Notes under the pieces: generated by a model | The model's database searches: none | Seen by the model: only the letters and a program-made list of their open reading frames with translations | Told to the model about the DNA's origin: nothing | IMG/VR virus record: IMGVR_UViG_3300037460_000291 | Span: 1-33,203 of that record | DNA from: a virus | Strand: one strand, 5' to 3' | Length of the DNA: 33,203 nt | Part shown: positions 1 to 33,203 of the stretch, piece after piece | Position numbering within the stretch: the stretch's first letter is position 1 | Layout of the letters: each line of letters opens with the position of its first letter | Program-made: the position numbers and the translations under genes

Positions 1-1
1 G

Positions 2-373
2 TTTAAGTATATCTCAAGCTCTCCTTGCGATAATTATCGAAGCAGTGGTAGGAGACCTCAAGCCGGTAAAAAACTCATTAAGGGAAGAGAGCTAATATCT
101 AGTTTCTTCCCTGATGCTAAACAAAAGAAAGGGGTTCTGGTCACTGACGGATCCCCTGAGCTGTCTGTGTCATGGGAGTTGATAGGCGGTAAGGGTTTCA
201 GCTTTGACGTCATAAGCACTAGCTCTCGGGCGGGCGTGGGCTTATCTAAGGATATCTACAAGAATAAGTTTACCGAGATCGATATAGGCGCGTATGTTAC
301 TAGCAGCTACGACAGTATCAACCTCGGCAAGTTAGAGCCTAAAGCGGGGTTCGGAATTAATATCAGCTTTTAG
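2..373 (+). CDS. 3' end of a rightward gene; beta-barrel-like C-terminus, function unknown
   Basis: The frame is open from base 2 to a TAG at 371-373, so the window cuts off the 5' end. A GTG at 167 is only an internal codon. The visible 123 residues end in alternating polar/hydrophobic strands (about the last 65 residues) with a terminal GFGINISF and a final Phe, which resembles the last strands of outer-membrane beta-barrels. It lies on the same strand as the virion genes at the other end of the window. If the genome is circular or circularly permuted, it may be the last late gene; that is inference. It converges with the leftward operon across only 15 bp. I do not recognise the family. Confidence 0.6.
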   Translation, partial: FKYISSSPCDNYRSSGRRPQAGKKLIKGRELISSFFPDAKQKKGVLVTDGSPELSVSWELIGGKGFSFDVISTSSRAGVGLSKDIYKNKFTEIDIGAYVTSSYDSINLGKLEPKAGFGINISF

Positions 374-388
374 GGTCGGGGTCAGCTA

Positions 389-634
389 TCAGTCTACCTT
401 GTAATCATGGTTTACCTTCGGTGCCTCATTTAGCCTCTTGCAATGATCCCATATAAGTTCACCAAGTAGGGATAATGATATACCCCATTTTTCGGCTAAC
501 CAAATAAAAGTAAGACCGTTGCTGTGAATCTCCCAGCACAATAACTCACCAAAAGAACCGCCGCATCCTGTAGGATTGCTCATATATTGTTCTTCAATAT
601 CCCTTCTTAATAATGATAAATAACTTTCTTCCAT
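389..634 (-). CDS. Small protein, possible HTH; function unknown
   Basis: 81 residues when started at the ATG at 634, which has a GGAGG site seven bases upstream. A longer in-frame start at 676 lacks that signal and would overlap the methyltransferase remnant. The middle segment (LAEKWGISLSLLGELIWDHC) looks like two helices with a turn and could be a DNA-binding HTH, but the match is weak. It is the last gene of the leftward operon, directly after the truncated methyltransferase. No family is recognised. Confidence 0.6.
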   Translation of the reverse strand: MEESYLSLLRRDIEEQYMSNPTGCGGSFGELLCWEIHSNGLTFIWLAEKWGISLSLLGELIWDHCKRLNEAPKVNHDYKVD

Positions 635-650
635 GTCATTTCCTCCGTGT

Positions 651-959
651 TTATAGTTGAAAATCTGTAAACTCAACTCCCTTAAATTGCTTCTCTCCTT
701 CTAGTCCCTTACGATTAGTTTTTGCTACACTCAAGTCTTGGCACGGGCTTCCCCCTATCAATAAATCTATCTTTGGTAAATCCTCTGCTCGCACCTTCGT
801 CACGTCTCCGAGTTGTATAATATCTAGGTAGTTCGCAGCGGATACTTTCATTGCATACTTGTCAACCTCACTAGCATAGTAATTACACTCTATGCCGAGC
901 TGGTCGAGCGCTATCCTGGCACCGCTTAATCCGTCGAATAATGATAATACGTTAATCAC
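651..959 (-). pseudogene. Truncated C5 cytosine DNA methyltransferase (N-terminal part only)
   Basis: 102 residues from a GTG start at 959. Motif I for S-adenosylmethionine binding is present near the N-terminus (LSLFDGLSGARIALDQLGI), and motif IV with the catalytic Pro-Cys-Gln is present (GGSPCQDLSVA, about residues 69-79). C5 methyltransferases usually run to 300 residues or more. Here the frame stops about 20 residues after motif IV, so motif VI (ENV), motif VIII (QxRxR), the target recognition domain and motif X are all missing. None of them appears in the gene downstream. The complete enzyme would methylate cytosine to shield phage DNA from restriction; this fragment should not be able to. 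The start overlaps the stop of the upstream gene. A short functional remnant cannot be ruled out. Confidence 0.8.
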
Positions 960-1203
960 GCTTCACCTTTCCTTCCAACCGGAGGAGGTCGTGTTCTATT
1001 CGTAACAGATAGCACTCTACTGTGGCGCAACCGACGTTTTCACAGTTAAAGTTTAGCAGCCCCCCTTCTCCCCACCCGCCACCTTCAATTTTAGTTAAGC
1101 TTTTACACTTGCCTGGTGCGGCATAAACGTTCAGAATATCGGCATTGTCGGCAATTGCCTTCTTAAACTTATATAGTCCTATAATCTTCTCTTCTCGCGT
1201 CAT
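952..1203 (-). CDS. Hypothetical small protein with four cysteines
   Basis: 83 residues. It starts at the ATG at 1203, overlapping the stop of the ASCH-like gene (ATGA-type coupling), and ends overlapping the methyltransferase start. There is a Gly-rich turn (EGGGWGEGG) in the middle. Cysteines in the second half (NCENVGCATVEC) and one near residue 33 could bind a metal, though the spacing is not a standard zinc ribbon. The end is a basic amphipathic helix. Function is not recognised. Confidence 0.6.
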   Translation of the reverse strand: MTREEKIIGLYKFKKAIADNADILNVYAAPGKCKSLTKIEGGGWGEGGLLNFNCENVGCATVECYLLRIEHDLLRLEGKVKRD

Positions 1204-1595
1204 GCTCCCACCACCTGTAAGCTTATTTTATATAGCTGCGGATCCCTGCCATGCTTCCTTTTATACAGTACATCTAAGAACCGATACAGCTCTTCTCTGG
1301 TCATATCAGCGTCATTCTTCGCGAGCCGGTCGTCAATATCTATCTTCTTTATCGGCTTAACGTCGAGCACCTTAGCGTCAAACAGTTTCCACTTCTTCTC
1401 TTTCTTATCGAGATATACCGGTATCACCTGGCCGACAGTGTATCTATCTGCCCGGATCGTCGTGAAGAAGCCCCTGTGCGTTTGATTCTCATAATTCTGA
1501 GGGTAGAGCTTACTCCAGTAGAGCGCGCCTTCTAGCGCGAATGATGGGCGGTCGATACCCATTGATTCTAGGGTGGCGAAGGATGAGAAGATCAT
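1200..1595 (-). CDS. ASCH/PUA-like domain protein
   Basis: 131 residues. From about residue 40 the pattern is strand (FFTTIRADRY), VGQVIPVYLD, then AKVLDVKPIKKIDI, followed by an acidic helix beginning MTREELYRFLDVLY. This resembles ASCH domains, a PUA-related fold that binds RNA or modified bases and often has an (I/V)xxG...V...A.V..V core. The first 35 residues are not part of that domain. The assignment is by pattern only. The gene overlaps its upstream neighbour (the metallopeptidase) by 4 bp, so the two are probably translated together. The substrate is unknown. Confidence 0.5.
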   Translation of the reverse strand: MIFSSFATLESMGIDRPSFALEGALYWSKLYPQNYENQTHRGFFTTIRADRYTVGQVIPVYLDKKEKKWKLFDAKVLDVKPIKKIDIDDRLAKNDADMTREELYRFLDVLYKRKHGRDPQLYKISLQVVGA

Positions 1596-2044
1596 GGCAG
1601 CCTCATGTTTAAATAATCTTTATACGCTTTCTTAGCATACTTCATCTTACCACTTAAAAGCTTATCTAATATGTTTTCTATTCGAGAGGTTGCCCGCTCG
1701 TGTGATTGTGTGATCTGATACGGGGTATATAGATTGCCCGCATGTAGCGCAAAGGCTATTTTATTTAAGGGTATCGTTATTGTATGTATTAGCTCGTGTA
1801 GTATTGTTTTTCTCTGTTCATCTAATGGCTTCTTGAAAAACGTAGGGAATATCTCAATAGTGACCCTCTGGTAATCTTCATCATAGGTAATTCTACAATG
1901 AACCGGATCATCGTCAAAATATTCATCATCCTTTTCAAAGACAACCGATCTGTTAAAGTTCTGCACCGAGAACAACCAATCTAGCTGCTCTAGCAATACC
2001 ATTACCTTCTTTTTGTTTTGTTTTAGTGTTATTGGGTTATCCAC
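1592..2044 (-). CDS. Predicted zinc metallopeptidase (HExxH)
   Basis: 150 residues from a GTG start whose first base is also the last base of the upstream gene's stop. Residues 82-88 read LHELIHT: H83 and H87 would bind zinc and E84 would be the catalytic base, as in zincin peptidases. A Glu in the later ERATSRIEN segment (E116 or E123) is a candidate third ligand. Preceding strands such as CRITYDEDY and VTIEIFP fit the small SprT/IrrE-like domains common in phages. There is no signal peptide, so it should be cytoplasmic. The target protein is unknown. Confidence 0.7.
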   Translation of the reverse strand: MDNPITLKQNKKKVMVLLEQLDWLFSVQNFNRSVVFEKDDEYFDDDPVHCRITYDEDYQRVTIEIFPTFFKKPLDEQRKTILHELIHTITIPLNKIAFALHAGNLYTPYQITQSHERATSRIENILDKLLSGKMKYAKKAYKDYLNMRLP

Positions 2045-2205
2045 TATCCTTCCTCCATTAACTCAATATATCTCCCGCCGGTTATCCTTAATATATAAGC
2101 GAACGCCTGCGGTGACATAAGGCTACGCGCCTTCTTTGAAAATCGTACCTCTAATATTTCTTCATGTTGCGGTTTCGATCTAGGATATATTCCCCAAGTT
2201 GTCAT
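2044..2205 (-). CDS. Hypothetical 53-residue protein
   Basis: A short ORF filling the gap between the glutaredoxin-like and metallopeptidase genes. Its ATG (2205) overlaps the upstream TGA as ATGA, and its TAG shares one base with the next GTG start. The product begins MTTWGIYPRSKPQHEEILEV and is basic in the middle (RFSKKARSLM). The precise coupling at both ends argues that it is translated. No family is recognised. Confidence 0.6.
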   Translation of the reverse strand: MTTWGIYPRSKPQHEEILEVRFSKKARSLMSPQAFAYILRITGGRYIELMEEG

Positions 2206-2444
2206 CTCCCCTCCAATACTTTCTTTATTTCAATCGCGCCGGTCACCTTCGTCTTTTCCTTATCGTCGAGCACAAGTATCGGTAAGGTCTCTTCTGCTAA
2301 CCCGACACACTCGCACCATGCGAGTTCAGCTAGTGCCGCCGGATCAAAGGGCGTGAGTATGACGACGTAGATACCTGACAGGTCACAGTTCTCTTTTATC
2401 CAGTCGCACTTCTTACAATCGGGTTTAGTGAATAGTACCATCAT
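2202..2444 (-). CDS. Glutaredoxin/thioredoxin-fold protein
   Basis: 80 residues, the size of a glutaredoxin. The redox motif C10-x2-C13 (KPDCKKCDW) follows a first strand MMVLFT, and a cis-proline is expected at TLPIL (P55), as in the thioredoxin fold. Such phage proteins donate electrons to ribonucleotide reductase or other thiol enzymes; no reductase gene is visible here. Two further cysteines (WCEC, about residues 43-46) are unusual. Its start overlaps the stop of the MazG-like gene. Confidence 0.8.
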   Translation of the reverse strand: MMVLFTKPDCKKCDWIKENCDLSGIYVVILTPFDPAALAELAWCECVGLAEETLPILVLDDKEKTKVTGAIEIKKVLEGR

Positions 2445-2686
2445 GTCGCACCATTTATATTTTTTAGAAATCTAATAACCATTGCACCTGTTTGGATAGC
2501 TTCCTTAACTATGTCACTTCTAGGACACTTACCGCTCTTGTAATCTAGAACAGCCTTCATCGTCTCCCCGGCCTCCTCAATCATGATAGCACACTGATAC
2601 ACAAGATCAGTAGGAAACTTAGGGTGTAAACTTTCTGCTCGCTCAAGCTCTTCATAAATCTCACTTGTTATTTCGTTAATATTCAT
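2441..2686 (-). CDS. MazG-like nucleotide pyrophosphohydrolase
   Basis: 81 residues, all-helical by pattern. The motif IEEAGE (residues 36-41) matches the EExxE metal-binding helix of the MazG/dUTPase superfamily, and a later acidic helix (IVKEAIQTGAMVIRFLKNI) fits the second half of the fold. MazG-like enzymes hydrolyse NTPs or dNTPs to monophosphate plus pyrophosphate. In phages they are thought to clean the nucleotide pool or lower ppGpp. AAAGGAG lies just before the ATG. Nucleotide specificity cannot be read from the sequence. Confidence 0.75.
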   Translation of the reverse strand: MNINEITSEIYEELERAESLHPKFPTDLVYQCAIMIEEAGETMKAVLDYKSGKCPRSDIVKEAIQTGAMVIRFLKNINGAT

Positions 2687-2700
2687 ATCAGCTCCTTTTA

Positions 2701-2991
2701 TTATATTTCTTCAACGCCCATAACATAGGCGAAGAAGTTACAGTCAACACAGTCGGGGTCTATATCCCCCTGACTTTCAAGCTCACACCCTCTACATGGG
2801 TTGATTCCCCCATCGAGCTTTTTTATTTTCTTTTCAATCTTTATCATGGCGAGCTTCGCCTGCTTTAAACAGTTAAGCAGGCCTTTATCTTCTGGATTTT
2901 CTTTAAGCCGTGACTTCACTAGAAGCAAGTCTCTATTTATCCGCGACTGCTCACTTTCTGCTTTTTCTAATTTTTCACCCATTGTTTTCAT
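2701..2991 (-). CDS. Coiled-coil protein with C-terminal Cys cluster
   Basis: 96 residues. Residues 1-60 are a charged amphipathic helix typical of coiled coils. Residues about 66-85 contain CRGCELES and a following CVDC, a CxxC...CxxC pattern able to bind zinc or an iron-sulfur cluster. The start overlaps the end of the RuvC-like gene by 17 bp. Position suggests an accessory DNA-metabolism role, but no function is recognised. Confidence 0.65.
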   Translation of the reverse strand: MKTMGEKLEKAESEQSRINRDLLLVKSRLKENPEDKGLLNCLKQAKLAMIKIEKKIKKLDGGINPCRGCELESQGDIDPDCVDCNFFAYVMGVEEI

Positions 2992-3505
2992 TCTTTATCG
3001 CCTCTCTATAAGCCCTCTGCTGCAGATACGCTCTGCCGACGAAAATAGCGTCTGCTTCATGCTCTGCTTTGTTTATAAGTATCTCTCCATTCTTCTTACG
3101 TGAGAGCGGTGGTGTCGGCTTAAGCTTAAGTGCCGCCTCGATCATCTCATCCTTTTCGACCTCTTGCCTTCTGCCTACTGCCGCATCTTTAACATCTCCG
3201 ACACTCACCTTGTGATACCTGATACCGAGCGCACCGGCAATCATTTGAACGCCGCCCTCGGCTTTGTAAAGTGATCTCGCAGCATCGATGTTTCTTATCT
3301 TTCCGGTCGTCACTTCTGCAACGATATCAGTGACCTTGTGCTCTTTGATATGCTCAGCAAGTTGCCTCCCCATTGAGAGGGCTTTATCCTCTGGATCTGT
3401 GAGTCCCTTATCAGGCTTAATGCAAGAGACTCCTAAGAGGGTTCCGTCGTCGTCGAACAGTGCCGCGCCGATATTGTTCATTGTGGGATCGAGTGCGAGG
3501 ATCAT
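2975..3505 (-). CDS. RuvC-like Holliday junction resolvase
   Basis: 176 residues, close to the usual 150-190 for RuvC. The RNase H-like acidic residues are visible: ALDPTMNNIGAA at the N-terminus (D6), VAEV after the central strands (the Glu), and HEADAIFVGRAYL near the C-terminus (the last Asp). RuvC enzymes cut four-way junctions symmetrically; phage versions resolve replication and recombination intermediates before packaging. This fits with the nuclease, Sak4-like ATPase and ssDNA-binding genes upstream in the same operon. The ATG lies behind GGAGACAAT and overlaps the preceding stop. Confidence 0.85.
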   Translation of the reverse strand: MILALDPTMNNIGAALFDDDGTLLGVSCIKPDKGLTDPEDKALSMGRQLAEHIKEHKVTDIVAEVTTGKIRNIDAARSLYKAEGGVQMIAGALGIRYHKVSVGDVKDAAVGRRQEVEKDEMIEAALKLKPTPPLSRKKNGEILINKAEHEADAIFVGRAYLQQRAYREAIKNENNG

Positions 3506-3825
3506 ATTATTGTCTCCTTCGTGGCGACATCAATGTGGTTAAGTTGCACTACTTTATGGCAACTGTTTACTTGACCGTTGCAGTGTGTGCATTCATCGTC
3601 TGGCAAAGGGCAGTTTGCGTTTAACGCTATAGCTTCTTCTTCTGTTGCTAACTCCAACGCCCTATCCTTTATCGCGAGCTCATCGGTGAGGTCCTTAACT
3701 TTTTTAGCGTGTTCGGTAAGGTATGAGGCACAATGTCTGCTCATGGCACGCATGTAATCCTTGCACTTGCTAGAGAACTCACCGCCGTATCTTAAACATT
3801 CCTTGTTGTGACAGGGTTTTATCAT
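3502..3825 (-). CDS. Cys/His-rich protein, function unknown
   Basis: 107 residues with two Cys clusters. The first spans residues 5-32 (CHNKEC, SSKCKDY, RHC). The second spans about residues 73-90 (CPLPDDECTHC and NSCHK). A helix of about 35 residues separates them. Two small zinc-binding modules joined by a helix is the simplest reading. It starts behind an AGGAGACAAT site and is coupled to the genes on both sides by 4 bp overlaps. No family is recognised. Confidence 0.65.
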   Translation of the reverse strand: MIKPCHNKECLRYGGEFSSKCKDYMRAMSRHCASYLTEHAKKVKDLTDELAIKDRALELATEEEAIALNANCPLPDDECTHCNGQVNSCHKVVQLNHIDVATKETII

Positions 3826-4046
3826 TTGATTGTCTCCTCATATATCTCATCGATAGTTCGCGCGCATATTTTACATACTACCGCCGCACCGACATTCATA
3901 TGTTTTAAATGACCTTTAATATGCTCAACAAAGATACGTTCTTTGTCGCGATCTGCTTTAAGATCCACTACCTCTTGCTTCAACTCGTCGATCTCAGGCT
4001 GTCTCTTCTTCATGCCCTGATTTACGCCTCTCTCGTACATGCTCAT
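3822..4046 (-). CDS. Coiled-coil protein with CxxC, function unknown
   Basis: 74 residues. Residues 15-50 form a strongly charged heptad-like helix, followed by a hydrophobic turn and CKIC (about residues 58-61). A single CxxC would need a partner or dimer to bind zinc. The start overlaps the HNH gene's stop behind an AGGAGACAAT site, as in the next two genes downstream. Confidence 0.6.
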   Translation of the reverse strand: MSMYERGVNQGMKKRQPEIDELKQEVVDLKADRDKERIFVEHIKGHLKHMNVGAAVVCKICARTIDEIYEETIK

Positions 4047-4459
4047 CCGATTGTCTCCTTTTTAAGAGCCCATTGCGCTCTTTTCTTTGCATTTATTTTG
4101 TCTTTTTTTCTATGATAGTGTTTTAGCGCTCGCCCGGACTCACACTCCTTGCACACTACATAATATTTCAAGAATTGTTTTTTGGTTGTATAAGAAGAAT
4201 ACAGCTCCATAGGTAATGTTTTATTACAATCAATGCAATACTTGTGCCATCTACCGTTTATTTTAGTGTATCTGTGGCTATGTATTCTGCAATGGTCACG
4301 CTGTGTACAACATAATAGATTCTCTATCCGGTTGTCTTTTGTATCCCCGTTTACATGATGAACTACATAACCGTTTGGTATTTTACCATTGTGCTTTTCC
4401 CAAACAATACGATGCTCTTGCTTCCCGTTAATTTGCTTATAATATCCTCTCTCTTTCAT
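4043..4459 (-). CDS. HNH homing-type endonuclease (HNH_3-like), cassette A
   Basis: 138 residues from the ATG at 4459. The frame stays open upstream to 4474 with TTG codons, inside the HTH gene. The core reads HRIVWEKHNGKIPNGYVVHHVNGDTKDN in outline, with VVHHVNGD and the following NRIENL matching the HNH_3 family of phage free-standing endonucleases. A C-terminal part has paired cysteines (CIDC, CKEC) and a very basic tail. Such enzymes nick or cut DNA and spread their own gene between phages. The gene overlaps the 3' end of an excisionase-like HTH gene in another frame. The second cassette at 8179-8844 has the same arrangement with a different nuclease. Confidence 0.85.
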   Translation of the reverse strand: MKERGYYKQINGKQEHRIVWEKHNGKIPNGYVVHHVNGDTKDNRIENLLCCTQRDHCRIHSHRYTKINGRWHKYCIDCNKTLPMELYSSYTTKKQFLKYYVVCKECESGRALKHYHRKKDKINAKKRAQWALKKETIG

Positions 4460-4610
4460 CAACAAACCCCTCAACTGATTTTGTTTTAATTCTCCACCGG
4501 TTACCTAGCCACGATGCCTTAAGCTCTCCAGCATCTATGTAGCTCTTTACCGTCTTCGGGTGTACTTTTAATATTTTTGCTACTTCTTGAACTGTCAACA
4601 ATTCTTCCAT
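4437..4610 (-). CDS. Excisionase-family HTH protein, cassette A
   Basis: 57 residues. LLTVQEVAKILKVHPKTVKS (residues 4-23) is the helix-turn-helix of the excisionase/MerR-like HTH_17 family. It is followed by the typical wing (LKASWLGNRWRIKTKSVEGF). It should bind DNA. It starts at the ATG at 4610 behind AGGGG, directly downstream of a consensus promoter, and its last part overlaps the HNH endonuclease gene in a different frame. It is similar along its length to the 55-residue protein at 8627-8794. No integrase is visible in the window, so a true excisionase role is not supported. It may regulate its own promoter or aid the endonuclease. Confidence 0.85.
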   Translation of the reverse strand: MEELLTVQEVAKILKVHPKTVKSYIDAGELKASWLGNRWRIKTKSVEGFVDERERIL

Positions 4611-4628
4611 TACTTACCCCTCTTTATT

Positions 4629-4657
4629 ATTATATTACACTAAATGTAGCTTGTCAA
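4629..4657 (-). promoter_or_regulatory. Sigma70 promoter of cassette A
   Basis: On the minus strand, TTGACA (4652-4657) and TATAAT (4629-4634) are separated by exactly 17 bp. Both hexamers match the consensus in full. Transcription would start near 4622, about a dozen bases before the HTH gene's ATG. It would feed the HTH-HNH pair and the genes down to 389. No terminator is visible upstream of it. Confidence 0.85.
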
Positions 4658-4661
4658 GGTG

Positions 4662-5438
4662 TTATTTCTTTTTTGCTTTGAGCTTCTTCTCGTTATCGCG
4701 GTGGACTTCTAAGTGAGCCGCTGCATCACAGTTACCGCCTTTAGACGCTCTCTTGAGAAGGGATATAAGTCGGTCGTATTTCTTCATCCAGTGTTGCCAC
4801 TTGTCGGCATGGTCGAGAAGCTCTTTTAGTAATTCTTCATGTGCTTCGCTTGAATTCTTTAAACCTTCTACTGTTTCCCTTAGCGTAGGGTTCTTAAGCT
4901 CATCTCCATTTAAGTATATTGCTGAGTACTTATTGACAGCTTCTTTCAGCTCTTTATAAGAGTTCGTCTCGGCTTCGCGCTCTTTGATGGTGGATTGTAA
5001 CGCTTCTATATTCGCGCCAATGAAAGTCTCGCCCGGCTTCATGTGTAGAAGAAACCTTATATGCTCAAGCAGATTTTCTAATGTTTCATTCTTCTTGTTC
5101 AGTTGCGCGACCTCTGACATTAGACTAACATTGCCTTGTCCTTTTATCCTTATCAAGCCAAATAATATTAACAGCATTTCACTTGCGGGCTTAGTATCAT
5201 CTTGTAAACTACCATCATAGCCAGCAAGAAACTTGTCAATCAAAACCTTACACGACTGAATCTCTTTATTTTGATGCTCGGCTATTCTTTGCGCCTCAAT
5301 ACAGGCTTTTGCATTTGCCTCCATATGTTTCTTGTAATATCTAGCATAGAACGTACGATCCTTTAACCTCTTTACAAGGTCGGCTAGTTTCTTACGGAAC
5401 ATATCTACTAATTCGTTTTCTAAGTTTGGCTCTCTCAT
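4662..5438 (-). CDS. Large coiled-coil protein, function unknown
   Basis: 258 residues, highly charged and predicted almost all helical. Long heptad stretches fall at about residues 1-70 and 105-220, broken by a segment near 75-100 (GYDGSLQDDTKPAS, then a hydrophobic LLILFGLIRI). The C-terminus is Lys-rich (KKLKAKKK). There is no signal peptide and no enzymatic motif. AAGGAGAAGAG precedes the ATG. A structural or scaffold-like role in early phage metabolism is possible but not shown. Confidence 0.6.
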   Translation of the reverse strand: MREPNLENELVDMFRKKLADLVKRLKDRTFYARYYKKHMEANAKACIEAQRIAEHQNKEIQSCKVLIDKFLAGYDGSLQDDTKPASEMLLILFGLIRIKGQGNVSLMSEVAQLNKKNETLENLLEHIRFLLHMKPGETFIGANIEALQSTIKEREAETNSYKELKEAVNKYSAIYLNGDELKNPTLRETVEGLKNSSEAHEELLKELLDHADKWQHWMKKYDRLISLLKRASKGGNCDAAAHLEVHRDNEKKLKAKKK

Positions 5439-5505
5439 TCTCTCTTCTCCTTACGCCCTCAGTTGCTCCATATGAGGACTTTATAGTTTATACTGCCCTG
5501 GCTAC

Positions 5506-6753
5506 CTAAACCGTAACGTCAACCTTCTTACCCTTATCAAGGCTCTCTTCACACGCTTTCTTGGTAGCGGCTAATGCTTTGCGGTGACCGTCATCCTTTA
5601 TTGAGCCACCACTCCTCGTGCTATCTAATATTTGTGGTGGTTCTTCACCCCGATCACCTTCAAAGTCATTATTAGTGCCGGTTTCGCTCTCATATTGACC
5701 CTCATCCCGATCACCTTCGTTAGTCTTTAGATCATCACTCGTCGCACCCGCATCAACACTAGATTCATGCCCTGATTCTGGCTTGATTTGTAGTGCATGC
5801 TCATCACCAGATTTTACTGCGCCCATCTTCTCCTGAGCGGTCTCGATGTTTTTATCCTGTTCACTCTCAGGCCACGCCTCACCTGCTTCCATGAAACGTA
5901 ATTTGCCAGAGTTTTTGGTTCTTATTATCGGCTTATAGTTTGGGTGTGTCGCTACCATGCAGTCTGAAAATGTTTGCCATTTGAAGTCTGCGACATCCTT
6001 TTCTGAAACGCCCATAAGCAGAACAAGCTGACGATTTATTATATCGGAAGCGGTCACTGGACGATCATAGTGCTTTATGCTCTCTGCCAATTCTCCACGC
6101 AGTCTCTTCTCTAGCTCGGCGAGGTTACCGGTGTCGTTCTCTGCCGCTTCTTGGTTCGCCTCGGTGACTTCTTCCTCGTATGCTTCTTCTGCTTCCTTAC
6201 AAGCAATATAATGTTCTTTACACTTATCGCTACAGAAAGCGTGATTGTCTTTAAATACAAACCCTGTTCCTGGTGGTGGTTCGCCGAGACAGGCAAAACA
6301 TTTAGTTAAGAGGTAGGGCGTGTTCTCTTCCACTTCTTCCCGCGCTTCGGTCTCGTCCTGCTCGTCCTCGGCGGTCTGGCACGCCTCGCAACCATCACCG
6401 CAGTCGCAGGTGTCGCTTATCTCTTTTGCTTGCATAAGCTCTTGTCCGTTATAATATTTATCGGCTTCTCCTTTAAGTTGCGCTTCTATTTCTTCATCAT
6501 ATGACTTTCTTGCTATCCTAATCAACAGCTCTTTGGTATACTCCTTCGGCGTGCGTCTACACTTCCCGCTACTTACACACGCCATTGCTTCAAGGTCGGC
6601 TCGATCACCTTGCAAGGCTGTGATGCCGTTCTCGATTCTTTCGTTTATGTTGTCGGCCCGGTCAAAGCCCCTGCTGTGTCCGAGGAAATACATCTTTACA
6701 AAAGCACCACCTAAAATTATACTCATTGCTGTAATCCAAAATATCTCTGTCAT
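5506..6753 (-). CDS. Membrane-anchored acidic protein with FCS-like zinc finger
   Basis: 415 residues. Residues 3-25 are hydrophobic (FWITAMSIILGGAFVKMYFL), an N-terminal membrane anchor with the rest probably cytoplasmic. A Cys cluster CDCGDGCEAC lies near residue 120. A second cluster near 151-178 has CFACLG, then FCSDKC, which resembles MYM/FCS-type zinc fingers. Residues 220-300 look like a folded domain. The last 120 residues are acidic and low in complexity. The upstream 47-residue gene carries a similar FCSNEC finger and overlaps this start (ATGA). The length is unusual among the tiny genes around it. No family is recognised. Confidence 0.6.
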   Translation of the reverse strand: MTEIFWITAMSIILGGAFVKMYFLGHSRGFDRADNINERIENGITALQGDRADLEAMACVSSGKCRRTPKEYTKELLIRIARKSYDEEIEAQLKGEADKYYNGQELMQAKEISDTCDCGDGCEACQTAEDEQDETEAREEVEENTPYLLTKCFACLGEPPPGTGFVFKDNHAFCSDKCKEHYIACKEAEEAYEEEVTEANQEAAENDTGNLAELEKRLRGELAESIKHYDRPVTASDIINRQLVLLMGVSEKDVADFKWQTFSDCMVATHPNYKPIIRTKNSGKLRFMEAGEAWPESEQDKNIETAQEKMGAVKSGDEHALQIKPESGHESSVDAGATSDDLKTNEGDRDEGQYESETGTNNDFEGDRGEEPPQILDSTRSGGSIKDDGHRKALAATKKACEESLDKGKKVDVTV

Positions 6754-6893
6754 ATCTTCACCTTATCCTTTTTAGTTTTACGATCCTCTCGGATCAGTTT
6801 ATCTACATAGTCTATGATACACTCATTACTACAAAAGTTTATATACTTACCGTTAGCGGGTTCTCCGCAGTGGATACATACCCGCTCACTCAT
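6750..6893 (-). CDS. 47-residue FCS-type zinc finger protein
   Basis: Begins MSERVCIHCGEPANGKYINF and continues CSNEC: a CxxC...FCSxxC arrangement typical of small treble-clef zinc fingers, followed by a basic helix (KLIREDRKTKKDKVKI). The stop overlaps the start of the 415-residue gene, whose second Cys cluster has the same form, so the two may share a partner or derive from a common finger. Confidence 0.65.
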   Translation of the reverse strand: MSERVCIHCGEPANGKYINFCSNECIIDYVDKLIREDRKTKKDKVKI

Positions 6894-6921
6894 GTTTAGT
6901 TCCTTCGATGCCTACTGTATA

Positions 6922-7191
6922 TCATGGGGTCTCCTTGAGTTTCTTAGTAGCTTCCTCTAATTCCTTTTTATAAAACGCCACATCTCCTCTCTGTTTTATA
7001 GCCCCATAGTGCAGCCTGCCCATACATTTTTCAGAGCCACATTCACCAATACAATCTGTGTAGCAGTCAAGGGTGCTGCATATGCTATCACATAACCATT
7101 TCGTGTTTTTACTGTACCTACCATTTAAGCAGATACCTATTATAAAAAACGTTACCGATACAATAAAAAGTATTATTCCTGTTATGTTCAT
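6922..7191 (-). CDS. Membrane-anchored Cys-rich small protein
   Basis: 89 residues. Residues 3-23 are one hydrophobic segment (ITGIILFIVSVTFFIIGICL). Then come seven cysteines within about 25 residues, in the region CDSIC, DCYTDC, GECGSEKC. The end is a charged helix. GGAGGAG lies just upstream of the ATG. The many cysteines next to a membrane segment suggest either disulfides in the periplasm or metal binding in the cytoplasm; the sequence does not decide. Confidence 0.6.
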   Translation of the reverse strand: MNITGIILFIVSVTFFIIGICLNGRYSKNTKWLCDSICSTLDCYTDCIGECGSEKCMGRLHYGAIKQRGDVAFYKKELEEATKKLKETP

Positions 7192-7229
7192 GTCTCATTC
7201 TCCTCCAATTTGTCACCGTGCGGTGGTGG

Positions 7230-7628
7230 TTAAATATAATCACTGTGGTTTAGCTGAGTGCTTTTAATAAGTGCCTCGTGCCCATAGTAACCATTGTGTT
7301 TATTATATGCCACAAATTGCAACACCCCTTTGCTGGTTTTTAAGTTAACGAACATTATCCCTCCCTCAAAATACTCTGAGTTAGGGTCAAGTTCTTCTTT
7401 CTTCATTATAGCTTCACTTAGTCCTGCGTCCGTTAATTCTATGCCATGTAAGGTAGCCCCGACATAAAACTCAGGCTTTTCATTACACCAAAAATACCCC
7501 CAACTTTCGCAACAGCTTTGACCATTATCTATAGCCAATATTATTTCCTGTTCTGTAGTTATTATCTTATAACCCTCTCGGTTATTCTTCTCATGCTCTG
7601 TTATTGCTATTATCTTTTCTTTCTTCAT
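7230..7628 (-). CDS. DUF7448-like phage protein
   Basis: 132 residues. The segment IILAIDNGQSCCESWGYFWC followed by FYVGATLHGIELTDAGLSEA recalls the DUF7448-type phage proteins, in which a 'DNGxxCCE' start precedes a conserved 'GA.L..IE..D' strand. The recognition is from memory of the pattern and is tentative; no biochemical function is known to me. The second half is beta-rich (GGIMFVNLKTSKGVLQFVAY) and ends with a GYYGHEA segment. Confidence 0.55.
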   Translation of the reverse strand: MKKEKIIAITEHEKNNREGYKIITTEQEIILAIDNGQSCCESWGYFWCNEKPEFYVGATLHGIELTDAGLSEAIMKKEELDPNSEYFEGGIMFVNLKTSKGVLQFVAYNKHNGYYGHEALIKSTQLNHSDYI

Positions 7629-7668
7629 CTTGCTCTCCTATAGCACTCGTGCAGAGTGCGGTTAGTTG

Positions 7669-7884
7669 TTAAATATGCTTTGATCCCTGACCACAATAAG
7701 GGCTAACAATGCTAAGAATCTTAAACCGAATATTAGAGTTATCTGAATGATAATCAGCAAACAAAAACCTATACTTATTAACCAAATGAGTAGAAAATAA
7801 TAAGACTCCCGTGTGGCTTTCCTTTGTTCTCTCTACAAAATATCTAATTTCATCTTTTGTAATTTCATGTTTATATCTACCCAT
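7669..7884 (-). CDS. Hypothetical 71-residue protein
   Basis: Start chosen at the ATG at 7884, which has GGGGAGGAG a few bases upstream. An in-frame GTG at 7902 lies within that site. The product is basic and aromatic (KYRFLFADYHSDNSNIRFKI) with no clear motif. It overlaps the end of the upstream membrane protein gene by 8 bp. Confidence 0.55.
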   Translation of the reverse strand: MGRYKHEITKDEIRYFVERTKESHTGVLLFSTHLVNKYRFLFADYHSDNSNIRFKILSIVSPYCGQGSKHI

Positions 7885-8182
7885 TATGACACTCCTCCCC
7901 ACACCTATCCCACGCCTCTGGTATCTCCTCTTCGCGATACATTCGCCTACCTTCTATGAGCCTTATCTCTTCTCGCTTATTAGAGTTAGCCTCGATCCGT
8001 AACATTGCTATAATCTCAAGGGCTGCTTCTATCCTCCCCTCGTTCTCCTCCTGACGATGCTGGAGGGCGGTGAGGTGTTCTCTGTTTTCTAAAATGTTAC
8101 GCGTCACCTGTGCGGAGAAAGCAAGCACCATAACAAGCATCATTAAATACATAATACAATCTGCTATATCTCTACCCTTCAT
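7877..8182 (-). CDS. Membrane-anchored coiled-coil protein
   Basis: 101 residues. A hydrophobic segment at residues 8-26 (DCIMYLMMLVMVLAFSAQV) is followed by a long charged helix to about residue 85, so one membrane anchor plus a coiled coil. This architecture occurs in phage spanins and Rz-like proteins, but also in many unrelated proteins, and its position in the early region argues against a lysis role. AGGAGATGACACT precedes the ATG. Confidence 0.55.
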   Translation of the reverse strand: MKGRDIADCIMYLMMLVMVLAFSAQVTRNILENREHLTALQHRQEENEGRIEAALEIIAMLRIEANSNKREEIRLIEGRRMYREEEIPEAWDRCGEECHNG

Positions 8183-8625
8183 AGTGTCATCTCCTTAAAT
8201 AAATTATCGACCCGACTCTTTATTAGTTCTCCACCGTCAATAAGCCTATGGTATTTCATATGACACGGCTTACACAGCCAAACTATTTCCAATGGTTTAT
8301 TATAGTTGTTATGGTGTGCTTCCGTCTTTGTTTTGGTGTCGCAGGCTTCACATTTATCTAATGCCACCATTCGCCCGGCACGAACCTCAGACCTAATAAT
8401 GTTTTGTGCTTGCCTTTTAATAGGATCACGATTTATGGGGGCGCGTCTTGCTCTGGTTGCTTTATTAAATGCAATTATTTTTTCTGGGTTATTAATCCTG
8501 TAATTTTTATAATATACCCTATGGCAAGCCTTGCAGGATGGTTTATATCCACCCCTACACTTTTTATGCTTATAAAACTCTGTAATGTCTTTTGTTGTTT
8601 TGCATTGCGTACAAGTCCTTTCCAT
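8179..8625 (-). CDS. HNH endonuclease with N-terminal zinc ribbon, cassette B
   Basis: 148 residues from the ATG at 8625, two bases after the HTH gene's TGA. An N-terminal zinc ribbon (CTQCKT... CKAC) and a basic linker precede the HNH core: CEACDTKTKTEAHHNNY, then IVWLCKPCHMKYH. Cysteines and histidines of the core would hold a structural zinc, and the HH and final H are active-site candidates. The frameshifted HNH at 12871-13406 has the same layout and clear similarity in the core. The nuclease of cassette A is of a different HNH type. Confidence 0.85.
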   Translation of the reverse strand: MERTCTQCKTTKDITEFYKHKKCRGGYKPSCKACHRVYYKNYRINNPEKIIAFNKATRARRAPINRDPIKRQAQNIIRSEVRAGRMVALDKCEACDTKTKTEAHHNNYNKPLEIVWLCKPCHMKYHRLIDGGELIKSRVDNLFKEMTL

Positions 8626-8626
8626 A

Positions 8627-8794
8627 TCACCCCTCGCTTTTATCAACAAACCTCTCAACCTCAGACGGCTTTATCCGCCATTGGCTGCCTAACTTAGAAG
8701 CCTTAAGATTGCCTTGTTTAATATATCTAGTAACTGTTTTCGTGCTTACGTTTAATAATTCAGCCGCTTCTTTCAATGTGTATAGTTTGTCCAT
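8627..8794 (-). CDS. Excisionase-family HTH protein, cassette B
   Basis: 55 residues. YTLKEAAELLNVSTKTVTRY is the HTH and LKASKLGSQWRIKPSEVERF the wing. It shares the frame-by-frame pattern of the cassette A protein (TVK/TVT, LKAS.LG..WRIK, VE.FVD). The start is the ATG at 8794 behind AGGGG, with a promoter immediately upstream. It should bind DNA. With no integrase in view, autoregulation or a role with the adjacent HNH enzyme is as likely as excision. Confidence 0.85.
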   Translation of the reverse strand: MDKLYTLKEAAELLNVSTKTVTRYIKQGNLKASKLGSQWRIKPSEVERFVDKSEG

Positions 8795-8815
8795 TACTTT
8801 CCCCTGTTATCTATT

Positions 8816-8844
8816 GTTGTACTGTGTTGTCTTGTGAAAGTCAA
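8816..8844 (-). promoter_or_regulatory. Sigma70-like promoter of cassette B
   Basis: On the minus strand TTGACT (8839-8844) and TACAAC (8816-8821) are 17 bp apart. The leader after it (ending AGGGGAAAGTA before the ATG) closely resembles that of cassette A (AGGGGTAAGTA). It would drive the HTH-HNH pair and the genes from 8182 down to about 4662. Confidence 0.65.
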
Positions 8845-8929
8845 GCATTTTTTAACATCCCCCTACTCGACCGCTACGCCGACCATAGCCATACGCCGCA
8901 GCCTTTCGGGGAAGGTGTTAGTTGATCTG

Positions 8930-9391
8930 CTAAAACGGTATATCATCTGAATTAGCTTCACCCAGATCAAGAGTCTTTTGTATCCAAACGTTCTGGATCG
9001 GTACATCTTTGCCATTCTTCTTGTACGTCTTGTTGACCACCTTGACCTCTAGCTGTGTATTTAACAGCGTGTGAAGAGACCCGGCAACGTCAGAGAACTT
9101 GCACTCTGCGAGCCCTGCTACAGACAGGTCAGTTTTAATGAAACCAAGTGACTTCTCGATGGTCTCTTTACTGTTGGTGTTGACTACATCATTCTTAAAT
9201 AGGAACCGCCCCTCATGTTCACCGCTCATTATCTTGAGCGCCCATGATAGCATAGGGCGTATTGGGTCTTTCTTGGTCTCGCCCAGACTGATCTTGTCAA
9301 TAAAAACCTGATAAGTTCCCTCCGGCACATCTTCAAAATTATTGCTTGCCTCTACATTGCCATACATCTCATCATAATCTTCAAAGCTCAT
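8930..9391 (-). CDS. DUF669-type single-stranded DNA-binding protein
   Basis: 153 residues. The opening MSFEDYDEMY...VPEGTYQVFI and a beta-rich body with a FLFKNDV segment match the DUF669 family of phage proteins, thought to be single-stranded DNA-binding proteins. The last residues (ANSDDIPF) form an acidic tip ending in Pro-Phe, like the C-terminal tip by which bacterial SSB recruits partners. It lies directly after a Sak4-like ATPase and a PD-(D/E)XK nuclease, a usual trio in phage recombination. GGAGG precedes the ATG, which overlaps the Sak4 stop (TAATG). Confidence 0.8.
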   Translation of the reverse strand: MSFEDYDEMYGNVEASNNFEDVPEGTYQVFIDKISLGETKKDPIRPMLSWALKIMSGEHEGRFLFKNDVVNTNSKETIEKSLGFIKTDLSVAGLAECKFSDVAGSLHTLLNTQLEVKVVNKTYKKNGKDVPIQNVWIQKTLDLGEANSDDIPF

Positions 9392-10083
9392 TATTTACTA
9401 CCTCCGTTTTTTGATGTTTCGTTAAATAAATCTTCAAGCAACATGCCGTCCTCAAAGAAATCAATCCTGCCTCCTGCAAAGTAATCATCACTATACAGGC
9501 TCCGTACTACCCTTATTTTCTCACCTTCGTGCGTTTCCACCCTTGCGTATAGCGCAACATCAACGAATGCCGTTATCGCCTCCTCTATGGAGCTAGAGAA
9601 GCAAAGAGTAATCCGGTCAAATGTGCCGGTGCGTGTCTTAACCTCTTTCTCTTTAGCGTGACCGACGAGCACGAGCCCGGTAGGTAGACCTGCAAGCTTA
9701 TTAAGTACCCTCATAAGCTCTAGTTTTACACGAGTATAGCCCCTACCATAATCAAGTTCTGACTCATGCTTCCACCCGTTTTGTTTGCAAATGTATCGAG
9801 CGCACAGCTGATACATACCGTCAAGGGTGTCCACTACGATTGTCTTAAAGCTATGTTTCCCCTCGGACATATCTTTAGCAACGTCAAGAAACTCCTCCCA
9901 CGTCTCTATAAGCGGGGTTGTGAATACTTCTAGGTTCTTTATGCCCGGCTCTGTTTGAATAAATAGAGCGTCTGGTATGCGTGAACACGCCTCGCTCTTC
10001 CCTATCTTTGGATCACCATAAATTAATATGGTATAATCAAAAGGATTTGTGCTCTTCTTCTGCTTCGCTGTTGGTAACGTCAT
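9391..10083 (-). CDS. Sak4-like RecA-fold ATPase (recombination/annealing)
   Basis: 230 residues. Walker A is at 23-31 (GDPKIGKSE) and Walker B near 80-88 (KTIVVDTLD), followed by the DYGRGYTRVK and GLVLVGHAKEKE segments seen in phage nucleotide-binding proteins of the Sak4 type. This is a small RecA/Rad51-core ATPase that, with a phage SSB, promotes strand annealing. AAGGAG lies before the ATG at 10083. The first 47 bp overlap the end of the nuclease gene in another frame, an unusually long overlap for this genome. Confidence 0.8.
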   Translation of the reverse strand: MTLPTAKQKKSTNPFDYTILIYGDPKIGKSEACSRIPDALFIQTEPGIKNLEVFTTPLIETWEEFLDVAKDMSEGKHSFKTIVVDTLDGMYQLCARYICKQNGWKHESELDYGRGYTRVKLELMRVLNKLAGLPTGLVLVGHAKEKEVKTRTGTFDRITLCFSSSIEEAITAFVDVALYARVETHEGEKIRVVRSLYSDDYFAGGRIDFFEDGMLLEDLFNETSKNGGSK

Positions 10084-11038
10084 TTTGTCTCTCCTTATAA
10101 TAGTTTTTAATAATCAGCGGATTATCGCTGCTGTTACATATCTTAAAAAAATCACACTCACCGAATCCGTAACACTGCCCTCGGCTCTTATAGAATGTCT
10201 TACACTTCCCGATATCCTGTGTCACGTCCCAGAGTTCTTGCTTCGCCTCTTCAAGCCTGCGACGATCGACAAGTATCTCTTCGCGGTGGAATACTGACGG
10301 GTCGGTAAGGTATCGTTGGGTTAACCGCCCCCCAAACTCTGCTAATGTCTCTGGTATTTTACGCTTAGCAGATGATTTGCCTGTTTTTGATTTGGCTATC
10401 AGAGCAGCAAGGCGGGTTTGATACTCTTGTTCGGTCTCTCCTTTACCCTGCGTAAGCGATACTTTTTGTATTGCATCGTGGATAATACCCTTAACCTTAA
10501 CACCATGTAGTTGCTCGTAAGCTATTACATATATAAGCTCTTGCAGGTTGTGACGTATCCTGTTTATATAGCTATCGTTTAGCTGTGCGGTGGTCTTATA
10601 TTCATGTAGCCAGATCCCGCCAGACTTATCATTTACTCTGTCAATGAACCCCCTTAATCTAAACTTGCGTGACTTCCTGCCGGTCATTGGATTGATTATC
10701 TCGCACTCAAACGGTAGCTCCGTATTAAGAATGTTAAACTTAAGGTCTTGCTCTGCATACTTCTTCACATAGCCCGACATCATGGCAAAGGCTAATGCGA
10801 AGTGATGAGCCTGCCTTGGGTTCTCGTTCCTGTCTGCATAGTTATCTTTAATAAGCTGACCGTATGGCTTGCCCTGATAAAACGCCTCCAGACACGCGTG
10901 GATCAACTTGCCAAAGGTTAGAGCGTCTGATACATATAACGGTTCTATCTTCGCGCCATATCTCCAATAGTAAGCCCTCTTGCACGTGCAAAACTTAGAC
11001 ATGCCTGAATAGCTTATGAGTGTTTTATCGCTCATCAC
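10037..11038 (-). CDS. PD-(D/E)XK exonuclease, Cas4/AddB-like, with putative Fe-S cluster
   Basis: 333 residues. Nuclease motifs: LIHACLEAFY (about 45-54), GFIDRVND (D133) and LHEYKTT (E146, K148), the order expected of the RecB-like PD-(D/E)XK fold. Cysteines at 17/19 (FCTCKRAYYWRY) and at 289, 295 and 301 (CYGFGECDFFKIC) match the four-cysteine Fe-S cluster of Cas4 and AddB, which ties the two ends of the domain together. Such enzymes resect double-stranded ends to make single strands for the Sak4/SSB pair encoded next. All key residues are present. Confidence 0.85.
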   Translation of the reverse strand: MMSDKTLISYSGMSKFCTCKRAYYWRYGAKIEPLYVSDALTFGKLIHACLEAFYQGKPYGQLIKDNYADRNENPRQAHHFALAFAMMSGYVKKYAEQDLKFNILNTELPFECEIINPMTGRKSRKFRLRGFIDRVNDKSGGIWLHEYKTTAQLNDSYINRIRHNLQELIYVIAYEQLHGVKVKGIIHDAIQKVSLTQGKGETEQEYQTRLAALIAKSKTGKSSAKRKIPETLAEFGGRLTQRYLTDPSVFHREEILVDRRRLEEAKQELWDVTQDIGKCKTFYKSRGQCYGFGECDFFKICNSSDNPLIIKNYYKERQNDVTNSEAEEEHKSF

Positions 11039-11058
11039 CTCTCCTTTTCCTCGTTATT

Positions 11059-11211
11059 TTATACTTCTTCTATCATGTAAAGATGGTCATCATCGTTTTT
11101 GTTTAAGAAGTCTTTTAGATCGACAAGCATTTTGTTGTCCCTCGCCCACCTTGTTAATATCTTTATTGGGTTGCTATATTTACCCGTGCTCTGTATGAGT
11201 CTATACTTCAT
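11059..11211 (-). CDS. Hypothetical 50-residue protein
   Basis: Start taken at the ATG at 11211, behind AGGAG and overlapping the upstream TGA as ATGA. The product begins MKYRLIQSTGKYSNPIKILT and ends acidic (NDDDHLYMIEEV). No family or motif is recognised. Confidence 0.5.
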   Translation of the reverse strand: MKYRLIQSTGKYSNPIKILTRWARDNKMLVDLKDFLNKNDDDHLYMIEEV

Positions 11212-11906
11212 AAGGAGGCTCCTTTGGGTAGCGCGGGGAAACACTTAAGTTTAGATATATCGGAGCAGTTAAAAACCGTAACGCCTCGTTCTTTAAGTAT
11301 TTCAGAACCATAATTAAAAGATTTTATCATGTGGATAAACCGCTTTTCGCCGACGCTGTCCTCTCTATCATAGCCCTCATGGAAGTGCGTCGCGCCATCA
11401 TGGTAGCACATATCAACTCCGAGCAGGAATATAGGATCAGCACCCATAACATACGCAAGGTTTAAAGCAAGGTACGCCGCGTTGCCACCATGAAACAACC
11501 CATCATCAAAGCTATCTGACAGTCCGAGTGCGCCGAGGTTCTTAGCGAACCTTACCTTGTTGCGGTACTTGTTCCATGAGTGCGTGAATATTTCACCATC
11601 AAACGACTCTACTTGATCCTCGTGCCAGTCGTAAAATTGGTCGTCCATGTAAACCATGTATTGAGCGTCTACGTATTCGATAGCGCGATTGCAAGCTATT
11701 ACAATCTTTCCGGTTAGAGTAGCAAAGTCAAAGCCCTTCAACGAAGCTCCGCCGCCAACAATATAAATAGCTTCTCCTTTATGTTTTTGATCTATCATCC
11801 CGCACTCTTCTTCCTCTTCTTCTTGATTTTCCCTGCACTGCGCACACAGTTCCCCTTCTACTAGCATGGGTGTGCCGCATTTCTGGCAGTAAGTGTGTTC
11901 GCTCAT
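11208..11906 (-). CDS. Zinc-ribbon + DUF115/Maf-like (MptE/sialyltransferase-like) protein
   Basis: 232 residues. Residues 7-24 form a zinc ribbon (C7, C10, C21, C24), followed by an acidic linker (about 29-36). From residue 45, EAIYIVGGGASLKGFDF resembles the nucleotide-binding start of DUF115/Maf proteins and CstII-like sialyltransferases. Later segments KIVIACNRAIEYV, LLGVDMCYHDGATHFHEGY and ILKERGVTVFNCS fit the same fold. Relatives transfer sugars such as pseudaminic acid, or act on pterins; phage copies have no settled substrate. Modification of a surface glycan or of phage DNA are both possible. The domain is full length. The N-terminal ribbon is an unusual addition. Confidence 0.65.
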   Translation of the reverse strand: MSEHTYCQKCGTPMLVEGELCAQCRENQEEEEEECGMIDQKHKGEAIYIVGGGASLKGFDFATLTGKIVIACNRAIEYVDAQYMVYMDDQFYDWHEDQVESFDGEIFTHSWNKYRNKVRFAKNLGALGLSDSFDDGLFHGGNAAYLALNLAYVMGADPIFLLGVDMCYHDGATHFHEGYDREDSVGEKRFIHMIKSFNYGSEILKERGVTVFNCSDISKLKCFPALPKGASL

Positions 11907-12178
11907 TTGACCTCCCTTGCCATTCCAAGCTCTATCTCTAGTCGTTCCATTCTATTATAAAGACCTGTTTGTGATATTACCATACCTATATCCATAGGGT
12001 GTTGCACCACCAAATCATCCCCTGACTTTATTATTTCTGCCAAGTCGGCAATCTCTTCTTTTATAAGCTCAACGCTCCTAACATCCTCTTTGTATACCGT
12101 GAGGTCTGGCTGGTCATACTTAACAATCAATGCCATCACTATAGCAAATATTATTATCATTATTACAAGTTCGATCAT
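11903..12178 (-). CDS. Membrane-anchored small protein
   Basis: 91 residues. Residues 2-20 are a strong hydrophobic segment (IELVIMIIIFAIVMALIV), followed by a charged helical region that ends in a second amphipathic helix (YNRMERLEIELGMAREVK). This is one membrane anchor with a cytoplasmic coiled-coil tail. The architecture is the same as at 7877-8182, without obvious sequence similarity. Its stop overlaps the start of the Maf-like gene. Confidence 0.55.
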   Translation of the reverse strand: MIELVIMIIIFAIVMALIVKYDQPDLTVYKEDVRSVELIKEEIADLAEIIKSGDDLVVQHPMDIGMVISQTGLYNRMERLEIELGMAREVK

Positions 12179-12180
12179 CT

Positions 12181-12408
12181 CTATCCCCTTGGCATTGCCG
12201 CCGCTCTAAATTCGTCTCGTGCATCGTCCATTATCTCTTTATAGCTAACGCCGTCATGGTGTCCGCTGCTGTTGCTCTTATCTTGTTTATTGTAGCAGGA
12301 TCGGCAGAATATATGAGCCTGACCGGTTCCGTTATATAGTATAAAGCCTGTCTTGCCGAGAATGACGACGGTGTTACAACCCTTGCCTCTACAATCTTTT
12401 TCTTTCAT
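12181..12408 (-). CDS. Small zinc-finger-like protein
   Basis: 75 residues with CRGKGC near the N-terminus and FCRSCYNK around residues 34-41, a possible four-cysteine zinc site, then a helical tail (MDDARDEFRAAAMPRG). The start overlaps the upstream gene by one base (TGATG-type). No family is recognised. Confidence 0.6.
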   Translation of the reverse strand: MKEKDCRGKGCNTVVILGKTGFILYNGTGQAHIFCRSCYNKQDKSNSSGHHDGVSYKEIMDDARDEFRAAAMPRG

Positions 12409-12629
12409 CAGCTTGTCCTCTCTTCGTTTTGGTGTACGCCCTTATCGATCTTTGTCGCTGTGCCCCAAATCTTCTTAGCATATGGCCTTGCTATTTTTAA
12501 ACTAGCATCATCGGTACACGCCTCTTGAGTTAGGTATATTTTCTTATCCTTCTTAGGGCAAAAGCTTACATGCTTTCCGTCCTCAACTCTCAGCTTTGGG
12601 TGGCGACAATCGCCGCAGGTTTCTTTCAT
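12408..12629 (-). CDS. Small Cys-rich protein
   Basis: 73 residues. CGDCRHPK at the start and FCPKKDKK plus an EACTDD segment give a CxxC...C...C arrangement suited to a zinc site. Basic overall. Its ATG overlaps the stop of the 57-residue gene upstream. No function is recognised. Confidence 0.6.
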   Translation of the reverse strand: MKETCGDCRHPKLRVEDGKHVSFCPKKDKKIYLTQEACTDDASLKIARPYAKKIWGTATKIDKGVHQNEERTS

Positions 12630-12799
12630 AATTTCCTAATCCTGACTCTTATTTTATCGTTACGTTTTTGCCCATAAGCTATTAACTTCCTAGCAAGTTT
12701 GTTCATGCGAAGAAATATTAAGACTCCGCTCGCAAAGCAATAAACGTCACTTATAAATAACTTTACATCAAGTATAAATATTTCTTTTTTCATTCTCAT
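12626..12799 (-). CDS. 57-residue basic protein with hydrophobic segment
   Basis: Begins MRMKKEIFILDVKLFISDVY and continues with a moderately hydrophobic stretch (CFASGVLIFLRM), then a strongly basic tail. It could be membrane-associated, but the hydrophobic part is short and interrupted. AAGGACGG precedes the ATG, and the stop overlaps the next start as ATGA, which supports translation. Confidence 0.5.
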   Translation of the reverse strand: MRMKKEIFILDVKLFISDVYCFASGVLIFLRMNKLARKLIAYGQKRNDKIRVRIRKL

Positions 12800-12870
12800 C
12801 ACCGTCCTTTTTTATTGAGGGCAGTGCCCGACGACCCTCGCCGAGCTACACTTTTTAAGGAGTTACATTA

Positions 12871-13406
12871 TTAAATAAACCCGCCCTCAAGCTTTATTTT
12901 AAATATTTGTTTTACCTTTTGTCTGATATCAACGGCCTTCTTTGCCCTTCCCCTATGATAATATCTGTGGCACGAGAGACATAACCACACCACAAGTAAT
13001 GGCAGAGAATAGTCATTATGGTGTTTTTCTAAAACGTTTCTTTGTTGCAACACTCGCACTTGGTTTGCTTTTTTATTAATCCAGACGCTTGAGCCCTGTG
13101 TGCTTTTAAGACAGCCCTATTTTTCTTTTTGCGCTGCTCGGCATTAGCTTTTCTTTTTAATTGCAGGCGTTTTTTTACGTGGGGCTGTTTTGTCCAGTCT
13201 GCTTGTCTTTTGCGGGCATCTGGATTGCTATAATATTTTTTATTATACTTACTTATCTTTTCTATGTTATCAATTCTATACTGTACATTTCTAGCGTTTT
13301 TACATTCCTTACATTCATACGCATGACCATCTTTTTCATTTCTAGATTTATGATATTCTTCTAGTGGTTTTATCTTATCACATGAATAGCATTTTTTTGT
13401 TTTCAT
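12871..13406 (-). pseudogene. Frameshifted HNH endonuclease with zinc ribbons
   Basis: The first frame (13406 to a TAG at 13029-13031) has an N-terminal zinc ribbon (CYSCDKIKPLEEYHK... CKECKN), a very basic linker, and ends at CECCNKETF. A second frame then carries the rest of the HNH core: EKHHNDYSLPLLVVWLCLSC, then HRYYH, ending at 12871. Compared with the intact enzyme at 8179-8625, the two pieces join as KET + VLEKHHNDY if one base is restored near 13032. This is a one-base deletion, a sequencing error, or (less likely, as no good slippery heptamer is visible) programmed frameshifting. There is no HTH gene in front of this copy. GGGAGAG precedes the ATG. Confidence 0.75.
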
Positions 13407-13470
13407 AATACTCTCCCGTTGCTACATTTTACCCTCTTAAACCCACCGAACGCGCCGGTAACATTAAGAG

Positions 13471-13494
13471 GATGAGCGACCGAAGCCGCTCATC
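13471..13494 (-). other. Hairpin with UUCG tetraloop between two leftward genes
   Basis: On the minus strand GATGAGCG and CGCTCATC pair over 8 bp, and the inner GC/GT adds two more pairs closing a TTCG loop, a very stable RNA tetraloop. It lies between the 52-residue coiled-coil gene and the frameshifted HNH gene. There is no T-run after it on either strand, so it is not a standard terminator; RNA stabilisation or processing is possible. Confidence 0.5.
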
Positions 13495-13519
13495 GGTGAT
13501 TGATAACAGTTTGCTTGCC

Positions 13520-13678
13520 TCACGCAAGCCCGATCATGCAATCTAATCTACGATAATAAACCCGCTCAACGTTTGTCGTTTGCCTGCTTTCATTTTGCCA
13601 CTCTTTAAGCTTAAGCCTCAACTCAAGTATTGTTTTTTCCAGTCCGAGTATTTTTATTTTTGCATTTTCTTCACACAT
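13520..13678 (-). CDS. 52-residue helical protein
   Basis: Begins MCEENAKIKILGLEKTILEL, an amphipathic helix, and continues with a basic helix and VERVYYRRLDCMIGLA. AAGGTGGTG lies before the ATG at 13678. It is probably a small coiled-coil dimer; no function is recognised. It is isolated between two non-coding stretches. Confidence 0.5.
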   Translation of the reverse strand: MCEENAKIKILGLEKTILELRLKLKEWQNESRQTTNVERVYYRRLDCMIGLA

Positions 13679-13992
13679 AATTTTCACCACCTTTTTGTTT
13701 TAACATCTACCCTCATAAGATCATCGTGCGTGTCGATAAGCTTATGAAAGGGAGCGGGCGTATAATCGCTTATGGTCACCCGCTCCTAACTCTACTCTGA
13801 CAAAAGTATTTATGAGATTTTAGGTTCTATTTCATATAGTCACCTCCAAGTTTTATTTGAGAGTAAAGCTGACTTGCCGATCTTCGGCTACTTCACCCAC
13901 CGTCTGCTATGCTCTCATTCATACTAAGTGCGTGTCTTAATATCAATGAGAGGGTCGAGGTACTTCCCCGACCGATCTCTTAGGAGGATGAA
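13679..13992 (-). other. Structured non-coding region
   Basis: 314 bases without a convincing gene on either strand. It holds several inverted repeats: CATAAG/CTTATG near 13714-13746; GGAGCGGG/CCCGCTCC (13751-13758 with 13779-13786); GCCGA/TCGGC near 13877-13889; CTCTCAT/ATGAGAG (13912-13918 with 13946-13952); and an 8-bp stem (13953-13960 with 13966-13973). It also holds the two-codon ORF at 13827-13835. As a transcript of the leftward operon, it would be an unusually folded stretch. Confidence 0.5.
13827..13847 (-). other. Perfect Shine-Dalgarno before a two-codon ORF (ATG AAA TAG)
   Basis: On the minus strand GGAGGTGA (13840-13847) is complementary to eight bases of the 16S rRNA anti-SD. 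The ATG (13835) follows at normal spacing, then AAA and TAG. If the TAG were read through, the frame would run only 17 more codons. The layout matches the lambda bar minigenes (ATG-ATA-stop), which drain peptidyl-tRNA. It could instead be the decayed start of a lost gene. Confidence 0.45.
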
Positions 13993-14397
13993 CTATGCGG
14001 CTTCTGCGGCCTTATTAAACAGAGGTAGCTCTTTTTGCACCGCCTCCATGATATCCTCAAGATTAAGACCTTCGCCATAGTTATCAATAGCGTGATTCAA
14101 CTTCTCTTCTGTAACACCTGCAAGTTGCCCGAGCTGATTAGCTCTTATCACGGCGATCATGTTAGGTATGCTCTCTTTGCAAAAATCTTTGTAGAACATC
14201 CAAATCCGCGACGCATAAACGTTAAGCGTATCAAGTGAAAGTAAATTGGCAAGCCCTCCGAAAGCGGCATCTGGATCAATGGCAGCCCCTTCTCGCAGCA
14301 GTGTCATACAAACTGTCATTGCCCCTGGATTTCCTTCCGCTAAAGCCATAACTGCATCCTGTGTACTCATGTTCAACTTAATTCTTGTTTCACTCAT
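13993..14397 (-). CDS. Hypothetical phage protein (GNPGA motif)
   Basis: 134 residues, all-helical by pattern. The segments ALAEGNPGAMTVCMTLL and AAFGGLANLLSLDTLNVYAS, then RIWMFYKDFC, occur together in a phage protein family I recognise by form but cannot name; its function is unknown. AAGGAGAAAGACC lies before the ATG. This is the first gene before the structured non-coding stretch, and the strong RBS suggests it is well expressed. Confidence 0.6.
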   Translation of the reverse strand: MSETRIKLNMSTQDAVMALAEGNPGAMTVCMTLLREGAAIDPDAAFGGLANLLSLDTLNVYASRIWMFYKDFCKESIPNMIAVIRANQLGQLAGVTEEKLNHAIDNYGEGLNLEDIMEAVQKELPLFNKAAEAA

Positions 14398-14428
14398 GGT
14401 CTTTCTCCTTTGTCCGGCATCTCAGCCG

Positions 14429-14524
14429 TTAATATTTTACAATCTCCACCAGCGGATAGTTATGCCAGTAAAGTATTGTCGCTGCTAATAGTAACAACGC
14501 TCCTGCTATTATCTTCTCAGTCAT
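14429..14524 (-). CDS. 31-residue single-helix membrane protein
   Basis: A short ORF with a hydrophobic core (IIAGALLLLAATILYW) flanked by short polar ends, so one membrane helix. GGAG lies before the ATG at 14524, which overlaps the end of the upstream gene by 8 bp. Small one-helix proteins in phage early regions can act on host membrane complexes; nothing more specific can be said. Confidence 0.5.
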   Translation of the reverse strand: MTEKIIAGALLLLAATILYWHNYPLVEIVKY

Positions 14525-14762
14525 GGGTAGGCTCCTGTGGTAATAAGTTTTTTTGTGCTGTAAGTATAAAATGAATTTTCCACTCACGCTCATCCTTCAA
14601 TAGGCTTTCTGGCGGGCTTTCCCCTGTTGCTTTTTGATAACATTCAACATGGCTCTTCATCAACGTAGTCACCATTTCATATGACAGTTTAAAGGCTTCC
14701 GTTAGGACTTCTTTGTCTTGCAACATTGAGTCATATGCGTTTTGTAAGCTTTTATCTTTCAC
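14517..14762 (-). CDS. Hypothetical 81-residue helical protein
   Basis: Mostly helical by pattern (MKDKSLQNAYDSMLQDKEVL, then a second helix around residues 22-45) with a single Cys. It overlaps the 31-residue membrane protein gene downstream. No family is recognised. Confidence 0.5.
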   Translation of the reverse strand: MKDKSLQNAYDSMLQDKEVLTEAFKLSYEMVTTLMKSHVECYQKATGESPPESLLKDEREWKIHFILTAQKNLLPQEPTHD

Positions 14763-14790
14763 CCTTCTCCCCTCCTATGTTGTGCGGCTG

Positions 14791-15039
14791 TTAGTCTGCC
14801 AATATAGCCAGTCTCATGCCTTCAAGCTTCTCTTTGTTTCTAAGACCGTGATCGCTAAGAAATGTAGGCGCAATCTCTTCATACCCGCCCAGCTGGTCAG
14901 ATATCTCTGTATGAAGCGTCTCTAGTGCTTTAACTAAGCTATTATCTGTGACGAAAATACCTAGCTCCTTGCACTCTACGGATACATGATTTTCTTTATT
15001 GCTGTTCGGTCGTATTGTTATGACTATTTCATCTTTCAT
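14791..15039 (-). CDS. Hypothetical protein, faintly HicB-like
   Basis: 82 residues. The opening strands IVITIRPNSN and HVSVECKELGIFVTDNSLVK, followed by ALETLHTEI, recall the partial RNase H-like fold of HicB antitoxins (strand, 'CpELG..T', helix). No HicA toxin or DNA-binding tail is next to it, so a toxin-antitoxin role is not supported. The ATG at 15039 follows an AACGGAGGTAGAG-type site. Confidence 0.5.
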   Translation of the reverse strand: MKDEIVITIRPNSNKENHVSVECKELGIFVTDNSLVKALETLHTEISDQLGGYEEIAPTFLSDHGLRNKEKLEGMRLAILAD

Positions 15040-15068
15040 TCTCTCTACCTCCGTTTTATGTAAATCTT

Positions 15069-15404
15069 TTAGGTGTTAACGGCTGAATTGCCGGTCTCTG
15101 CGAGAGCTATAAAATACTCTATCCAACACTCTCTACTTTCTTCATTAAGCTCGTCCCACTTAGGGCACTCTCTATGGTTTCTTGGCTTTAAACAGCCCCG
15201 ATAATCCCTTGTTGACCGCCCGTCTTTAGGACAGCCCTCTGCCTCGCCACACGCTAACCGTAAAGCCTCTTTTAAGGTGTCGCGCTCTTGAGAGGACATG
15301 CCCATGCCTGCTGCATAGAATCCGCAAAGCTTATGAGAGCCGCGAGACATGCCCGCGACGTCTCTTGTTAGCCCGAAAACCAAACAGGCACTAAAGCTGA
15401 CCAT
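15069..15404 (-). CDS. Hypothetical Cys-containing protein
   Basis: 111 residues from the ATG at 15404, which overlaps the upstream gene by 37 bp and has only a weak AGGG site. Internal ATGs at 15350 and a little further in are possible starts and have no better signal. Cysteines fall in the second half (CGEAEGC, GCLKPRNHREC, ECW). The C-terminal half (NEESRECWIEYFIALAETG) looks helical. No function is recognised. Confidence 0.45.
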   Translation of the reverse strand: MVSFSACLVFGLTRDVAGMSRGSHKLCGFYAAGMGMSSQERDTLKEALRLACGEAEGCPKDGRSTRDYRGCLKPRNHRECPKWDELNEESRECWIEYFIALAETGNSAVNT

Positions 15405-15559
15405 ACCCTATCTGGTCGATGTCCTTTCTTTTGGGTGAGGCGTCGAGGCTTACGCTTGACGATCCATTTAAGTTCCCAAAAGCCGGTCTTTTTTCTCCGT
15501 CCACCTTCGCCCCTTTCTTTCTTTAACGCCTTCCTTCTCTTGTCGTATGATCTTGCCAT
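15368..15559 (-). CDS. Very basic 63-residue protein
   Basis: Start taken at the ATG at 15559, with GGAGAGAAG directly before it. More than a third of the residues are Lys or Arg (ARSYDKRRKALKKERGEGGR, then further basic stretches KRKPRRLTQKKG). A nucleic-acid-binding role is likely by composition alone. The end (VWSALVPVWFSG) is hydrophobic. No family is recognised. Confidence 0.5.
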   Translation of the reverse strand: MARSYDKRRKALKKERGEGGRRKKTGFWELKWIVKRKPRRLTQKKGHRPDRVWSALVPVWFSG

Positions 15560-15598
15560 TATCTTCTCTCCTTTTAATCCCATATAGGGGGTTATAGT

Positions 15599-15898
15599 TT
15601 AAATACACTTTTCACAGACGACACTCTCGTAGCTAGCGAGTGCGCTGTAGCATTTGTGGCAATATATAGAATTATCGCCGCCCAAAAGCCTTTCTCTGAT
15701 CTGCTCATTAAACTTCTCCGAGCCGTGCAGGATGCAGTAAAACCGCTGCACCGTTCTTAATCCGTCGGCAAAACGATCAAACTTAAAAGCTTCAATCGCC
15801 ACATCTATCAAGGCGATAGCGTTGCTTAACTCTAATAATGAGCAGCCACTTAATCCGTTGAGCATCTTTTGTATCTCGTTAATTTCATATCTAGTCAT
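15599..15898 (-). CDS. Protein with C-terminal zinc ribbon
   Basis: 99 residues. A helical N-terminal part with the look of a small helical bundle (residues 1-60) is followed by a classic four-cysteine ribbon at the very end (YCHKCYSALASYE, then CEKCI). The ATG at 15898 sits behind AGGGGTGATGAGAG. The target is unknown. Confidence 0.6.
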   Translation of the reverse strand: MTRYEINEIQKMLNGLSGCSLLELSNAIALIDVAIEAFKFDRFADGLRTVQRFYCILHGSEKFNEQIRERLLGGDNSIYCHKCYSALASYESVVCEKCI

Positions 15899-15959
15899 CT
15901 CTCATCACCCCTCTCTAATTTGGTTTGGTATTGTTAGCGGCTTTATTATGCCGCGCGAG

Positions 15960-16340
15960 TTACATCACTTCCGCTATCTTCTTCTCTTCTGCCTTGCCGA
16001 CATAGCCGTGTTTACGACCATCGTCTATTATGGCTTGGAAAGTTTCACGAGATGCACTCAAAACTATATCCCAGTCCATGTTTTCTTTCATCGTTTCCTG
16101 CCACGCTTTGCCAAAGGTAGAATTATCTGAACCGCAAAACTTTGGGTATAGCGGGCATTTACAGCGCTCTATCTTATGCCTCCAATCCCATCCCATACCG
16201 TAATATTCACAATAACCGCAGACTATCCTAGATACATTTTTTTCTTTTACCAATATGTATTTAATGTTTTCTACCCATCTATTAAATGACGTTTTCCAGT
16301 GGTTCTTTGGTATTATTTTAATTAATGTTCCTGTTGCCAT
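15960..16340 (-). CDS. First gene of the leftward early operon; Cys-rich, unknown
   Basis: 126 residues. Cysteines at about 42-69 (VCGYCEYY, RCKCPLYPKFCG) suggest a metal site, and the C-terminal half is helical (WQETMKENMDWDIVLSASRE). GAGAGGTGGAG precedes the ATG. It is transcribed from the promoter at 16385-16413 with a leader of about 40 bases, so it is probably the first phage protein made from the leftward promoter. No family is recognised. Confidence 0.55.
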   Translation of the reverse strand: MATGTLIKIIPKNHWKTSFNRWVENIKYILVKEKNVSRIVCGYCEYYGMGWDWRHKIERCKCPLYPKFCGSDNSTFGKAWQETMKENMDWDIVLSASRETFQAIIDDGRKHGYVGKAEEKKIAEVM

Positions 16341-16384
16341 CGTTCTCCACCTCTCTAAGTTAATTTATCATTCATCTTACACAA

Positions 16385-16413
16385 AAGATAACATAAGGAA
16401 ATATGTTTGTCAA
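16385..16413 (-). promoter_or_regulatory. Leftward early promoter
   Basis: On the minus strand TTGACA (16408-16413) and TATCTT (16385-16390) are exactly 17 bp apart, giving a transcript that enters 15960-16340 and the long leftward operon. It diverges from the rightward promoter at 16455-16483, as P_L and P_R do around a phage repressor region. Confidence 0.75.
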
Positions 16414-16434
16414 GTATTATTTTCGTATTATTTT
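16414..16434. repeat. Two 10-bp direct repeats, possible operator
   Basis: GTATTATTTT occurs at 16414-16423 and again at 16425-16434, so the copies start 11 bp apart, one helical turn. They touch the -35 box of the leftward promoter and lie between the two divergent promoters. This is a likely place for the adjacent XRE-type protein to bind, though phage operators are more often inverted repeats. Confidence 0.45.
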
Positions 16435-16454
16435 AGTAATGTGTGATTTATATG

Positions 16455-16483
16455 TTGACATTGTGTATTTAGTGCGGTATATT
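16455..16483 (+). promoter_or_regulatory. Rightward promoter for the repressor and replication operon
   Basis: TTGACA (16455-16460) and TATATT (16478-16483) are 17 bp apart. The start would be near 16490, with AAGGAGGT and an ATG at 16507 soon after. It drives the XRE-type gene and probably the replication gene beyond it. Confidence 0.8.
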
Positions 16484-16506
16484 AAATAAAAAATAAGGAG
16501 GTACGC

Positions 16507-16728
16507 ATGGCAGTTTATATTAAAAAGGAACCGTTTAAGGTAATACTGGCAAAATCGAACATGACGCAAATAGCATTGGCTGAGAAGTTGGGCATTAAAA
16601 ACCCCGCCCATCTAAATAATGTGATCCACGGAAGAGTGTCGGCTTCGCCAGATACCCGCAATGGCATTATGGATATATTTGAGATAAAAAACTGGAACAG
16701 CATCTTTGAAATAAGAGAGGCAGTTTAG
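16507..16728 (+). CDS. Cro/XRE-type HTH regulator
   Basis: 73 residues. FKVILAKSNMTQIALAEKLG (about 10-29) followed by IKNPAHLNNVIHGRVSASPD is a lambda-repressor-like five-helix HTH: the turn falls at LAEKLGI and the recognition helix at AHLNNVIHG. There is no protease or dimerisation domain, so it is Cro-sized rather than CI-sized. It is the first gene of the rightward operon and faces the leftward early promoter, so it probably tunes both. AAGGAGGT lies six bases before the ATG. Confidence 0.8.
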   Translation: MAVYIKKEPFKVILAKSNMTQIALAEKLGIKNPAHLNNVIHGRVSASPDTRNGIMDIFEIKNWNSIFEIREAV

Positions 16729-16842
16729 CATCTCAACCGATGCCGGTATAAATTTACGTGGGCGTTTGAGAGAAAGGCAGGGCACGCGCTAAGTATCGAG
16801 ACGTTAATTCGTCACGCCCGCGACCATTTAAAGGAGAGAGGT

Positions 16843-17013
16843 ATGGATATACAAAGAACCGCGCTTTTATGTAGCGGTATTGTGGGGACATGTTGCTTTT
16901 ATGTATTTATGGCGGCATTAATTAATCTCAGCGTTAAGGAAAATATAATAGCGGCGGTGATAGTAGTGCCTTTGCTTATCTTTTTCTTTCACTATCTAAT
17001 TAAGCATGCGTAA
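16843..17013 (+). CDS. 56-residue two-helix membrane protein
   Basis: Too short for a standard ORF cut-off. Two hydrophobic segments (ALLCSGIVGTCCFYVFMAAL and ENIIAAVIVVPLLIFFFHYL) are joined by a short polar loop (NLSVKEN). AAGGAGAGAG precedes the ATG. A holin-like topology is possible, but the gene sits between the repressor and replication genes, far from any lysis enzyme; superinfection exclusion is as plausible. Function is not recognised. Confidence 0.6.
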   Translation: MDIQRTALLCSGIVGTCCFYVFMAALINLSVKENIIAAVIVVPLLIFFFHYLIKHA

Positions 17014-17054
17014 TGACAACTTCACCCAAATAAAGAATAAAGGAGAGTAAAACT

Positions 17055-17243
17055 ATGAGATACCATTTTTTCTGTAAAAGATGTGGAGAAGGTAAAAGTT
17101 TTGACAGCAAGAAGGAGAGGGATGATTATAAGGATCAGCACAGACCTAAACACCCCATGATAAAAAAGATGAGAATGTACGCGTGTAGTTTAGTGCGCAT
17201 ACCACACAAGGGCGGGTTTATATTAAGAAGAAGTTCAATATAA
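17055..17243 (+). CDS. Small basic zinc-finger-like protein
   Basis: 62 residues. The opening RYHFFCKRCGEGKSF has one CxxC, and a later HRPKH segment (about residues 29-33) could supply two His ligands, as in a C2H2-type finger; the rest is strongly basic. AAAGGAGAG lies before the ATG. It precedes the replication initiator by 12 bp, so it is probably co-transcribed with it. Confidence 0.55.
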   Translation: MRYHFFCKRCGEGKSFDSKKERDDYKDQHRPKHPMIKKMRMYACSLVRIPHKGGFILRRSSI

Positions 17244-17255
17244 CGGAGAATTAAC

Positions 17256-18305
17256 ATGGCAATGGAATACGCGCGGCTCTACTTTGATTTCTTTACGAGC
17301 GAAAAGACACAGTTTCTCTTAGATGAGTGCGGCTCAGAGGGCGTAGTTTGCCTCCAAAGACTATGGGTAAGGGCAGGACAAAGAAATAATGACGGGGTGT
17401 TTAATAAGACAGGTAGAGCCCTTGAGAAGATCGCTGGTTGGAAGGGTGAATCTGGCAAGCTCGTCGGTAGTTTGACAGATCCCGACTTTATGTTCCTTGA
17501 GAAGATCAGCGACAACGAGTACAGGCTACATAATTGGCTGGAAAACAACGAACATCTTAGCGATAAAGCAAAGGAAATGCGCGTAGACAAGGCTCGTAGA
17601 GCGGCTAACGCACGTTGGGGCAATAAAGAACAGGACGATGCTACGGGCATGCCCCTAGAATGCTCCAAGGATGCTAAGCCTATGCCCGTAGCATGCTCAA
17701 GTATGCTTGGCGATGCTAACTTAACTAAACATAACGTAACTGAACTTAAAGTAAGTACTAAAGACTCTGTCGATGAGAATCCAAAGCCTGACAAAAAAAA
17801 AGAGCTCGCACAACAGATCATCGACCATTTTAACAAGATCACTGGACGTGACAACGGAACCAAGAGACCGATCACCTTAACCGGTAAGACGAAATCACAG
17901 ATCATGGCACGGATAAAAGAGGGGTATAGAATCGATGACTTTAAGAAGGTGACTGAGGTCTGTTACTACAACTGGAAGGATACGGAATTTAGTGACAGGA
18001 TACATCCGATAACTATCTTCAACAGCGAGATGGATAAGAGAATCGACTGGCAGAGGAGTGACGTGACGGAAGAAGAGACGTTGCCACAAGACCCGGAGTC
18101 GGTTTTCTTTAGAGCCCTGCCGTCAATTATTCAGCTCAGGAACAATAAGCAGATCCATAGAGACACCTTTATGAGAGACTTGAAAGAGGCAGACGAAGAG
18201 CAGCGTGCTAAGATGCTTAAACGTATAGGAATGGAAGATTATCAAACTGCCGAACAGCGAGCAAATATCAAGAAAGTATCTGAGTTAGTCGGTGAAGTTA
18301 AATAA
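17256..18305 (+). CDS. Phage replication initiator (O-like), winged helix + Phg_2220_C-type domain
   Basis: 349 residues. Residues 1-105 have the winged-helix pattern of phage replisome organisers (ARLYFDFFTSEKTQFLLDEC, then LQRLWVRAGQ and the NEYRLHNWLEN wing). A low-complexity linker follows (about 115-185). Residues 185-265 match the conserved phage C-terminal replication domain, with IIDHFNKITGR, ARIKEGYRIDDFKKV and YYNWKDTEF. By analogy with lambda O it should bind repeats in the origin and recruit a helicase or its loader; none is encoded in view. The linker-coding DNA carries an iteron array with an AT-rich stretch. Confidence 0.8.
   Translation: MAMEYARLYFDFFTSEKTQFLLDECGSEGVVCLQRLWVRAGQRNNDGVFNKTGRALEKIAGWKGESGKLVGSLTDPDFMFLEKISDNEYRLHNWLENNEHLSDKAKEMRVDKARRAANARWGNKEQDDATGMPLECSKDAKPMPVACSSMLGDANLTKHNVTELKVSTKDSVDENPKPDKKKELAQQIIDHFNKITGRDNGTKRPITLTGKTKSQIMARIKEGYRIDDFKKVTEVCYYNWKDTEFSDRIHPITIFNSEMDKRIDWQRSDVTEEETLPQDPESVFFRALPSIIQLRNNKQIHRDTFMRDLKEADEEQRAKMLKRIGMEDYQTAEQRANIKKVSELVGEVK
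17638..17763. other. Candidate replication origin inside the initiator gene
   Basis: Six copies of ATGCT begin at 17638, 17660, 17671, 17693, 17703 and 17713, so the spacings are 22, 11, 22, 10 and 10 bp, close to whole turns of the helix. A 13-bp perfect inverted repeat (ATGCTACGGGCAT at 17638-17650, its complement at 17682-17694) and the palindrome GGGCATGCCC (17645-17654) lie in it. Directly after come six pentamers of the form NNAAC (17716-17745) in a stretch of about 73% A+T. Iterons plus an AT-rich unwinding stretch inside the initiator gene is the plan of lambda ori. Confidence 0.65.
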
Positions 18306-18431
18306 AACCCTTGACTTTTCTAATCTTCCTTGTTACCTTTACTCAGATGATACTTTCCGGTTCATCGTCCTAGGGGGTAAAGGGCGCCCCATTGAACATG
18401 CTCTTTACTTCCTTATTAAAAAGGGGTAAGG

Positions 18432-18863
18432 ATGGAATCAGTTGCTAAAGAGACAGTAAGACTTTACCAGGAAGGGAATGACTCGCCAGAGCAGTATCGA
18501 GGTGAAGACGATCCCAGAAACCACATCGCCCGACCAAAACTAACACCACAACTTCAACTATTAGTAAACGTACTTGGCGAACGACAAAAGAATCATTGCA
18601 ACGATAATTGTGCTGTACCTGAAAAGCTTAGACCGCATATGGGCACAATCACTGACTCAATCGAAGACATAGGTGACGGAAATATGAAGAGGGGCATTGT
18701 AAGATCAAGAGACACGATCAAGCGCACAGTCTCCACCTTCGACACCATTGATAAGAGCAAAGGCACGTTCTCGACTACAGTCATTAGGTCGCTAGGGACT
18801 CTGTTTTTGTTTATTGTGGGATATGGTATAATCGAGCTTATTAAGTTGAAGCTGAAGGGGTAG
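18432..18863 (+). CDS. Hypothetical protein with C-terminal membrane helix
   Basis: 143 residues. A polar N-terminal part with a small Cys pair (HCNDNC) is followed by a hydrophobic segment at about 120-137 (RSLGTLFLFIVGYGIIELIK) and a short basic tail. This tail-anchored form places the bulk in the cytoplasm. The ATG lies behind AAAAAGGGGTAAGG. It follows a 126-base gap after the initiator gene in which I see no clear promoter. No family is recognised. Confidence 0.55.
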   Translation: MESVAKETVRLYQEGNDSPEQYRGEDDPRNHIARPKLTPQLQLLVNVLGERQKNHCNDNCAVPEKLRPHMGTITDSIEDIGDGNMKRGIVRSRDTIKRTVSTFDTIDKSKGTFSTTVIRSLGTLFLFIVGYGIIELIKLKLKG

Positions 18864-18866
18864 GGG

Positions 18867-19070
18867 ATGGAACATATAAGCGAAATAGCATCATGGGATC
18901 CTGCGCAAGGAAAAGACTTAAGCGCTCTAGCGGTCAGGCAAGGTGGAAAAATGATATGTTTCTCGGTGGATGTAGGCGAACCCAACATGCTTGGCTGGTT
19001 AATGGGCAAATACCAAGACTATAAACCAATATTTCGCTTTGGTATATTTGTAGAGTGGGTGAAGATATAA
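18867..19070 (+). CDS. Hypothetical 67-residue protein
   Basis: Begins MEHISEIASWDPAQGKDLSA and ends with an aromatic stretch (FRFGIFVEWVKI). GAAGGGGTAGGGG lies before the ATG, and the TAA overlaps the next ATG (TAATG). No motif is recognised. Confidence 0.5.
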   Translation: MEHISEIASWDPAQGKDLSALAVRQGGKMICFSVDVGEPNMLGWLMGKYQDYKPIFRFGIFVEWVKI

Positions 19071-19171
19071 TGGCTAGTAAATCAGGGATAAGCAACAGCG
19101 ACAAGTACATACAGCACGCTATTTTACTAGACATGATATGGAATCTGGCGACTAACGGGACGACGCACTAG
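19070..19171 (+). CDS. Hypothetical 33-residue protein
   Basis: A short ORF whose ATG overlaps the upstream TAA. The product begins MASKSGISNSDKYIQHAILL and has no motif. The tight coupling is the only support for its being a gene. Confidence 0.35.
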   Translation: MASKSGISNSDKYIQHAILLDMIWNLATNGTTH

Positions 19172-19185
19172 AGGGGAAGAGTTAG

Positions 19186-19389
19186 GTGGAATTACAACAA
19201 ACAGGTGGCTTCCAAGAGTTTGAGGCGGTGAAAATGCTAAATATAGACAGAAGAAAACAATGCTTTTATTGCCACGAGCCTATAGACGTTGGACGCGTGT
19301 ATGTTTACGAACCCAATGAAAATGAAATTAGGTATCTTTGTGAAAAACATAAATCGAGCGAGGATAAGTGGGCGGGGTTGTGTACATGA
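19186..19389 (+). CDS. Small zinc-finger-like protein
   Basis: 67 residues from a GTG at 19186; a start at the ATG at 19234, behind GAGGCGG, is as likely and would give 51 residues. The fold-defining part is KQCFYCHEPIDVGRVYVYEP followed by LCEKHK, a CxxC...CxxH treble-clef-like pattern. Its TGA overlaps the next ATG. Confidence 0.55.
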   Translation: MELQQTGGFQEFEAVKMLNIDRRKQCFYCHEPIDVGRVYVYEPNENEIRYLCEKHKSSEDKWAGLCT

Positions 19390-19736
19390 GATCAGCAGCT
19401 ACAGTACATCAGGAAGTGGAGAGGATGAGGAATGAGAAAACATTATTGTTGTCACCATCAAAAGAGTCGGCAAGGAGCTATTTCGATGCTTTTGGTAATG
19501 TAGCCGTGAACAATCCAGACCTGAGCCCGGACGCCATAAACACTATAGTTTCAGAAGGACGACGCGCTACACGCAAGCTTATGAGAGACCCGCTTTATAG
19601 AAAAGACATGGCTAAGGTGTGCAATATTGATATTAACGACTTAAAAGCACCGGGAACAGATGGCAATAAGCTATTAGAGTCAGTGCGAAAACTGTCTCGG
19701 GTGTTGATGGACGGCACGTATTTGGGGATGAAATAA
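19386..19736 (+). CDS. Hypothetical protein before the terminase small subunit
   Basis: 116 residues from the ATG at 19386, which overlaps the upstream TGA (ATGA); an earlier GTG frame start at 19368 has less support. Mostly helical, with NPDLSPDAINTIVSEGRRAT in the centre. There is no cysteine cluster except one Cys near residue 76. No family is recognised. Confidence 0.5.
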   Translation: MRSAATVHQEVERMRNEKTLLLSPSKESARSYFDAFGNVAVNNPDLSPDAINTIVSEGRRATRKLMRDPLYRKDMAKVCNIDINDLKAPGTDGNKLLESVRKLSRVLMDGTYLGMK

Positions 19737-19976
19737 ATGAGACCATACATGAAACCAAAGATATTGAGAACCTTTGAGATAAGGATTTACGATAGCTTGC
19801 AGTTAAGCATAGGTAAAGAAAAAATAACGCTATTTGGTAAAGAGATTGGAGAATTTCAGAGACTAGGGACGTTATGTGGGGTTCTTTTGTTATGGGGAAA
19901 AGTTAAATTACATATGATCCTCAACGAATTTACTTCTATTCCGTATTTTGTTGTGTCTTATAGTGAGGTTGTGTGA
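19737..19976 (+). CDS. Hypothetical 79-residue protein
   Basis: Starts at an ATG directly after the preceding TAA. The first half has beta-like alternation (TFEIRIYDSLQLSIGKEKIT), and the middle is hydrophobic (LGTLCGVLLLWGKVKLHMIL), so a membrane segment is possible. The end overlaps the terminase small subunit start. No function is recognised. Confidence 0.45.
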   Translation: MRPYMKPKILRTFEIRIYDSLQLSIGKEKITLFGKEIGEFQRLGTLCGVLLLWGKVKLHMILNEFTSIPYFVVSYSEVV

Positions 19977-20422
19977 TGGCTAAGAACAAAGGCGGAAGGC
20001 CAACGAAATACGACCCTAAGTACTGTGATGAGATTATCGAGTTCTTTGATGTTGAACACACGAAGATAATGCCAGTAACGATTACCTATAAAAATGGGGA
20101 TACAAGAGAAGAAGAAAAAGAGGTTGTGAACGCTCTGCCTACATTCCAGCAGTTTGCTTTTTGTATTGGCGTGCATACAGATACATTGCAAGAGTGGAAG
20201 AAAGTACACCCAGAGTTTTCCGTAGCCTATAAGATGTCGCAGGAATTACAAGAGGCTATGTGGCTCTCAAACTCTATGAAAGGACTGTATCCAGGGTCAT
20301 TTACGATCTTTGCAGGTAAAAATATGTTTGGTTGGAGAGATAAAAAAGAGGTGGACGTCAGCGTCGGCGCGCAGAAGAGCCTGATAGACGCGATAATAGA
20401 AGCGAAGAAGGGCAGGGGATGA
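19976..20422 (+). CDS. terS: Terminase small subunit
   Basis: 148 residues from the ATG at 19976 (a GTG just before it at 19973 is in frame). The start KNKGGRPTKYDPKYCDEI and the HTH-like LPTFQQFAFCIGVHTDTLQE, then WKKVHPEFSVAY, are typical of terminase small subunits. These recognise the packaging site on phage DNA and hand it to the large subunit. The end (SLIDAIIEAKKGRG) is the usual short helix. It is separated from the large subunit gene by one tiny ORF and a 190-base non-coding stretch, rather than overlapping it as in many phages. Confidence 0.8.
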   Translation: MAKNKGGRPTKYDPKYCDEIIEFFDVEHTKIMPVTITYKNGDTREEEKEVVNALPTFQQFAFCIGVHTDTLQEWKKVHPEFSVAYKMSQELQEAMWLSNSMKGLYPGSFTIFAGKNMFGWRDKKEVDVSVGAQKSLIDAIIEAKKGRG

Positions 20423-20592
20423 CTCAGAAAGCGATAACAGAGCGAAATAATATGATAAACGCTCACATTATGCAGTGTGCTGAGAATATACTACCCGCCT
20501 TACCAGAAGGATATCACGGTCAAGTAGTAGTAAATATTGAGGACGGAAAAGTAACAACATTTAAGAAAGTAGAGACAGTGAAGAAGAAGTAG
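20419..20592 (+). CDS. 57-residue protein between terminase subunits
   Basis: The ATG overlaps the terminase small subunit TGA (ATGA), with AGGGG just before it. The product begins MTQKAITERNNMINAHIMQC and ends with a strand-rich basic tail (VVVNIEDGKVTTFKK). No motif is recognised; the coupling supports translation. Confidence 0.55.
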   Translation: MTQKAITERNNMINAHIMQCAENILPALPEGYHGQVVVNIEDGKVTTFKKVETVKKK

Positions 20593-20773
20593 AAATGTGG
20601 GAGGTTCCGGTTCTGCTCCGGCCCCTTGAAGATGCGGACGGTGTTTCATCGTCAATGCGGAGAGGGTAGCTTAAATAGAGCGCCCACGGCTAAAACATAA
20701 CGAGTATCGGAACAACCGAGCTCCTTAGATTCAAGAATGTCACCACCACCCTTGAGTCTTTGGGGCTTTTTTT
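20593..20773 (+). other. Structured non-coding leader ending in a terminator
   Basis: A 181-base stretch without an ORF between the 57-residue gene and the terminase large subunit. Besides the terminator it holds CCGG/CCGG (about 20614-20628) and GACGGTG/CATCGTC (about 20638-20654, three-base loop) stems. I find no convincing promoter inside it, so it is probably the 3' end of the upstream transcript or the leader of the late transcript. Confidence 0.5.
20719..20773 (+). terminator. Strong intrinsic terminator before the terminase large subunit
   Basis: AGCTCC (20719-20724) pairs with GGGGCT (20762-20767), and AGATTCAAG (20727-20735) pairs with CTTGAGTCT (20751-20759). The two stems are stacked across a TT/TT internal loop, with a 15-base apical loop. 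The stem runs straight into seven Ts (20767-20773). This is the clearest intrinsic terminator in the window. It would stop rightward transcription 12 bases before the terminase large subunit ATG unless antitermination acts. Confidence 0.8.
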
Positions 20774-20785
20774 ATTGAGGTAAGG

Positions 20786-22429
20786 ATGGGACAGGCACAA
20801 CGAACATATTCAGATGAGCAGCTTGAGGTCGGTATCAGACTACACGACGACTACGAGTTTTACGCTGAACACGCTCTCAAGATCAAGCCGAAGGATAAGC
20901 GAGACGGTGCTCTCGTGCCCCTTATATTCAACACAGCGCAGAAATACATCCACTACAGACTAGAGCGTCAAATGTTCCTTATTGGAATGATCCGCGCTTA
21001 TGTACTCAAGGGTAGGCAGCAGGGCTGCTCAACCTATGTTGAAGGTCGTTATATCCACAACACGAGCCTAAACTATGGGATTAAGACCTTCATACAGACT
21101 CATAGCGCAGAGGCGACGAGCAACCTATACAGGATGGCACACAGGTATCTTGACAACCTTCCGCACGATCTAAAGCCTGTGGTTGGTGTATCTAACACAA
21201 AAGAATTGATATTCCCCGAGCTTGATTCTGGCTACAGGGTCAGTACCGCAGGATCTAAAGAGACTGGCCGCTCTGACATGATAGATCATTTACACGGGTC
21301 AGAGGTGGCTTTTTGGGTAGATGCTGAGAAGCACGCAGCCGGGCTGTTGCAGGCTGTACCATATGCGCCCAATACGAGCGTTATATTCGAGACGACAGCT
21401 AATGGTACCGGTGGATATTATCAAAAAAGGTATGTCGCTTCTGAAAAGGGGCAAAATGGAGATTACATTGCTATCTTCACGCCTTGGTACTGGCAGCTTG
21501 AGTATACAAAGCCCGTCCCTGAAGATTTTACGAGAACGCCCCAAGAGCAGGAATATGTAGATCTATATGACACTTATCCTGTCTTTGGTGATGATTGGGA
21601 AGTAACCTACGAGACAAGAAAGATAACCGACGGACAACTAATGTGGCGTCGAGATAAGATCGCGGAGTTTGATGGCAGTGTTGCAAAGTTTAATCAAGAA
21701 TATCCTGCGACATCTCAAATGGCATTCCAGTACAGCGCTACCGATAGCTTTATATCAGCAGAATCAGTTCTTGAAGCATTAAAGAGGCCACAGTATAGAT
21801 CATATGGTGCTATCGCGGCCGCATTCGATCCCGCTTTTACAGACAATGAGAACAGCGACAGGAAGGCGTTTATCTTCAGGCAAGGGGCAAACATGTTCGG
21901 CCTTGAGTATCCGAAGCTTAAAGGACATGAGGCTATGGTTGGCTTTATTAAGAAGAAGCTGGATGGGAAAATCAAGATCGATTGCTTTTTCATAGACTCA
22001 GGCGGCGGCGGATATGCGCTGTTTAGTAGCTTAGATGCTGCTGGTTATGTAGATAAATACAACATCGTGCTAGTAACCAACTCCAAGTCTGCCGAAGAAG
22101 ATCATAAGTATGCCAATAAAAGGGCTGAGGACGCGGCAAGACTTAAATACGCCTTAATAGACCCCGACATGCCACTATCGATAAGCATTGATAAAGAGTT
22201 GGAATCTGCATATTTAACGGATATGACCGCAGAGGGATGGTTCGAGGACAGAAACAACCGGATACAGCTAGAGAAGAAAGAGGACGTGAAGAGTAGGCTT
22301 GGCATATCGCCCGAGGGAAGGGACGTGTCAGCGCTGACATATTCAAGGAAAATCGTTCGCGATCATGTTATGGCCGGCCAGGACGACAACAACTATATGC
22401 CTGATAAGAGCAGAACCGACCAATGGTAA
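20786..22429 (+). CDS. terL: Terminase large subunit
   Basis: 547 residues, a normal length. ATPase part: a Walker A-like KGRQQGCST (75-83) and Walker B with the coupling glutamate at HLHGSEVAFW (168-177), then ETTANG (motif III, about 202-207). Nuclease part: AAFDPAF (D348) and FFIDSGGGGYAL (D404), RNase H-like acidic residues. The enzyme cuts concatemeric DNA and pumps it into the prohead through the connector. The RBS (GAGGTAAGG) lies just after the terminator's T-run. Confidence 0.9.
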   Translation: MGQAQRTYSDEQLEVGIRLHDDYEFYAEHALKIKPKDKRDGALVPLIFNTAQKYIHYRLERQMFLIGMIRAYVLKGRQQGCSTYVEGRYIHNTSLNYGIKTFIQTHSAEATSNLYRMAHRYLDNLPHDLKPVVGVSNTKELIFPELDSGYRVSTAGSKETGRSDMIDHLHGSEVAFWVDAEKHAAGLLQAVPYAPNTSVIFETTANGTGGYYQKRYVASEKGQNGDYIAIFTPWYWQLEYTKPVPEDFTRTPQEQEYVDLYDTYPVFGDDWEVTYETRKITDGQLMWRRDKIAEFDGSVAKFNQEYPATSQMAFQYSATDSFISAESVLEALKRPQYRSYGAIAAAFDPAFTDNENSDRKAFIFRQGANMFGLEYPKLKGHEAMVGFIKKKLDGKIKIDCFFIDSGGGGYALFSSLDAAGYVDKYNIVLVTNSKSAEEDHKYANKRAEDAARLKYALIDPDMPLSISIDKELESAYLTDMTAEGWFEDRNNRIQLEKKEDVKSRLGISPEGRDVSALTYSRKIVRDHVMAGQDDNNYMPDKSRTDQW

Positions 22430-22441
22430 TAGGAGGGTAAT

Positions 22442-22756
22442 ATGTGTTCATCTAACATAATAAAATCAACAGTGGAAGGTGCGGTAGCTGGTGGAGTGGT
22501 GGCCGGCCCTCCTGGTGCGATAGTGGGTGCAACAGTCGCCGCGGCCGGTGCAACAGCTGAAGAGATTATACCCACGCCGGAGACAGAGAAGCTACCACCA
22601 CAGCCGGACGAAAAGGCTGAGACAGAACGTGCTCGAAGAAGGAACTTAAGGCGCTTAGTGGCCGGTCGGCCAGGCGCTGGCAGAAGAACAACTCAACGAG
22701 TGGTGCAGGGTACAGGTACAGGCCCGACAGGACTCAAACAAAAGACGGGACAATAA
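22442..22756 (+). CDS. Small Gly/Ala-rich protein upstream of the connector
   Basis: 104 residues. Residues 11-40 are a glycine-zipper-like hydrophobic stretch (VEGAVAGGVVAGPPGAIVGA). An acidic Pro-rich spacer follows, then a basic tail (RARRRNLRRLVAGRPGAGRR) with TGTGPTGLKQKTG at the end. Phages with this connector type often encode a similar small protein of unknown role between terminase and connector. AGGAGGG lies before the ATG. Confidence 0.55.
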   Translation: MCSSNIIKSTVEGAVAGGVVAGPPGAIVGATVAAAGATAEEIIPTPETEKLPPQPDEKAETERARRRNLRRLVAGRPGAGRRTTQRVVQGTGTGPTGLKQKTGQ

Positions 22757-22757
22757 C

Positions 22758-24416
22758 ATGGCTACTGACATTAAAAAGATGAAGAACAGAGCTTTAGAAG
22801 CACGAAGTCTTTACCGCACGAACCGACAAGATAAAGACAAGGAGCTCTGTCACTATATCATGCCTGAGATAGGCAGGTTTGACGATGAGGACACGACACC
22901 AAACGAGAAGAAGAAGCGCTTTATTAATGTGATCGACCACACTGCAGGGATAGCGGCCGGTAAGCTCGCCGCCTCATACCTGTCGGGCGCGTCTAACCCA
23001 ACATCAGACTGGATGAGGATAGCACCTAAAGACAAGGCCTTAATGGAAGTGTCCGGCGTCAACGCTCATATGGATGCGGTAAATACAACAATGGAGCAAC
23101 ACTTTCACGAGACGAACGCTTATAATGCTTTTGGTGGCGTGTATCGCGAGCTGGTCGTTCCGGGTACTGGCTGCTTGTTTATTGATTCAGATCCCGTCAA
23201 CGCCGCTTCATACCATAACTATACTATCGGCACCTACTACTTTAAGGTGGGGAGTAATGGCCTGCCAAACAGGTGGTACCGGTTCTTTAAAGACACGGTC
23301 GATAACGTTGTTGAGATGTTTGGTAAAGAGAACGTGTCGGATCGCGTGAAGCTTAAGATAGACAAAGAAGGTTTTTCTTATGTAGACCTTATCCACATGA
23401 TAGAGCCGAACATGGGGAGAGACGCGACAAAGCTTGACAACAGGAATATGCCGTTTGTTTCGGTTTATATAGAAGCTGCTTGGGTAGAGAGTGAGGGCGT
23501 CTTGAGAGAATCGGGATATGAGGACTTCCCGGTTGTCATACCGCGCTATGATGTGGTCGGTGATGACTCTTGGGGACAGTCTCCGTGCAACAGGGTTCTT
23601 GGTATCACCAAAGCCTTACAAGAGGTGCTGTCTGATAACATGACTGCTTCAGAAATGACGATAGCGCCGCCATCGGCATTACCTAATGCACTAAAAGGCA
23701 AAAAGCTAGGGGCTAACAGCGCGTTTTATTATGACCCGAACGTGGGGGCACCAGAGGCAAAGGCCATATACCAGATAAACTATGATTTCGCGAACAACCT
23801 GAACCTACAACAGCAGTTACGCGACCAGATAAACAAGATACTCATGGTCGATATATTTACTGCGATATCAAGCATAGACCGTACCGGCATGACCGCGACA
23901 GAGATATCACAGCGAGTGGCTGAGTCATTCAGACAGCAGGTGGCGTTTATAACCAGGGCAGAGACAGAGATGTTGAAGCCCATCGTTGAACGAGCCTATA
24001 AGCTACTTTTAAGGGCGGGCAGGTTCCCCGAGCCACCACCTGAGTTAGAAGGTCAACCTTTGGATATCGTCTTTGTATCACCGCTATCACAGGCACAACA
24101 GGCAGTAGGTATTACAGGGGTAGAGCAGGTGATAGATGTTGCAACTCGCTTAGCCCAGGTCGACCCTAGTGTGCTTAAGAAGTTTGACGCTAAGGAAGCC
24201 CTTGAGATCATTACAACGCTAAACGGCGCACCTTCTAAGATACTTAGAGATGATGAAGAAGTCGCCGCGATGGAGGCGGCAGAAGCAGAAGCGCAGGCGG
24301 CAGAAGTAAACGCAGACCGATTGGCACAGATGGCAACCAGCGCAGAGCAGCTAGGCAACACTCCGATGAATACCGACTCTGCCCTTGATAACGTAATGGA
24401 GGGAATCGCACAGTGA
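22758..24416 (+). CDS. Head-to-tail connector (portal) protein, podovirus family
   Basis: 552 residues, the size of podovirus connectors (the 'bacteriophage head to tail connecting protein' family). Typical segments include RFDDEDTTPNEKKKRFINVI, DHTAGIAAGKLAASYLSGAS, WMRI, VPGTGCLFI, WGQSPCNRVLGITKALQEV and MTATEISQRVAESFRQQVAF near the end of the core. The last 60 residues are Ala/Glu-rich. Twelve copies should form the ring at one vertex through which DNA enters, and to which the adaptor and nozzle dock. Confidence 0.9.
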   Translation: MATDIKKMKNRALEARSLYRTNRQDKDKELCHYIMPEIGRFDDEDTTPNEKKKRFINVIDHTAGIAAGKLAASYLSGASNPTSDWMRIAPKDKALMEVSGVNAHMDAVNTTMEQHFHETNAYNAFGGVYRELVVPGTGCLFIDSDPVNAASYHNYTIGTYYFKVGSNGLPNRWYRFFKDTVDNVVEMFGKENVSDRVKLKIDKEGFSYVDLIHMIEPNMGRDATKLDNRNMPFVSVYIEAAWVESEGVLRESGYEDFPVVIPRYDVVGDDSWGQSPCNRVLGITKALQEVLSDNMTASEMTIAPPSALPNALKGKKLGANSAFYYDPNVGAPEAKAIYQINYDFANNLNLQQQLRDQINKILMVDIFTAISSIDRTGMTATEISQRVAESFRQQVAFITRAETEMLKPIVERAYKLLLRAGRFPEPPPELEGQPLDIVFVSPLSQAQQAVGITGVEQVIDVATRLAQVDPSVLKKFDAKEALEIITTLNGAPSKILRDDEEVAAMEAAEAEAQAAEVNADRLAQMATSAEQLGNTPMNTDSALDNVMEGIAQ

Positions 24417-24835
24417 GCAACAACCGGTACAATCCTAACACACCGCCTTATCACGTCCCTTTAGGCGATCCCCTTTGTCAGACCTGCAGGCACCGGTCAA
24501 AGGAAGGTGTAGCGTGTCTTGAGAAAAATGACACAGAACATAACTGCTTGTGGCATGACACGTTTGAAGAGAAGGTGGCGCGGGACAAGAAACAGTCTGA
24601 CTTGCTCTTGTCGTCAACAACGCCTGAGAGCGCACGCACCATGATAGATTTAATCAACGAGATACCGCTGAAGAGTCAAATTGATACTTCTAACCACTCA
24701 AAGACGCAACATTATTTGGGTGAGAGAAACGTAATAATGCTCAAGTTAGAAGCATTAAAGAGATTGCTAGAGATAGAACATTGCACGGATTTAATAGTTT
24801 ATTTAACCAAAATAGCACAAGGGGAGAAAAAATGA
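24413..24835 (+). CDS. Hypothetical protein with Cys cluster
   Basis: 140 residues from a GTG that overlaps the connector's TGA. An N-terminal CQTCRHRSKEGVACL and a later NCLWH give a possible zinc site in the first 50 residues; the rest is helical. Its end overlaps the scaffold start (ATGA). Position between connector and scaffold suggests an assembly role; no family is recognised. Confidence 0.55.
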   Translation: MSNNRYNPNTPPYHVPLGDPLCQTCRHRSKEGVACLEKNDTEHNCLWHDTFEEKVARDKKQSDLLLSSTTPESARTMIDLINEIPLKSQIDTSNHSKTQHYLGERNVIMLKLEALKRLLEIEHCTDLIVYLTKIAQGEKK

Positions 24836-25518
24836 GTGACACAACAGTTGATACTAATGTCGACACGGATCAAACCACAACCGACACGGATCAAACTAAA
24901 GAAACACCGGCAGTAGACCCTATCGTAGCAGGGGAGAAGGAAGGTGCAGAAGAAGCCGAAACCAAAGGTGACGACGACACCAAAGAAGGCGAAGAAGAGG
25001 CGGCTGAGTTTGTAGATTATGATTTTGATAAGGACGTGACATTAAAGGAAGGCGTAACGCTTTCCGATGATTCTAAGTCTATCATCAATGAGCTCGGCAA
25101 GAAGTATAATCTACCGAAAGAGGCAGCGCAAGAGATTGTCGACGGATTCCTGAAGGCGACAGACGCCAATACGGCGGCCATCGAGGCTGCTCAAGACGCT
25201 CACGACAAGCAAACGCAGGCTGAGTGGAAGGAAGAGATCGCCAAGGAGCAGGGTGACAATCTCCCCAAGTTCAAGGCCCTTATTTCAAAGGCTTACGAGA
25301 TAATACCGAAAGATATAGGTATTAGGGAATTTCTCGAAGAGTCAGGCACGAACGAAAACCCTGCGATGGCTCGGCTCTATGCTTGGATAGGCAAGAACCT
25401 TTCAGAAGACACTCTACATAAGGTAGAGACACCGGTCGGCGACACGGGTACTTACAGCAAGTATTCAGACGTGTTGCCACAAGACAACGTACACAACACA
25501 ACAAATACAACAAGTTAA
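24832..25518 (+). CDS. Putative capsid scaffolding protein
   Basis: 228 residues from the ATG at 24832, behind GGGGAG. It is very acidic and low in complexity over residues 1-60 (with a DTDQT repeat encoded by two copies of GACACGGATCAAAC, 21 bp apart), then helical in the middle (AAQEIVDGFLKATDANTAAI). This composition, and the place between connector and major capsid protein, fit a scaffold that shapes the prohead and then leaves. No catalytic motif is seen. Confidence 0.65.
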   Translation: MSDTTVDTNVDTDQTTTDTDQTKETPAVDPIVAGEKEGAEEAETKGDDDTKEGEEEAAEFVDYDFDKDVTLKEGVTLSDDSKSIINELGKKYNLPKEAAQEIVDGFLKATDANTAAIEAAQDAHDKQTQAEWKEEIAKEQGDNLPKFKALISKAYEIIPKDIGIREFLEESGTNENPAMARLYAWIGKNLSEDTLHKVETPVGDTGTYSKYSDVLPQDNVHNTTNTTS

Positions 25519-25533
25519 AAAAGGAGAAATATC

Positions 25534-26562
25534 ATGGCTGGATTTGGAGAAGAATTAAACATTATAGACATCAACCGGATAACGCTGAAAAATGGCAGGA
25601 TGGCGAAGGTCTACGATATGATTACAGAGAACACCCCCATAATTAGGGCGCTTATGATGGTTCAGTGTGCAAGTGGTAGCACCTTTGAGCACGCCGAGCT
25701 GACAGGGCTGCCAGAGACATACTATGCCGCTCTTGGACAAGGCTATCCAAAGAGCAAGGCGACAACCAAGATCGTTCGAGATGTGTGCGGTAAGCACGGT
25801 GGTCGTTTCGAGGCCACTCGTGACAGGGTGCAACAGCTTGCAAATGGCGATATCCCAAACTTCTTGTCTTTTCAAGAGATGACGTTGATGAAGTCAGCTA
25901 TGGAGAGCATAGAAGAGACCATTGTTTATGGAACTTCGCTTGACACCGATGAATTTATAGGCATTGAGGCCCGGCTATCAACACCATCAGCAGATCGTAC
26001 AGATTCTGGGTATAACATTATAAATGGTGGTGGTACAGGCGGTGGTAGTGTCTATACTTCAATCATAGCGATCAACCACGGCACCGAAACGTTCCACGGT
26101 ATCTATCCTGCTGGCGGCACTACAGGTATGCAGATTGATAGATGGGACAACTTCCCACTAACAGACGCTAACGACGCTGATAGAGAGCTGACAGGCTACA
26201 AGCGTATCATTGAGCAGATATTGGGTATTGCTATACCAGACTGGCACGGCATAGTAAGAGGATGCAATATTCAAACAAGCGCGCTTACAAAGAATGCTGC
26301 GACTGGTGCTGATCTTGTTAACGTCTTTATAAAGATGGCTATGCGCATCAACAGGGTTAAGTCTGGAACGAAGAGATTCTACTGTAATGAGAATATCTAC
26401 TCATACCTCACACAACAAGCATCATCATCTGTTGGCGGCAACATGGGCTTTACTCAGGTTCAGGGATCAGAGCAGATCGCATTCTGGGGAATACCTATCG
26501 AGATATGCCACGCTATCACTAACACTGAGGCAGAGGTAATAGGTACGTTCGCTAACTTATAA
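25534..26562 (+). CDS. Major capsid protein
   Basis: 342 residues. It follows the scaffold gene behind AAAAAAGGAG and precedes a cement gene, as in BPP-1-like phages. Recognisable parts are ITENTPIIRALMMVQCASGS, the ELTGLPETYYAALGQGYPKS segment and ATTKIVRDVCGKHG early on, then VFIKMAMRINRVKSGTKRFY and the C-terminal WGIPIEICHAI. These are the layout of podovirus capsid proteins with an HK97-like fold. Many copies build the shell. It carries no prohead protease, and none is seen nearby. Confidence 0.8.
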   Translation: MAGFGEELNIIDINRITLKNGRMAKVYDMITENTPIIRALMMVQCASGSTFEHAELTGLPETYYAALGQGYPKSKATTKIVRDVCGKHGGRFEATRDRVQQLANGDIPNFLSFQEMTLMKSAMESIEETIVYGTSLDTDEFIGIEARLSTPSADRTDSGYNIINGGGTGGGSVYTSIIAINHGTETFHGIYPAGGTTGMQIDRWDNFPLTDANDADRELTGYKRIIEQILGIAIPDWHGIVRGCNIQTSALTKNAATGADLVNVFIKMAMRINRVKSGTKRFYCNENIYSYLTQQASSSVGGNMGFTQVQGSEQIAFWGIPIEICHAITNTEAEVIGTFANL

Positions 26563-26617
26563 TGGAGAGCTAACAACAAAAGATTAACACTTTAACTTAA
26601 GATAAAGGAGAAACATT

Positions 26618-27016
26618 ATGTTACGAGAATCAGATGCAACATTCAGCGCAGCCCAAGTATTAACCGCTACGGCTGCATCAACAAACTATGTAGACAGGAA
26701 AGCTCTCGGTGATGGTACCGACGGTAACTTTATTGTCGTAACCTGTCCCGTTATACTAGACTCTGCCGGTGATGCGGCGGTTCTAACTATCGCCATAGAG
26801 TCAGATTCCGATAGTGGCTTTGCTACTGCGTTAGTACAAAACTTGACGTTAGTGCTTGCCGAGTCGGTGCTGACCGCGGGTATCATAGCTAAAATACCGG
26901 TACCTCTCGGGCTCAAGCAATTCGTGAGGCTTTACTACGCTGTCGGCACTGAGAACTTTACGACTGGTACCATCTCAGCGTTTGTAACTAACGGCGTAGA
27001 TAACGACAACGTATAG
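26618..27016 (+). CDS. Bbp16-family capsid cement protein
   Basis: 132 residues. FSAAQVLTATAASTNYVDRK at the start, then VLTIAIESDSDSGFATALVQ, KIPVPLGLKQFVRLYYAVGT and TTGTISAFVTNG match the all-beta Bbp16-type cement proteins that sit on the outside of the shell of BPP-1-like virions. It lies directly after the major capsid gene, as expected. AAAGGAG precedes the ATG. Confidence 0.8.
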   Translation: MLRESDATFSAAQVLTATAASTNYVDRKALGDGTDGNFIVVTCPVILDSAGDAAVLTIAIESDSDSGFATALVQNLTLVLAESVLTAGIIAKIPVPLGLKQFVRLYYAVGTENFTTGTISAFVTNGVDNDNV

Positions 27017-27028
27017 CGGAGGGCTAAG

Positions 27029-27373
27029 ATGTCTGGAAAACAAAAGAGGGTAAATATAAGCGGCTCAATGATCTTTATGAAAGTTGATGGAGTCGCGCAA
27101 CGTGTAAGACCCGGTCAGGAGATCACGGGTACTATTCACAAGGATTTGGAGAGCGACTTTAAGCTTGTATCTGTCACTCCCACGAAAGCGGATGAAGTCG
27201 AAGTGGCAGAGCTTAAGAAGTGGCTCGACGACAACGGTAGAAGCTATCAGCCGAATACTGGAGTTGTAAAACTTCGAAAGTATAAAGCCGACAAGCTGGC
27301 GGAGCAGGCCGCTGGCGGAGAAGAGGCCACTGGAGAAAGCGGCGCGAGTGAAGAAGCCGACAAAGACGAGTAG
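27029..27373 (+). CDS. Hypothetical head-region protein
   Basis: 114 residues. A small beta-rich part (VNISGSMIFMKVDGVAQRVR, PGQEITG) is followed by a helical stretch and a long acidic Ala/Gly/Glu-rich tail (residues 92-114). AGGGCTAAG precedes the ATG. It sits between the cement and signal-peptide genes in the virion operon; a minor head role is likely, but no family is recognised. Confidence 0.5.
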   Translation: MSGKQKRVNISGSMIFMKVDGVAQRVRPGQEITGTIHKDLESDFKLVSVTPTKADEVEVAELKKWLDDNGRSYQPNTGVVKLRKYKADKLAEQAAGGEEATGESGASEEADKDE

Positions 27374-27388
27374 TTATTATCAATCACG

Positions 27389-27407
27389 GTGGGGGCTTCG
27401 GCCCCAC
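27389..27407 (+). other. Hairpin with UUCG loop in the virion operon
   Basis: GTGGGGGC pairs with GCCCCAC around a TTCG loop (one bulged G), a very stable RNA hairpin. No T-run follows, so it is not a full intrinsic terminator. It separates head genes from neck/tail genes and could slow polymerase or protect the upstream head-gene RNA from 3' decay. Confidence 0.55.
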
Positions 27408-27429
27408 ACCACAACTAAAGAGGTATGAC

Positions 27430-28302
27430 ATGAAACGATTTATATCAACTTTAATTTTAGCGATAATGCTGGCGACAGCTTCATATAGCTTTGCTGCACC
27501 AGCAGCGGTTGTCATAGTAGATCAAGATAGTACGAGCACTGTTCAGGTCATCGGCGGCAAGTTACGCAACCTAACCAATACATATTGGGAAGAGATCGCC
27601 GAGCAGGATATACCCGACCATGAGCTTATTAGGGTGTTCGGTTCGCATGTAGCTATCGGTACAACAGAGCTGGTGCTCTCAGAAGCCGCAGCGGGCCAGC
27701 AGTTTTATTTAACGACAGCCGATGAAGTGGTGGCGACAAGTACCAGCAACGAAGATGCTACTGGCGGAACGGGAGCTCTGACATTACAGATAAATGGTAT
27801 GACAGAAGATGTACCAGGAACGTGGGTTGAAGATACAGATACCATTACGCTTACGGGCACACCGGGGGCAGGAACATCGACAAAGAAATTTATAAGGATA
27901 GATTCAATAGTGGCCTTGACCGCCGGAACGACGGGCTCTAATGTTGGCACTATCACATTCACCGACCAGGGTGCGACCGGCACTCATATGAAAATGACAC
28001 CGGGACATGGCCACACTAAAGCAGCAATAAAGGCTATACCGTCAGGTAAAAAGCTATTGATAAGGAACTTTTGGGCGACTGTTTCAGCAGGGAAAAGCAT
28101 TGAGGTTCATTTATATGTCAGAGAGTTCGGCGGGGCTTGGCAAGACAGGGTTGAATACTCTCTAAACGACTCTAACTTTGACAGCAATATACTTTTAGAT
28201 AGTATCCCTGGCAAATCAGATGTACAGATAAGAGTACAGACTACTACCGGATCAGCCGGTGCTGCCAAGGCGGGCTTTTTAGGCAGGACTGAAAACGAAT
28301 AA
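27430..28302 (+). CDS. Beta-rich virion-module protein with signal peptide
   Basis: 290 residues. The N-terminus MKRFISTLILAIMLATASYS followed by FAAPA is a clear Sec signal peptide: basic n-region, hydrophobic core, and an FAA-type cleavage site near residue 23. The rest is a beta-rich protein with Thr/Gly-rich strands (WVEDTDTITLTGTPGAGTST, VGTITFTD), then IPSGKKLLIRNFWATVSAGK and LYVREFGGAWQDRVEYSL near the end. This resembles structural proteins that some tailed phages place near the neck. It sits between cement and adaptor genes. A signal peptide on a virion protein is unusual, since assembly is cytoplasmic. Confidence 0.6.
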   Translation: MKRFISTLILAIMLATASYSFAAPAAVVIVDQDSTSTVQVIGGKLRNLTNTYWEEIAEQDIPDHELIRVFGSHVAIGTTELVLSEAAAGQQFYLTTADEVVATSTSNEDATGGTGALTLQINGMTEDVPGTWVEDTDTITLTGTPGAGTSTKKFIRIDSIVALTAGTTGSNVGTITFTDQGATGTHMKMTPGHGHTKAAIKAIPSGKKLLIRNFWATVSAGKSIEVHLYVREFGGAWQDRVEYSLNDSNFDSNILLDSIPGKSDVQIRVQTTTGSAGAAKAGFLGRTENE

Positions 28303-28314
28303 GAGGAATAGACC

Positions 28315-28929
28315 ATGACTAAAACAGAAGCATTCAATCTGTCACTTGATACCGTAGGATCGGCTAACGTAGCTTCGCCGACAGACGGCTCAAGAGAGGC
28401 TAATATATGCAGTAAGTGGTGGCCTATCGTTAAAGACTCTGTCTTAGAAGAGCTACCTTGGGAGTTCGCAGAACGTAGCCAGTCACTTGCACTTGTCTCT
28501 GGCTCGGCAGATACTCCATACTCAGATGAGTTTATCTTTGCTTATGCGTACCCCGCCGATTGTCTGGTCGCAAATAACATACTCAACACGGGCTCTGATT
28601 TAGCAAAAGATCAGATACCCTTCAAGAGACAGACGAACGCGACCCTTGACGTGGTCTATATACTGACCAACGAAGAGGATGCCGTACTTCTCTACACCGC
28701 GGCGACAGAATCATTTACAACAATGAGATCAAGCCACCTTAGATTAGCCTTAGTGTATAAACTTGGGGCGCAGATAGCCACTCCATTGAAGAAAGACACG
28801 GCTCTTAGGGATAAAAACCTTGATTCGTATTTTTCATATATGGCATTGGCAAAGACTAAGGATGCTAACGAAAGTCAACCGACAGTATCAGGTGAATTTA
28901 AAAGATATCAGAGGGCGGCGACAACATAA
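28315..28929 (+). CDS. Head-tail adaptor, T7 gp11-like (tail tubular protein A)
   Basis: 204 residues, the right size. The opening KTEAFNLSLDTVGSANVASP and SREANICSKWWPIVKDSVLE are typical of T7 gp11-like and P22 gp4-like adaptors. It is placed just before the nozzle protein. Twelve copies should attach to the connector and hold the tail. Its TAA overlaps the next ATG (TAATG). Confidence 0.7.
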   Translation: MTKTEAFNLSLDTVGSANVASPTDGSREANICSKWWPIVKDSVLEELPWEFAERSQSLALVSGSADTPYSDEFIFAYAYPADCLVANNILNTGSDLAKDQIPFKRQTNATLDVVYILTNEEDAVLLYTAATESFTTMRSSHLRLALVYKLGAQIATPLKKDTALRDKNLDSYFSYMALAKTKDANESQPTVSGEFKRYQRAATT

Positions 28930-31900
28930 TGGCAGACATAACACAACAATCGTTCGCAGGCGGAGAGGTTACAGAAGCCCTCGCGAGCAGAGAGGATCTA
29001 GCGAAGCAACATATAGGCGTGCAGACCTGTCGAAATTTTCTGGTCACGCGTACCGGCAGCGCTCGCAGTAGGGGTGGTCTCCTCAAAAAAGAGAATGTCT
29101 ATGATGATACAAAAGAGCATAGGCTTATCCCTTTTATACCTTCGCGGGATGATGCCTATATGGTTGAGTTCGGGGATAATACCTTACGCGTATATAAGGA
29201 TGGCGCGATAGTCTTGCGTGACCTTGTAGATGCTGACTTCAAGTGGACTCTCTCGGGTTCTGGTACGTCAGAATATCATCTTGAGTTGACTGCCGGTGGT
29301 GATCCCGGGCTGCTGGAGCCAAACTATGCATTAGAGAATGGCGCTCTCGTGGGAAAGGAAGTGGCTGCTGGAGCCTTATCTGCGGGTGAGTGGGCTTACG
29401 ACGACCATGACGCATTAGGATACCTCACTATCTATGTCAGACTATCAGACAGCACAGACCCGGATAGTAAGGCGCAGGGTTATGTCCAGACACCATTCCT
29501 TATAACAACGCCATATAGCTCTGCACAGAACGCAGATATCGACTATACACAGTCTGCCGACGTCATGTATTTAGCAAATAAGGGCTTTATGCCTTACGAG
29601 TTAGTGCGAATAGCAGAAAATGACTGGACGTTAGGGCTTATGGATATCCAAGATGGCCCTTGGCTCGCTAGAGCAGAGGGTGATGAAGAGATAACATGGA
29701 CACCTTCAGCTAAGACCGGCGCGGGTGTGACCATAACGGCGAGTGCTACGATGAGGAACGCTCCGAACGTCGGCGATCTTATCAGGATAGGCTACGAGAA
29801 TCCTTTTGATGCTTCAATAATAGAGTGGAGTTGGGCTACTGTAACAACCGCCTCTGTCCCTATTGGCGCTACTATTGTTGTCACGGTAGAAAAGGATTTA
29901 GGATACGAATATTTATTAAACCCAAAATTTACAAACGACATTGGTCTTTGGGAAGATCATTCTAACACCGTAAATAGTGACATCTCGCATGACGCTACGA
30001 CGCAAGCCCTTGTTCTTAACAAAGGCGCGACGGGAGACGCAGAGACGCGGCAGACGGTTTCCGTCCTTAAATATGAGCGAATGACGTTTGAGATAGTAGT
30101 TGATGTGGTGGATACGCGAATTGAGATAAGAATAGGGAATACTGGTGCGGACGAAGATCTTTTGCCGGTTCAGGTAATAACAACCCCAGGCACCTACTCT
30201 TATACAACAACTTCCGACCACCCCACCGGCACAACAGCGGTTGTAAGAATAAATACCGGCTCAGCTCCTTCGCCGAGCACGCATAAAATATCAAGAATGT
30301 CATTGATGCGCCGCGGGCTAGGTACCCCGCACTGGAGAAATAGTGCGTGGAGCGCTATAAAAGGATACCCGTCACATGTCACACTGTCCGATCAGTCGCT
30401 TTATTTCGCCGGTGGCTCGATTGATCTCCCAGATACTGTTTGGAAGAGTAAGACTGGTGAGTATAATAGCTTCCCCTTCAACACTCCGCCATTTGATACA
30501 GATGCTATTTCTTTTACATTAGCCTCTAGTGAAGTCAATGCGATCCAGCACATAACGCCATTTAAGGAGTTGGTGGTAGGCACAACGGGATCAGAGTGGA
30601 AGGTAGATCCCGGCCCGAGCGGTGACATAATAACCCCGACCACAATAAGGGCAAAGCCAAAAAGTAATACGGGTTCTGCTCCTGTTCGTCCCGTAAAGAT
30701 AGGGAGCTCACTACTGTTCCTAAATCGTAACGCGAACAAGGTCTATGCTTTAACATACTCCTTTGATGCTGACGGGTATGAGCCCGCTGATTTAACGGTT
30801 TTAGCGCCACACCTTTTTGAAGGGCACACGATAACTCAATGGTCGGCGCAGGAGGCCCCTAACTCGATTGTATGGTGTGTTCGCGACGATGGTGTTCTGT
30901 TGGGACTTACCTATGTAGAAGATCAAGACTTGTGGGCTTGGCACCGCCATGATACGGTAGGCAAGATAGAGAGCGTGTGTGTCGTTCCTGAAGGGGGCGA
31001 GGATGTCGTATATGTAATTACCAATAGAAAAAGAAATGTATCCGGGACTAAAGAGACCCAGAGATATATTGAAAGGCTTATGCCAAACATAACCGATGAA
31101 GATATTTATGATTATAACTGTCTTGATAACAGCTATACTGTTGATATTGAGAACGATATAGCGTCAGAGGCCAGTATCAGCGAGATAGTGTATTTGACGC
31201 AGTCTTTAGAGCCGGGTGAAATAGTCTACAAGGAGCATGTGAGGGTAGGATACCCCATTGTAGGGCCTGTACCGATACAAGAGGGTGACTATGTCTATCT
31301 CTCGGGCATAGTCGGGCCGACGGAGCTGAACGGCAAAACATTCAGGGCAGTCGATCTTGATTCAGGCGGTGGTAACTTACGCTTTAAACTTAAAGATAAA
31401 GAGGGTGATGACTATATCGATGGTGCTCAATATGCGGACTGGGTCTCTGGTGGCGAGATAAGGAAGGGCATAACTTCAGTATACTTTGCCGATCTTGAAT
31501 ATCTTAACGGGCACACTATGGCTGTCATGGCCGACGGCGAGTATCTCGAAGAGATTGTGGGTGTGTTTGATGAACCTGCTACAAAATGGGGCTTTGATTT
31601 AACTAATCCCGCGATAGTGATACATATTGGATTACTATACACACCCGAACTCTTGACGCTGCCGCATGATTTTATTACACAGGACGGCACTACTCAAGGC
31701 AAAAACAAGAATATAACAGATGTCAATATCTACTTTAATAAAACGAGATACGCACAGGTGGGGTATGATGAGAACAGCTTTAAAGAGATATCGTTTAATA
31801 CTATAGGGTCAGGCAACAATCCGGCACCGCTCTTTACAGGAATAAAAGAGAAGGCTATCGATCCAAAAGATAATAAGTTGGTGCGGACACTGATACAGGG

Positions 31901-31964
31901 CGGGCAAGGATTACCTATTGAAGTATCGGGGGTAATATCAAATGTTGAGATCGGGCAAGGATAA
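28929..31964 (+). CDS. Tail nozzle protein, T7 gp12-like (tail tubular protein B)
   Basis: 1011 residues, somewhat longer than T7 gp12 (about 800). The start ITQQSFAGGEVTEALASRED and CRNFLVTRTGSARSRGGLLK are characteristic of this class of podovirus tail protein, also seen in BPP-1-like phages. The rest is beta-rich. SEWKVDPGPSGDIITPTTIR, then WCVRDDGVLLGLTYVEDQDL and RHDTVG, mark the C-terminal beta-propeller-like part of nozzles. It closes the tail tube and takes part in DNA release. The extra length could be inserted domains (residues about 330-450 look like a carbohydrate-binding-type beta sandwich, by pattern only). Confidence 0.75.
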   Translation: MADITQQSFAGGEVTEALASREDLAKQHIGVQTCRNFLVTRTGSARSRGGLLKKENVYDDTKEHRLIPFIPSRDDAYMVEFGDNTLRVYKDGAIVLRDLVDADFKWTLSGSGTSEYHLELTAGGDPGLLEPNYALENGALVGKEVAAGALSAGEWAYDDHDALGYLTIYVRLSDSTDPDSKAQGYVQTPFLITTPYSSAQNADIDYTQSADVMYLANKGFMPYELVRIAENDWTLGLMDIQDGPWLARAEGDEEITWTPSAKTGAGVTITASATMRNAPNVGDLIRIGYENPFDASIIEWSWATVTTASVPIGATIVVTVEKDLGYEYLLNPKFTNDIGLWEDHSNTVNSDISHDATTQALVLNKGATGDAETRQTVSVLKYERMTFEIVVDVVDTRIEIRIGNTGADEDLLPVQVITTPGTYSYTTTSDHPTGTTAVVRINTGSAPSPSTHKISRMSLMRRGLGTPHWRNSAWSAIKGYPSHVTLSDQSLYFAGGSIDLPDTVWKSKTGEYNSFPFNTPPFDTDAISFTLASSEVNAIQHITPFKELVVGTTGSEWKVDPGPSGDIITPTTIRAKPKSNTGSAPVRPVKIGSSLLFLNRNANKVYALTYSFDADGYEPADLTVLAPHLFEGHTITQWSAQEAPNSIVWCVRDDGVLLGLTYVEDQDLWAWHRHDTVGKIESVCVVPEGGEDVVYVITNRKRNVSGTKETQRYIERLMPNITDEDIYDYNCLDNSYTVDIENDIASEASISEIVYLTQSLEPGEIVYKEHVRVGYPIVGPVPIQEGDYVYLSGIVGPTELNGKTFRAVDLDSGGGNLRFKLKDKEGDDYIDGAQYADWVSGGEIRKGITSVYFADLEYLNGHTMAVMADGEYLEEIVGVFDEPATKWGFDLTNPAIVIHIGLLYTPELLTLPHDFITQDGTTQGKNKNITDVNIYFNKTRYAQVGYDENSFKEISFNTIGSGNNPAPLFTGIKEKAIDPKDNKLVRTLIQGGQGLPIEVSGVISNVEIGQG

Positions 31965-32445
31965 CATAGCGATAATTGAGATAACCAAGGAGCTTGACAA
32001 GGTGTTCTTTAGGCATATACGGCGCATAGCGTGCCATTTAAGACAATGTGATTATGATGAGCTGGATGTTATTGAAGGCCATACCCCTTACGAAGAAGTC
32101 TTTTTATCGTGTGATAGCTCGGCTAGAAAATGGATCATAATAAAAGTAGAGGATAATTTGTTTATCCCGGTAGCTATATTTGGAGTATCAGAGCATGGAG
32201 AAAACGGCGTACCGTGGATGGTAGCGACAGATGGGTTCAAATCAGTAAAACATTTTGTAATGCGTAATATAGCTAAGTATTTAAAGATGATGGGGTCTCC
32301 CTATAAAGCCCTTATTAATTATGTGGATGCAAGGAATAAGGACTCTATAGAGTGGCTAAAGAAAGCTGGCTTTGAATTTGGAGAGACGAGAATGATAAAC
32401 AAATTACCTTTTTATAAATTTAGCATGAGGTGTAATGATGTGTAG
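31942..32445 (+). CDS. T7 gp13-like / GNAT-fold protein
   Basis: 167 residues. The alternation WIIIKVEDNLFIPVAIFGVS, the VPWMVATDGF segment and IEWLKKAGFEFGE near the end match the GNAT acyltransferase fold as used by T7 gp13-like phage proteins (DUF2833-type). T7 gp13 is needed for virion assembly but is not known to acetylate. The start overlaps the nozzle gene by 23 bp behind CGGGGGTAA. A real enzyme activity cannot be told from the sequence. Confidence 0.65.
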   Translation: MLRSGKDNIAIIEITKELDKVFFRHIRRIACHLRQCDYDELDVIEGHTPYEEVFLSCDSSARKWIIIKVEDNLFIPVAIFGVSEHGENGVPWMVATDGFKSVKHFVMRNIAKYLKMMGSPYKALINYVDARNKDSIEWLKKAGFEFGETRMINKLPFYKFSMRCNDV

Positions 32446-32929
32446 TCCAGGTATGTTGATCGCGGCTGGCGTTACTGAGGGTGCGGGGAAGTTTTTAGGT
32501 GCTCACGTAGAGGCTCAATCTCTGGAGGGTCAGGCCAAGATAGCCGAGTCAGAAGCGCAACTAGCTGACATCCAAGCCGAGGACGAGAGGGCGATAGGGG
32601 CACAGCAAACAGCACAGGGTATACAGGCTGCATCTGCCGCAGTATCTGCCAGTGTATCATCGACAGCAGCGGCTGGTATTGATATCGGCGGGGCAACAGC
32701 GCAAGAGGTTGTCTTAAGTACCGAACTTGCGGGCGTAGAGGATGTCATACAGATAGGTCGTAATACACGCAAGAAGGTCTGGGGCAAACAAGCGGAAGCG
32801 TCTCAGCTCAGAGCAAAGGCAAGTCAACTAAAAAAGACCGCGCGACAGACAAGGCAGTTTGCTTTATTGCCGGCAGCTGCACCGATAGTATCTGGCTTCA
32901 GTCAAGCAAGTACAGCGAGGAGTAGATAA
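32435..32929 (+). CDS. Internal virion protein, T7 gp14-like
   Basis: 164 residues (two ATGs in tandem at 32435 and 32438). A short hydrophobic N-terminus (MLIAAGVTEGAGKFLG) is followed by an Ala/Gln-rich coiled-coil stretch (AQSLEGQAKIAESEAQLADI) and a basic helix near the C-terminus. Size, composition and position after the gp13-like gene fit the gp14 class of ejected core proteins, which enter the cell envelope on infection. There is no close match I can name. Confidence 0.55.
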   Translation: MMCSPGMLIAAGVTEGAGKFLGAHVEAQSLEGQAKIAESEAQLADIQAEDERAIGAQQTAQGIQAASAAVSASVSSTAAAGIDIGGATAQEVVLSTELAGVEDVIQIGRNTRKKVWGKQAEASQLRAKASQLKKTARQTRQFALLPAAAPIVSGFSQASTARSR

Positions 32930-33203
32930 TGCCTATTTTCGTAGGAAGAAGAAGTGTAGCGTCCGAACGTATACCAACGGCAAGGATAGCTGAGACTACA
33001 GTGCCAAGCCCTATACCGGGCGCGATAGAAGAGATCGGTCGGCTTGGCGGTGAAATTGCCGGTGCTGAACTTGAACGGCAACGCCTTGAGCAGGTAAAAC
33101 AACAAAAAATAGACGATGCTCTGGCTAAAGACCAGCTCTTAAAAGACAAGACATCATCGACGAACGCCTTTGTCACTTATCAAAACTCATTAAACGGGGA
33201 GAG
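32929..33203 (+). CDS. 5' end of an internal virion protein gene
   Basis: The ATG overlaps the upstream TAA (TAATG), and the frame is open to the end of the window (91 codons seen). The start PIFVGRRSVASERIPTARIA and then a Gln/Glu/Lys-rich helix (ELERQRLEQVKQQKIDDALA) fit the long coiled-coil core proteins (gp15-like) that follow gp14 in T7-type virion operons. The rest lies outside the window. Confidence 0.6.
   Translation, partial: MPIFVGRRSVASERIPTARIAETTVPSPIPGAIEEIGRLGGEIAGAELERQRLEQVKQQKIDDALAKDQLLKDKTSSTNAFVTYQNSLNGE

Follow-up and report, generated by a model that had tools for sequence, protein, structure and literature searches.

The window, which is the whole 33,203-nucleotide stretch of viral DNA analyzed here (IMG/VR record IMGVR_UViG_3300037460_000291), carries on its plus strand a replication initiator gene at positions 17256 to 18305. 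Its 349-residue product comprises a winged-helix-like N-terminal part, a disordered linker and a C-terminal Phg_2220_C domain; the last of these was recognized by PF09524 at residues 188-258 (E 1.3e-11) with a score of 44.8 bits, above the curated cut-off of 27, and the protein was matched to phrog_428 (replication initiation) at E 5e-17. An AlphaFold2 model placed the winged-helix-like part at residues 16-122 and a confident helical domain at residues 178-264, while residues 124-170 (pLDDT<50) are predicted to form the disordered linker. The modelled N-terminal part aligned weakly with winged-helix chains (VIA-align), as with 4ro3, the N-terminal part of PLE RepA (Z 4.2, rmsd 3.6, 80 residues), and a profile built from five Phg_2220_C initiators matched RepA N-domain structures. 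The initiator gave no match to PF07120 (DUF1376), the domain found in most initiators with ATGCY arrays, nor to PDB sequences, and a Foldseek search with its model returned no match at E<=0.001; no AAA+ domain was recognized with Pfam or PHROG. Proteins of Sak4-like, single-strand-binding and exonuclease type are encoded near the initiator gene. No helicase, primase or polymerase was recognized among the window genes scanned, and the phage therefore probably uses host replication proteins.

Within the initiator gene lies an array of eight ATGCY iterons (17638..17717, plus strand), beginning at 17638, 17649, 17660, 17671, 17682, 17693, 17703 and 17713, with start-to-start spacings of 11, 11, 11, 11, 11, 10 and 10 bp. 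The original prediction had listed six ATGCT copies (17638, 17660, 17671, 17693, 17703 and 17713) at intervals of 22, 11, 22, 10 and 10 bp; all were found in place, and two ATGCC copies that it had overlooked (17649 and 17682) fill both of its 22-bp gaps. Direct reading also bore out a perfect 13-bp inverted repeat, ATGCTACGGGCAT / ATGCCCGTAGCAT (arms 17638-17650 and 17682-17694), which is part of a 27-bp pair with 78% complementarity, and the palindrome GGGCATGCCC at 17645..17654, around the second iteron, both of which had been predicted. A pattern of three ATGCY copies at 11 bp was counted four times in the window and not once in 100 dinucleotide shuffles; the longest ATGCY chain across 300 Markov-2 genomes had two members, and there is no other chain of three or more within the window.

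At 17718, directly after the end of the final ATGCT (17717), comes the first AAC triplet of a second set of repeats. This second set, a probable DNA-unwinding element, consists of the six back-to-back NNAAC pentamers of the original prediction (CTAAC TTAAC TAAAC ATAAC GTAAC TGAAC; 17716..17745, plus strand), with AAC triplets starting every 5 bp at 17718, 17723, 17728, 17733, 17738 and 17743, and is followed by a degenerate continuation of A-rich repeats, TTAAA GTAAG TACTAAAG (17746..17763, plus strand). The A+T content, put earlier at about 73%, was found to be 74.5% over 17717-17763. Four AAC pentamers in succession were counted three times in the window, compared with none in 100 dinucleotide shuffles, and lag-5 identity measured over 45 bp attains 0.6 at the pentamer block and nowhere else in the window. 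The duplex stability of the gene is lowest at the pentamers: for stability, the 50 bp from about 17717 rank in the bottom 0.2% of the gene and in the bottom 1.2% of the window.

Residues 128-165 of the initiator are encoded by the array together with the pentamers, and so both elements sit on the disordered linker. Just before the array the gene encodes ANARWG, and an A..RW motif occurs at the same place in many ATGCY-array genes. When synonymous codons of the linker were resampled with the protein held fixed, the eight-copy ATGCY chain had a P of 0.00025 and the six pentamers a P of 0.00375; the two together appeared in none of 20,000 resamplings. No relative whose linker could be aligned turned up among the viral and genome contigs scanned with the initiator or the viral contigs scanned with the portal protein, and a terminase scan of viral contigs returned two distant contigs only.

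Recurrence of the repeats in other phages

The iterons and pentamers had been thought specific to this phage. This view has to be given up, as both 11-bp ATGCY arrays and AAC/AAG pentamer blocks are widespread. Four ATGCY copies at 11 bp, or (ATGCYN6)x4, are present in at least 119 IMG/VR viral contigs; among the matches listed, 33 of these arrays lie inside initiator ORFs of the DUF1376 family, and 26 of the 41 array-bearing ORFs tested matched Pfam DUF1376 together with replication PHROGs. With ATGCY at 13-bp spacing, which is off the helical repeat, a complete scan gave 30 contigs, none of which had the array in an initiator ORF. The arrays point either way with respect to the gene, and consequently encode different peptides. 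Directly downstream, a short-period repeat was detected in 17 of 29 array loci, the window included (p<0.05, relative to random windows from the same locus). The period is 5 to 8 or 12 bp in most of these 17, so that a 5-bp period is frequent without being required.

Scans with the pentamers themselves, in the form of six AACNN repeats, gave among the matches listed 37 that were mid-ORF on the coding strand; 26 of the 30 AAC ORFs tested matched replication-initiation, DnaD-like or O-like PHROGs, belonging to several families, and the iterons preceding the blocks vary widely from phage to phage. AAGNN repeats, which served as a negative control, marked initiator genes even more strongly, and the idea of an AAC-specific signal was dropped for that of an A-rich 5-bp rule. 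Among the AAGNN matches listed, 89 of 117 lie on the coding strand of an ORF of at least 150 residues, and at least 51 of these 89 ORFs match one initiator PHROG, the set being dominated by a single family (Lin1244_N, 51 of 90). Loci selected on other grounds provided a small check that points in the same direction: of 10 runs with at least four repeats, 3 fell inside initiators, against 0.28 expected. The 110 bp upstream of the pentamers, taken from 114 non-redundant ORFs that had been picked by AAC or AAG pentamers alone, revealed autocorrelation at lags of 11 (z 6.7), 21 (z 4.5), 22 (z 5.1) and 33 (z 6.5); in control stretches on the N and C sides it was far weaker or lacking. Phased iterons and short repeats predict each other.

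Relatives identified through the protein were also compared. The N-terminal part of the window initiator was aligned (hhalign, E 9e-7) with a group of pentamer-bearing initiators of the phrog_9474 kind (L282, L296, L318, L341, L324, L332 and L313). These relatives keep AACNN blocks and have iterons different from those of the window, which marks the iterons as the faster-changing of the two elements. In 44 Phg_2220_C linkers, nearly all picked by protein similarity and thus independently of the repeats, short-period sequence is more abundant than in their own C-terminal domains (Wilcoxon P 2e-5), with periods mostly of 9 and 5 bp. The linkers of several Phg_2220_C initiators (L156, L166, L137 and L167) have, after the iterons and in place of pentamers, blocks of AATAATAC or ACTAATAAT that repeat every 9 or 15 bp. 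By eye, the linker of ydaU, a DUF1376 gene of the Escherichia coli Rac prophage (L123:5120-5977), has repeated TGTTCAAACA-like sites followed by A-rich repeats of 6 bp (AAAGAT ACAGAT AAAGAT), and this arrangement may correspond to oriJ, the origin of the prophage.

One phage contig, L074, carries the module of iterons and pentamers twice (L074:1759-1845 and L074:9454-9550), once in a DUF1376-like initiator gene and once in an intergenic region about 7.7 kb away. The genic copy reads GGCAATGCAAC AGCAATGCAAC AGCATAGCCAC GGCAATGCT and then AAAAG AAAAG AACAG ..., and the intergenic copy GCAATGCTGTT GCAATGCTGTA GCAATGCT and then AAAAG AATAG AAAAG ...; the GCAATGC iteron core, the 11-bp spacing and the junction are the same in both. 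Nowhere else in the contig is the lag-5 signal as strong as at these two copies, which hold six of its seven GCAATGC sites. Intergenic iterons and pentamers were likewise found in the late-gene region of L018, L033, L092 and L098, which are related to L074 and to one another, so that the five contigs count as one independent case. By analogy with oriR of phage SPP1, the non-coding copy is a probable second origin.

Comparison with known replication origins

Among the closest known systems is Lactococcus phage Tuc2009. Its initiator ORF16, like ORF13 of TP901-1, is reported to bind direct repeats that lie within its own gene and function as ori (PMC8965321), and the sequence record of Tuc2009 annotates orf16 as 'contains origin of replication'. 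In orf16 (Rep2009), four copies of CAACCA at exact 11-bp spacing are followed directly by eleven 5-bp repeats (GGATA GGATA GGAGA GGTTA GGTTA GGTAA GGATA GTATA GGTAA GGATA GTATA). The window thus shares with Tuc2009 an in-gene position, 11-bp iterons and adjoining 5-bp repeats, and differs from it in having ATGCY in place of CAACCA, NNAAC in place of GGTTA/GGATA, and a different initiator protein, that of Tuc2009 being DnaD-like. Judged by sequence, the anatomy of the window is that of the experimentally mapped Tuc2009 origin. The repeats and A-rich stretches of TP901-1, 80alpha and lambda have a less regular period. In ori-lambda, as in the window, iterons and then an A-rich stretch lie inside the initiator gene (O), but there the iterons are four, 18 bp long and 20-24 bp apart, and the A-rich stretch has no clean 5-bp period. 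The pentamer form is not universal, TP901-1 and lambda both being without a clean 5-bp repeat.

Bacillus phage SPP1 has one origin, oriL, within gene 38 and a second, oriR, at another place in the genome, and gp38 binds both (PMC6316719). As described, its direct repeats for gp38 lie beside an A+T-rich unwinding element within the gene of the initiator, like those of the window, and its second origin copy parallels that of L074 (PMC6316719). No such second array with an unwinding element was found in the window, the record of which is linear and may be incomplete. With plasmids of the RepA_N type, exemplified by pSK41, the origin likewise lies in the coding sequence of rep, where it covers a part of the protein that can be dispensed with (PMC5703833); the N- and C-terminal domains of pSK41 Rep resemble DnaD (PMC5703833). 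These plasmid origins differ from the window in their 8-9 bp inverted sub-repeats around A-tracts (PMC7145576). The oriC of Bacillus subtilis resembles the window in that double-strand sites are followed by a short-period repeat, which in oriC is read as a single strand (PMC10201434), but its period is 3 nt and its protein a filament of DnaA (AAA+), whereas no DnaA box is near the array of the window. Opposite the DnaA-trios is a repeated motif that DnaD recognizes in single-stranded form (PMC10201434), and plasmid Rep proteins bind one strand of the repeats in the unwinding region, every repeat being needed (PMC4081077). The unwinding elements treated in these two reports are 13-mers, 8-mers or 3-nt repeats, and no description of a 5-bp form was met with in the literature examined.

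A putative origin within the initiator gene

Taken together, the sequence evidence makes it very probable that 17638-17763 is the replication origin of the phage, of the in-gene iteron kind. Repeated sites lie inside the initiator gene (eight ATGCY, 10-11 bp apart), an A+T-rich element abuts the last of them, both are placed over the linker, and the combination recurs in unrelated initiator genes. The original prediction of an origin inside the initiator gene, with iterons and then a melting element over the linker, is thus supported by the initiator families, the linker placement, the recurrence and the Tuc2009 origin; the iteron core of just 5 bp counts against it. Cumulative GC skew, a check suggested at the outset, proved compatible, with its minimum at 16382, 1.26 kb away, but speaks weakly; the minimum coincides with a switch of gene direction and hence cannot separate replication from transcription. 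This divergent intergenic region of lowest skew has a short 11-bp tandem repeat (AGTATTATTTT x2.4) at 16413-16438 and may be a control region. An origin of the DnaA-box type was also considered and rejected: TTWTNCACA occurs only at 11330, 19339 and 23389, a chance number, and none of these sites is near the array.

Following the lambda and SPP1 paradigm of phased iteron binding, distortion, A-rich opening and helicase loading (PMC5043065, PMC6316719), the N-terminal winged-helix-type domain of the initiator would bind the eight ATGCY iterons, all on the same side of the double helix. Once assembled, the complex would bend or wrap the DNA and melt the A-rich pentamers next to it. One of their strands, kept single-stranded by the initiator or a helicase loader, would then allow the host replicative helicase to be loaded. 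Of this scheme, binding, melting, strand choice and helicase loading are inferred.

The repeats could alternatively be a by-product of the protein, if repeat slippage had produced a flexible linker of low complexity whose 11-residue period (AMPxxCxxxA) happens to yield an 11-bp spacing in the DNA. Consistent with such an account, an 11-residue motif is encoded by the array in many initiators and the 6-bp downstream repeats encode dipeptide linkers such as DNDN or PTPT. It is nevertheless very unlikely: periods of 5 and 11 bp are not multiples of a codon, the two array orientations specify different peptides, and synonymous resampling found both runs improbable even given the protein. Moreover, the occurrence of iterons and pentamers in non-coding DNA of L074 and its four relatives disfavors a protein-level cause, and protein as the only cause of the repeats was rejected on account of the L074 copy. 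Initiators can repress their own genes, and the array might accordingly be an autoregulation or immunity site (an operator or a phage-encoded resistance) and not a replication start. Cloned ori regions of Tuc2009 and TP901-1 do give phage-encoded resistance (PMC8965321); here, however, the array is about 380 bp into the coding sequence and not at a promoter, and in many phages it is coupled to a predicted melting element. Little credence is thus given to a regulatory site, and a partition (centromere) or packaging site inside the initiator gene appears extremely improbable. Iteron-like arrays also act as partition sites in plasmids, but no partition gene was recognized among the window genes scanned, and this anatomy is characteristic of initiator genes and is shared by a mapped phage origin.

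A further alternative is a variant of the preferred explanation and compatible with its origin claim: the pentamers would be a passive A+T-rich stretch that melts easily, their 5-bp period carrying no protein information. Its likelihood is judged to be not far short of even. The block is indeed the least stable stretch of the gene, phages sharing ATGCY iterons have downstream periods of 5, 6, 7, 8 and 12 bp, and the A-rich stretch of lambda is irregular. Against passivity, AAC or AAG recurs at a strict 5-bp spacing with the remaining two bases variable; this holds across many unrelated initiator genes, with the triplets almost always on the coding strand. Both L074 sites keep the same register, and both plasmid Rep proteins and DnaD recognize one-strand repeats of an unwound region (PMC4081077, PMC10201434).

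Origins of the in-gene iteron kind are already known, and the variant combining phased iterons with a short-period repeat was not found described. For this variant a two-part grammar of phage origins is offered tentatively, with the chances leaning against it, in which iterons of any sequence, phased at 11 or 21-22 bp, directly precede an A-rich repeat of ~5 bp (AAC/AAG, coding strand) that would be read single-stranded, with one repeat per subunit of the initiator or helicase loader, as a counterpart of the DnaA-trios. That the pentamers are a single-strand code is likewise a hypothesis held at clearly less than even confidence. Since iterons vary freely and the short repeats are retained, the phage-specific part of the origin would be separable from a more general one. 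A few model phages are known to have in-gene iteron origins, and the pentamer block represents a concrete, mutable element for studies of single-strand recognition and helicase loading. A 5-bp repeat beside unrelated iterons in many initiator families may also provide a rule for finding phage origins from sequence only.

Other genes of the window

Between the terminase small subunit and portal genes, 20786-22429 encodes a large-terminase-like protein of 547 residues with no Pfam or PHROG match and only two distant relatives in the viral contigs. At 651-959, about 100 residues of the N-terminus of a C5 DNA methyltransferase are encoded, the gene appearing truncated or split, and the product of 11208-11906, which matched an alpha-2,3-sialyltransferase PHROG (E 6e-26), is possibly glycan-modifying. 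Two overlapping ORFs in different frames at 12871-13406 appear by eye to be halves of one HNH-type endonuclease, and further HNH-like ORFs are located at 4043-4474 and 8179-8658.
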